A DNA stretch of 64,000 bases from Uranotaenia lowii (taxonomy: Eukaryota > Arthropoda > Insecta > Diptera > Culicidae), in NCBI RefSeq assembly GCF_029784155.1, contig NC_073691.1, positions 137,900,409 to 137,964,408 of the forward strand, written 5' to 3'. Positions 1 to 64,000 of the stretch are shown in pieces (position 1 is the first letter of the stretch; every line of letters begins with the position of its first letter). A program made the position numbers and the translations under genes. The notes under the pieces were generated by a model that was not told the origin of the DNA, did no database searches, and worked only from the letters and a program-made list of their open reading frames with translations.

Positions 1-6
1 CCTTAA

Positions 7-534
7 CCCTTTAATGCATGACTTTTTTTAAATGGGAATATCAGTTATTGATTCAGTGAAATAAAAACATTTTAATTCGAATAACACAACTCAAGAGGTT
101 TGAAGTCATTCTTTTGAGTATTGTAAAAGTTATGGCCCATCAAACCTGAAAAATATTTTTTGAAATTCTTAATTCATTTCAATACGATTTTGCAAATTTC
201 TTCAAAACCTTCTCAATTGGGTGCAGGAAGGTGTTTGTGATTGATTGAGGTTAAAAAATTTGATAGAATTTGCGAATCTGAAGAAATATCAGCAATTTTC
301 CAAAAACTACTTTTTTCGAAAAAATAAATAAATTTGAATTTTGCATTTTTTCCGCCTACTTTGTTCGATATCTCGCAAAAACAATGAAATACCATAATAA
401 AAAATACTATGGGCTAATTCCTTTTAATCCCAAGAACATTTTTTGTCCATTCATCTTTAAAAAATTTCCGCGCGTTTCCGAGATATTTGGATTTAGATTA
501 GTGTTGTTTTAAAACAACACTATGCATTAAAGGG
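7..534. mobile_element. piggyBac-like MITE
   Basis: The ends are perfect 13-bp inverted repeats (CCCTTTAATGCAT at 7-19 and its complement at 522-534), each flanked by TTAA (3-6 and 535-538). TTAA target duplication with termini starting CCC is the hallmark of the piggyBac superfamily. No transposase-sized reading frame lies inside, so it is non-autonomous. A perfect 20-bp palindrome at 501-520 sits just inside the right end. Confidence 0.8.
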
Positions 535-538
535 TTAA

Positions 539-840
539 AATATGTTAGTGGGATTTCTGCAAAATATAAAAAAGATAGGATCATCTGACCAAATTTCGAG
601 AGTCTATGTGTGCAAATTTCAAAATATTTTTCAGTTCATCTAATGTGCAGATTTGAATATAAAAATCATAAATTGGCAGACGATAATTTTTGATGCAGTT
701 TTATTTGAATTCTTTTTTGAAATGGACATAAAAGATAACGACTGATGGATTTTTTTTTATCTTAGCGACCCAAAACACTCCCTTACACCAAAAAGCTCAT
801 TTGAGAAGGTCCAGCAGTTGATCGGCTGAGCTCGACATTA
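539..840. other. A+T-rich spacer, no gene seen
   Basis: No coding signature, RNA gene or terminal repeats seen. The last ten bases include CTCGACAT, which recurs right after the neighbouring foldback element at 3310-3317. Confidence 0.5.
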
Positions 841-3307
841 GGGTGTCCCAAAATTGCATAGCTTCTGGGAATCTGGGGGCTCACCCTCAAAATGGTAGAT
901 AAAGATATGCAGAACAAACTTTCGTATGGAGCCGACTAAAAAAATCATGTTTAGAGGTTCCGCAAGCGCGATCTTTGAAAAAAGTCAACTTTCAAAAGAT
1001 TTGATTTTAAATATATTCTGGGTCGAAAAACTTTCATAAAATTTATATATTTTATATTTTTTAATTTTTTTTTGAGTTAAATACTACACGTAAAAACTTA
1101 AAAATGAACCAAATTTGTATCAAAATGTAACACAATCAAGCTATTTCATAGAAAATATTTTTGTCCAAAAGTTTTGTATTCAACTGACCAAAATGTGTAC
1201 CAAGCGTAAAATATTTTTGACACCAATGCCATCAAATGATGCGAATTTTTGTGCACTCAAACTTTGCTGAACAAAATATGTTGTTTGTATCATCGTGTGA
1301 AGAGCTATTCACGGTTTAATCCTTAATAAAAATCACAAATTAGGATATTTTTTATTTAATTTATCAAATTTGTCTTAATAAACACCTTTTTTAAAATCAA
1401 AATACTTCCAAAAAAGATTTGGATGGTTTAAGCGAGCCATATGCCAAATTTGAGCGGAATCGGACAACAGCCTTTGAACAGCCATAACTTTTTTGCTTTA
1501 AGTCCAATGGAGTTGCGGTCTTCAGGTGAAATGTTAGTCTTAATTGAAATTTTAATAAAAAATCTACATTGTTAAGCAATCGATTGATAAAGAAATAAAT
1601 GTATGATGAAAAACCAGTTTTTTCTGCTTCTTTAGAATACTTTATCTCAGAATCCTTTTCACACTTGAGATTCAGTGCAACTCCTTCCTGTTGTCCGATT
1701 CCACTCAAATTTGGAATTTGGCCTTCTGATGGCTCCCTTAAACCATCCAACTTTTTTGGAAATATTTTGATTTTAAAAAAAGGTAGGGGAGAATGAGGAT
1801 ACTTGATCCCTGGGGATACTTGATTCCATAGCTATATCTCGAAACTGCAATGTCTTACAAAGATCAAATGTTCTAGAAAAATGTGCCAAAATGAGCAAAA
1901 CAACAATGTTTGTAGTTTAAAAAATTTTAACATAATAATTGTTTGAGTAATTGAACTTTGTTTGAAAATTTTCACAAAATGTAACTTGAAGATCTTTTTT
2001 CATCACTTTAAAATGTTCCTTACTTGGGAAAATTATGAAAAAATTATTTGTTCCAATGTATCAATCGCTCGAGCGTAAAATGAACTTCATAATGCCATAT
2101 TTTCAAAGTAATGGAAAACTCTCAACTTTTTTCAGAAAAAGTTTTCTAAAATGTTGATTATGGGTACAATTGATCCCCTAGAGTTGGGTACAATTGATCC
2201 CCCTTCCAAACGGCATATTCTTCTTCTGAATTGATCGTTATGATTGCTGATTACGAAATTACTAATATTTATCCAAAAACTAATATTTATCGAACAATTG
2301 TCTGAAGAAAAGAGCAAAAATAATTAATTTTCTCTTAATTATATAAAATAGCGCCTTTAAGTATGCAATGTTATTGGCATTGAGACAAAGTTATAGAATT
2401 TTTTTCTTATGTCTGCTATAAATTGTGAAATGAGAACAAACATGACCAAAATAGTCAATTAACATTCTATCTTGGGGTTTTGTTTGATTTTTATACAAGG
2501 ATTAGGGCTTCCTGAATAAAAGATCAAGTCTCTTTCAATAGGGGATCAAGTCTCCCCTAACTTCAGAAAAATCGCAATTTTTTTACTCCCACGAAAATGC
2601 TTCTAGTTTATCAACGGGTTCAAGTATCGTTCTAATTTTTGGAGCAGAGAAACTTGAAGTTACAAGCTGTCAGAAAATGTCAAAGACGGCGAGTTGCTAC
2701 ATTTTTCCAAAAAGATATGGTGAAAATAAGAAAAGGGGATCAAGTATCCCCACTCTCCCCTATTTATTAAGACAAATTTGATTAATTAAATAAAAAATAT
2801 CCTAATTTGTGGTTTTTATTAAGGATTCAACCGTGAATAGCTCTTCACACGATGATACAAACAACATATTTTGTTCAGCAAAGTTTGAGTGCACAAAAAT
2901 TCGCATCATTTGATGGCATTGGTGTCAAAAATATTTTACGCTTGGTACACATTTTGGTCAGTTGAATACAAAATTTTTGGACAAAAAAAATTATTTTCTA
3001 TGAAATAGCTTGATTGTGTTACATTTTGATACAAATTTGGTTCATTTTTAAGTTTTTACGTGTAGTATTTAACTCAAACAGAATTTAAAAAATATAAAAT
3101 ATATAAATTTTATGAAAGTTTTTCGACCCAGAATTTATTTAAAATCAATTCTTTTGATAGTGGACTTTTTTCAAGAACGCACTTGCGGATCCTCTAAACA
3201 TGATTTTTTTAGTCGACCCCATACAAAAGTTTCTTCGGCACATCCTAATCTACCAATTTGAGGGTGAGCCGCCAGATTCCCATAAGTTATGCAATTTTGG
3301 GACACCC
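841..3307. mobile_element. Long foldback DNA element (GGGTGTCCC ends), TA target
   Basis: Left arm 841-1472 is the inverted copy of right arm 1688-1783 plus 2763-3307; the first 60 bases of each end match at roughly 90% by eye. The ends read GGGTGTCCCAAAATTGCATA and its complement, flanked by TA at 839-840 and 3308-3309, which fits the Tc1/mariner type of target duplication. The short loop (1473-1687) resembles the core of the otherwise different foldback at 49097-54174. A second MITE (1786-2760) interrupts the right arm. No transposase is encoded; small open frames in the arms are shadows. Confidence 0.85.
1786..2760. mobile_element. MITE with GGGGAGA ends, nested in the foldback element
   Basis: The termini read GGGGAGAATGAGGATACTTG and, inverted, GGGGAGAGTGGGGATACTTG, flanked by TA at 1784-1785 and 2761-2762. 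Variants of the terminal phrase (GATACTTGATCCC, ATTGATCCCC, GGGGATCAAGTC) recur inside at about 1798-1827, 2161-2202 and 2519-2557, so the end motif is reiterated internally. Removing it restores the continuous right arm of the host foldback, confirming the insertion. Non-coding. Confidence 0.8.
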
Positions 3308-3309
3308 TA

Positions 3310-4545
3310 CTCGACATATAAGCTCGTGGTGGTCGATTCCATCACGTTCACCGTGGTGAAATTGGCTAACGCGCCGTTGTACTAAAGCGGAAGTTGCGGG
3401 TTCAAGTCCTGCCGGTGAGCCGTTGTACCTATCTTTTTCGAAAAATTCGTGATATCCTCCCCTGTTCCTATGTTCCCACTCACTGGAAGAAGGGTGATGT
3501 TTCAAATATTCATAGAATCATATCAAAATAATTCCCTATTTCTAATTTTGTCCATTTGTTAGATACATTCTCGGGTTATACTAAAGAATTGTACGAAAGC
3601 TTTCCTCCTCCCTACCTACATATATCGTCAATCCTATGCTCCTACTGCAAGAAAGGAATGGTTTCAAATAATCATAAAAATATATCCCATATTCCCATGC
3701 CAATTTGGTTCTATTTGCTTGGTTAGTTGGTAGGCCAGTAACATGTAAGTGAATCCCAGCTCCCTTTTTTATCTCTTCATTGGATGGAGAGGTGGGTACT
3801 TATTATTCATAGAAATGTCTGTTGTACTCAAATATTCTTTGATGCCGCATTTGGTTTCATTTGCTCAATAAATACTCAAGATATGTAAAAATTTCCCCAT
3901 TGATATCTCCCCACTGAAAAAAGAAGGGGTCTCAACTTGTCATACCATCATTTCGCGTTTTCAAATACCCTCCCATGTGGTTCCAAAAAATTGTATGGAA
4001 GCCCCCCCCCCCCCAGGTGAAAAAAATCTCAAATAACCATAGAAACATTTCTTGTATTCAAATATCCTTCCATTCCAAATTTGGTTCCATTTGATTGATT
4101 AGTTCTCTAGTTATTTACATTTCTCGTACCGAAATACAATCCCATGCCAAATTTGGTTCTGTTTTCATGAGCAGTTTTCCGAGTTATGAAGGCTTGTTAG
4201 GGGCCATTCAAATATTACGTAACGCGTTTAGGGGGGGGAGGGGGTGTAAGGGTCTATTACGCTTTGTGGATTTAGGATAGAAAATCTGAGACGAATGTGT
4301 TACGTAGGGGGGTGGGGGGGTTGAGAATGACCGAAAAATGCGTTACGTAATATTTGAACGGTCCCTTACTTTTATTTCAGAGAGCCCTCCCTCATATCCA
4401 GTGAGAGAGAGAGAAAGGTCTCAAACAATTATTGGAACCTCCCCGGGCCTCAAAAGTTTCCATGAAATTTCACGTAAATTGGTTCAGTGTATTTCGAGGT
4501 GAATCAGTGTACCCATGTGGATAACCAACATACATACATACATAA
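3310..4545 (+). mobile_element. tRNA-derived SINE with degenerate tandem tail
   Basis: The head (about 3345-3425) is tRNA-like, with a box-A-like GAAATTGGCTAACGCG and a box-B-like GGTTCAAGTCC. The same head occurs inverted at 57930-58020. It is followed by degenerate units of roughly 100-160 bp with recurring phrases such as CATAGAAA and TTTGGTTCCATTTG, then an (ACATAC)n-like tail near 4531. A Harbinger-like MITE is inserted in the tail. It is not a functional tRNA gene: the cloverleaf is incomplete. SINE status is inferred from the Pol III boxes plus copy number; the exact family is not assigned. Confidence 0.6.
4200..4365. mobile_element. PIF/Harbinger-like MITE, 166 bp
   Basis: Near-perfect terminal inverted repeats of about 26 bp beginning GGGGCCATTCAAATATTACG on the left and GGGACCGTTCAAATATTACG on the right, flanked by TTA at 4197-4199 and 4366-4368. 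A 3-bp TTA duplication and GGG-start termini fit the PIF/Harbinger superfamily. G-runs lie in the middle. It is nested in the SINE tail. Confidence 0.75.
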
Positions 4546-6192
4546 CATTTTTTTTATCGAAAAATGAACAAAGATGCTGCATACATTACGGGGCCAAAAT
4601 TTTAATAATCTAAATAGTTTTAGCTACATAATGCAATTTAAATTTTACCTTTGAACATTCCCCTAGACTCTCTCACTATTTTCATTTTTTCTTCAAAGTT
4701 AACCATTTGATAGGGTCCCTATCCATTTGTACAATACGGGATTACTCTTGGAAAATGTCTTTTTTTTCAATATACACATTTTTTCACTAAATGGTTTTAG
4801 TTATAGGTGTATAGTTATAGTGTTATAAATACAAAGAAAAAAGTTTTTCCCCATTGCTTCCAAATGCTTTGGTTTCATCAGGATAGCTGTATATTTGCGA
4901 GTCTTGGAAAAAATAGGTAGGCTTTAAGATTTTCAAATTTCATTTTTACAACTTAACTTTTGTCTCAATTTGATGATTTTAATTTGAGACAATGAATTGT
5001 GGTTCTAAATGAACCTGATTTAAGGTTTTGAATTCTTAAACTCTTTTATCTGTTTCTCCAAGTAATTTGAATTTAATTATTTTGTTCAATTTTTTAATTT
5101 TGAGTTCTCAGGCTGAAATTAGTCCCGTGGATTATAAACAACTGATCATGGTACAAATAATAAATTTTGTCTCCTGTATGAATATTTGTTCATGAAACTA
5201 AAATTTCTTGAAAAAATGCTGATGACGTTTAGTCCGGTCTGATTGAATTCCAACCATTTGCCATTTTATTTGTAATTAAATGCTTAGAAATATTTTTAGA
5301 TGAAACATCAAGAAGAAAGAAATGAAAGTTCTTATACCACTGTGGTTATATACCTACTTCACTTAATTTCTGACCTAAATTCACACGATGTAGTCAAAAT
5401 AACGTAGTGAACTGAATTTACATCTTGAAAATATCTCCTCACAAACCCTGAAGTTTGAAAAAATTTGCTATATACATTCAATTAATAAACCACTTAATGA
5501 AAATGATTTTTACTATAAAATATCTTTTTACCATAGTCTACTATTAGCACCAAATATCTGGTAAAATACAATCTTTCCAGTTTGTTACAAAAACCTATAT
5601 ATTAAAAAAAAAACAAAAGGTTTCAGATAGTGAATATTATCACTAGTTTTAAAAATTCGCATAAATTACTCAAAAAAAGTTGCCCATTTTTCTTTTTGGT
5701 TCCGCTTTTTTATTATCTTATTCATAAAAAAACTGTTTTTCTTGTTAACGAGAAATGGAAATGCGCAGAATTAGGGCCAGTCAGGGCTCAGTGAAGTTTT
5801 TAAAATTGAAATCTTCAATATACTAGGTAAGTTAAAAAACTATTATTACATCACTAATTGAAGGTAGAAACCCGTTAAATGAAGCTTATATGACTGATTT
5901 TTTTGTCTTAGAGAATCGGGAAGTTCATGAGACCATGCGGGAAAAACGCGGGTAATGAAAAATTTAAATTGAGTGACCTGCATTTACTTTATCGTACCTC
6001 TTCAGAAACCTCGCTTATTAAATCAATTCTTTTACATACCCACCCTAGCTTTGAAAATCCAGGTCATTGAATAGACCTATTGCTACACACACATCGAAGC
6101 GAATTTCTCTCGTTTCAACCAGATCCCTGCAACGTTACACGATTTGTCTATGTATCGTGTGACCAACATCTTTTAAATATGTGCTCGTGAAT
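4546..6192. other. A+T-rich upstream intergenic region of the P450
   Basis: No coding frame, RNA gene or repeat boundary recognised. It lies upstream of the P450 start codon, so distal regulatory sequence could be present, but no specific site can be supported by eye. Confidence 0.4.
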
Positions 6193-6297
6193 CTCGTTTT
6201 TAAGCTTTTTTCCTCAGATTTAAGCTTTTTTTGCCTTGAGGGCATAGAAGACGAAAGCTTAAATCTGAGGAAAAAAGCTTAAATCTGTCAAAACGAG
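6193..6297. repeat. Strong inverted repeat (hairpin) upstream of the P450
   Basis: Arms of 28 bp (6201-6228 and 6254-6281, based on TAAGCTTTTTTCCTCAGATT) are complementary. An outer CTCGTTTT (6193-6200) pairs with AAAACGAG (6290-6297). The motif AAGCTTAAATCTG is also tandemly repeated in the right arm. It ends about 360 bp before the P450 ATG and could be a small MITE or a cruciform-forming promoter element. Confidence 0.6.
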
Positions 6298-6658
6298 GGG
6301 AAAAAAGGGGAAATCTGAGAGATGTGCTCCATACGGTTTGAATAGCGTTGCCGCCGCATGGTTTCAACACGGAGTATGCGTTCTTATTTATATTCTCTCT
6401 TCATCTATCATCTCCAGCCAGAATGCCATTCCAAACCGACAGTCACCCCAGTCACCCTCTTCTTTGGTCATGTGAGCGTGCATGGAATGGAATGGAGTTG
6501 AAGCAAAGCAAAGCAAAAAGAAACGAAACGTCAGTCAGTTGCTCGCGTGATGCATCCATATCGTCATCTTTGAACTGTAGCTAGAGAAATGGTGATTTTC
6601 AAATATCAATCAATAATAAGTTACGTATTTTTAGGAACTATCAACACCCGACCTTATA

Positions 6659-6876
6659 ATGAATGTTGAGGATTTGTACTGGTTTTCATTTATCCTGATT
6701 ACCCTGGTGGGATTTTATACCTTCAAACTGCTCACCAAAAATCGCAGCTTCTTCAGCATACGGGGAGTGCCGCACGAAAAACCTCACCTCCTCTATGGGA
6801 ACCAGAACGATACGAGCGGCAAACTTTCGGCCCTGGAGCACGTGCACAGCTTTTATAAAAAGTTTGCCGATCACAA
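6659..6876 (+). CDS. P450 exon 1 (residues 1-72 plus two bases)
   Basis: Starts at ATG 6659 and ends at a consensus donor GTAAGT (6877). It encodes the signal-anchor segment, rich in L, F and I, followed by the basic/proline hinge RGVPHEKPHLLYGN typical of CYP9-type P450s. The split codon AA|G is completed by the first base of exon 2 to give Lys73. No upstream in-frame ATG with a better context was seen. Confidence 0.85.
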
Positions 6877-9800
6877 GTAAGTTTGCAAGTTTCCTTATAT
6901 TATTAAAATGTTTCAGGGATCAAATACCAGAACCCTGAAATTTAAATTAGAAATTTTAATTTTACTAGTTAACAGCATTTTTGAACTCAGTAAACTAAAG
7001 ATCACTTTAAATGTGAAATCGAGCGGTGAATCCGAAAATGAAGTTCCCACAAGTCTCAGTAGAACAGTTTTTGAGTTTTCGGTTCATAAAATTATTCAAA
7101 AATGCAAAAATTACTGTTATGGTAAAGTAACCAAAAATTCTTCAATTTGCATTCGATTTTGATAAATAACCACTTGAAATCTTCGTTTTGAATATATATT
7201 GAAGATAAACATAAAATCAGGTATTTTAAATGTTACTATCCATTCCAAAACATTCGCTTAAACAAAATTTTCCCTAAAAAAATCCTTTTTTTTACTTTTT
7301 CTATCATTATGTAACTAATATCCACAATACGGTTGATTAAACGCAAAAATCGATAGCAGATTTGTTCACACTTAATATGCAAAAAAGAAATTACAAATTT
7401 ATGTTATACATTCTGAGATATTTGAATTTGAGTACAAGTATTTTTTTCATTTTTCCAAAATTTCATATTTGGAGCCTAACACAAAATCTGTTTAACTGAG
7501 ATTTTTTTTAAATACCATTTTCTAATTCAGCTCCCAATTTCACATTCAGAATATAAGTCAGTCAATAAAGTTCGCGATTTATTTTTTTGTATTTTTGTAA
7601 ACTAGTGTTTTTAATCTAGAATTCTAAATCTACAATCTTGGATCTAATTTTGAAATCTGAATCATAATTCGGAATATGTATCCTTGAATAAGAATCTAAA
7701 TTTTAATGATTTGATGAATTTTAATGATATGAGACATTGATATGAATCAGAAACTTTAATTTTCTTTTACATAGTACTTAGTGTAAATCATGGTATTCTG
7801 CATCGATAAATCTGAATCATAAATTAGGAAATTTTAATAATAATTAGACACCTCTTTCCAAAATATACATCTAAATTCTAGATCTGAATATAAAATCTGA
7901 TTCTAAATCTTTAATCTAAATACCTATATCAAATCAAAACTCTGGTTTATTGCACCAACAGTATCTCAGCCTAAAAAGTTTGCTGGAAAATATATCTTCA
8001 CTTATTTGTTGCCAGAAGCGCATTATATGCGGAACGTCATACGAACAATTTTCTCGGAATTACCTTTTTCGTATTTATGCTGATTGGAAAATTCCTTTAG
8101 CTCCAAACAGCTTGTTGAAACACTGTCAGCAACTTCTAGGTGCATGTCCACTTTTTCCATGTTTTTTAGCTTCTTTTAGCTGTAGCTTTTGGCAACTGCT
8201 TATCAAACAGTAGCCATCAATGTTGATTATTGGATAAACGCGGTTGAAAGCATAGTGCACAAAAAGTAAGTTAAAATAATGATTGGCTTGGTTTTTTGTC
8301 GATTGAAGTGAACCCCGTCTATAGAAGGCTTGCCAGAGACTTTCAGAAAAAAGCAGGACATTTCACGAAAAAAGCGGGACACAGCGGAAAAAGCGGGACA
8401 TTTAAGAAAATTTAAAAAAAGGCTTAATTGTGTAGCCAAACTTAAACGTTTCCCAAGCAACCAAAAGTCTTGTTAAAAATGTCGAACACAGCTTAATCAG
8501 CATAATCAATGTGCTGAAATTCCTTTTATTCAGCCCAAAATTTAAGTTCTTATTGAAACTTTGAAGTTCCATTACAGATTTGAACGGCCTTCTATTCAGC
8601 CTACAAGTAAACGTTTAATCAGCGAAAACAAAAAAATAATTTTCCTCTCCTCTCTCACTTTGGTCACCACCAGCCCATGTGATGCTGTCGGTTTCTCGGC
8701 ATCCATCTTTATTCCTCCCATCCCTCACCTCCCTCAATTGATCTTACTTAATTGCTCTTTTTTAAACTTTGTTCGATACATGCCAGCACGCACGCCAGTT
8801 CTGCTACACAATTATTTGATTCGCTTACTCAAGCAATCAAACAACTTTATAGAAAAAATTAGTCCTGGTACCAGATTTGAACCCGATCCTCCGAGATGAT
8901 AGCCAAACACGCTGCCACGATGCCACGCCTAGATGTTGCCTTACCGGCAGCTAAAATTCGAAGTGGTTATAAGCTTCCTAAAATACCTGCAAGGGCAGCC
9001 AGCGGCCAGCAGCAAAGACGCATGTTGATTATTACTAAGAAGCATTACGAAAAGGCGTATAAATCAATCATCCGTTAAAATAATATCGGTTTAAAAAAAA
9101 TGAATTCCATATTTATAGCTGTTAAGCATAAAATTATACAAATTCTAGAGTTTATCTGATACTAAATTAAGGGGGGGGGGGGGGGGGTAGGGTCTAACGG
9201 GTATAAAAAAACACCATTTTCACGATTTTTTTTTAGAGCTATCGTTCAAACAAATGTATTCAAATGTTTTGCATTATACAAAGCATTGTTTAAAGAACAT
9301 TTAGTAATTTTTTCGTAGAAAGTGTTTTTTGAAAGTGTTAGACCCTACCCCCCCCCCCCCCCCCCCCTTAATGAATTGCTTCAACTTACTTTCAACGTGT
9401 GATAAATTCCTGGTAAGTAAATACAGTTTGACGAAATTTCATAAAGTCAAAATATTTACTCTTTTCAAAAACAATCATTGGCGAGTAAGCTTTAAGTTGT
9501 TCTGAGTTGAAGTTTTAATATAAATTATACATTTCAACAATTTTCAAGCTCCAAAAAACGATTTATTTATTATATGCCCTTTTGTGATGTTTGTTCACAT
9601 TTCATATTCATGAAATGGCGGACATGTCTCAAAAATGGCTATTTGAGGAACTATTTGGAACTTCGAGTCCATAGAAGGCTATTTGAGACCCAATTTGGAA
9701 CTTTTATTCTGAATGGTGCGATTGACATGTCACAAAAAAGGCTATTTGAGGAACGTCTTGGAACTTGAAGTTCACAGAAGGCTATTCGAGGTCTAATTTG

Positions 9801-12800
9801 TAACTTTTATACTGTGTGAATGCGATTGACATGTCACAAAAAACGCTTTTTGAGGAACTTCTTGGAACATGAAGTTCACAGAAGGCTATTTGAGACGTAA
9901 TTTGTAACTTTTATACTGTGTGGGTGCAATTGACATGTCACATAAATGGCTATTTGAAGAACTTTTTGGAACTTCAAGTCCATAGAAGGCGATTTGAGGA
10001 ACATTTTGTAACTTTCATGCTCACATTCGAGAAAATTTGGTACCAATTCCCTTCGGAACCTTTGTTCAGCGAAATTCGAACTTTGGAGGCACGAGTTTTA
10101 GTAGATATGAGACTTTTGGTTGCTTGGGTTGCCATCAGCCAAAGTTATTCAAAGAATGTACACTAAGGTTTTTTTTAACGCAGATTGATTTTGCTCAATT
10201 TTTCTTACATGACTTCTATTTACATTTACAGTGATTTTTACCACATGCACCGTTTTTTTAGTTCATGGTTCTCGCAAATTAACACGTTATTTGAGGGAAA
10301 ATATTAAAAGTCGTTTATGTGAACGGCGGATTTGATACCGCGTTTAAAACCATTGTGTAATTTCTATAATATTAGTTTGTTTGGTAATTTGTTCAAAAGT
10401 TTGAAAACATCAAGAAAACTTACATCTTCATACACTTTGAACAATTCAGTCGAAAAAAGTGGTGTAAAATATCTGGAAATTAACAAAGATTCCTGCGAAA
10501 AAGTTGATCTCTTTAATTCTATAATTTATAAATATCTGGGGACAACTTTAACAAAAAAAAATAATCAAACATTGGCTTACGTGTTACAAGACCACTTAAC
10601 TGAATCAGAATCTTACTGTAATACTAAGAGCTTTAGATTTATTCTGTATTGTATTATATAGATCTGGGGGAGGAAGACTTAATAAAAAAAGAAAAAAATC
10701 TTTCAAACGTCAAATTTCTCTCATCAATCTACCGACCAGGGCGAAGGTTCAAAATCTTACTTTCAAATTTAGTGAATTTCAAGAAAACTTTTTTGATGCT
10801 GAAAAGAACTTGTTTTGCATGAAACAATGATTTAATTAGTTTTTGTTTTGTTCTGGCAAATTCTGCAGATCAGGCATATTGAAGTTTTTGAAGCTGATAT
10901 ATAAAAATTGTTTGATTAATGGTTGTTCTAAAATTAGCTTAAATAACAGATTTAAATTTAGGGTAGTTCCCATTGATCGAACAAAATTTTTATATAGTTT
11001 AAAGTTTACGATTACAAATCTTTTCAACAATTGTTGGCTTTTTGCCGAACAGTAAAAAAAACGATACAGAAAACGATACAGCGAATTTCAGTCTTCCTCC
11101 CCCAGATATACACGGAAAATAATAAAAAGGTAAAATTTACCGAGTTAGCAAAGGTGAACGCTCGTGAAAGCCAAAAAGGTAACTTCTACTTCTTCGAGGT
11201 GAAACTCACCTCACAGTGAGGTAAAATTTACCTGAATCGAGGTTTGAAAAAAGGTACAATTCACCGAGAAAAAAGGTGAATCCAAAAAAGGTAAATCTTA
11301 CCTCGAAGCGAGGTGAAGTTCACCTGAATTGAGCTCGATAAAAAAGTATAATTCACCTAGAAAAAAAGGTAAATCCAAATAAGGTAAAACTTACCTCTTA
11401 GCGAGGTGTAATTGACCTGGATTGAGCCAAACAAAACGGTACAATTCTTCTAAAAAAAAGTAACTATTCGCCGAACCCGTTCATTGAGGTTAAGCTGTTA
11501 TGTCATTCTAGGAACAAGTTTTGCTTTGTGCCTAATATGTGAAAATCGGAATAGAATGGTAAGTGTTCTTAAATATCATTTAGTTGTGCTGGTTCTCGTC
11601 ATAATACTATTGATTTTGTTTCAGATCGGCCCATAGAGCTTTGAGGTGTATTCCACGTCATCCTCTAGCCGGAAAAGCCGAACCTGACCGGATTAGTCGA
11701 ACGGAGGAGGCCATGAATGTACGCAACGCAGGTGGATTCAGCGGCCATAGTGGCTCAGAAGAAGCGCCGCGAAGCCGAATTACCAGTCCCTATTTATCTC
11801 CAATAAATATCATTTTTGAAAGAATTTTGTATTTTTTTAATTCTTATTGAAGAAAACAATCAAACCAACCAGCATTTACCTTTCAAATCAGTAAATGGGA
11901 AAACGGTATTATTTACTGTTTTGCTAGGTGAATGCGAAAAGGTAAAATTTACCTTTTTGCTAGGTAAATTGAAAAAAGGTAAAATTTACCTTTTTGCTAG
12001 GTGAATGAAAAAAAGGTAAAGTTTACCTCGAAAGAGGGGTGGAAAAAATTCACCTCGCAAAAAGGTAAATTTTACCTTTTTTTTATTTTCCGTGTAGATA
12101 AGCTATGAAAAATGCTGCTTATTCTAATAAAAAGTTGATTTGAAAGATTTTCTGTACATCATATAATTGAAATTGAGACTAAAGTTTGATTTTTTCCGCG
12201 CGGGACATTTTGAGGAATAAGCGAGACAGCGGGACATTCAACAAAAAAGCAGAACATGTCCCGCTTTTGCGGGCCAGATGGCAACCCTAGTCTAAAGGTG
12301 AAAGTTATCAATAAAATGAACCACTTTTTCATAACAAAAAGGGAGGATTTCCGGAAGAATTTTCAGTTAAGAAGGTACACTAGAGCAAATGCAAACGTTC
12401 AGCATTTACAAAAAATGTATAAATTATTCACCTATAAATTGTTGGGCCCAAATAAACAATGTAACCAAATAAATTCAACTTTTTTTTAAATCACTAACCG
12501 AGAAACATTGAACTGTTTATTTACACACAGTTCAAGTACGTACTTAACATGAAAAGTGTGTTTTTGTTTTATATATTTCGGCTACAAAGAAGAGACTTTT
12601 AAACCGCGTTTAGTTGAAGAGCTATTTTTGTGATTGATATTCCTGTGGAAGCAGAATTTTTTTTTAAACATTTTCATATGACCTGAAAGTATTGAAAATA
12701 GTTTAAACTCCTGGCATTCAACAAATTCAACAAGTTCAAACGCGTCTTTAAGCCATAAAACGCCTACCTTTTAAAAATTTTCCCTCCAAAATGATTCAGC

Positions 12801-15800
12801 ATTATGTGAGAAAGGTCAGAAAAGGGTATTCCGTGTGTTGAATCTGAAGTAGGTATTCAAAATCATTGAATGTCTTTGAAGATGAAGGTCTTTTGCTTAA
12901 AACAGCATTCATTAAAAGTGGAGTATCAAACTTCAACTTATACCACTGAATTTTTCGATAAAAAAAACTTGATTTGTAGGTTTTGTGCAATGATGCTTTC
13001 TTGCAATTTATTCCTATTTATTTGTTGTACTCATTATTTTTTATTGTCCCCCCCCCCCCACACCCGCGATGTTCCAACTCCGAGAGACAAAAGAAGGATT
13101 TAAAATTTGTTCCGGCCTTATTGATCAATTTTAAGAAAATGAATGCTGCGTAAGAAATAAAACTTAATTTCAAATATTCTAACAAATTCAATATATTTTT
13201 GAAAGATGTAGCAAAGCACACTGGGTCAGCGTGTAATAAATATGATTAGAATCACAATAAGTAGCTTTAACTATATTTGTTCAAAATTTTTATGATAAAC
13301 ACGATCTATGAGAGAAATATTGGAAAAAAGCTGCAAGGTGGTCCAAAATATGTACCCGGCCCAAAATAAGTCCGTTACCCTAATACCCGGTTCTGCCTTT
13401 AGCACAAACTAGGTTGGTCATCACGAGGCGTCGATCAAATATCGAAAATTCAGCTGAGATAAAAAATTACAAATCTCTAAAGAAGAACGTCTCCCCAGAC
13501 ACAGCATCCCAAACAGTCATTGCCCTCTAAAGACGTTGCATTTATCAATTTCAGAAAACTTCAAATTTGGAAGACAGCCGCCCACGCTAGGCAAGAGAAC
13601 TCATTCAATCTTGCGAAGCACACAGAAGTAGGGGAGATAAGGGCATAACGAGCACCCAGGGCATAATAAGCACTACTCTTTTCTACAAAAGTACGTTTTT
13701 TCTTAAATAAATTTTCATGAGGATTTGTTTCATACTTCCCATAGCATTAATTTTTCACAAAAACAGGAATCTCCTTATCATCTTTACAGAGATATTTTAA
13801 AAAAATCAGCTTGGTTCTCTAGTAACGAAAATATTATAATTTTTGAGCATCACAAAATAAGCTCTTATGATCTTAAAATCACCTTGATCTGTAATCTACG
13901 CACTGCAACATGATGAACACATTGTTCCTCAATTTTTACCATCAAAAGTTTTTTGATTTTTCACTTTAATCAATTTTAAAACACGTTTTTACTTAAATTT
14001 GTTGACTCCCCCTTATCTCCCCTACGTAGAAGAAAAATCTGACCAAAAATATTTTTTAGGATTAAAGTCAATAAAAGCGTTAATTTTGACTCATCAAACG
14101 TTTTTTAGACCATTACATACATAGTTTACCGATTTTGTAATGTTTCCCAAATTTGTTTTTGAAATTTTCTAACATTTATATGACACTAGCTGATTTTAAC
14201 CGGCCTTGCTCGGATTCACATAAAATATAAATCAACATGAATCGTTCGACTTTTTGAAATTTTGGAAGTTTTATATTCATCATTATAAGTAATTTGGCCC
14301 AAGTTTGGCCATGTTAGTTTTGTTAGTCTTTTTAGGGGTTTTAATTGAGAATATTCACTGGTCATCGTTTTCGTATTATCGAAAAATTTATAGTTATAAG
14401 ATTTTAATTAATGGAAATTCAAAAAAAAATCTGGTATGCTAATTCATCCTTTCATGAAAAATATTTTTACAACAATCATTTCTTAGGAAGCTTGAGTAGA
14501 ATTGGCCTAAAAGTTTTATCTTCAAAAGATTAAACTGCTTTTTTTATCTTTTCCATCCCCTACCTAATGAAAATATCTGTTGAAGATCATCCCACTTTTC
14601 AATATGGATGATCTCCCTGTAAAATGGTAAATTTAAGTTTCATTTACTTAGAAATTTCTTAAAAAAACCTCCGATCTTTGTTGAAGCAAGTTGAAAACTC
14701 ACTTTGCATGTTTTCAATTGCATTTGTGTATTTTTTCGCTTTTCAATTCGCACTGTTTTATTATTAGTTTACCTTAAATGTTGATAGTTCTACTAATAGC
14801 TTTTTGAAGTTATCGAAAATAAATCATCTCGAAAACACCATTTTTATGTTATGAAAAAGGTTTTTTTTTTGAGTGCTGTTTTTTTTCATGGGCACAAACA
14901 TCCCATTAATGGATGGTAGAATCGACCTCATTGGTCATCAATGATAACTCAAAAGTTAGAAATTGGCCAGTGAAATCGAATTGTAAAAAACTCAAAACCT
15001 CAAATTTTATTATCTAATCAATTTTCTGATCCCCTATTGAAATCCCAATTGAAGCGTTAAAATCGCAGCCTTGAACTTATAACTCTAAATCTAAAAAAAA
15101 TTTCTTTCTCTATGAGGAATTCCAAAAATATAAAAATGGTTGACTCTCAAAGCCCCCCAGCGGTGGTAAAGAGCACTTTGAAAGCCACTAATATTCTAGT
15201 CAATATATTCCTAACATTTTTCAATCAAAATGTAGGCTTATAATTGTATCCAAATATCTTCTATCGGTAGCACGTGCTATGAACAGTAGAAGCACTGACC
15301 ATACTGACTGGACACTCGATTTCGTTTTCTGGATATTTTTTTCAACAGTACGCAATGTCGATTCCAGAGTGCGCATCGATCGGTTTGAAGAAATGCTATC
15401 CCAGTTAGGAAATGCCACCCAACATTAAAAATAAAACACGCAATTTCTACGATAAAATCGGGCTAAACAGGACCACTTTTCCTACAGGGCATTTTTTTGT
15501 CAAATATTTCAGGTTCGCCACCTGCCGTCGGTATTGCGAACCTGCAAAATCTGACAATAAAAAATTAGACAGAAAATGGCTGAATTTTTGTTCTAAGAGT
15601 CATGTCAGTGTGGTCAGTGGTAGAAGGTACAAAAACACCCGCGTAAATTTTCCCTTTCAAATTTTCAATGCTCAGCAAGCTTTGCTATCCAGTACATGTG
15701 AGCTCTGGATGGTCGTTTCTTATACCCGGCCCATGGTGATGGTGAAAATAATCCCGCCAACGAAATGAACGGAAACGAAAATCGGTTCGCAAAATGGGTG

Positions 15801-18800
15801 CCATGACTTTTGGTTCGTGGGAATAAAACCGATGTTGTATGGACGACCCCCTTCAAAAGGGGTCATCCGAAAATCTAAAAACATTTTTCATCATTCCTGG
15901 TCCTAATGAGCACCCATGCCAAATTTCAGCTCTCTAGCTCTTGAGGCGGTTGAGCCTATTGAAGACAAACATACAATGAACAAACGGAAATTACTTTATA
16001 TATATATAGATAGACTAGCTGGCCCAGTGCGCTTTGCTACCCCATCCATGGAAAACATCTATATATATAAAAAGCAATTTCTGTATGTTTGTTTGTTTGT
16101 TTGTTTGTTTGTTTGTTTGTTTGTTTGTTTGTCCTCTATAGACTCAGCCGTCTTAAGAGCTAGAGAGCTGAAATTTGGCATAGATGCTCATTAGGACCAG
16201 GAAGGATGAAAAATGTTTTTAGATTTTCGGATGACCCCTTCTGAAGGGGGTCGTCCATACAAGACAAATATTGTTTTCGCGATATTGACGTTACTTTTCG
16301 TCGGATCGTGTTGAAAATTTGCACATGAGTGTTTTGAAAGACGAGCAATCGATTTCAGGTGTTAAATTTTGTGTAAGGGATCGTCCATATTAACTGTTCG
16401 CTGTTTTCGCGATATTGACGTTATTATACATCGTATTCAAATGAAAATTGGTACACGATAGTTTTGGGTGAAGTGCAATCGATTTGAGGTATCATATTCA
16501 GTGTAAGGGGCCGGCAGAAGGGGTCGTCCATATTAAATTTTCAGTATCTTAGTGATATTGACGTTTTTATACATCGGATTTTGGTGAAAATTTGCACATA
16601 GGATTTATTAGGGACAAACAACTGATTTCACTTATCCAAACTAAAATCAGGGGTCGGCCAAAGGGGTCGTCCATATAAACTATTCACTGTTGATGCGATA
16701 TTGTCGTTATAATTCATCGGATTCAGACGAAAATTAGTACACGAGAGTTTTGAGAGATGAGCAATTGATTTCAGGTATTAAATTCAGTGTAAGGGGCCAG
16801 CAAAGGGGGTCATCCATATAAACCATTCAATATTTTTGCAATTTCGTCGTTATTTTACATCGGAATGGGATGAAAATTTGCACACGGTAGTTTTCAGGGA
16901 CGAGCAACCGATTTCAGATGTCAAATGTTTTGCCCGGGGTCGACGAAAAGGGTCAACCATATAAATTAATTTTTCACTGTTTTTAGCAATATTGACGTTA
17001 TTATACAATGGATTGCTTTGAAAATTTGCACAGTTTTGAGAGAAGGGCAATCGATTTCAGTCATCAAAGATTGTATAAGAGCCCTCGAACGGGGTTTAGC
17101 TTTTTGGCAATAATTGCTTTGCTATGCAATAATCGAGTCGAAATTTATACACGTGGTTTTTTGGCACGTTCAAAGGATTTCTGATTTCAAATTAAGTAAC
17201 AGACGACAGACAAAGTGATCGTCCAATATTTTTGCAATTATTACTTAACGATGAATTCAGAAGTGCATCTGGAAAATGCTTGGCAATTGGCCTTCATACA
17301 AACTGTTCATGACATATTCCAAGTTGAAGGCGAAACGGAGTTCGTATGGGATCAGCTAGTTTTTTATAAATAAGAGAAACATTTTTTTTTATTAAATTTC
17401 ACCATTAATGAAATGCAAACTATTTTTCATGGTATCTAAGCTTCTAGATTGTCTTGAGTTTCGACGTTACTTAAAGATTTGAAGGTTTAAGGAGTAACCC
17501 CTTAGAAAAAATAGGAAGAATATTCAAAATAATAAATATATCCTAAAAATAAAAAAAACGCCCCTCCTGAAACGAGAGGAGCATTTTGATTCAGACAAAT
17601 TTGTAAATAATCAAGAAAAGTGCCAAACTTTATGGAAAAATCTTACTGTTTTCATAGTCCAATGTTTGGTTGGATTTGTAAATACAGACTCCGTTCGATT
17701 TTGGGAACATGCCCGAACATTTTGTGTTGCCAAAAGTGAATGTTGCCAAAATCGAATGTTGCCAAAATCGAACTGTCTTTATCTTAATTTTTTATCTCTT
17801 ATTTTCACGAAATATCGATTTTTATTATCAGTTTTGTTATTTTTAGTCAACCTCCTACCATTTTTAGTCATTTTCGATTTAATTTTCCCATTTTTTTTAT
17901 GCATTTTGCACTTTTCTTTAAATGTCTATAATCATTGTTATTTTTGGTCTTATTTATCAATCTTCGTCATTTTTTGTCTTTTGTTTGAATTTCTTTTTGC
18001 TTCGATTTTGTTGCCAAAATTGAATATTACCAAAACCGAACGGGTCTGTATTATGTATGTTACATATATTGAATACGAGAGCCTTCATTCATTTAAAGAT
18101 GAAGCGTCTCTCAACACAACATATCATCTAATTTTGTTAAAATTTATTTGACAATACAATAAATCATCTCATTATGTCCAAACGCTCAAAAATCTTTCGA
18201 GGATTGTAAAAACTTTGCCTCCCCTCCTTCAGGTCAAAGTAATTAAGAAACCATCCCCTAAAACCCCCTAAAACCAAGTTTCACATTGATCGGTTCGGTA
18301 GTTTTCGAGTCTTTCGGAAACAGAGCTAACTAATTTTTAAAAAACCTTGAATTTGTTTGTACGTCTTTAAAAGTGAAATAAAAATTGAAAATATTCGAAA
18401 AAGAACATATATTTCACTGGGCTTTAATTAAAAAGAAACAAAGCCCTTGGTGACTTATTTGTGGGAAAAAACTATGAATTTTTTTAAACTTCAAACTTAA
18501 AAATATGAAAATTGTTCCTTGTTCCGAATTTTTTACTTTTTTTTTATTTGCACATAATATTTGAAGTTATCAATTTTCAAATGATATCAACATTTTTTAC
18601 GGGACTTGCTGGGAACATAAACAAACATACTAATTTGTAAAAAAAAATCAACGTTTAAAACAAAAAAAAATAAATGCAAAGAATTTTCTAAGCACTAAAC
18701 ACTATCTCTATAATAATCGATTTTCATGTATTATATTTAAAATTATTGAACATCCCTCCTTGGAAGTTCTCCATTTTAAATTTTCCTGTTTAGTCACTGA

Positions 18801-20800
18801 GAAAGTTTTATTCATAGATTTTAATTAGTTGTGGTGATTCACCGAATTGTAGAAAAATTTTATCTTATAAAAATACTAAAGTTTCAACAGCTACTACAGC
18901 TTATAAACAAATCAGATGGCAGAAAAACGACCGGTTTGGTGCTAAATTTATTCAAAAATCAAATAAATATTGACAGATGGTTAGACCAAGTGGAGCGTGA
19001 TCTGGCGAACGTGGGGTGCCCGAGAAATTGGAGAACGGTTGCCATGGACCGAGTGAATTTAAGGAATTATGTTCGTCAAGTTATGTCGTAAATAATAATA
19101 ATAAAAAAAAAAAAATAAATATTGACATAAATCTAAACAATGAAGTTTAAATGTTGAGTATTGATCTGGTTTTTGGGTGAAATACTCCTGTGTGCGATGG
19201 CTAAAATGACTAAGCGAGAACACAGTCCCTTGCGTAGAAGCTTTTAAGAAGACGGCGGCCAATTTGAGTACTGGTCGGCTGAAATGTATACTATGGCTGA
19301 AAATATGGTGCATTTTCTCTTCTAAATTTCTCGTTAACATAATGTCTTCGTTCACGGAGTTTTAAGAAAAGTTAACGCTAAATTGAATTAAGAAATCAAT
19401 GAAATTTATCAATTTTGGTACCTGTTACAATAATCAATAATCAAACATCTTATTTCATTTCAGGCTTTTCGGTTTCCATCAGTATCAATCGCCAGTATTC
19501 TACATCCGTGATCCCGACCTGATTGGTAAACTGTGGGACGAAAAACACGACCACTTTGAGAACCATGGTTACTTTTTAGACCAAAGTAAAGACGCTATCT
19601 TGGGTAATCAGTTGCATTTACTCAAGGGTGAGAAATGGAAACGCATGAGAGGCACTTTAAGCCCAACGTTAGACAAATCTAGTGTTGGAAAGATGCACTC
19701 ATTGGTGCAATCTAATGTTAACCATTTTTTGGACTATCTCGGCTCGCTCGCGGTTGGAGTCGAATATGACTTTAAGCCGATAATTTTTCAGCACGTTTTT
19801 AACGTTTATACTTCCAGTTCCTCAGGATTGAAAATAGATTCTTTCCACGATGATTCCTACATGTGTAGGGAAATAAGCACAAACATCTTGTACGGAAACG
19901 TCGCTTCGCAAACTTTGAAAACCTTTTTATTTTACTTGTTTCCGTCGATTATGAAAAAGATGAATGTTCAACTAATGAGTGAAGCACAAACTAAATTTCT
20001 ATTAAAAATGCTGAGAAAAAGTACTGAAGAACAAGATTCTGACAGATCAGATTTTCTCACTCAACTCATCACGGCTTCTTCTGATAAAAACTGGAATCAT
20101 GAAGAGTTGATCGCACAGCTGTTAACGTTCTACGGAATCGGATACGATAAAATGGTCAATTTGCTATGCTTCTGTGTGGCTGAACTCGCCATTAATCAGT
20201 CTGTTCAGCAAAAGCTGCTGGATGAGACCAAAAGTTTCAGTAAAGGTAACATTCCACTAACCTACGATAGCGTTAACAAAATGCCATATTTGGAAATGGT
20301 TGTGCAAGAGACCCTGCGCAAATGGCCTGTATCGCCTTCGTTGGATCGAACGTGTTCAAAAGATTACCAGCTGATTGATGGTGACCTAAAGGTTCAATTT
20401 AGGCGTGGTGATACAGTAATGGTATCAGTTTGGGCTTTACATAGAGACGAGCAACTTTTCCCCAACCCTGACGAGTTCAATCCAGAACGTTTCGATGAAT
20501 CAGTAAAAGCCAACATAAGACCAAACACGTTTATACCCTTCGGAATTGGTCCTAGAAATTGTATAGGTTTGTAGCTTCTCGTGAATTTATATTTCTCTTC
20601 TTGATAACGTTTTGATGATTTCAGGAATGCATTTTGCACTTTTTGCGGTCAAGTTAACTCTGGTGGAATTAGTACGAAAGTTTGAACTTATCCCTGGTTC
20701 AAAGATGGCACAACCAATCCGCCTTGCTAAAACGGCAGCTTCGTTAGAACCGGAAGGTGGTTTCTGGATACAGTTCAATAAACGTGAAGCTAGAAGCTAG
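6659..20800 (+). CDS. Cytochrome P450, CYP9-like, three exons, 498 aa
   Basis: Coding exons are 6659..6876, 19464..20566 and 20625..20800; all three junctions obey GT-AG and keep frame, giving an uninterrupted 498-residue protein. It should be an ER-anchored haem monooxygenase, the type involved in xenobiotic or endogenous lipid oxidation. Visible motifs: an N-terminal membrane anchor (about residues 5-25), C-helix WxxxR (W131, R135), K-helix ExxR (E355, R358), PERF (413-416) and the haem loop FGIGPRNCIG with ligand Cys439. CYP9 affinity is recalled from the N-terminal phrase RGVPHEKPHLLYGN and the C-terminal half, not from a search. The oddity is the I-helix: the usual AGxDT reads IGYDK, so the proton-relay threonine is Lys302. 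The first intron is about 12.6 kb and full of transposons; the second is 58 bp. The length is slightly short for CYP9, but nothing is truncated. Confidence 0.9.
6968..7602. mobile_element. Short deletion derivative of the GTTTACA foldback family
   Basis: Ends GTTAACAGC and GTAAAC (inverted) with TA at 6966-6967 and 7603-7604. The first 100 bp match the left arm of the element at 49097 (for example the phrase GAACTCAGTAAACT), then the sequence jumps to the inner right arm (GATAAATAACCACTTGAAAT). It is thus an internally deleted relative, inside P450 intron 1 just after exon 1. Confidence 0.7.
7603..8324. repeat. Intronic repeat sharing its last part with 54270-54410
   Basis: The stretch from about 8180 to 8325 (phrases TGCTTATCAAACAGT, AGTGCACAAAAAGTAAGT, CAATGATTGGCTTGG-like, AAGTGAACCCC) closely matches 54270-54400. 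In both places it follows a GTTTACA-family element. The first 570 bp are A+T-rich with nothing recognised; the open frame at 7950-8213 is not conserved in the second copy. Confidence 0.5.
8860..8935 (-). mobile_element. tRNA-like SINE head, minus strand
   Basis: On the minus strand the sequence has a box-A-like GTGGCAGCGTGTTTGG and a box-B-like GGGTTCAAATCT about 35 bp apart, as in a tRNA gene. A complete acceptor stem cannot be formed, so it is read as a SINE or tRNA pseudogene. It differs from the other SINE heads in the window. Confidence 0.45.
9171..9367. mobile_element. MITE with oligo-G/oligo-C ends, TTAA target
   Basis: It begins with about 18 G, then TAGGGTCTAAC, and ends with GTTAGACCCTA and about 20 C. 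TTAA flanks both sides (9167-9170 and 9368-9371). The terminal repeat is about 29 bp. No coding capacity. The homopolymer lengths are the least reliable bases. Confidence 0.7.
9606..10035. repeat. Four-copy tandem repeat, about 104 bp
   Basis: The phrase GACATGTC recurs near 9619, 9723, 9827 and 9931. Each unit has two related halves, (A)GGCTATTTGAG and TTTGGAACTT. Open frames in this stretch come from the repeat and are not a gene. It lies in the P450 first intron. Confidence 0.75.
10662..11107. mobile_element. Possible MITE with ATCTGGGGGAGGAAGACT ends
   Basis: ATCTGGGGGAGGAAGACT at about 10662 has its exact complement ending at about 11107. The inside is A+T-rich and non-coding. Flanking duplication is unclear because the right end abuts another element (11111-12094) that was probably inserted there. 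Confidence 0.5.
11111..12094. mobile_element. TA-flanked element with CACGGAAAAT ends and an intron-bearing GC-rich insert
   Basis: Ends CACGGAAAAT and ATTTTCCGTG, each bordered by TA (11109-11110 and 12095-12096); a wider GATA match also flanks them. The arms are built from many copies of the palindrome GGTAAAATTTACC and its variants. The centre (about 11490-11800) is GC-richer and contains a good donor (GAATG|GTAAGT, 11560) and acceptor (TTTGTTTCAG, ends 11624), followed by an open stretch and AATAAA near 11802. This resembles a captured piece of a spliced host gene, but no continuous protein can be assigned. Confidence 0.65.
12290..13229. other. Intronic A+T-rich DNA with a diverged inverted copy of the 43.7-kb repeat
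   Basis: About 12520-12700 is recognisably the reverse complement of 44460-44600 (for example AAGTACGTACTTAACATG). The rest holds nothing I can assign, including a C-run at 13049-13058. No gene seen. Confidence 0.4.
13230..13380. mobile_element. Truncated right end of the GGGTAACGGAC element family
   Basis: The 150 bp ending CCGTTACCC (then TA) match 54890-55030 closely, including AAAAAGCTGCAAGGTGGTCC. No left end is present upstream, so only a 3' fragment remains. Confidence 0.65.
13631..14022. mobile_element. MITE with GGGGAGATAAGGG ends
   Basis: Terminal repeats GGGGAGATAAGGG and CCCTTATCTCCCC, flanked by TA (13629-13630 and 14023-14024). The phrases GGGCATAACGAGCAC and GGGCATAATAAGCAC repeat the end motif inside. 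It is related in style to the MITE at 1786-2760. Non-coding; the small open frame at 13725-13913 is a shadow. Confidence 0.75.
14187..15830 (+). repeat. ACTAGCTG-type repeat start and unassigned intronic DNA
   Basis: 14187 begins CACTAGCTGATTTTAACC, a diverged start of the ACTAGCTGACC repeat family also seen at 17351 (minus), 21826 and 43669. Further on, 15220-15830 is richer in GC and holds two modest open frames on opposite strands (15221-15418 minus, 15412-15768 plus). Neither shows a recognisable domain and I do not call them genes. Confidence 0.4.
15835..16013 (+). repeat. 3' end of an ACTAGCTGACC-family repeat
   Basis: The sequence is the inverted counterpart of 16055-16262 (GGTCATCCGAAAATCTAAAA; AAATTTCAGCTCTCTAGCTC). 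It runs into TATATATATAGAT, the usual 3' tail of this family. With the next entry it forms a tail-to-tail pair. Confidence 0.6.
16043..17351 (-). repeat. ACTAGCTGACC-family repeat, complete minus-strand copy
   Basis: Read on the minus strand it starts AACTAGCTGATCCCATACG (17352 downwards) and ends with (CAAA)n and a TATATAGATG tail near 16043. Inside are about seven degenerate units of 130-150 bp, each with GGGGTCGTCCATAT, CGATATTGACGTTA and GCAATCGATTTCAG-like phrases (plus-strand reading). The start and the tailed end suggest a non-autonomous retroelement, but no family is assigned. Non-coding. Confidence 0.6.
16085..16132. repeat. (TGTT)n microsatellite
   Basis: About twelve copies of TTTG/TGTT form the 3' tail of the minus-strand repeat copy described above. 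Confidence 0.85.
17685..18048. mobile_element. MITE with CAGACTCCGTTCG ends, 364 bp
   Basis: Ends CAGACTCCGTTCGATTTTGG and, inverted, CAGACCCGTTCGGTTTTGG, flanked by TA (17683-17684 and 18049-18050). The subterminal motif TTGCCAAAATCGAATG is repeated. A second, truncated copy lies at 41189-41480. The 161-codon open frame across it is a consequence of low stop density in T-rich DNA and not a gene. Confidence 0.8.
18051..18976. other. Intronic A+T-rich DNA with one repeat 3' end
   Basis: Around 18265-18320 the phrase TTGATCGGTTCGGTAGTTTT, followed by CGAGTCT, marks the 3' end of an ACTAGCTGACC-type repeat (compare 45360-45390). The rest has nothing recognisable. Confidence 0.4.
18977..19110 (+). 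pseudogene. 5'-truncated 3' end of the RTE-like element (family of 38866-43520)
   Basis: The translation WLDQVERDLANVGCPRNWRT matches the C-terminus of the RT gene at 43410-43480, followed by an (AATA)n/poly-A tail. This is the usual 5' truncation of a LINE insertion, here in the P450 first intron about 350 bp before exon 2. Confidence 0.8.
19464..20566 (+). CDS. P450 exon 2 (catalytic core)
   Basis: The acceptor TTTCATTTCAG ends at 19463. The exon continues the exon-1 frame with LFGFHQYQSPVFYIRDP, then WKRMRGTLSP, the I-helix with the Thr-to-Lys change, ETLRKWP, FNPERF and the haem cysteine. It ends one base into the Gly codon of NCIG at a donor GT (20567). Reading through the donor gives a stop within two codons, which supports splicing here. 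Confidence 0.9.
20625..20800 (+). CDS. P450 exon 3 (C-terminus)
   Basis: Follows a 58-bp intron ending TTTCAG at 20624. It encodes the L-helix after the haem cysteine (GMHFALFAVKLTLVELV) and the C-terminal beta segment ending FWIQFNKREARS, with stop TAG at 20798-20800. Confidence 0.9.
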
Positions 20801-20951
20801 TCCAATGAAAAAAAGTAAAATAGTTCCGTGCGAGTTGATAAGCATGAGTTCAATAATATTTAGTTTCAAACATGTTTTTTTTTTATTGAAAATCCTTGTG
20901 CAATTTTTTAGTTTAGTTTTATGATGAAAAGTGAATGTGGTGTGATTCCGG

Positions 20952-20957
20952 AATAAA
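20952..20957 (+). terminator. Candidate poly(A) signal of the P450
   Basis: AATAAA lies about 150 bp after the stop codon in a clean, non-repeat stretch. The distance suits an insect 3' UTR. The cleavage site itself cannot be seen. Confidence 0.5.
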
Positions 20958-22400
20958 GTATTACCGTGCGTACGGATCAAAATACAAATCAGAGTACCGC
21001 AAAGTTACCTACCGTTAGGCTTAGCAGAATCAAATATAGAAAAGCAAACCATACCCAATTTTTATTTCAAAATCGTTAAATACTTGCTCATATAAATCCT
21101 AGAACTAAAACTTCAAACTGGTCAAAATTTTTCTTCTTACTTTTCATTTCTCGTTTCTCACTTTCCATTTCTCACCACTCACCTCTCGCTTTAATTTCTC
21201 ACTTCTCCCTAAAACAAAATAATTTATTCCTGTTATTCATAGGATGGTCTATATGAATGTAAGTATGTGATGATGAAAATAATTTAAGAATGGTTTATTG
21301 AAAAATGATATGCTGAATTCAGGATGTTTACTTCAGTAGAAGACAATCCCAGAATAAAAGTCCCTTTAAGTTGAAACTTTGGTTAAATCAGTTGGAAAAG
21401 CTTACATATATTCGATTTTCGAATATAAGACTGAAACTGGTGTGGGAAATTTATAAAGAAACTCAGTATGGCGAATTGGCCTAATTTCGGCAATTACAGG
21501 GGCAGTTTTGGGTGATCACGCATCAGTATAAAATTTGAGATGATTTGATTGATTCCTGTGTTAGCACAAAGCGTTTAAATTTTGTATGGAAAAAGATCAT
21601 TAAATTAAAATTATTAAATCATTCAGCAAAGTCAAAAAAGCTTGAAATGAAGTTGGTCTTTGGTTTTTTGGTTTTGACTATTCTTAAGCTTTATTTTTTG
21701 CTAATATGACAAGCAGCTGAATGTCATGAAAAAAGTTATAATCATTAAAATTTAAAAATCTGAATCCGTTTAAAAGTATTTAAAAATTGCAGACTATGTT
21801 TGCTAGAGCTTTTTATGATTTCACTAGCTGACGAGGTGTGCTTTGCTCCTCCTTCCAAAATTTAATTATATTTGTTAAAATAATTGTAATTCAGTTTTAT
21901 TGCCTAGACAGCTTTTCAAACCAAATTTCAACATTATTTAGAAGCGAATGCTTTAAAAAAAAAAAGCTTTTTTACATATTCATAAATGCGAAACATAGTT
22001 TTAGTCTTTGAAATGAATTCAAAACTTTCTCCAGTTTGTTTTATCAAATTGACAGGAGTTAATATTATTTTCAACACTCTCAGATCATATGAAAAATTTA
22101 TCAAAAAAAATCGGCTTCCATTGTAATATCAATCATAGGATGGACATCATTTCGAACATTATTTTTGAGTGATAAATTTCGGCCCAACAGTACATCATTC
22201 GTTGGTTATCACCAAGCTGTGCTTGCTTGTACTCCAACATGTTCTTCATCGCCCCCCACGATCATCACGACTGGTACTGAGTTCTCATCACCGGGATGCA
22301 ACGTATCGGGCCTCACGGAGACCCCTGTGCCCTTCGACTAAGTCGAGCTGATTCCTGCCAGCGTCACCAGTCGTTCCGGCCCTGAGTTCGTCTGTGGCGT
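20958..22400. other. Intergenic DNA after the P450; one ACTAGCTGAC repeat start
   Basis: A CT-rich stretch at 21125-21215 has repeated TTTCTCACTT phrases. 21826 starts CACTAGCTGACGAGGTGTGC, another copy of the ACTAGCTGACC family, traceable for about 300 bp. From about 22190 the GC content rises into the 5' part of the CR1-like LINE. Confidence 0.45.
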
Positions 22401-22515
22401 AGGGGTTCTCCAGCCTACTTTACCAGGCAAATAGGCTGCTCCTCACTGCCTTCCTCCGGGTGATGGTATTCTCCATTTCAGTGACAATGGCTCCAGATCG
22501 GCGTCAGAACCGCTT

Positions 22516-23799
22516 GATTTCATCAACATCTACTATCAGAATGTCGGTGGAATCAATTCCTGCGTGACTGATTATCTGCTCGCTACTTCTTGTTCCTGCT
22601 ACGATATTATGACCTTCACCGAAACATGGTTGAACGATCACACTCTCTCCGACCAGATCTTTGGATCCGATTATTCAGTGTTCCGCTGCGATCGAAGACC
22701 CCGTAACAGAAAGATCACAGGTGGTGGGGTGTTACTCGCCGTAAGGTCCAAATTCAGAGCTATGCCAATCGATGATGAATCTTGGCATAACTTTGAGATG
22801 GTGTGGTCTCGTATCGAACTCGGCGACCGGAAGCTTTACGTTGGCGTACTATATTTGCCACCTCATCGTTCGAGAGACGTTTCCTTAGCTGAATCATTCT
22901 CACGCTGCATCTCTAAAATAAGCTCTTTCTGCGCTCCAGAAGATGACATAATCGTCTTAGGCGATTTGAACATGCCAAGTTTAAAGTGGTGTTCCAGCCA
23001 AGCTAGCTTCCTGTATCCTGATCCTGAACGCTCTACTTTTTCGGCTTCTTCGTACATTATTCTAGACTCTTTGAGTACAGCAACCTTACGTCAGATCAAC
23101 AGTGTTGTAAACAAGAACGGCCGGATGCTCGATCTTTGCTTCGCCAATGACGGGTTCCGTTTACCAACTATCGGATCAGCACCTGCACCGCTAGTTAAAG
23201 TAGGCTCACATCACCCGGCTTTACTGGTTACCTTTAATATCTCTAGATTGTGTAACCCCGCTGATAAACTCACACCCTTCTACTTGGACTATAAGAACGC
23301 CGATTTCGATATCATTTCTCGCGTACTGGCCACTATAGACTGGGAATCCGAACTCGAACTAGCTAACCCTAATGCTGCAGCCGAAACTTTCACGCACATC
23401 CTCAACTACGTAATCGACCGTCATGTGCCGAAACGTACCGCCAATGCTAATCCTCGGACTCCATGGGCTACAACAGCTTTACGACAACTGAAAGCAACAA
23501 AAAGGCGTGCCCTTCGAAATTACAACAAGCACAAATCTCCGCATACCAAGGAAGAATATCGCAAACTCAACTCCGCCGATAAAAAAGCCTGTCAACGTAG
23601 CTATCAAAACCATCTTAGTCAAATTCAGCAAAATCTCAAGACTAGCCTAAAATCCTTCTGGAATTACGTCAAGAATCAGCGGAATGAATCTGGAACACCG
23701 TCCTGCATGTTCCTGGATGGCATCATGGCGAACTCTGACTCGGAATCTGCGATTTCTTTGCCAATAAATTCTCGAGCATCTTTGATACATCTTAAATAA
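22516..23799 (+). pseudogene. AP-endonuclease (EEP) domain of the CR1-like LINE
   Basis: An open frame of over 420 codons; the first methionine of the track is 22564 but homology-like sequence (DFINIYYQNVGGINS) extends upstream without a stop. It nicks target DNA in LINE retrotransposition. Visible motifs: YYQN, TETWL, RPRNRKITGGGVLLAV, GDLNMP and the SHHPAL signature in place of the usual S-D/H-H. The linker after the domain is rich in basic residues (KATKRRALRNYNKH). The frame breaks at 23799 shortly before the RT. This is the longest intact reading frame of any transposon here. Confidence 0.75.
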
Positions 23800-23939
23800 C
23801 CGACGACCAACTGAATTGTGCCATCAGGAGTGTTTCACCACTGGGATTTTCTTTAAATGGTATTACAGTCTCGGACACAACCATCTCTAAAGCAGCCACT
23901 AAGCTCAGGCTTATCTTCCAAGCTTCGCTTGACCAGGCC

Positions 23940-24300
23940 ACCTTCCCCTCACTGTAGAAAGAAGCTTACATGTTCCCGGTTCATAAAAAGGGAGATAGGA
24001 ATGATGTTAATAATTACCGAGGAATTTCAGCTCTGTGTGTTATAGCCAAACTTTTCGAATTGGTGGTTTTAGATCCCATTTTCATATTCTGCAAGCACAA
24101 TTTCTCCAACGACCAGCATGGATTTATGCCTCAACGCTCAACCAATCTTCCGAAAATCAATCATTTTCGATCAGCCATGCTGTACTGCATTCAGAGCCAA
24201 CAAATCGAAGCAGTCAATTTTTCCTCTCGAACCAAATCATTTAAACAATCATGCATGACAACGACGCTGTTGTATTTGATACATTCCCGCAAAACATAAT
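23940..24300 (+). pseudogene. RT fragment 1 of the CR1-like LINE
   Basis: The frame reads MFPVHKKGDRNDVNNYRGIS, then KLFELVV and NDQHGFMPQRST, the fingers of a LINE reverse transcriptase (PVHKKGD..NYRGIS, QHGF). It loses homology after about 24200. Confidence 0.75.
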
Positions 24301-24936
24301 GTGGTAAAGAAGGACGCAGACTGTCAGCAACGAACGTCTCGACGATGATTGCCTTCCTTGATGGTTTTCAACCTTCTAGGATCACAACTGATATGTATCA
24401 GTTATGAGAGATGTGTAAAGGTTACAATATGATTTTTAATTTTTCGCTTTGCGTAGAAGGACAAAATCATTACTAGGTAACCGCAATGAACTGTCCAGAA
24501 TTTGCTACGGCTTTTTGAAACATGTGGTCCTATTATTGCTTCAGATTTTTCCTTCTGAAACATTCATGATCGTCTATCAATACCGTACATTATTAACAAT
24601 GATGCGAGGATAGACGTTCGGGAATGATTGAGGGAGCGACATTCAAAATGTATCATCAAGTATGTCGATCACCGCCACGTGACGAATAGCAACGGTAGTT
24701 CCCGATGGGGCATGGTATATTTTTATGTATCTAGTTAGTGTTGATGCTCGACAAATATTCAACGGATACTTTAACCACGTGCGTGTCACAGCACTCGGAG
24801 ATATCAGCATTCTAGCTAGAAACCAATCCTGATTGCTTTTCTTGAGCGATATTCCGAACATTGCGCTCAACATCAACTAACTAAGTAACCTTGACCTCGT
24901 TTGTGCATGAAAGTTTTGCAAAGAAATCCTAAACTG
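24300..24936. other. Unassigned insertion or scrambled segment within the LINE
   Basis: In an intact LINE only about 30 codons separate QHGF from the AFDKV motif; here there are about 800 bp. A minus-strand open frame (24643-24876) has no domain I recognise. No terminal repeats were found. Confidence 0.4.
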
Positions 24937-25700
24937 ATGCCATCTATACCGATCTGTCTGCCGCATTCGACAAGGTGAACCATGATATAGACATCGGAAA
25001 GCTCCCGCGTTTAGGATTTTGTGGATCTCTTATTGGCTGGTTCCGCAGTAACCTTACTGGACGTAAATTGACAGTTCGTACGGGTAACTGCTTTTCCAGG
25101 CAATTCTCAGCTTTATCAGGCGTGCCTCAGGAAAGTCATTTAGGGCCGTTAGTATTCCTAATCTACTTCAATGACGTGCTGCAACTATTTGATGGACCAA
25201 AATTGGACACCCGTTCTCAGCCGTTTACTTCCTTGAAAACGATGCAATCTCTCGAGCTCAACACGTTAAAGATCTTGGTATGATCCTCGACGCGCGGCTG
25301 GATTTTAAGAATTACACCAACTATATCGTTGACAAAGCCTCCAGAAGTCTGGGTCTTCTTTTCCGCATGACGAAGGACTTTAAAAACATAGCCATCTACT
25401 GCCTGAAGAGTCTTTACTGCAGTCTGGTTCGATAGATCCTCGAATATGCTTTTGCGGTTTGGTGCCTATATTATCAAAACGGTTCTGATCGCATCGAAGC
25501 CATCCAACGACGTTTTTTGAGGTATGCCCTTCGACACTTAAACTGGCAAGACTTTTTTCGACTTCCCAGCTACGAAAGTCGCTGCCTGATCGACATCGAC
25601 ACGCTGCAAGCCCGCAGGACCGCCACTCGTGCGTCTTTCGTCGCTGATCTGCTTTCATCAAGAATCGACTTTACTGCACTTTTGGAAGTTCTTCGACTTA
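24937..25700 (+). pseudogene. RT fragment 2 of the CR1-like LINE
   Basis: Motif A reads YTDLSAAFDKVNHD, motif B region LSGVPQESHLGPLVFLIYFNDV, then after a gap the thumb/C-terminal HVKDLGMILDARLDF, RSLGLLFRMTKDF and RRFLRYALRHL. The FADD motif is missing and there are at least two frameshifts and one in-frame stop (near 25434). Confidence 0.75.
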
Positions 25701-25713
25701 GCGTCCGACCTCG

Positions 25714-25958
25714 TGTCATTTTTGTCATTTTTGTCATTTTTGTCATTTTTGTCATTTTTGACATTTTTGTCATTTTTGTCATTTTTGTCATTTTTGTCAT
25801 TTTTGTCATTTTTGTCATTTTTGTCATTTTTGTCATTTTTGTCATTTTTGTCATTTTTGTCATTTTTGTCATTTTTGTCATTTTTGTCATTTTTGTCATT
25901 TTTGTCATTTTTGTCATTTTTGTCATTTTTGTCATTTTTGTCATTTTTGTCATTTTTT
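25714..25958. repeat. (GTCATTTTT)n microsatellite, about 27 copies
   Basis: A nearly perfect 9-bp repeat with one variant unit (GACATTTTT) near 25759. Because the unit is a multiple of three, all six frames stay open and give spurious repeat proteins. It sits at the 3' end of the LINE, where CR1-type elements typically end in short tandem repeats. Confidence 0.95.
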
Positions 25959-25959
25959 T

Positions 25960-27584
25960 TTATTTGCCTCAAGTCGTCTGAAGTCATTTAGCAACAAATC
26001 CAAATTTTCTATTTCTCTGATTTCCTTTGGTCCCCCCTAAATGATTTTCGACGAAAAAAACCATTAGTATTGATTGGAACTTCTAGATTGAATTGATTGA
26101 GCTGAAGTCTTGCAGAGGTCAAAGTTTTTTGTCAATCAACAAAGATTAAAAATCGGTGTTTGATATTCGACATGACAATGATCCCATTTGACAGTCACAT
26201 TTGTCGGGATAAACTATCAATCAAAAAGTCCAAATGACCAAATCATCACCTTCATTTCAGCCATTAATTATAACTGTACGCAACGTTTTATTTTGTAGAT
26301 TGAAATTTAATTAAAAACAGCATCATCAACACCATCGCGTTGCGTTGCATGGCTCACGAGTGTTAAAAGTGCGTAGATACCACACGTTAGGTCCTACGCG
26401 TATGAAAATTGATGGATTTTCCACCTGTAGATTGATTGCTGCATATGACCCAATCGGGTTCCGTCATCATCAGAGCCTGGTCATCTTCCGTTCCGGGCTT
26501 CTGGCCGGATGTGCGGCAGCGTCGAGATTCTTGCGAAACGATTCATCAATTTCGATCAGAAGACCAATTTTTGTGCCCATCAAATCTGTGAGTGTTTGTG
26601 TATGTTTGTGTATGGGATTGGGATCTCCATTGATGGGCCCGCTGACCAGAAACGAATGAGATGAGTAATTTCAATTCGTTCGGCCTGATTAATTTATCCA
26701 CCGTCGTTGGGCTTCTGGGTTCCGATATGTGATGCTTGTTTTTTGATCAAAAATTTATCATTTATTTAATTTTTCTGAAGTGCTTTCCTATTGAAACGGA
26801 TAATTGCTGTAGATCAAAAAGATTAAAAGAATCAAAGGAATACCGAGTAGAAGGCACGAAATCTGAAGAGAAAATGAGTTTTACCTTTTTGAAAATGGTT
26901 TCTTAAATGATTTTTTTTAAGGCTCTCCGGATTTTTTATTGTTTCGTGTATCGAAGTTCATCAGGTAATTTACAAAAAGTGGATTCATATTTTATCGTGA
27001 ACTGTTGTAATAGTTGTTATCTTTTTTTTGGTACCAACATTTTTCTTCATTACTACCTGATCCAGAAGCGACCAAGCCTAAGGATCAAGGATAATCGATT
27101 CAACTTAGTTTCAAAAGCCGCATGAGCTTAAGAACGGAGATTCAATACTTTTTTTCATCCTTAATTCCCTCAATTGTTTTTAAATTAGTCATCATGTATC
27201 AGCTAACTTGGACTAGAAAATTTCGACTGTTGAGGCACCGCACACTTCGGAAAATTGAGTCAACGTTGATTTTATCATCCCCCTTCATTTTTCAATTGAT
27301 TCAGAAAAAAAAAATGTCCTTTCAAACAAGATAGGTCAAATAGTGAAATCCAAATCATCTTATTTATGGATTATTTAAAAAAAATTGGGAAAATCAGGAG
27401 TTACAAAGACATTATATCTCCAATCGATTATTCGGATATTTTCACTTATGGTAAGTATTTTTTCATCGATTTTGTTCGTGTAGGAGGGAATATATTGAAT
27501 TTCTTCGCGTTTGCCGCGTTCTTTTTTGCCGATCGTACAATGGAGCATGAAAAAAAAATCCGACTATCTGTAATTTTACCATAA
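25960..27584. other. Mostly unique intergenic DNA
   Basis: Between 26330 and 26660 the GC content is higher and the sequence looks unique, with a TGTGTATGTTTGTGTATG run near 26592; a 104-codon open frame there has no recognisable domain. 26740-27560 is A+T-rich with small shadow frames only. Confidence 0.4.
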
Positions 27585-27723
27585 AGGGTATTCGGATCAA
27601 AAAATGGTCAACTTAAATTCACCGTATTTTATCTTATCATTCATATAAAAAACCTTATTTTTGTAGGTGTGTGTAGAATGATGCTTCTTTTTGGATTTCG
27701 ACATAAGGTCTTTTGTTTTCAAA

Positions 27724-28886
27724 ATGGCGTCCAACCAAGGGAAGCTACGAATCAGACTATTGAACATGCGTTGTTAAAATCCACTCTGCTCGCACGTAGA
27801 AATAGCAAAATCGTTGAATGTGGTGAAATCAACCGTCACCAAAGTAAGAAAAGTGTTCGGGGAACGTAATCCGACAACTGGGAAACCTGAATCTGAGGGA
27901 AATCTAAATCCGGAAGCCGCAGTGACGAACAGAAGAGTAGCTAGCACTTTCAATCGAAACTCCAATCTCTCCGTTCGAGATGTCGCCAATAAATTGGGAA
28001 TATCGTCTACAACCGTGCATAAAGCTGAAAAAGGTAGTGACTGCTAATCGCAATGAACGCAAGTCTTCTAAGCCAGCGGGCATGAGATCGAATCCCGGTC
28101 ACGGCACACATAGTACACTTTCTGTGGGTTGGTGGTTTTAGCATTTGTAAGATGCTAGCCATCATATCCTCGAAAGATGTACGCTTGCTTAGAGTTAAGA
28201 AAAGGAAATCTCTTCGAGGAAACATCAAGTTTCATTGAGATCCTGTATGTGTTTGTGTTCGTTTTATAAAAAAAAGCAAAACCTTACGGCAAAAAGAAGA
28301 TTTCGGAAGCTGTATACTATACGACATTGTTGACAAAGTTTGATTGCGTGGTAAATGAAACCCACGCCAAGGCAGAGTCCGGACAGCTTCCGGGACAAGA
28401 GTTTTATACAGTAACCGGATGGGGAAAGTTGGTAGACATTTTCAAGCATATTAAACTATCAAAGTTTGCCAAGAAATATCTCGTTTGGAAAGCAGTCTGT
28501 ACCTGAGGCTTGAAAAGCGACATTTTCGTTGCAGCCGAGACCGTCAACCAGGAAATTAACTTAGGTAAAAGAGTGTCTTCAAAAGCGTTTGCCGCCTTTC
28601 CTGAAGAAATATGACTTGTCTGTGCTGTTTTGTCCGGATTTGACATCCTGCCTTTGAAAAAGGCCATGGAGTAGTATGCCGCTAACAACATTCAGGTTGT
28701 GCCCAAGGATAAGAACCGTATCATTATTGGACGATAGTTAAGCAAAACCGTAAGAAGACCCAAAAAACTGTTATCAGCGAGAAGCAGTTCAAAGCCAACT
28801 GATGTTTGTCGCCGAAGAAAGAGGATAAAATGACTGTACAAAATCTGATGGCAGGCGTCAAAGGAACCAGAATCTTAACTCAGTAG
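27724..28886 (+). pseudogene. ITmD37E transposase pseudogene
   Basis: It starts MASNQGKLRIRLLNM at 27724. A helix-turn-helix region follows in another frame (27814-28040: RRVASTFNRNSNLSVRDVAN, KLGISSTTVHKAEK). After the SINE come LYT..LLTKFDCVVNETHAK, FRQLPGQEFYTVTGWGK, HIKLSKFAKKYLVWKAVC and GLKSDIFVAAETVNQEI. It would catalyse cut-and-paste transposition. The first catalytic Asp (normally in a D-D-E-T-Y-like motif) reads NETHA, so it is lost, and multiple frameshifts are present. Confidence 0.8.
28033..28262 (+). mobile_element. tRNA-derived SINE inside the transposase pseudogene
   Basis: From the box-B-like GAGATCGAATCCCGGTCACG onward it matches the copy at 31273-31514, through TTTTAGCATTTGTAAGATGC to GTGTTCGTTTTATA. 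Its box A region is more decayed than in the other copy. Confidence 0.75.
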
Positions 28887-29004
28887 TTTTTCTTCTTTGT
28901 TTCATATTGAACTTAAAAAAATAAAATACTTTGATTTTTTTTAAAGAAACAAATACTCGATTTACACGCAATTTAGTGTGACTACTTTTTGATCCGAACA
29001 CCCT

Positions 29005-30883
29005 GAAGTCTGTGGTGCTGTATGAACTTTAATATCATTAAAAATTTGAATGACCGTAATGTAGGGAGAAACGCTTATCAACTCTGGACTCCTTAATTAC
29101 GAGCGGTGACAGCTTCCAATTCAATTCAACTACAAAACTAAATATTGTAGAATACTTGGAATTTATACAGAAATAAATGATAAAATTAAACATTTTAGCT
29201 AGTTTTGTCTTTTATTTGTGAATTAATTGGCACCATTGCTGAAAGGAAGAAGAAATATTCTGATTCTTTTAAATAACAACACTTGTCAAAATTTAAAGTT
29301 GTTTTTGGTGATTATTTTTAACAACTCTTGAAAACATATTTGTTCCGTCACCTGGAAAATAATAAAGGTGAAAGCAGAGTCGCAACAAGTCAGCTTCGCA
29401 TCGATAAATTATCTTCCAGCTCGATAGGCAACCTCTTATATGGTGTTGATACCGAAATAGATACCTATCTATGCTCGAAAAATATGTTTTTGTTGGCTGG
29501 GTCCAAAAATAAAGCCAAGCATCTAAATAAAACCAGCATTGAGAGATCATCGAATTTAGGTTTATGCATCCTTAAACAGACAACAGAAGCGAACGATGTT
29601 CAACGATGTGAGCTTAAAATGCAAACTTTCCTTAAATCCTGAATAAGCAGCGCTTAAAATAAATGGAAAATTATGAAATTTTGAAATTTTCCACTATTTC
29701 TTTTCTTCCCGATTCTGTTATTTTAATTTGTTGTTCAAGTGCGACGGATAGGTGTTGGCGGCTTGTGGCTGTAGTGGTTTGTTGCGTGATGTGTGGCGGC
29801 GGTGGCTGGCGGGGAGGGATAAAATATAATGTATAGTGACAATTAGTGACAGTGAAGTTACAAGTGAGAATCTTGAAATTTCCTGAGTCTCCAGTTAGAA
29901 TAATTTCAGCTAAGGAGGCTCTGTAGGGCCGATCTACTTTTGGTTTATCGATCTTGTTTGCTTTGATGTTACTCTACGTTAGAAAGTAGGCTACCTACAT
30001 GGGTCTTGAGGTGGACTTTAACTTTGCGTTTGAAACTGCTTTTGTTACTTATGAGTTTCGAGTTTATTGGTAAACTGTTGTTATTCGTTTTCCCGAAATA
30101 TTCTGGAGACCTTTTCATATTCTCGGTGTTAGTCCTTCTTTGTAGTAGATTTCCTCTTGACCGTGTGGAAAACCTGTGATTTTGATGTTAAACTTGTTGG
30201 TTGTGGTGAAAAAGAGGGTTGTGTAGCATGTTGTGGTTCCATACAATACTCTGAAGCTCTCTGAGTGTGGCTATTGGTAGGATAGACTCTGAAGCTTTTT
30301 GGAACAGGTTTAACGTTGAAGAAAGTATGAGTTTTTAATAAACTGCTTTGAGACATCAGTTTAGTACAGCCTGTAGTGGTTTTATGTTGCTTTTCTCAGC
30401 AGCACCGCAGATGAAGAGGGAATACTGTACAAAACGCACTAGCGCGATAAGATGGCTTATGAAAAATATTGCAAAAATACACTAACGTTTTCCTTCTAAT
30501 GTTTTTTTTGTAATTTTTATTGCAGAAAACAAGGGTTTTCATCATTTATTACATGAAAAGTACAGTAAAACCAATTCGGTTCTAAGAAAAAGAAGGAATA
30601 ATGGAATCAACATGACACTTTTTTTTTTCATGGGTAACATATAAGGTTTTTGTGCTTAACCAGCCTACGCAATCTGATGAAACTACAGCTTATCGTTTTT
30701 TCACTAGGCACTTTCGGAAGACTATAAACATTTTGTTGTATTTTACTTACTTCAACATATTTTAACTTAAACCAATCATACCAAAATTGGGGTAGAATTC
30801 CCACAAGACCACGTGTTCCACGTTAAAGTTTTGAATGCTGATAATTTTTGAGAAAACCCGAATATACGCTGGGGAATTAGGAA
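29005..30883. other. Intergenic DNA, no gene recognised
   Basis: A 104-codon plus-strand open frame at 29328-29642 and a 75-codon minus-strand frame at 30129-30356 (rich in S, T, P and Q) have no recognisable motif. 29740-29820 is G/T-rich. No terminal repeats found. Confidence 0.4.
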
Positions 30884-30972
30884 TTAGAGAACGGTTGCCA
30901 TGGACCAAGTGAATTTTAGGAATTATGTTCGTCAAGTTATGTCGTGAGACGGAATACTATGTAAATAAATAA
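30884..30972 (+). pseudogene. Short 3' end of the RTE-like element (family of 38866-43520)
   Basis: GAGAACGGTTGCCATGGACC and the following GTTCGTCAAGTTATGTCGT match 19030-19090 and 43460-43500, ending in an (AATA)-type tail. It is a severe 5' truncation. Confidence 0.75.
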
Positions 30973-31139
30973 AATTAAACTTCGTTGCCTACCTGAAAGC
31001 ATTTTATCTATAAGGATGTAGAAAAGTGTATTTTGAAAAGCGAAATTTTCGATAAGTTGAACAATAATAAATGATGTTTTGCCAAAGCATGGTTTGTTTA
31101 TAAAAATACGATGAACATGTAATTAAACATTCGATGTTT

Positions 31140-31690
31140 CAACGTTTTTGCTCGTTAGGTCGTTCTTGCTCTTCTCGTTTTAAACGCGTGATAAAATTCG
31201 GTGCGTTGCACCGGTGAAAAGTGCATTGTATGTCTATGACAATGCCACGTTAGGACGTTTTGCTCTTCTCATTTTAAGCGCCGCCGGTCGTGGCCTAGAG
31301 GATAGCGTTCCAGTCTTCTTAGCCAGAGTCCATGAGATCGAATCCCGATCACGGCACATGTAGTACTCTTTCTGTGGTCTGGTGGTTTTAGCATTTGTAA
31401 GATGCTAGCCATAATATCCTTGAAAGATGTACGTCTTAGAGGTTAAGTAAATTAGATCTCTTCAAAGAAACATGAAGTTTCACTGAGATCCTATATGTGT
31501 GTGTTCGTTTATAAGCGCGCGTTAAAATTGTGCATTGTACGTGTATGACAATGCCACGTTAGGACGTTTTTGTTATTCTAGTATTAAGCGCGCGATAATC
31601 TTCGGTGAGTTGCACCGGTGCTAAATGCATTGTATGTGTATGACAATGCCACGTTAGGACGTTTTGCTCTTAATAAAAACAATCCTTTCC
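31140..31690. repeat. About 103-bp tandem repeat, interrupted by a SINE
   Basis: The phrase GACAATGCCACGTTAGGACG recurs at about 31240, 31548 and 31641, with a diverged copy at 31150. Each unit also has TTAAGCGCGCGATAA-like and GTTGCACCGGTG phrases. Removing the SINE brings the units into register. Confidence 0.7.
31273..31514 (+). mobile_element. tRNA-derived SINE, best copy
   Basis: Box A-like GTGGCCTAGAGGATAGCG and box B-like GAGATCGAATCCCGATCACG are correctly spaced, followed by a 170-bp body. A TAAGCGC match on both sides is a likely target duplication. The second copy (28033-28262) lies in an ITmD37E element. Confidence 0.75.
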
Positions 31691-31983
31691 TTTCCCCGAT
31701 GAACCGTAAGGACGTGGCCGGCGCCGTTATTGACCATAAAAGATAAGGAACCTTCGAAACGTGAATACAGAAAATGGTAAGCTAATCCCAAGCCCCATTT
31801 ATTTGGATCTATGTACAATTTTGATGGTTCTTGTCAATCACGGAGTAGCAACTACTGAAATGTACGGGTTGTCTAAGCTCAAGCTCATTCGATGTTTCAA
31901 TAATTGCATTTCGTAAATATAATCATTGTTCTTTTCTCACCACCCTTTCCATCTGGTGCGTTTTCTCCACTTGTTTTGGCGTT
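31690..31983. other. Possible LINE 3' remnant
   Basis: The phrase GGACGTGGCCGGCGCCGTTA near 31711 looks like the 3' region of a mosquito non-LTR element, but no coding part is attached. Confidence 0.3.
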
Positions 31984-33165
31984 CTACCCACTACGAATCA
32001 CACTATCAACGAATTCCAGGACTCTCTTTTGCTGGTGTTCGTTGATTTCGAAAAAGCATTCGACCGACATAACCATGAAAGAAAACATCTGGGTGGCTCT
32101 AAGGCGACGAGGAGTCCCAGAGAAACTAGTCCATCTTATCGAAGCACAGTACGAGGCATTTTTGCACGACGGAGACTTGTTCGAACCAATCCCGGTAACT
32201 GCTGGAGTGAGACAGGGATGTATTTTATCACCGCTACTTTTTCTCATCGTAATGGGTGAGATTCTGACTGGATCGATCGACTGTGCACCGAACCGAGGAT
32301 TGCCGTGGAATCCTTCAACAATGGAGCAACTGAACGACCTTGACCTGGCTGACGATATTGTTTTGCTCGCCCAAACAAAATCGGATATGCAGAGCAAACT
32401 CGACGACCTCACCGAAAGTTCCAAGGTAGCAGGTCTCAAAGTCAATGTCGGAAGGACCAAGTCGATGGAGATCAACACAGTAAATCCCTCCAGTTTCATG
32501 GTAGCTGGGCAACAAGATGAGAAAGCCTTGAGATAAGACCCAGTGCTTCCAGTATTTTGGTAGCCAGATAACGCCTAATGGTGGTACCAGCAAAGACATC
32601 GAAACCCGGATCAGAAAGGCCCGATTTGCATCTGCGAGTCTCCAAAGCATCTGGCGGTCACGCCAGATCTCTCTACGAACAAAAATCCGAATCTTCAACT
32701 CAAACATCAAATCCGTATTGCTGTACGGGTGCGAAACTTGGTGCACATATGTGGAAACGACGCGAAAACTGCTAGTATTTGTAAACCGCTGCCTGCGGAA
32801 TATCATCCGCGCTTGGTGGCCTGGCAACTGGATCTCAAATGAGGAACTACATCGCCAGTGTCATCAAACGGCGCTAGAAATCGAGATTCGGGAACGTAAG
32901 TGGAGATGGATTGGGCACACGCTGCGGAAAGATGAAAACGAGATTTGCAGAGAGGCACTAGATTGGAATCCAGAAGGTCATCGAAGAATAGGCAGACCCA
33001 GAAACTCGTGGTGGCGAAGTCTAGCCGCTGAAATCCGAACTGTCGACGAGAATCTTGACTGGGACCAGGTGAAGACGCTGGCTCCGGATCGTCAACAGTG
33101 GAGGTCTTTTACCACGGCCCTATGCACCGGAGGATCGGCGCGGGTTCATTAAGTAAGTAGTAAGT
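31984..33165 (+). pseudogene. RTE-like reverse transcriptase, 5'-truncated (second RT family)
   Basis: Motif A LLVFVDFEKAFDR (frame of 32029), then VALRRRGVPEKLVHLIEAQY, GVRQGCILSPLLF, the catalytic LADDIVLLAQ, and after a frameshift near 32530 LLYGCETW and RERKWRWIGHTLRKDENEIC. It ends in a TAAG-type tail near 33150. It copies RNA into DNA at the target site in a live element; here small indels after motif A and between thumb and C-terminus break it. RTE affiliation is inferred from the lack of RNase H and the tetranucleotide tail. Related copies are on the minus strand at 58956-61655 and at 63661 to the window end. Confidence 0.8.
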
Positions 33166-33320
33166 CTACAAAAATTTGCCTTAGGATCTTAATAAGTATC
33201 GGGTTAAAGCATGGTTCATCCAAAATCTGGACACACTGTTAACTATACCATAGCGCTCCTAGTTGTCGGATCTGGAATATTTTGACAGTACTTTGTTTGG
33301 AAATGTTTCTTCTATCAATG

Positions 33321-34997
33321 CACAGTGGTGCAGAACATCAATCTAGCTGTACGAAATTAATAGCACTCAGGAATGAAGAGATAGACATTTGATGTCTTCA
33401 GCAACATTGTTCAGTTTTACAAGGAGCATATTCTAGTATCAAAATTTTTGCCAAGGGGTCCACCGATAGCGCGATAAAAATGCTAACTTTTTTGATTTTC
33501 AAATTAGGGCTTTGATGTCTTTGACAAAGTTGTTTATCTGATCAAAATACATAAGTTTGTTGAATATGTCAAAGTTCTGTCACATCACCCTCAGGAGTTA
33601 CAGTCAAAGTGAAAAAAATCTCTTGAAAAAACAGTTTTTTGAACCTAACACGTTGTAGATTGGATAAAATGGTTCGCTGTCTTTGAAACAAAGTTGTATC
33701 AAGCCACGATCAACAATTGTCTCATACATTATGATGGGTTTAGAAGTTGCTGAAGCTCTATAGAAAGCATTTAGTGTATTTTATTGGCAATTTTGGAAGG
33801 CTCGTCCATCGAAAAGTGCACATTTTCGCAACACCCCCTTTTTTGTGATTATTTTTTATGATAAGCGGAACCATTTCCATTTGGAGTTAGCGCGGAAATC
33901 GGTGGAAATAGTAGAAATTTGAATGATTGAAAATACACATTTTATGTAAAAATTACCTATTTTACTAATAGAAAAAACGTTAATACATTTAATTTATTAA
34001 TAAAATGTTGCAGTTTTCTTTTATATATTTTGTTTTATTAAAAGGCATTTAAATTCAATTAAAACGTATGACTCAACGAAAAGACAAAAGCAAATTGCTT
34101 GTTAGATTGGATACTTGGATACAGTTACTTGGAACCAGTTGAAGCAATTATATTGTAATGGCAAAATTCTATTATTCAAATACTAATTAAGTGCTCTACC
34201 AAATTTAACAGATTAGTTCCATTAATTTTTTTTTAGTTGAAATGATTTGAAAAATCGAATTTAAATTTCTTTTAATAAAACAAAACATATAAAAGAAAAC
34301 TGCAACATTTTATTATTAAATTAAATGTTTTCAACGTTTTTTTTTTCTAAAAGTAAAATAGTTAAATTCTATATAAAAAGTGTATTTTCAATTATTCAAA
34401 TCTCTACAAGTTCCACCGATTTCCCCGCTAATTTCAAATGGAAATGGTTCCGCTTATCATCAAAAATAATCACAAAAAAGGGGGAGTTGCGAAAATGTGC
34501 ACTTTTCGATGGACGAGCCTTCCAAAATTGCCAATAAAATACACTAAATGCTTTCTATAGAACTTCAGCAACTTCTAAACCCATCATAATGTATGAGACA
34601 ATTGTAGATCGTGGCTTGATACAACTTTGTTTTAAAGACAGCGAACCATTTTATCCAATCTACAACGTGTTAGGTTCAAAAAACTGTTTTTTCAAGAGAT
34701 TTTTTTCACTTTGACTGTAACTCCTGAGGGTGATGTGACAGGACTTTGACATGTTCAACAAACTTATGTATTTTGATCAGATAAACAACTTTGTCAAAGA
34801 CATCAAAGCCCTAATTTGAAAAACAAAAAAGTTAGCATTTTTATCTCGCTATCGGTGGACCCCTCCGCAAAAATTTTGATACAAGAATATGCTCCTTGTA
34901 AAACTGAACAATGTTGCTGAAGACATCAAATGTCTATCTCTTCATCCCTGGGCGCTATTAATTTCGTACAGCTAGATTGATGTTTTGCACCACTGTG
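33321..34997. mobile_element. Long foldback element with CACAGTG ends (Transib-like)
   Basis: Arms of about 735 bp (33321-34055 and 34255-34997) are inverted copies. The ends read CACAGTGGTGC, and 5-bp CAATG flanks both sides (33316-33320 and 34998-35002). A CACAGTG/CACWATG-type heptamer end and a 5-bp target duplication are the signature of the Transib superfamily, the relatives of RAG1. No transposase is encoded; the arms have only shadow frames. It lies inside an ITmD37E element, whose two halves join when it is removed. Confidence 0.75.
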
Positions 34998-35159
34998 CAA
35001 TGGTGAAAATTTCATAACGATTCGTTCTGTTCCAATAAAGTTACACGTAATGGAAGCCGTGAAGCGAAAATTAATTTTGGACACCCACGTCAAAAACCCG
35101 ACGTGGTCTGGTTCAAAAATCGTGAAATCTGATTTTGGGCGGCTTCCTGGCCAAAAATT

Positions 35160-35618
35160 ATACTGAGCCACTGGTCGGGGTGATGTCCCCGCCAAGCTCA
35201 AATTCGTTTTTGCCGATAAGTTGGCAAGAAAGTGTTTGATCTGACAAGGTATTTGCAGCTGCGGGCGAAAAACCTCGGTTTTTGTGAGAAACAAGACCAT
35301 GCACTCCGAAATGTACAAGGAGGAGTGCCTTAAAAAACGTTTTTTTTTTTCGTACATTAGATCTTCCAAAGAACCAGTAAAGTTTTCGCCAGATTTGGCA
35401 TGCTGCCACTACAGCTAGGAGGTACTACAGTGGTATTGGGCCAACGGGTGGATTTTGTCGAAAAGGACATCAATCCACCCAACTGCCCTCAATTCCACCC
35501 TATCGAAAAATTTTGGGCAATTGTCAAGCAGAAGATAAAGAAGAATGGTAGGACGACTCGGGATGCAACAGAGATGTAGAGATTTTGGAACAAAATGGCC
35601 GCTGAGATCAGTTAATAG
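35160..35618 (+). pseudogene. ITmD37E transposase C-terminal remnant
   Basis: Reads KLKFVFADKLARKCLI, CSCGRKTSVFVRNKTMHSEM, PVKFSPDLACCHYS and, after a break, DINPPNCPQFHPIEKFWAIV. The second catalytic Asp (PDLA) and the Glu (HPIEKF) remain, but stops at about 35242 and 35426 and the missing N-terminal half make it dead. Confidence 0.8.
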
Positions 35619-35812
35619 GGTGTCCAAACTATGATGAGTTGTTCCAGACGAAAAGTTCGAAATTTCATCAAATAAACATCGAAATAATTTTTTTCTTATA
35701 TTTCCTTGAAGTGTAATAAAAACCCTACATTTTGATTACAAAACAGTTTGTTTACATAGCTCTGAGATAGACCCATTTTATTGCGTCCAGATTTTGCGTG
35801 ATCTATGCTTTA

Positions 35813-37930
35813 GCACCTATATGACTCGTTAGTTTGGATACTAAAGGACAGGGTTGCTTGATAACATAACAAGCTAGGTGATATTGCTTAAGTCGTCTTT
35901 CAAGTAAGTTGTTTCTTATGGTAATAATATTTATGACGTAAAATGACTTCTGAATTTCCAATTTATATCTTCATAGTGCTGCTGTAAAACGTGTTTCAAC
36001 AGAAAAAAAAACAGTAACATCTTCCCTACATTAAAGCACAGTCATCGGAATAATGTTCCCTTCTGAAGTGTCTCTTGGTTAGCGATTATTTAAATATTGA
36101 AGTTTCCCGTTCCGTTCCGATTGAGACACAGTATAAATAAACAGCAATGTCAGAGCAGCCGGTTGGATGGAATCAACGTGTGCGTGCCATAGACGGTCCC
36201 AGAATTCCACCATTTCGCCCATAATGACACAACCTGTACGAAGCATTGAGACTTTGAAAGTGACAAATTGGATCCCGGAATTCTCGGAAGGTCCAAGAAA
36301 CGGAGACGTTGATCGGCGAATATCGTCTAGGCTACCGGCTGGTGAATTGTAAACTAGGCTCGACATATGGTGAGTGAATCTGGGTTTGCAAGCAACAGTA
36401 CCAGAGTATATGGTATGATTTATGTAACATCAGCATATAGTTCTTGAAGACAATTTTGAACAATGCGTTTTGGACCAAAAGTTTGTTCACAACTTTGTGT
36501 TGCTGTGAATCAAAATCTCCTACCATTCAGTTATGGTTTAAAGTCAAATCAACTTAACTTTTCATTTTTTTATTATTTGAGAAATGAATATTTGTGTTAA
36601 AGCGAGACGAAAAATATTTTGTAGAAGGGCGGCCACATGGTCTATGAAGCTTTCCTTAAAGCTTAATTGAGTCATCTCCAGCCGCGTGCCACTCGTTCTA
36701 AGATTGGTTTGACTTAATTTTGCCCCTGTCAAGAATGCATTTGATTATGCCGGAAGGATCTTGTCATCGTCATCATCAGCAGCGACGTAAATCTCTCGAC
36801 TCGGAACGCGCTCTGATGCTGTTGAGGTGAAAGCAGCCATTCAGTTCTTGCTACACTGCTTTGGAGTGTAAGTTGAATGGAAACGTAGGGGAAACGTGTA
36901 AATGTCTGGCATGTTTGGAGCCAGGTTGTAGAATTTGATTGTTACTGTCGTATGGCAACATTAGAAGAGCTCTTCAACGGGCCGAGAATCGGATCTTGCC
37001 GTGCTGCACATATGGTAGCGTAAGAAGATTTCAAACATTTAACTGGATACATTGTGTTTCAAAAAAGTGAAATGCGAAAGCACTCATATGGCAGCTGGCG
37101 CTAGATGAGCTTCATACATTGCTTCTGGCAGAAATGTTTGCATCGCTTCGGAGCCCAAAATTAATGCAATCATAAATGATAATTGCTTGATTCGCTCTGT
37201 GTGTCAAAATTCAAGTGAATGTAATGAGAATGGGTTGATATTTTGCAGTCTTGAAGCAGCATAGTCAAAATTGATTTTTTTTTCTATGAAAATAAGAGAG
37301 GCCAAAATAATTCTACAAAATGTTGGAATAGCTTGTTTTTGAAAGAACATACATGAAAACATTGATCGGATTATTATTCCTTATCCGATGCTCGCTGTTC
37401 CCCTTGTACTAAGCTTTCGTTTTATCAGCCGAAACAATTTTTTTTTGCAGAAATTGGTTCGATTTGAAGCTCAGACACTTTATAGTGTAGACTAGTTGAT
37501 GAAATTTTTCCCCAACTTCCCTCTCTCATATATTGGCGGAATTTTTTAATGATTTTCAATTAAAAAATATAATTTATTTGAATGATTAAAAACATCATTT
37601 AATTACATACGACACTAAAAGTGATCGTCCATTTAAAGTTGTACTTCGTAGTCTCACCGGCGATCAGTCACCGGATGAGAACAAAACCGAATTGAATTCT
37701 TTTTTAGGTTTTTCTTCAATTCAAGTAATTCAAATGAGGAAAAGAACCAACACGAATAATACCAGTAGTGTTGGTTTTGCTCCTGAGCTTTATTTGATCC
37801 ATTTAAAAAAAGGATCAGGTTAATATTTTGCAAATTCTTCAAAACGCTCGTCTTATGTTTCATTGAATCTTTTTGAAAATCTTCTAGAAATTTTCTTCAA
37901 AATTAACTCAATGTCGTCGTTGTCAAGCTT
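35813..37930. other. Largely unique intergenic DNA
   Basis: 36140-37000 has higher GC content and no repeats seen within the window; opposite-strand open frames at 36079-36366 and 36167-36352 carry no motif. The rest is A+T-rich. A cis-regulatory or distant exon role cannot be excluded. Confidence 0.4.
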
Positions 37931-37949
37931 TTTGTCACGGCACAAAAAA

Positions 37950-38865
37950 TTGTAAAATGAATACCAGATGCATGCTTTGCGGCTCATTCAATCATGAAAA
38001 ATCTAAATGCCTTTTTGGTGGTGATAAACCACAAACAGAATTTTTCAAGTTTGCGAATTGCGCAGGTAATCATTCCTCGAATTCCATAGACTGTCCCGTT
38101 AGGGCAAAATTCATTGCAGGAAAAACCCCAAAATTGTTAAAATTCCTTCCTCTATCTTGTCTTCACACGTCAGGCCAACAAACAATCTGTCTGTTCGTGG
38201 TCAGCCTTGGTCAACCTTGGAATCACGTCTTGGTAATGGTCGAAGTGATTTTAATGTTACCTGTGCTGATTCAGCGTCATAGACTCGTTGTTTAACGTTC
38301 TCAGAGGTGGTTGAAAACGGGTTGCTTTCTTGGGGTATAACTAATGGGAAAAAAACAAGTTTCAACGTTCATGCGAAGGCTTGGGAAAATCTCCGAAATA
38401 CAAATACCTTTTCTTCTCCTTCATTTTCTTATCCTTACAATTTTGTTAATTTGGGTGAGATTACTGAGTAAAAATTAAAATTTTTACATCAAAATTTAAT
38501 GGAAATGATGTAAATTAGTTGTTTGAAGCTTTCCAAAATTCTTTTAATAATGCTAACAAAATAATTATGACTTTACGATTCCCTCATGGATCAAAAAAGA
38601 TTTTTAAATATTATGAATTGGAACGCTAGATTTTTGCTGGCTAACCAAGATGAGTTCATTTTATTTTTGAAAACCCAAAACATACATATTGCTGCCATCA
38701 CTGAAACTTTTTTAAAGCCAGACAATAACTTGAAAAGCAATGCTTTCTTTAAAATTTTACTAAATGACCGACGCAATCGACAAGGTGGGGGTGAAGCTAT
38801 TGTTATCAATAGTCGTCTCAAATTTAGACTTCTTCCTTCTTTCAATACAAAAGTCTTAGAAACAA
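37950..38865 (+). pseudogene. Juan-like (Jockey clade) LINE fragment: ORF1 zinc knuckles and start of endonuclease
   Basis: The frame at 37957-38290 has CCHC-type knuckles (CMLCGSFNHEKSKC, then FANCAGNHSSNSIDC), the nucleic-acid-chaperone part of Jockey ORF1. The first knuckle is near canonical, the second has Phe-Ala-Asn-Cys in place of C-x2-C. The frame at 38586-38865 starts MDQKRFLNIMNWNARF and has AAITETFLKP and GGGEAIVINSR, an AP-endonuclease start. The 3' part is replaced at 38866 by the next LINE. Inactive by truncation and frameshifts. Confidence 0.75.
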
Positions 38866-39901
38866 ATGGACGAAGCCCCTCTCGAGGACTGTTGGGATAC
38901 CATCAAGACAGCCATCAACAGTGCTGCGGAGAACGTCATCGGTTATGTGGAGCGATCTCGACGGAACGACTGGTTCGACGAGGAGTGTAGGAGGGTGATG
39001 GACGAAGAGAATGTTGTAAAAAGAGGCACCCGTCGAAAAGTGGAAAATCACCGCCAGCGGAAGAGGCAGCGAGTCCGACTTTTCCAGGAGAAAAAGCACC
39101 GCCTGGAGGAGGAGGAGCTCGAGGAGCTGAAGCAGCTGCATCGTTCCCATGAAACACGAAAGTTCTATCAGAAACTCAACGCATCCCGCAAAGGCTTCGT
39201 GCCGCAAGCCGAAATGTGCCGGGATAAGGACGGGGGTATCCTGACGGACAATCGTGAGGTGATCAAAAGGTGGAAGCAGCACTCCGATGAACACATGCAG
39301 GAGATCAAGACGGTGGGGGAAGGTACATCGCCGGTGTAGCCAACGACGAAGAGGAGCCACTCCCAACGATGAGTGAGGTTAAGAAAGCCATTCGCCAGCT
39401 GAATAGAAACAAGTCGGCTGGGAAGGATGGAATCGCAGCTGAACTCATCAAAATGGGCCCGGACAAGTTGGCCGATTGCCTACACCGGTTGATAGTCCGG
39501 AACAGCTACCAAAGGAGTGGAAGGAGGGAGTAATATGCCCCATATACAAGAAGGGCGACAAATTGGACTGTGAGAACTACCGAGTGATCACTGTCCTCAA
39601 TGCCGCCTACAAAGTGTTGTCCCGAATCCTACTCCGCCGTCTAACGCCACAAGCAAACATATTCGTGGGAAGTCATCAGGCCGGCTTCATGGAGGGACGG
39701 TCAACGACGGACCAGATATTCATATTACGGCAAATCCTCCAAAAATGCCGAGAACACCAAGTCCCTACGCACCATCTATACATCGACTTCAAAGCCGCAT
39801 ACGACACGATCGACCGTAACGAGCTATGGAAAATCATGGACGAGAACGGCTTTTCCGGGAAGCTGATCAGACTGATCAAGGCGACGATGGATGGAACACA
39901 G

Positions 39902-42655
39902 CCCAAGTAACACAGATTATGCCAACTAGCATTAGGAAGTTTTATTATGGTTTAATTATGGCATTTTTTTGTGCAGCTCGTTTTATGACGGTTTTATTAT
40001 GGTCATGTAGAATGCTTATATTTTTTTTCGAACATATGTTTGCAGATGGTTTTGAAAACGCTAATAAAACTTTTATTAAACATACTGTTTTAGTTATTTT
40101 GAAAGAGTTATGAATGCTTTTTTAAAACTATAATAAAACACAAACTTAGAAGTTTGCTCTAAGCTTTTTTTTGCATGTTCTATAATAGCACTCAGTGCCT
40201 GATTATTAAACCGCCATAAAACTTAGTGACAGTTCTCGATCAAAATGTCAAAACAGGACACGCTCAGATTAGATAGCACATATTTGAATTGGAACTCCCA
40301 TTTTTACACATTTTTGGTAAGTTATGCGTGTTGGTTTTGAGTTTAAATTAAAAAAATACATCTTTGAAAACTTGAAATCACCGAAAGTGGTATGAATATC
40401 TTTACAATATGAGTATTGAGTGAAAGGGCCCAAATAGTAGGAAAAAAAAGCTTGACGCCATCATTAATTCAAGATGGCGGCTTGCTTTTTTTATTTTCAA
40501 AGCTGTAAATTACTGAAAATATCGTGAAACCTTCACAATATGGTTATAAGGTGAAAGTAATAAACGAGTAGAAGTCAAATTTCGTTGCCCGTCGCCATCT
40601 TAAATCCAAGATGGCGGCTACCACTCAACTTAAAAATACTGTAAATGACTGAAAATTGCATAAAACCTATATTATAGGGGTATAAGTTAAAAGAAATCAA
40701 CCGGTAGAAGTTGAATTACGCTTTCTTACGCCATCTTGAAATCCAAGATGGCGGCTTCCGCTAAACTTTAAAATGTAGTGAATGACTTAAAATGACATGA
40801 AACCCAAATTGGTAGTGGGTGAAGGGATTTACGAGTAGAAGTCGAATATTGCTATCTTACGCCATCTTGAAATCCAAGATGGCAGCTTTCTATAAACTTA
40901 AAAAATGCTCTAAATCATTGAATATCGCATGAAACCTCCAAAATATGGATATTTGTCAATTGGGATAAGCTATAAAAAGTTTTTATTTTTGCATTCTGAC
41001 GCAATCTTGAAATCCAGGATGGTGGCTTCAGCTGAACTTAAAAATACTGTAAATGGATGAAAAAAGCATGAAACTCTCAAATATATTGTATTGGGTGCTA
41101 AGGCTAAATGATAGAAGTCAAATATCTCTTTTCGCGTTTCTCTAAAAATCTGTAAGTGACTGAAAATCCCACAAAAACTACCACAATACAGACCCCGTTC
41201 GTTTTTGGCAACATTCGATTTTGGAAACATCGAATTTGGCACATGTGCCAAAATCAGACGGTTAACAGAAACAACATAACCTTATAGTTTTCGCTAGAAT
41301 AAGACCAACACAATTTAGACATAATAGCATGATAGGAATAAAAGAATTACATAAATGGCAAAAACAATCAAAAACTATAAACAAAACAAGAAAAGTTCTA
41401 AATGCATTAGAAACATAATGAAAAAATAATAAAAGTGATTTAAAATGATCTAAATTGTTTAAAAATAGTAGTTTTAATGTAGTATTACGTGAAAAAAAGT
41501 TGTGTTCAAGCGATTTTCATTGATTAACAGCATTTTAAATTCAGTGGAAGCTGCCATCTTGGATTCCAAGATGGCGTCGGAAAGAAAAAAATCGACATCT
41601 TCTAGCTTAGCCTTTTCATTCAATACTCGTATAGTGGTGGTTTAATGCGACTTTTTGTCAGCATTAAGCATTTAAAGTTGAGCGGATGCCGCCATCTTGG
41701 ATTTCAAGATGGCGTCGGATAGCGAAATTCGACTTCTACTCGTTTAGCACTTTCACCCGATACCCATTTTGTTGGGGTTTCATGCGATTTCAAGTCATTT
41801 ACACCATTTTAAAGTTCAGCGGAATCCGCCATCTTGGATTTCAAGATGGCGTCAGACAACGAAATTTGACTTCAACTCATGATTTATTCCACGGGTCATT
41901 GAAAACCAATCCCTTTTCATTCAAAAAGTCTGTCCTCATTTACTGTAGTAATGATTAACAACTCAGAAATGAGGAACTCAACCTTAGCGTGTAATTGGTT
42001 TGCTTGCGAGAGAAACGTCAAATCGTAGCTTTTTTTGGGGTCATCATTAAACCATAATAAAACTATGAATTGACTCACGCCATGTTGGTTGCAAAATCGA
42101 AGGGTACAAAATGACGCCATGTTGATGGATTCACAATGCCAGCATTGGAAAATATTTTTTCAGGCCTTTTTTCCTTCAATCCCATCATGATTGACCATCA
42201 GATTTGACGAGGCGCATTTATTTTAAGATACTATTTCATATACATTTTACCTAAAATCTTGACTGGCAGTAGAAAAGACGCTCATTATATGGGTAAAACA
42301 TTGGTTTTTTAGCTATTAATTTTACCAGATTCATATCTGAATAATGCAATCATCATTCATCAACCATTACGGTTGCTGGAAAAAATAAAAAAAACTCCGA
42401 GAACTGACAGAACCGAAAAAAACAAAAATTTCTAACATGTTTTATAATAGCTTTTTAAAAGCTTTGGTGACCAATATTGATGACTAACAATGATTGGTCA
42501 TAATGACGTTCCTAGGATAGGGCCAAATAGCCTAATTTTGGCTTTATTAGAGTCCAGGTGATGTTATAGAATGTACTTTAGCTTTTTATGAAGATTAATG
42601 CTATGGTCCAAACGACATTTTGCTGACCATAATAAAGCTAAAATTGTTACTTGGG
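39902..42655. mobile_element. Foldback DNA element with CCCAAGTAAC ends
   Basis: Ends CCCAAGTAAC (39902-39911) and GTTACTTGGG (42646-42655). Excision leaving one AG restores the RT reading GTQCCVWISG, so the boundaries are exact and the apparent duplication is 2 bp (AG). The left half (about 40430-41160) is a run of roughly 130-140-bp units, each with CCATCTTGAAATCCAAGATGGC; the right half (about 41500-41890) has the same units inverted. A MITE sits between the halves. No transposase. The superfamily is not assigned. Confidence 0.75.
41189..41480. mobile_element. Truncated MITE of the CAGACxCCGTTCG family
   Basis: Starts CAGACCCCGTTCGTTTTTGG after TA (41187-41188), like 17685-18048, and contains the subterminal GCAACATTCGATTTTGG. 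No matching right end was found, so it is truncated. It lies in the centre of the foldback element. Confidence 0.65.
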
Positions 42656-43668
42656 AGTGCTGTGTGTGGATTTCGGGTGAATCGTCGAGTTCATTCGAAT
42701 CGCGCAGGGGGCTTCGACAAGGTGATGGTCTATCCTGCATCATGTTCACCGTGGCGCTAGAAGATGTTATTCGACGAGCAGTGGAGGAGATCTATCACAC
42801 ACTGAAACGCGAAGCAGGAAGGATTGGGTTGATGATTAATACGTCCAAGACGAAGTTTATGCTGGCCTGCGGATCCGAGACCGACCGAATCCGCTTGTCC
42901 AGGTCACGATCGACGGCAACGAGCTGGAGATTGTCGAAGACTTCGTCTATCTCGGTTCACTGGTAACTACAGACAATGACATTAGCCGTGAGATCCGGCG
43001 GCGAATTATCAGCGGAAGTCGTACCTACTATGGACTCCACAAGCAACTGCGGTCGAGAAGAGAGCCCTCGCACGAAGTGTAACCTGTTTATGACGCTCAT
43101 TAGACCGATTGTTCTCTACGGGCACAAGACATGGATATTGCTCAAGGAGGACCTGCGTGCACTCGGAGTATTCGAGCGACGAGTGCTAAGAACCATCTTT
43201 GGCTGCGTGCAGGAAAACGGAGTGTGGAGGCGAAGGATGAACCACGAGCTCGCGCGACTCTACGGCAAACCCAGTATCCAGAAGGTAGGGAAGGCTGGCC
43301 GGATACGCTGGGCAGGACATGTTTCGAGAATGCTGGATGACTGTCATGCAAAACTGGCGTTCGTTACGAATCCGGTAGGATCAAGACGAGCAGGGGCGCA
43401 ACGAGCGAAGTGGTTAGATCAAGTGGAGCGTGATCTGGCGAATGTGGGATGTCCAAGAATTTGGAGAACAGTTGCCATGGACTGGTTGAGTTTTAGGAAT
43501 ACTACGAAAATAAATATATAATTACAGAGAATTGTATTTTAACCACAATTACCAAATGATAAAATGATTCAGAAAAAATGTGTTTTCAAAGATTTTAATT
43601 GTACAAAAGAAATTTTATTAACCCAGTTGGCCAATGTGCTCTAACTTCTAGAAAGGTTTATTTTTGAC

Positions 43669-45433
43669 TAGCTGACCCGTTGTGCTTTGCTACACCTTCC
43701 GGAAATAAATGTAATTTGTAAAAATTTATTAAAATTTAGATTTTGAAGAGCATTTTTTTAAATCATACCTCATTATACTTCAGAACCAACAACTTTGAAA
43801 TGAGAGCTGCAGCTGCAGTTCTGAATAGCAATTCAAAGATGGTATATATTATTTACTGAAACTTGACCCAAAAAAAACCTTTTTAAATATGGTTCCTTCT
43901 TTGAAAAGCTCTTTACTACGGTAAACATATAAATATTTAAAAAAAAAAATATCAGTTACATCACTAAATAAGTTCTCAGCGTTTTTTTTTATTTTCTCTT
44001 TGAAAGTCAAATATTCAAAAATGTAGGTAAAAACAAATTCCTAAGTTTACATTTTTCCCGTATATTGGGGCAAGTGTCAATGCAAAGCTTATTTACAGAT
44101 GCGTCAGAGTATTGGCTTGAAAATGTATTTAATACGAATTCCTGTTTTTTTGTTCTATCAAGTTTCACTGATATATCTGCAGTATTCCTGCAATATAAAT
44201 TTATGTTTGTTACTCCACTTTTAACGAATGCTGTTTAAAGGGAATGACCTTCATTTACAAAGACATTTAATAATTTTCAATATCCGCTGCAGTTTCAACA
44301 TTCGGAATACCCCTTTTGTCTTTCCAACATATTGAATCATTTTGAAGATGAATTTCTTAAAAGTTCGACGTTTGCCCTTGCCCCACCGTGTAAGTTGACA
44401 GAAGGGAATATTGTTTTTAACACTTTAAGGGTAAACTAAAAATTTCTCTTAAAAATTTTGCGTCCAGTTGAATATCAGTTCTAAAGTCTCGCTTTTCAAA
44501 AACGAAGCGGATCAAAAGTCTTTTTTATGCAGCCATGTAACACAAAAACACTTTTCATGTTAAGTACGTACTTGAATTGGTATGTAAGCAAAAAGTACGA
44601 TGGTTTTTTCAGAATAATTTAAAATAAAAAGCTCCCATTTTTATTTCTAAATTCGTTTCAGTTGTGTATTTGTGCCGAAGTAACAATTTCTAGAAGAAAA
44701 CATAATTTTTAATTTTTTTTAACAGAAAAAGTTGAACGTTTGAACATGTTCAAATGTTCCTTGAATGAAAAGTAGAATTTGTTTTCAACTACATTAACAC
44801 GAACTAAATATGGAAGTAGTTTTGCAAATCTTTCAATTGGTTTTGATTCGACTGATAAAATACCAATCAGTGTCACATCTAGGCGTCATTTATTACCACG
44901 TGCTGTGTACAAATCAAATAAGCAAGAAAAAAACACATCTAGGTTGCATATCGCCCCACGTGTTTGAGAAACAGGCGCCTTATTGTTAAATTTTCCAGCA
45001 ATCAATGAACAGTGTGCTTTGGTTACTATCCTCTTGCGACGACGTTTGTTCGCCCATGGAGACGAATAACAAACCCCTCAAAGAAAATATGCTTGGTTGA
45101 GAAATACGCGCCAAAATATTCCTACTGATCAGTATGCTATGCCTGGGTTACTTTCCTTTTGCGACGCCTCGACCATAGAGACGAAAAACAAACCGCCCAA
45201 AGGAAAAAAAATCTCAAGAAAATGGATGTCATGACTTTAATTTGTTCCGAAAAACTACAAATTTTGTATGGAAGCCTCTCCTTCCTTAAGTCGGATAGAG
45301 TTTTGACTATTACAGAAACCATCCCCGGCCTCAAAAACCCTCAGATGCCAGTTTTGACGATGATCGGTTCAGTAGTTTCCGAGTCTATAGGGAACAGACA
45401 GACAGACAAACATTCATTTTTATATATATAAGA
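43669..45433 (+). repeat. ACTAGCTGACC-family repeat, full-length plus-strand copy
   Basis: Starts ACTAGCTGACCCGTTGTGCT and ends GATGATCGGTTCAGTAGTTT, then GGGAACAGACAGACAGACAA and TATATATATAAGAT. The 3' end is a polypyrimidine-free, tailed end like that of a retroelement. A part near 44460-44600 is found inverted at 12520-12700. No protein-coding capacity. Family not assigned. Confidence 0.55.
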
Positions 45434-47059
45434 TAAGATTATCAAATCATGTATCTTATTTTTTTATCTACCATAATTGGCTAATAAAAAACGAGCGTAT
45501 TAAAAAATCCAATTCAAATGTGTGTGTGATAAACCGAATCCTCTATTATCTGCACACAAAAATAGTTATGATTGTGTAAGATTTTTTCTTTTGTGTAGAC
45601 CCCTGATAGTTTCATGATAACTCGTAGATTGCGCCGGTACATCATCCGACAATATTCTCGCTAGCTGATTTTTTTCCATCCTGCTGTGTCCTGTGATAGG
45701 ATATGGGATATGTTTTAATTGTTTTTTTGTTTTTCAGACATATACAATGTGGTAGCCCTGGGAGGACTATGTCAGTTATTAGAAAGCTTGTTAATGCCGG
45801 TCCAGCTTTGAATCTTATACCGGTAATTCCACCTCCAATAAAGTTCATTATTGGAGTAGAGTCTGATTTTTGGGTGTAAACTCGAGCGGGTTGCGTCAGT
45901 CGCAGTGTGATAGTCCCCGAGATAGTTGAGTGTTCCCGGTTAGTCTGCAGAGCTTAGTCCAAACTCCAAAGAAGATTTTTCCAGGAGATTTTTCCAATAT
46001 GGCCGGTTAAAACTCACTTTGATTTACTTCCAGCTGCTGAAGCTGAACTTGGGTGAAAAGAGCTAATTAACCGTAGAAAGGTAACAACTTAAAAATTTAT
46101 GGTTAATTTAGAACCCTTACCTGGTGTATTTTTTTGAGTAAGTGAAGATTTATAATTTATTAATAATGTATAATTTTTGCAAATTTTAAGGGTCTGTTAC
46201 TCATAAAATTTTGAAAAAAAGCTGTTTTGTCCGATAGGAGACATTTTTATTGGGCCCAATGTTTCGCTGTCTTCACGGAAGATAATCGGTCTGGAGCAGG
46301 GGGTGACAATCTGGTTCTTCTTGAGAACAAGGATCTTTTTCTTTTTTTCTATCCATCGGGAGAAACGTTTATGGTGTTTTCCTCTCAAAGCAGTTCAGAG
46401 TTGAAAAAGTCAAAATTTCAACCAATGAGGAACCAGAATGATGGGTGTGTTAGTGTGCAATCATTCATAATTCTCTAGGATTTGACATCTAGTCCGGTTT
46501 CTTGACAGCAAAATGTCAGGTTTTTTATGGGCCCACAAAATCGTGGGCCCGTAATTTTGATGGTTGTCAAAATCAATGACAAAGGATAGGGCTTTTCGAG
46601 TTGATAAAAGATTTTAACGAAGACAAAATTAAAGAAGCTCTCAGCTTTTTGGAAAAAGCACGATTCATTATTTGAAAAAAATGTTCAATATCGACACACC
46701 GTGTCTTCGAAATAACTAACTAGAAAAAGAAGAAAAGTGGTTATATAGAGTATGAAACTCTCGGCCAAAAACACCAAAGTCATACATACATACAAGGATA
46801 GGGCTGTCACCCCCCTGGTCTGGAGTGTCTCAAGAGCGCGATGCCCTAGGACACACCCACCCATAGCGGTTACATGATGCGGGCTGGCTTCCGTGGCTCG
46901 ATAATGACACCCGAAAATTGAGCTATGTCCCACGTATTCCTAAAAGCAGCGACGCGTCAAATGGGAGAGGAGGAAGAACAGGAGAGAAAATCGAGGGTAG
47001 AGCAGCGATGAAATGTCGGAGTCGGTAAGATGCGAAACGACAAGTTAGTTGGGAGCGAG
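45434..47059. other. Intergenic DNA, no gene recognised
   Basis: 46522-46544 is a short hairpin (GGGCCCACAAAATCGTGGGCCC). 45745-45960 has a moderately GC-rich stretch with AATAAAG and could be an LTR remnant, but no paired repeat is present. 46800-47050 is also GC-richer. Open frames of 60-90 codons show no motif. Confidence 0.4.
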
Positions 47060-47700
47060 CGGCCTTTAAGCACGGTCGAAAAATTTAAAACGGAAAATTA
47101 AAACAACATCCAAAAAGTTATCCGATTCCATCCGGTGGTTCCAGCTTAGATCCGTTGGCAACATCCCAGGCTCCCACATCCCGAGTCCCCTTGTAGGGAC
47201 ACGAAACCGAGGCACAATTTGTGGTCCTCTGGCGGTGTACGGGAAAAAAAGGGAAATCGTCCGGTGGTTTCCATTGACATTAACCGGCAACCTACCCATC
47301 TCCTGCACCACGTGTCTCCCAGTAGAGATACGAATCCTTGGCACGATTCGTGGTCCTTCGGCGATGTCGGGCCGGACAATCCCGACAAATCCCGTTGGAA
47401 ATCAATCCGGTGGTCATCAAAAGTAATCGCATTAAATCTGTTGGTCCGAGCCGGCATCCGCTGGCATTCTACCAGGTTCCCGCACCACGTGTCTCCCAGT
47501 AGAGCTCGAATCCTTGGCACGATCCGTGGTCGTCGGCGGTGTTGGAGCCCCGTTGGCGGCGCATACCGCTGGCATTCCGTCTGACGGGCCAATTGTTCCG
47601 ACAGACGATTCGAGGGGTGCGGAATAGCGGTAAGCAAATGACCAATTCCTCGTTATACCTGTCGTCGAACCCAAGCCAATTTCCTAAATCGCCACAATAA
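47060..47700. repeat. GC-rich degenerate tandem repeat
   Basis: CACCACGTGTCTCCCAGTAG occurs at about 47307 and 47481, with a diverged copy near 47170 (CACATCCCGAGTCCCCTTGT). Between them GGCACGATTCGTGGTC-like phrases repeat. Open frames of 80-163 codons run on both strands across it and mirror the repeat; no domain is recognisable. A possible AATAAA lies at 47797. It may be the body of an unidentified retroelement. Confidence 0.5.
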
Positions 47701-49341
47701 AATTCCTCCCACACCGAACCAAGTCAGTGCTCCAGCAGCATGAGCAGCAACGGTCGCAACGTAGTTCCTTTTTCATAAATGTTGTTTGTGTCATGAATAA
47801 AAAAAAATTACAAAATTACATAAACCTGCCTTCTGCATAATTAACCCCGAAAGAGCCGGTACATTTGGGAGGGGTTCTTACTTTGTGTTTAGTTTCGCCT
47901 ATCTTCCTTCAACTTTATCGAGGTTCTCCTAGGTAGGGTAACGGACCTATTTTGGACCGCTTTGGGTAGTGCCTATGCTATTTTCTGAAATAAAAATGTA
48001 CATGTTACCATTTTCGACTGCTTAATCCGTTCATTACGAAGATCAAGGCTTTTTCTGTCGAAATATATTATCGTTTGTTGCAATGTTACAAGATTTAAGC
48101 GTAAAAACTCGTTTCTTCGATCATCTGGTCTGGTCAATATTTTGGACCACCAGGTTTCTATTTTGGACCACCCTCTGGACCTATTTTGGACCACCCTTAA
48201 ACTTAATAAGTGTTTATTCTAAATTTTGCTTTATTTATGACAACGATTGAGGCGCAATTATGAGAATAATTCAGTTAATCTTTTCCTTTCTTAAACTTGT
48301 AGACAAGTTTTGGTTGTTCACATTTATCAATTCTTGGACTAACTTTCTTTAATTTTCCCCCAATCTCTATTTAGGTACCTTTGTTTATTAAATATTCCCT
48401 ACTTCAACCATCTGTTTTTCTACTACTTCTTGTGCTTTAAAACAGTAATTTTCGATAAGAATATAGTAAGAACAGAAAAACTCCTCCGTTTTATAATGTG
48501 TTTTAAATGTTTTGAAAATTCCGACAGCACACTGCATTCTCGACGAAATTCGTTTTTTGAATCTTTGGGACCAATTTTTGGAACGCAAATCTCCTTCAGG
48601 CGACCCAATGATACGTTAGTAATGTCTGACATCAACAACTCCGCGACATCATTTGAGGCATTTTAACTTCCAAAACCTTAGTGGATTTGGTTTGGCTTCA
48701 GTTCTGTAGAATACATAGATTCAAAAATGATAAAAAATATACGAGAATTATGTAATCTTTTTAACCATCTTTACCCAGATTTTTGTTGTGGAAAAATTCG
48801 CAAAAGTTCAGTTTTATCTTTGAAATGAAGAGTTAATCACCGTAAATTCATTTTATGAAATTGTTTTATCGGCTATATCGGTGAAATTTTATATTCTTTG
48901 AGAAAGAATATTTAAGAATTGGAAGAAGAAGATTAGAATAAGGTGAAAGATGTTGAAAATGAGCGGAAGGGTAATTTTAATTTGAAAAACTTTTCATCAC
49001 ATTTCATCGTTTTGTTCCTCACGGGCCTACTACCTTGCAGTGGTAGATACTTTTATCTTTGAAAAACCTTTGGTCCAACGAAAATAAATAACCCTAGTTT
49101 ACAGCATTTTTGAACTCAGTAAACTGAAGGTCATTTCCAATGTGAAATCGGGCGCTGAATCCGAAAATGAAATTCAAAAAAATCTCAGTAGAACCGTTTT
49201 TGAGTTATGCTCCAAACATGAAATTTCGAAAAAATTAAAAAAGTTCTTGTATTTAGATTAAAATATCTCAGACGGCATAACAGTAATTTGAAATCTCTCT
49301 TTTGCATATTGAAGGTGAATAAATTTTCTATCGATCATCTG

Positions 49342-49505
49342 TGTGTGGGGCACGAATAGATGTATGGGTTTAGCACACATTCTCTCTGAGCTGTCTCGAG
49401 TGTCACCTCAGTTATGACGCATCCGTCAACATAGTGAGGCATAACGCCAGTTCCGTGGTCGAGAATATATCGGTGGGTGATCTCTGTTGGTGTCCATGTT
49501 GCACA
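49342..49505 (+). repeat. Left LTR, 164 bp
   Basis: Begins TGTGTGGGGCACGAATAG and ends CATGTTGCACA. A TATAT motif near 49465 could serve as core promoter. Bases 49471-49487 are complementary to 49613-49629 in the leader. Confidence 0.95.
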
Positions 49506-49507
49506 TT

Positions 49508-49523
49508 TGGCGACCGACAGGAC
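49508..49523 (+). other. Primer-binding site, tRNA-Arg-like
   Basis: TGGCGACCGACAGGAC starts two bases after the left LTR. It resembles the TGGCGACCGTGACAG-type site I recall for insect gypsy elements primed by tRNA-Arg. The exact tRNA was not checked. Confidence 0.65.
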
Positions 49524-49755
49524 TAAAAAAAGTCTTACATTTCAGTAGATAAAAGTGAGTGATTTGTTTTTATGTGAAACTGACGTTTTTTTGAATGGGA
49601 AAAGAATCTGCTACAGAGATCACCCACCGGGGAGAATTGCAGAAGAACGGAAAGTTTCAGTGTTGCCAGATTTCTCAATTACTGAAACAATTAAGAAATT
49701 AAAAAAAAAGTAGTACAATCTGGATTACAATATGGTCAAACAGGTAGTATATTTA

Positions 49756-50457
49756 TTGCGGGTCGAGAGGACCGCAAATTGAAACAGCGTGTTGAGAGGA
49801 CAGCTGTATTAAAAAAAAGGCGAGTTGAGAGGACAGCCTAATCATTGCGTGTTGGATGGACCGCAATGGAAACAGCGTGTTGAGAGGACAGCTGTAATTA
49901 AAAAAAAGGCGAGTTGAGAGGACAGCCTAATCATTGCGTGTTGGAAGGACCGCAATGTAAACAGCGTGTTGAGAGGACAGCTGTATTTTTAAAAAGGCGA
50001 GTTGAGAGGACAGCCTAATCATTGCGTGTTGGAAGGACCGCAATGGAAACAGCGTGTTGAGAGGACAGCTGTACTTTCAAAAAGGCGAGTTGAGAGGACA
50101 GCCTGATCATTGTGAGTTGGAAGAACCGCAATGGAAACAGCGTGTTGAGAGGACAGCTGTATTTAAAAAAAAAGGCGAGTTGAGAGGACAGCCTAATCAT
50201 TGCGTGTTTGAAGGACTGCAATGGAAACAGCGTGTTGAGAGGACAGCTGTACTTTAAAAAAAATGCGAGTTAAGAGGATAGCCTATGATTTGCGAGTTGG
50301 GAAGACCGCATAGGAAACAGCTTGTTGAGAGAACAGCTGCATTGAATTAAGGTGAATAATAAAAAAAACAGCGTTTTGAGAAGTCAGCTGTTTGGAAAAA
50401 AAGTCGATTTAGGGGTCATGTCTAATAATTGCGGGGTGAGAGGATCGCAAAAAAAAA
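49756..50457 (+). repeat. Tandem array of about 20 RNA-type hairpins
   Basis: An 89-bp unit is repeated about six times and then decays. Each unit holds three small stem-loops sharing the loop core GTTGAGAGGAC or GTTGGAAGGAC. The stems differ: ACAGC/GCTGT (for example 49784-49807), AGGC/GCCT (49818-49839) and ATTGCG/CGCAAT (49844-49867). Variants keep pairing (ATTGTG/CGCAAT near 50110 through a wobble pair). No protein is encoded across it. Its likely role is RNA-level, for example binding a Gag or host protein. Confidence 0.85.
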
Positions 50458-52432
50458 AAAATAACAGAGAAGACAGCTGTAATAAAAATAAAAAAAATTG
50501 CGAGTATCAAGGATGGCCTAATGATATCGAGTTTTTGAAAAGAAAAGCTTATCATGAGGTTAGCTGTTTGAATTGGAAGAAAAATAACACAGAGCTGGTT
50601 CAGAGTGTTTGAGTTGACTTTTGAAATTTCATAAGGAATGAAAATGAGAAAGTTTTTTGATAAAGCTAGGCAAAAGCGTTTTAAAAACCTTTGTTTTTGA
50701 GCAAAAAAGGAACAAATAAGGAAAGCTTTGTGAATTGAAATGCTAGACGGAATTTTAATGTCTATGCTATCAGAAATTTCAAATGATTATGTTAATGTAA
50801 AGTTAATGTCAACAGCTCGAAATATCATTCCTTGAGTTTTAGTGTCTCAATAAGCTGTCACTTGAATAATGAAGACGTACTAACGCTAGTTTAGTTGACC
50901 TTTTACTTCAAATGATTTCGGTTGGTAAATGATTCAGTTAAAAAAAAAACATTGAGTCGGTGTTAACTCTAACCAGTATCCATTGATTTGAATCTGTTCC
51001 AACTATCCAACTTGTGGGAAAAATTTGTCAAAAAAACGACTTCGACTCGTTGGAGATGAGGTTTTTTTCAGTTTTTGTTCTGGTTTAGAGCTCAAAGTTT
51101 ATTTCAGTTGATTTGTTATTTTGAGGCAGTTTTGATACGATCGAAAATAGAGCAATGGAAACGTAGTTATGTTGTATTTATGTGGCAGCAAGATTGGTCG
51201 AACGAGAAAAATAAGTTTAAAATAAGTAAGTACATGTGACCAGTACTTGATGATATTAAGCAATGAATGGCAGGGCGAGCGCGGGGGTTCTACCTAGCAC
51301 AAGGGTAATTGCAAACGTTTTGTTTAGCATCCACGTTGGTTAGAGCCAAAAAGCACGTCAACTGCGATCGGCGAGACGTATGGCTTAGAACGAGGTAAGC
51401 CGGGTAAGACGTGTTTTCGCGATTTACTTGCGTGTTAAGTACCTTTTGTATAGTCTTATTTAGACATGTTAATTAGCAATAAATGAAAAATCAATTGGAC
51501 TGGCAATCCTGACGTAGACTTCAGTTGACAGTTATGAAAGTGCCATGCGGTTCCTTTTAGCCGCTCCGTAGTGGTATGCGTGAGGATCCTTCAATTTGGA
51601 ATGTGAGAGAGCTGGCGAGATGAAACTCGCGTGGCGATCATGGTTGCCACAGGTACAGATTTCTTTTAATGATTCGACCAAAACAAACTACAAAAAACGT
51701 TTGGTTGAAAGATTATTAGACAAATCAAACGACTATTTTTCCAGTAAAGGATGCCAGTATGTGAAATGGTGTTATCATTTGTAGTATGTAGTTAACGGAT
51801 TAGTAGTTCATCAAACAGAATATTTCATCATATTTAGTTGAGAAGTTCGTGATTTGATAATACAGATTTTGAGTGAAATATAAAAAAACAAGCCATTTAC
51901 AGAATTCAGATGTTTCTTGTAAAGCGCTATTGAATTGCTCAACCTTGTAAGTACAGATCATTGTTCAAATAGTTTACGATTTTTTAAGTTTGGTACAGAT
52001 TTTCGTCAAGTGGTGTAGATGAAGAAGACTTTTTTCGATTGAAAGTTGAGATTTCCGTGTAGCAATGCTGGTCAATGGCCTCTCAACGAGAGACAAAAAA
52101 ACGAGAATGAGAGGGATGGTAGGAGGGAAGTAGTATCATTACGTAGTCGTTACATTGCACGCACACATTGTCATCGTGTGCCTATCAACTCAATATAAGG
52201 AGAAACATTCTTAAGTTTTTGCAGTCATCATCGTGTTTTGGGGAATGGAGAGAGCAACTCAGAGAGCTTGCTTGACACATAGCGCCAATTGGTTTTCAAT
52301 AGCAAAATCACTCATTATTCTAACCGTACCAGACTCTCCTTTGGCCAGAGCTGCAAAATGTCGGTTGTAAAGTGATAATATGTTTTACCGAAAATTTTCT
52401 CAAAAAAGCTTGTTGAAACGATTTTTTCTTCT

Positions 52433-52446
52433 GAGAGGAAGGGAGA
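52433..52446 (+). other. Polypurine tract before the right LTR
   Basis: GAGAGGAAGGGAGA directly abuts the right LTR, the position and composition expected of the plus-strand primer in reverse transcription. Confidence 0.75.
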
Positions 52447-52610
52447 TGTGTGGGGCACGAATAGATGTATGGGTTTAGCACACATTCTCTCTGAGCTGTC
52501 TCGAGTGTCACCTCAGTTATGACGCATCCGTCAACATAGTGAGGCATAACGCCAGTTCCGTGGTCGAGAATATATCGGTGGGTGATCTCTGTTGGTGTCC
52601 ATGTTGCACA
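52447..52610 (+). repeat. Right LTR, 164 bp
   Basis: Same sequence as the left LTR with no difference seen on base-by-base comparison. The adjoining ATCTG at 52611-52615 is the target duplication. Confidence 0.95.
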
Positions 52611-55032
52611 ATCTGAACACTGTTTTTGCGTTTGACCAACAGTATTGTTGGTATTAGTGACTTTATGAGAAGACAAATTATAAAAAACGCATTTTTTTAG
52701 AGAAAATTTTGTTTCAACGAAAGTTTTAGACTCGATGGTAGCATTTTAAAAATCTGATTTTCTTTTGCGCTTAAATTTCAATTCAAAACAAAGATTTCAA
52801 GTGGTTATTTATCAGAATCGGTTGAAAATTGAAGAAGTTATGGCTACTTTACCATAACTGTAATTTTTGCAGTTTTTAATAATTTAACGAACCGCAGTAC
52901 ACTTATCATAGTATAGGAAGAATGAAACATGATAAATCTCACTCGCTTCAAGTCAAAATTATTTATAAGCTTACCAGAAGGTCACATGCCAAGTTTCAGG
53001 AAGATCTGACCATAGGGAGACGTTGCTTAGGTCTCAAACGTGAATAAAATTTTGAGGTATTTTGCCCGAAAGGAACGAAAAATACTGGTTTTTCATCAAT
53101 AACTTTTTTCCTCACTGGCTGATTGTTTTTTATGGTTGATTTTCTTACATCCTAAGTTGAGACAAATATTTCACCCGAAGACTGTAACTCGATTGGTTTT
53201 GAAACAGAAAAGTTATTGCGGTTCAAAGGCCGCAAATTTTGTCCAACACGCAATGAGTACTTTTTACGCAATGCTTTTTATACGAGAATTTTCGACCAAA
53301 ATACAATTTTTGAACCCCAATAACTTTTCTGTTTCAAATCCAATCGAGTTACAGTCTTCGGGTGAAATATTTGTCTCAACTTAGGCTTTAAGAAAATCAA
53401 CCATAGAAACAATCAGCTAGTGATGAAAAAAGTTATTGATGAAAAACCAGTATGTTTCGTTCCTTCCGGGCAAAATACCTCAAAATTTTATTCACGTTTG
53501 AGACTGAAGCAACCCCTCCCTATGGTCAGATCTTCTTGAAACTTGGCATGTGACTTTCTGGTAAGCTAATAAATAATTTTGACTTGGAGCGAGTGAGATT
53601 TATCATGTTTCATTTTACCTATACTATGATAAGTATACTGCGGTTCGTTAAATTATTAAAAACTGCAAAAATTACAGTTATGGTAAAGTAGCCATAACTT
53701 CTTCAATTTTCAACCGATTCTGATAAATAACCACTTGAAATCTTTGTTTTGAATTGAAATTTAAGCGCAAAAGAAAATCAGATTTTTAAAATGCTACCAT
53801 CGAGTCTAAAACTTTCGTTGAAACAAAATTTTCTCTGAAAAAATGCGTTTTTTATAATTTGTTTTCTCATAAAGTCACTAATACCAACAATACTGTTGGT
53901 CAAACGCAAAAACAGTGTTCAGATGATCGATAGAAAATTTATTCACCTTCAATATGCAAAAGAGAGATTTCAAATTACTGTTATGCCGTCTGAGATATTT
54001 TAACCTAAGTATAAGAACTTTTTTAATTTTTTCGAAATTTCACATTTGGAGCATAACGCAAAAACGGTTCTACTGAGATTTTTTTGAATTTTGTTTTTGG
54101 ATTCAGCGCCCGATTTTACATTAAAAATGTTGGTCAGTTAATCAAGTTCACGATTTTTTTAAAATTTTGTAAACTAGTGAATTGTTGGAGTAAATTCTTC
54201 AACATTTTTTTTTCCATAGATTGCATAACCACAGGGGCTGCAAAATAGCAATTCTCGTGTTCTTAAGCTGTAGCTTTCGACAACTGCTTATCAAACAGTT
54301 GCCATTATTGTAGATTGTAAGATTAACTTGGTTTGAAGAAAAGTGCACAAAAAGTAAGTGAAAACAATGATTGGCTTGGTTTTATGCCAATTTAAGTGAA
54401 CCCCTTCTAAAGGCGGGTTTGGGCTTTAGCGAGTTGATTAAATAAAATAATGCCAAAAAGACCAAATTTTATTTATAATAAGCGATTATAATAGTGTGCA
54501 TAATTCTTTTCATATCGTCGTACACCGTTTTATTACGTTCATGAACATTTAACAGCGAGTTAAATACTCAGGTTATGTTGGGTGGTCCAAAATAAGTCCC
54601 TAAGGAATTAAGTTGGACCTATTTTTGACATGGGAAGAATTGCGATAAAAACGAGTTTTTCAGGTTTTTCAAGCTTGCTAACTTGAACTTAGTTTTCATG
54701 TATTTTATCATAACTGTAAACATGTTTTTAGTTTTTAAATTCATCACAGCTAGGCAGAAAACTTCTTCAAAGTTGACTCCAATAATGGCACGTCCTCTTG
54801 AAACGAGCTTGATTTGGTCCAACTGTCAGAAATCAAAACTTTGTTTTCAATTTTCTATCACTTATCAGTTTATTTAAATGGAAACTTAGATATGATTAGA
54901 ATCATAAGAAATAGCTTTAACTATATTTGTTCAAATTTTTCATGATAAGCATGATTTATGAGAGAAAGATTGGAAAAAAGCTGCAAGGTGGTCCAAAATA
55001 TGTACCCGGTTCAAAATAAGTCCGTTACCCTA

Positions 55033-57879
55033 GTAAGCCGACCCTGAGGATAGCGAATCCGCTGAGCTAGCTTTCGTTACAGTGTGTTTTTTTTTAAATG
55101 TGCCTTCTTTCAGTACTTGCTAGGTCCGATAGGTAATGTAGTGACCGGACGTCTTTTTTTCGTAACTCATTTTCACGATGAACAACTTAACCGCGTCTAA
55201 TCTGTTCCAAAATATTTTCTTAACTGATTTCTTCACACCTCCTAAGCTAGAAGCTAGCAAGAGCATTAACGGAAATCCGTAGCTGAACGTTCGAAGTTCA
55301 CGCTCATATTGATCTAGTTATTATCGCTTAATTTTAGAATCATTATCTTATAATCATTTTCGAACATGGTAAATCCAGATATAATTCTGTTATTCACCTA
55401 CCCAATCCTGATTCCTACAGGTAAGTCAACTATTTATTTGAAATAGACCTTGAAAAAAAAATCCCACCATACAATTCTCATGTCAGATTACTTACAACAA
55501 AATGGCCGACGAAATTCGCAAGCCGTGCATGATTTTTCTTATTCAAGAAAAATCTTGAAAAACGGTTTGTAAGATTTCGCCCACGCACGATGGACCGTGA
55601 CCATGAAACTTTGTGATGTTTTTCTAAATTTATCCCTCTAGACTTTTCGCATCTAAGTGTACATCAATCTTTCGTAACGCTGAACCTAGCCTTTCTTGGT
55701 ACCTTAACGTGGTAATTTTCTTTTAGAGATAAATTATCATTGATTGTATACTTTGAAACCTGCTTAACGGAATCCGAAAGAGCTTAAAAAAGAACGTTTT
55801 TTTTCTCGTTTTAATCGAAATTGTTTCGAAAATGTTAAGTGACGAACATCACTCGACTTATAAAATTGTGTTTTTTTTATTTCCAAATTAACATAAAAAT
55901 TTCAACAAAGGATTCTGCGAACGAGCTTAACAGTTTCTCAAGTAAAAAAATCTATTTTCACTGCCATCTTATTTTGAAATATTGACTTACAAAGTTAAGC
56001 AGCTTAGCAACAAAAGTTGACCAGTTACTTAAAACAAGAGCATACTTACTTTATTGGCCTACAAATGAATAATGATTTTGGACTTCAATCGCTTATTGCT
56101 GGAAAAGAATTAACACCATTTAAAGAAAAAAAACTACAACATCCTCTTTATTTCCCCGCTAAACGAAAGTTTTGGTGCTTTTTGATTTTTTTGGCCATTG
56201 GTTTTAATTACTAGGCCTTTTAATCACACAGGGTTTCTGTCAGTTCTGTGCTAAGATGATTGTCAAATCATCCCACTATATTTCCGTTTCAGATTTCAAA
56301 AATGTTTCTTTTAAATCAACAACAAAATGTGTCAAGATAATAAATCTTGAAGCAGTGCGTTTTCAATGCCATAAAATAGAAATCATGTACCCGAAACCTG
56401 CGCTTGAACTTGATCTTGATAATGGTCCTAAATTATGGGCAATCTGTTGCTCATATTTCCTGTTCACAATAAACGGAGCATTTTGTAACGAACTTTTTGC
56501 AACCTTCCAATGAACAACTCATGAACGTGAGTGTCTCCTTCCAGCTCATGCGCATTGCGGAAACAAATATTCATCGGAGTTTATTTCTCTTTCTCTCTAA
56601 AGCTGCTTACAAAGCTCGATTTTACCAATTTCACCCGAACGAAGTTCGAAACGATGCGAAAAGTTCTTGTACCCCTCAGTGTCCATCAAGCTCTTGCAGT
56701 TAGATGACCCGCACAGATCCTGGGAAGAGCTCCAATTTTCTTTAGCTTCCTGAAACATCGATGACATCGTTACAAATTTGGATTTAACCTCAGAAGCCGT
56801 CTAACGATATTCAGAATCTTTCTGACTGCATAGCTTTTTGTGACCAGCAGTTAGTTTATATCGTATCAGCTCTCACAAAAACAATTTTGTAACCCGTTCA
56901 AAATTCTAGGATACTTTATGGCTGTAGGCACGACGAAGTTGCTCGCGTATGCACGGCATCCAAACTGCACGTGGTACAAACGGGGACGATTTTCATCACC
57001 CGCCCACCTTCATTCATACATACAATTCTCACACCTCCTCACGCGATTGCCCTCTATCAATCAGCCAGCTCAGCACGTCGATGGATTGTCTTTTCCTGGC
57101 CCAACAAGGCACTCGGTGGGGTCAAATTGTTTTCACCTATTTTTAGAACCAGCGCAGGTCGACAGAAACTCCTTGTTGTCGCTTCTTCGCCACAAACCTG
57201 TAGCTGCCTGTCGAAATGCGGGGTGTCATCATTTGGTTGAAAGCGCGCGCTTTTTTACAACCCCACGTATGATGATGACAATGATAGTGGATAGAAGAAT
57301 TAAGGGGTAGGTGGTTAAAGGTAACCTCCTGCTGTTGCTGTTGTAGACACAATAACAGCCTTTGCTCTAGAACGAAAAAAAAACATACACACAACATGGT
57401 CGGGCTGCTGGCGTGGACCAAACAGGGCGGATCGCCACACCCGCAAACCAACCGGAAGTAATGGGTTTCCTTCTATGTTCTTTTCCGCAGGTCCTCGCAA
57501 TGTGGGGGATTGTGTTTCTATTTCTCCCATTCTGCCTTTTTTTCCCATTCAGAACGAGGTTTCACAATACACATACTCACGGTTTCGTGGATAGATGAAT
57601 CTAGGTACGATGGATGGTTGCCCTTTTGCTTCACAAATTTGAGGGATTCTTTGAAAGAATAGTCTACGCAGCGATGTGTGATTTTAAGAATCATCCATTG
57701 ATAGTCCCAGAGTATTCAATATAGAACATTTCTAAAATAATAGTTCAAAAATTGGAAAAATTTTAAGGTTGGGCAATTGAAATTCCTTTCGCTCAACATA
57801 TGTTTTGGTCAGGTTAGTTAGAACAGTTCAGCCGATTTTTTTTTTAAATATTCTGCATATAGGTATTAGAGAAACATGA
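55033..57879. other. Intergenic DNA, partly unique and GC-rich
   Basis: 55030-56900 is A+T-rich with short unrecognised frames. 56920-57560 has higher GC content and a non-repeat look. Overlapping frames on both strands (up to 130 codons) show no motif, so I do not call a gene; it may be a promoter-proximal or UTR segment of a gene outside the window. Confidence 0.4.
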
Positions 57880-58080
57880 GATATCAAAGAAAGAAAGAGC
57901 ATAAGCCGTAAATATCATAAACTTCTCGACAAAGATACAACGGCTCACCAGCAGGACTTGAACCCGCAATTTGCGCTTCAGTACAACGGCGCGTTAGCCA
58001 TTTACTCCACGCTGAATGTGACGAAATAGGCTTCAGTATGCGTACATGTCGAGCTCCGTCGGTCGACCGTGGATCTTCTA
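57880..58080 (-). mobile_element. tRNA-derived SINE, minus strand
   Basis: On the minus strand GAGTAAATGGCTAACGCGCC (box A-like) and GCGGGTTCAAGTCCTGCTGG (box B) match the SINE head at 3345-3425. Here the body is short (ends in GAAAGAAAG-like sequence) and the degenerate tandem tail of the other copy is absent. Confidence 0.65.
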
Positions 58081-58349
58081 TCGATACTCCATGTATATCT
58101 CGCATGTGTTCTTTGCCCACTATTGATCTCTCAGTTGTTTCTCTATCACCACCCATCGAATCGGGATTTTAACTTACGGTCATATGAAGATATTCTGCAT
58201 ACCACATCTACTATTGCGATTTTAACGTTCCGATTTAATTTATGTATACTACGGGAATTGTTGAATTCAGTTAGTGTGTTTGCTTCTGATGTGAAAATTC
58301 CATTAGAAAAAAATTATTATTCATGAAAATGTCAATATGGAGTTGAACT

Positions 58350-58955
58350 TCAATGAAGCCTATCATTCTGCCCAGGACTTCGTCGTCTGTTCATCTTGAA
58401 TTCACGGTTGGATGCAACAACATGCCAAAGCTGAGAGATGGAGTCAAAGAAGAGAGCTGGACTACATGCATACAAGGTACAGAACTGCGTAAACCACGAT
58501 GAGCGGCAACAATCGAAGGCTAAAACACGGGCTCTACGAGAAGATGCTGATGTGTTGTGGACGACGAAACGTATATAAAAGCTGATTTTAAGCAAATTCT
58601 GGGGTTGGAGTTTTTCACCGGCAATAGCAATTTCGATGTGAACGACAAATTTAAGAAGAAGAAAATGACGAAATTCGTCTCTAAATATTTCGTTTGGCAG
58701 GCCATCTGCTGTTGCGGACTGATAAGTGAGCCTTTCGTGACAAAGGGCACAGTAAATGGCGAGATCTAAAAATCTGAGTGCCATGAGAAGCGCCTTTTGC
58801 CATTCTTGCACCAGCATGATGAAGCTCCGTTATTTTAGCCAGACTTGGCATCAAGCCAAATAAAAATGTCCTGGAGTGGTATCAGGCCAATTCTGTCCAT
58901 TTTGTTGCAAAGGACATGAACCCGCCAAACTGTCCGGAGCTGCGCCCGGTGGAGC
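58350..58955 (+). pseudogene. ITmD37E transposase remnant (third copy)
   Basis: The frame at 58557-58769 reads DDETYIKADFKQ (first catalytic Asp), then KFVSKYFVWQAICCCG and VTKGTVNGEI; other frames give RLLPFLHQHDEAPLF and PDLASS (second Asp) and the MNPPNCPELRPVEQ-like Glu motif (across 58920-58955). It is cut at 58955 by the 3' end of the minus-strand RTE element. No terminal repeat found on the left. Confidence 0.75.
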
Positions 58956-59771
58956 AGTAACTTAACCTAAGGGTCCGGCGCCGATTGACCGACGCGTAGG
59001 GCTGAGATAAAAGATCTCCACTGCTGGCGATCCGGAGCCAGCGTCTTTACTTGCCAAAGTTCTCGTCAACTGTGCGGATTTCAGCTACTAGACTACGCCG
59101 CCACGAGCTTCTGGGCCTGCTTCTTCTTCGATGCCCATCTGGATTCCAATCTAGCGCCTCTCTGCAAATCTCGTGTTCATCTCTTCGCAGCGTGTGCCCA
59201 ATCCATCTCCACTTACGTTCCCGAATCTCGATTTCTAGCACCTTTTGATGACACCGGCGATGAAGTTCCACGTTTGAGATCCAATTGCCAAGCTACCAAG
59301 CGTGGATGATGTTCCGCAGGCAGCGATTCACAAAAACTTGCAGTTTTCGCGTCGTCACCGCATATGTGCACCAAGTTTCACACCCGCACAGTAATACGGA
59401 TTTGATGTTTGAGTTGAAGATTCGGATTTTTGTTCGTAGAGAGATCTGGCGTGAGCGCGAGATGTCTGGAGACTCGCAAACACATATCGGGCTTTTCTGA
59501 TCCGGATTTCGATGGCCTTCTTGGTACCACCATCAATCGTAATCTGGCTACCAAGATACTGGAGGCACTCCACTTTCTCAACCCGTTGTCCAGCTACCAC
59601 GAAATTGAAACGATTTTCTGTGTTGATCTCCATCGACTTGGTCTTTCCGACATTGAGTTTTAGACCTTGGAGCTTCCGGTGAGGTCATCGTATTTGCTCT
59701 ACATGTCTTGTTGTCTTTGAGCAAGATTTTGCACGAAAATGCCTCGTACTGTGCTTCGATGAGATGGACTA

Positions 59772-61237
59772 CACAGCAAAAATTATTTGCTGTAAAATTA
59801 CGGCAAATATCCTGTAACAAAAAGGAGCAGGACATTTACCGTAATTTTACAGGTCGAAAAAAAATACGTGTTTTTTATTTTTAAGTGAATGAATTTTTTA
59901 CAGGCTTGTTTAAAATCACAGACCTGTAAATGTTCATTCGTGTAATGGCTAGGTAAGATTCGTTTAATGGGCTTTTTTCGAATTTAGTCAAATATCTAAC
60001 TCATCATAATTCGAAACTGTATTTAGCTTTTATTTAATCTACATTTTTTACCTTTATTAATTCTTATTGATTGCTCTGCCACTGCAAAATTTTGAACAAA
60101 GCTAGAGGATAACAAATTCAAAATAATGACGTTGCTTTAAGAGCATGCGACATATAAACTGAACATTCCTTCGGTCTTGATGGCAAAACATTTCAATGTA
60201 ACGAATCTCGATTCGTTACATTGAAGTTGTTTTCACTGCGAAAAATATCCTAAATGTTTAAGTTTTTATACTTTTTAGCAGCAGCTCTACCTGTATGATT
60301 CCTCTTTAATAACTAAACACAGCACAAGCTGCCTATGCTATTCTGTTATGGCATTTTTCATTTCTGGCTATTACCTCAAACTAATCTTTGTTTCAAATTG
60401 TATTAATATGTTGCTTATTACTATTGTAATCCTCCTAGCGGTATGTCAGGTTATAACCCTTCCGATCGACTACGATTTTGTGTACCGTGTGGCTTCCAGT
60501 CAAGAATCGAACCGTCTCCGGGATGCTTCCTACTGTTTGCAACTGTTTATGACGGAGGAACAAAATTAGTTTTCCGGGGAAAAAAAAATCAAAAACAAAC
60601 CGAAAAAAACTCACCCCATATCGGCGCATTCACTTCTTCGCGCTTAGCAATCTGTTTCGCCTGGACGACGGCCATCTGGACTTGCTGCTGGTGAACCTGG
60701 GACAAGAAAGGCAGCCACGGAACCACTGGGCTACAGTTGTCGGAACTCGATGAACTTCGACGACCGCAATTCGCTGCATCTGCTGATGTTTCACGCACGG
60801 AATGTTTTACCGCTGTTATGGGAATGACAACATTGTTATCACGCGTCCCAAATCCGCGTATTATCATAGCTCCGGCCCAGCACGAAACGAAGAACTAGAA
60901 CGAAACAAAATAAAAACAAAACGTCCGCGCGCGCTTCTTTTGACGTTTCTCTTTCTGATTCTCATCCGTGATGCCAGAAGCACTTGAATTTGCTTATGGG
61001 CGATTGAAAATTATTGGTCACGTGAAATTAAACGACACGTAATTTTTGTTCGACCTGTAAAACTACAGTAAATGTCATGCTCCTTTTTGTTACAGGACAT
61101 TTGCTGTAATTTTAGATGATTTTTTATTCTCTTCGGATGAATCAATTTAAAATTACGTGTCTTTTTTTATTACAGGTTGTTTTGTTTTATAGGCAAACAT
61201 TTTCAATGACACGTAAAAGTCATTATTTTTTTCTGTG
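59772..61237. mobile_element. TA-flanked gene-carrying (Pack-type) DNA transposon
   Basis: Ends CACAGCAAAAATT and, inverted, CACAGAAAAAAAT, with TA at 59770-59771 and 61238-61239. Subterminal arms about 100 bp long are also inverted (phrases ATCCTGTAACAAAAAGGAGC and TTTTACAGGTCGAA). Comparison with the related RT at 32125-32150 gives the empty site, GGACTAGTTTCTC, so insertion duplicated TA only. Between the arms is unique, GC-richer DNA with a small spliced gene. No transposase is present. Confidence 0.8.
60435..60867 (-). CDS. Small two-exon gene inside the transposon, 116 aa
   Basis: Coding exons on the minus strand are 60867..60615 and 60532..60435, separated by an 82-bp intron with donor GTGAGT and acceptor CAAACAG. 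The phase matches (the split codon becomes GTA, Val85) and the frame runs to TAG at 60437-60435. The protein starts MIIRGFGTRDNNVV, has a serine run (RRSSSSSDN), a hydrophobic/aromatic VVPWLPFLSQV, a Gln-rich helix VHQQQVQMAVVQAKQIAKRE and ends VDRKGYNLTYR. I do not recognise the family. GC-rich sequence with GCGCGCGC just upstream of the ATG looks like a host promoter/5' UTR. It is most simply a captured host gene or gene fragment; expression is unproven. Confidence 0.6.
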
Positions 61238-61654
61238 TAGTTTCTCTGGACCCCTCGTCGTCTTAGAGCAGCCCAGATGTTTTCGTGGTTCAGTCGATCA
61301 AATGCTTTTACGAAATCAACGAACACTAGCAGAAGAGAGTTCAGGAATTCGTTGATTTGTTCCAGTATTATTCGTAGCGTTGTGATGTTTTCCACATATG
61401 ATCGTCCGGATCGGAATCCAGCTTGTTGCCGTCGGAGTGTAGCGTCGATTTTCCCCTGGATCTTGTTTAGGATCACTTTGCAGAGTACTTTGAGAGTTGT
61501 ACAGATCAAAGTTAAGCCTTGCCAGTTACCGCACTCGGTCAGGTCTCTTTCCTTCCGGATCTTCACAAGGATACCCTGCATCCAGTCGGCCGGGAATGTT
61601 GCAGTATGCCGGTGGAGCAGTAGTGGGCTGAAGGCTCCATCGATTTCTTCAGCT

Positions 61655-62860
61655 TTCCTCCAATATGCCGCAAGTCTTGATCCGATAACATTGAAATATT
61701 TCGTTGCGGAACCGACCAGATTGGCTATGTCCTCGACCCAGTGTCCCCGCAATGCTTCTCCTATAGATTCCCTAAATCTTGAGGCCAAGATTTTCTTCTC
61801 ACATGCCGCAAGTCTCAACCCGATTACTTTTAAATATTTCGTTCCGGAACCGGCCATATTGGTCATTGCCACGACTCCTTGTCCCCAAATCGATTCTCCT
61901 ATAGGTTCCTTTTATGTTGAGGTTAAGAGCTTTCCTCTCATATGCCGCAAGTATCGATCAGGTAACATTGACATATTTCGTTCCGGACCAAGCTGTAGGA
62001 AATAAGATGAGGATAAATAAATATATGTGAAAAATAGTTAAGAGAATAAACGTTATAGGCATCCCTATTTGATATTGAGTATAAGCAAATTGGTCAACCC
62101 GTCGAACCGTCGTTAAAAGGCGTTAAATGGGGAGAATTCTCTCGGAGAGGTGAAGTTGAGAGAGAGAAGACGAAGGCGTATGAAAGATAATAAAATGGGT
62201 CAATTTTAAGGCGAATTTTACAAACCAAGGTTTGGTTAGAGGCTATCAGCGTACTGAACAAATATTCGGTCGATTTCGACACAAGCCAGATTGGCCATGG
62301 CCACAACCCCTCGTCTTCGAATCAATTCCCCTATAAATTTTGTTCGTTTTGAGGCCAGGAGCTTTCTTCTCATATGCCGCAAGTCTTGATCCGAAAACAT
62401 TGAAATATTTCGTTCCAGGACCGACCAGATTGGCCATGGCCACGACCCAGTGTCCCCGAACCGGTTCTCCTATGGATTCTTTTCATCTTGAGGCTTGAGC
62501 TTTCATCTCATATGCCGCAAGTCTTGATCCGAAAACTTTGAAATATTTCGTTCCGGAACCGACCAGATTGGCCATGGCCACGACCCAGTGTCCCCGAAAT
62601 GCTTATCCTATAGACTGCCTTTATCCTGAGGCCAAAAGCTTTCTTCTCATAGGCCGCAAGTCTCAATCCAAAAACTTTTTATATTTCGCTCCGGAACATA
62701 TCAGATTGGCCATGGCCACGAGCCAGTGTCCCCGAATCGCTTCTCCTATGTATAACCTTTATCTTGAAGCCAAGAGCACATATGCCGCAAGTCTTAATCC
62801 GATAGCATTGACATTTTTCGTTCCGGAACCGGCCATGTCCGCGATCAAGGGTTCCTATAC
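61655..62860 (-). repeat. Tandem array of about 137-bp units next to the RT gene
   Basis: CATATGCCGCAAGTCTTGAT-type phrases recur near 61661, 61803, 61939, 62372, 62510, 62650 and 62782, each followed by ATATTTCGTTCCGGAACCG and CACGACCCAGTGTCCCCG-like phrases. A different 300-bp segment (about 62000-62300) interrupts it. On the minus strand the units keep a readable frame (SGTKYFNVIGSRLAAYEKK-like), and the last unit runs in frame into the RTE RT. Open frames on both strands across the array are by-products of the repeat. Confidence 0.7.
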
Positions 62861-62879
62861 TTTTTCTAACGTGGGTTCT

Positions 62880-63660
62880 CTTACGGTTGGAAAATGAGAA
62901 AATGAAGAAAAACCAAGCGCCCACTTTGTCGCTTGTTTTGAAACAATATCAGGGACAATTTAACACGTTCGTCCCCATGGGACCCATATTCGTGCGACGG
63001 GTGTATTTCCTTGGAAGCCTCGTCACCTCAAAAAAAACGTGTGATGCTCTCTTATTCAAGTTAGCCGCTCAGTTTAGCCACACGTTGCAAATCTTGGAAT
63101 CTCCCTCTTTTCTTTCTCGCTCCGACAAATTCTCTGGGCCCAGCTAGTAAAACTACCAAAATGAGCATGGCGACGAACGTGTTAGTTCACTGTGCACAAC
63201 TATGTTGAAAATCCAACATGGTCAAGAAGGATGATCGCCAAGGCTCTCAATCTCCCAAGATTGACAAATCTCGAGCCAGAATTTTAACTTGCTCGAGAAT
63301 GCTCCAGGTAGGTTTGAATTTGTTTTCGCGGATAAATTTGATGATTTGGCCAGACATCTGTAGCTTTTGATAGAAGACAAAAGTTTTTATCACTGGAGCA
63401 GCCAACAATGGACAAGTTAGCAAAAAAAAAAAATTTTTTTTTGTTTAGATTTTAAGCCGTTTGAACATCATTGTGTTATTCGCGACTTTATATCAACGAT
63501 ATAGTTGGCGGACAGTTATTGAAAAACTTATACGGTACAACTGTGTAGGATTATCACTTTTGGCCTCGAACTCAGGGACATCGAATCACTAGCAAACTGC
63601 TTACTGAGCTTTATCACAAGTCACAAGGAGAAGTGCCTTCAGAAGATTATTTACGGTTCA
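62880..63660. other. Unassigned DNA
   Basis: A short, possibly transposase-like phrase (VHNYVENPTWSRRMIAKALN) can be read at about 63190-63260 on the plus strand, but it is too short and degraded to name. No gene seen. Confidence 0.35.
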
Positions 63661-64000
63661 TTGAGTCAGAGGATGGCCTCAATCCAGCAAGCTGTGCAAA
63701 GCAAATTTGACGACTTCAACGTAAGATCCAAGGCAGTAAGTCTCAAAGTCAAGACCAAGTCGATGGAGGTCAAAACAGAACATCCTTCCAGTTTCATGGT
63801 AGCTGGGCAGAAAGGTTGATAAAGCAAAGTGCTTCCAGTATCTTGGTAGCCAGATTACCCCTGATGATGGTACCAGGAAAGACGTCGAAACCCGGATCTG
63901 AAACGTCCGATATTCGTTTGCGAGTCTTCGAAACATCAGGTAGTCATATTAGATATATCTTTCAACGAAAATACGAATCTTCAACCTAAACGCCAACTCC
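63661..64000 (+). pseudogene. RTE-like RT fragment running off the window
   Basis: The sequence matches 32390-32720: LKVNVGRTKSMEI and CFQYLGSQITP-like phrases are split by frameshifts (KVKTKSMEVKTEHPSSFMVA; then CFQYLGSQITPDDGTRKDVE). Only the region after the LADD box is present; the 3' side continues beyond the window. Confidence 0.7.

Follow-up and report, generated by a model that had tools for sequence, protein, structure and literature searches.

In the mosquito Uranotaenia lowii, the leader of a non-coding LTR retrotransposon contains hairpins in tandem array that present one nearly constant loop on stems that change, and this conserved-loop array has very probably been under selection between element families. 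Such selection is supported because the stems change between types but keep pairing, because the motif follows the primer site in sense orientation, and because BLAST aligns only the array between this element and two loci of a second family. The array would represent a multivalent RNA element that non-coding LTR retrotransposons of a large group carry in their 5' leaders. All positions given without a locus name refer to the window, by which we mean the whole 64,000-nucleotide stretch that was analysed.

The window element occupies 49342..52610 on the plus strand (3,269 bp or 3.27 kb), as recognised by its LTR pair and the missing long frames. Its two 164-bp LTRs have TG...CA ends and are 100% identical (5' LTR at 49342..49505 and 3' LTR at 52447..52610, both plus strand), and they are flanked by a 5-bp target-site duplication, ATCTG, a strandless feature with its left copy at 49337..49341 and its right copy at 52611-52615. 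The 5' LTR is followed by a primer-binding site (49506..49524, plus strand), identified by comparison with sibling copies and two bases shorter than in sibling copy L116, which we take to be of the tRNA-Arg type by comparison with Drosophila elements. A purine run preceding the 3' LTR (52433..52446, plus strand), picked out by eye, is a candidate polypurine tract. No frame within the element is longer than 125 aa from stop to stop. With its LTRs, TG...CA ends, target duplication, primer site and absence of gag and pol, the element is LARD-like in the features tested, and as a coding-free element whose LTRs flank tandem repeats it is also of the cqUNK type, going on the Culex side by the part of the published description available. 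It interrupts one of the two arms of a large inverted-repeat element (49098-49341 plus 52611-54163); these arms are 518 bp long and 97% complementary, and the other one shows the uninterrupted site. Another large inverted repeat, with 662-bp arms 95% complementary, is found at 33316-33977 and 34341-35002. The window also holds two inverted 121-bp copies (3310-3430 and 57933-58053), 81% alike and each with a tRNA-Ser-like gene of anticodon ACT, which are perhaps a tRNA-derived SINE, and a run of 27 almost perfect 9-base repeats of TGTCATTTT at 25714-25957, directly past the end of a reverse-transcriptase-like ORF. A cytochrome P450 ORF of the window shares 99% identity with a U. lowii protein.

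Downstream of the primer site, sense hairpins with the loop GUUGRRAGGAC form a tandem array at 49753..50453 (plus strand), in which three stem classes recur with a period of 88-90 bp, and a degenerate tail composed of repeat families D3, D5 and D6 follows at 50454..50530 (plus strand). The 89-bp unit of the preliminary description agrees with this spacing and with TRF (period 88, 6.5 copies, 90% matches), and its three stem classes, ACAGC/GCTGT, AGGC/GCCT and ATTGCG/CGCAAT, are recognised by eye as described. Examples, all on the plus strand, are ACAGC-GU-loop-A-GCUGU (class 1, 49784..49807), AGGC-GA-loop-A-GCCU (class 2, 49818..49839) and CAUUGCG-U-loop-CGCAAUG (class 3, 49932..49957). The proposed number of about 20 tandem hairpins with the same loop in a non-coding LTR element was confirmed by a motif scan, which gave 20 clustered loop matches at up to two mismatches. 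A covariance model, whose training sequences include four of the array's own hairpins, detected 16 at 49753-50453 (E up to 0.032), all on the plus strand, this being a lower count that misses the C-closed third class; elsewhere in the window the model gave no match at E up to 10. At up to one mismatch the loop matches the two window strands 23 times versus 3.5 ± 1.9 times in shuffles, and the 60.6 kb outside the element contain three loop matches on both strands together. Wobble pairs near 50110 and 50200 and the stems of late units near 50371 and 50430 are also visible by eye as described. However, that the stems always pair was too strong a statement, as there are late units with broken pairs (by eye, for example at 50260-50287 and about 50400-50425), and each of the four inner stem positions pairs in 86-88% of 494 unique hairpins from 34 loci.

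The folding z of the array is -10.2 in sense and -6.2 in antisense orientation (20 shuffles each), and that of an equal-length control stretch further down the same element is 0.0 (20 shuffles). Single hairpins fold at -7.1 to -10.6 kcal/mol (seven hairpins, three loci). In the predicted hairpin an internal loop separates the lower stem from an upper stem of three pairs (GUU/GAC), which is capped by the pentaloop GRRAG. The variable lower stem ends in nearly invariant G-C and C-G pairs, the internal loop between the stems is asymmetric and mostly GW/A, and loop pair 3-9 is U-G, U-A or C-G in 281 of 286 unique hairpins. Several other identities for the array were rejected. A protein-coding repeat does not fit periods of 88, 89 and 74, which are not multiples of three, or the 6 to 17 stops in each array frame. 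A known RNA family was dismissed as no Rfam family matches the array at the gathering threshold or at E up to 1. Matches to core patterns in 72 viral-contig stretches and in seven prokaryote contigs, one match each in the latter, look like chance and do not indicate a bacterial or viral origin. A GAGA-factor site, which presumably needs GAGAG, was also discarded, the loops GGGAG and GGAAG being without it.

The hairpin core, GCGNGTTGRRAGGACAGC, is widespread in the genome. Across 1.078 Gb, an 18-base pattern covering the loop and inner stem is matched exactly 5,584 times (2,919 and 2,665 on the two strands), while the same pattern reversed as a control has none. For the LTR family of the window element, 40 of 44 candidates were scored (72-100% identity); at least five loops (up to two mismatches) follow the LTR at 13 of 30 loci read, the window locus included, and the other 17 probably represent truncated copies, solo LTRs or 3' LTRs. 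The longer arrays of this family have the three stem classes in one fixed order, as judged by eye. A second family, B (L130 and others), differs in its LTR, which measures about 181 bp; its primer site is similar, its target duplication is TTTCC, and its array has a period of 74 (31 + 43), with long stems AATTTCAAGC/GCTTGAAATT and short stems AGGC/GCCT. When five pieces of the window element were compared by BLAST with two family-B loci, L130 and L133, over the full element length, the array was the only part to align. Thirteen further loci (L135-L147), which were taken from the list of 18-base matches and are hence guaranteed to contain the motif, add other stems, among them ATCAAGC/GCTTGAT and CACC..AAGC/GCTTGGTG; as many as 35 loops occur in one 2-kb stretch. 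Within their elements, the relatives examined contain neither a long ORF nor a Pfam match. Among ten ORFs from the fetched loci that were scanned against Pfam, seven had no match and three matched P450, reverse transcriptase and MATH in the flanks, the reverse transcriptase match near L134 being antisense and more than 5 kb past the L134 array.

Leaders were also sampled independently of the loop by means of the pattern GCACATTTGGCGACCGTGACAGG, which joins the LTR end to the primer site and occurs 57 + 66 times in the genome (the bare primer site occurs 109 + 121 times). From 100 listed places with this pattern, 32 were picked by hand with their sequence unseen, 18 of 923 bp and 14 of 700 bp. 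At least two sense loops (up to one mismatch) follow the primer site in 26/32 of these leaders (14/18 and 12/14 by batch), which are related copies and not independent, with near-duplicates such as L161/L179 and L163/L188; the remaining six primer sites have fewer than two loops in the stretch read. The leaders together contain 215 sense matches at up to one mismatch (128 and 87 by batch) and no antisense match (0 in each batch), with one antisense match, in L161, once two mismatches are allowed. A motif-blind k-mer ranking of the first batch placed pieces of the hairpin core on top, in up to 15/18 leaders. No sense frame in the 32 leaders is longer than 115 aa. This placement bears on the possibility that the array works as DNA, offering many binding sites as an insulator or enhancer in the manner of the su(Hw) array that Drosophila gypsy carries in its 5' UTR. 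Such an element would likewise be tandem and lie after the 5' LTR, and a role of this kind is discussed for the Culex repeats in the available parts of Marsano et al. (2012; PMC3286476). Nonetheless, we consider it very unlikely given the ratio of 215 sense to 0 antisense matches at up to one mismatch and stems that differ between families yet pair, when a double-stranded site needs no pairing.

Evidence for selection on RNA structure also comes from the stems. From a covariation set of 511 sites at 34 loci, reduced to the unique hairpins mentioned above, stem positions 3 and 4 are paired at 0.87 and 0.88 versus 0.56 and 0.58 with the arms shuffled; in the first batch of leaders alone these positions pair at 0.92 and 0.89 versus 0.66 and 0.83. 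In a sample of 134 hairpins from the 34 loci, limited to four per locus and to sequences with no more than one mismatch to GTTGAGAGGAC, pairing is seen in 85.6% of cells versus 75.6 ± 0.7 shuffled, and the covariation score is 0.303 versus 0.135 shuffled and 0.137 for the best slid register. Cells changed on both sides yet pairing number 111 versus 47.9 ± 6.0 shuffled, which 0/500 shuffles reach, although the few and inherited stem types mean that cell counts overstate independent events. Counted as pairs with a change on both sides (5 versus 4.2 shuffled) or as further pair types (19 versus 18.2 shuffled), there is no excess in this sample. Two inner stem pairs have almost no variation, and at least six clearly different stems can be told apart by eye.

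The preliminary description had proposed selection on RNA structure with a fixed loop, to be checked by covariation across copies. Between stem types the proposal is supported by the covariation, the sense placement and the alignment of the array only; from copy to copy within a class the result is not convincing. Three of four stem classes have no excess of within-class compensation, and the fourth, with 9 versus 4.9 expected, a value reached in 118/2000 shuffles, is not convincing. RNAalifold, run on the hairpin alignment, also predicted no pairs. The within-class pattern would reflect neutral decay of single insertions, with selection acting on the source elements. The array may alternatively be a neutral by-product, its units multiplied and homogenised by slippage and template switching and its hairpins kept perfect by quasi-palindrome correction rather than selection. 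The number of units per array indeed varies widely from locus to locus, changes within classes look neutral, and loop identity about equals spacer identity in 2/12 aligned arrays (0.80 and 0.80 in L112; 0.76 and 0.73 in L165). We nevertheless judge a neutral origin to be improbable, as it leaves unexplained both the sense-only placement and the occurrence of one loop in families that align nowhere else. Additionally, across families each loop position carries 1.4-1.8 bits of information versus mostly <0.3 in the distal flanks, and while these values are inflated by the selection of loops by motif, the motif-free ranking yielded the same core.

How these elements move has a bearing on what a selected array could do. 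For family B there are 581 candidate LTR matches. The 40 best, 96-100% identical to the query, make up 17 pairs, of which 16 have start-to-start spacings of 2.2-3.0 kb and one of 8.9 kb; full sequence within these pairs comes from L130 only. In the 4.4 kb read inside the 8.9-kb pair there is no loop and no gag or pol frame, and all frames >110 aa are repeat-like. Since a spacing of 2.2-3.0 kb is too short for gag-pol and the movement was recent, elements unable to encode their own proteins must, judging from these sequences, have been mobilised in trans. An autonomous copy bearing the LTR of the window family was rejected, no frame between its long LTR pairs exceeding 170 aa. Potential partners abound: BEL/Pao has 2,741 candidates and Ty3/gypsy 3,742, with many frames open among the 150 scored for each. 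The suggested search for an autonomous element sharing the loop found none, in a comparison of low power that covered ten BEL 5' regions and the proximity of primer sites to pol. The ten BEL 5' regions (2 kb each), eight of which extend beyond the 5' end of the ORF, some of them perhaps stopping short of the primer site, contain neither the loop core nor a tRNA-Arg site, and the covariance model found nothing significant in them; a BEL/Pao partner is unsupported for these ten families. Of the 100 primer sites listed, not one is found less than 10 kb from any of 284 scored pol positions (nearest 23.5 kb), a test of low power as most pol copies are unlisted.

Because the elements encode nothing yet keep their LTRs and primer site and moved recently, their RNA must be copied by another element's proteins. 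We see an even chance that the array serves as a multivalent RNA handle for this mobilisation in trans, most likely for packaging by a partner's Gag. A protein would most likely read the loop and inner stem while the outer stem need only pair, the hairpins would most likely be the handle by which the partner's Gag binds and packages the RNA, and they may have multiplied because more sites win the competition. We infer each of these steps, namely that a protein binds, that this protein is Gag, that packaging is the step served and that competition explains the number. As would be expected of a packaging signal, conserved hairpins are found in the 5' leader, and against this stand the within-class and RNAalifold negatives. 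The same structural evidence (pairing, covariation and sense placement) would also suit hairpins that bind a host RNA-binding or nuclear export factor rather than Gag, as a transport or stability element for unspliced, coding-free RNA. A host factor would explain one loop common to several families without a common Gag, and fits the failure of the low-power search of ten BEL 5' regions and pol proximity to find a partner with the loop. Nothing specific speaks against it and no Rfam family matches the array, but we know of no host factor for a GRRAG-type loop and hold this explanation to be rather unlikely.

Packaging by a partner's Gag may also be part of a wider pattern, which we put forward tentatively and with somewhat less confidence than the handle itself. 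One RNA recognition module may be common to a guild of protein-less LTR parasites in this mosquito, whether through inheritance, exchange or convergence. This module would be a tandem hairpin array with one loop code, read by a partner's Gag or a host factor and multiplied to outcompete autonomous RNA. Leader arrays with family-specific loop codes would then perhaps be a general packaging language, a suggestion made because the leader of L191 has a different hairpin array. This locus, which has a tRNA-Arg-type primer site without the GCACA end and another LTR end upstream, contains none of the GUUGRRAGGAC-type loops, but another alternating hairpin array (z -5.6) at L191:255-440 (G000:C1:49735228-49735927). 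Its hairpins are ACCGG-CGGATA-CCGGT, three times, and CCGCAGTTCGG-YTGATA-CCGACTGCGG, twice (TTGATA among the loops), and an ATG some 130 bases beyond the array opens a frame that ends after 36 codons. A short, repeated and nearly invariant loop on changing stems is a concrete handle that could be used as bait for its protein partner, and bears on how the RNA of non-coding LTR elements is copied by foreign proteins. It may account for the tandem repeats described in mosquito elements in 2012, to which no function had been assigned, and, if true, would be a natural case of parasites evolving by multiplication of a recognition site.

Like the preliminary description, we know of no TRIM or LARD with a hairpin array of one loop. 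Coding-free mosquito LTR elements with tandem repeats, however, are already known, in the form of 38 Culex quinquefasciatus families (cqUNK) without a master copy (Marsano et al., 2012; PMC3286476). As far as the available text goes, these share with the elements described here the LTRs, primer site, lack of coding, internal tandem repeats and absence of a master copy; an Arg primer site is given in 11/38 table rows, 5-bp duplications in most families, and repeat periods of 74 and 31 for cqUNK_38, as in family B (PMC3286476). Its authors discuss recombination, regulatory DNA and passive mobilisation in trans, and the words hairpin, stem-loop and packaging are absent from the parts available (PMC3286476). 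What stands from the preliminary claim of novelty is therefore the hairpins, common loop and stem covariation, which are unmentioned there, the comparison being by description and not by sequence (PMC3286476). The likeness to TRIM and LARD elements, which the same paper also discusses (PMC3286476), is that LTRs and primer site are kept, coding is lost and mobilisation occurs in trans. In the openly licensed literature, as far as its texts were available, we found no description of the GUUGRRAGGAC loop or of hairpin arrays in such elements.

Bacterial sponge RNAs of the CsrB/RsmZ type present a GGA-containing loop on many hairpins to one protein. Their likeness to the array, which has no Rfam match, is one of analogy only. 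The gypsy insulator of Drosophila consists of double-stranded DNA sites without paired arms, unlike the array here. It does resemble the array in that its sites are tandem and belong to the 5' UTR of an LTR element; the insulator is mentioned in the Culex paper (PMC3286476). A parallel in terms of the proposed function is VL30 of rodents, whose RNA is packaged by another virus's particles via a leader signal, according to the available parts of a mouse paper (PMC4859993). The likeness is in RNA packaging by foreign particles, which for the mosquito elements is only a proposed reading, and the difference is that VL30 has no hairpin array, with no conserved packaging motif reported in those parts (PMC4859993). 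The array is also like the multiple packaging signals of MS2 and other RNA viruses, which, in the portion of the source available, present a common recognition motif on numerous stem-loops whose stems differ (PMC6281560). Those signals are dispersed in the coding genomes of autonomous viruses, whereas the array described here is tandem and lies in a non-coding leader (PMC6281560).
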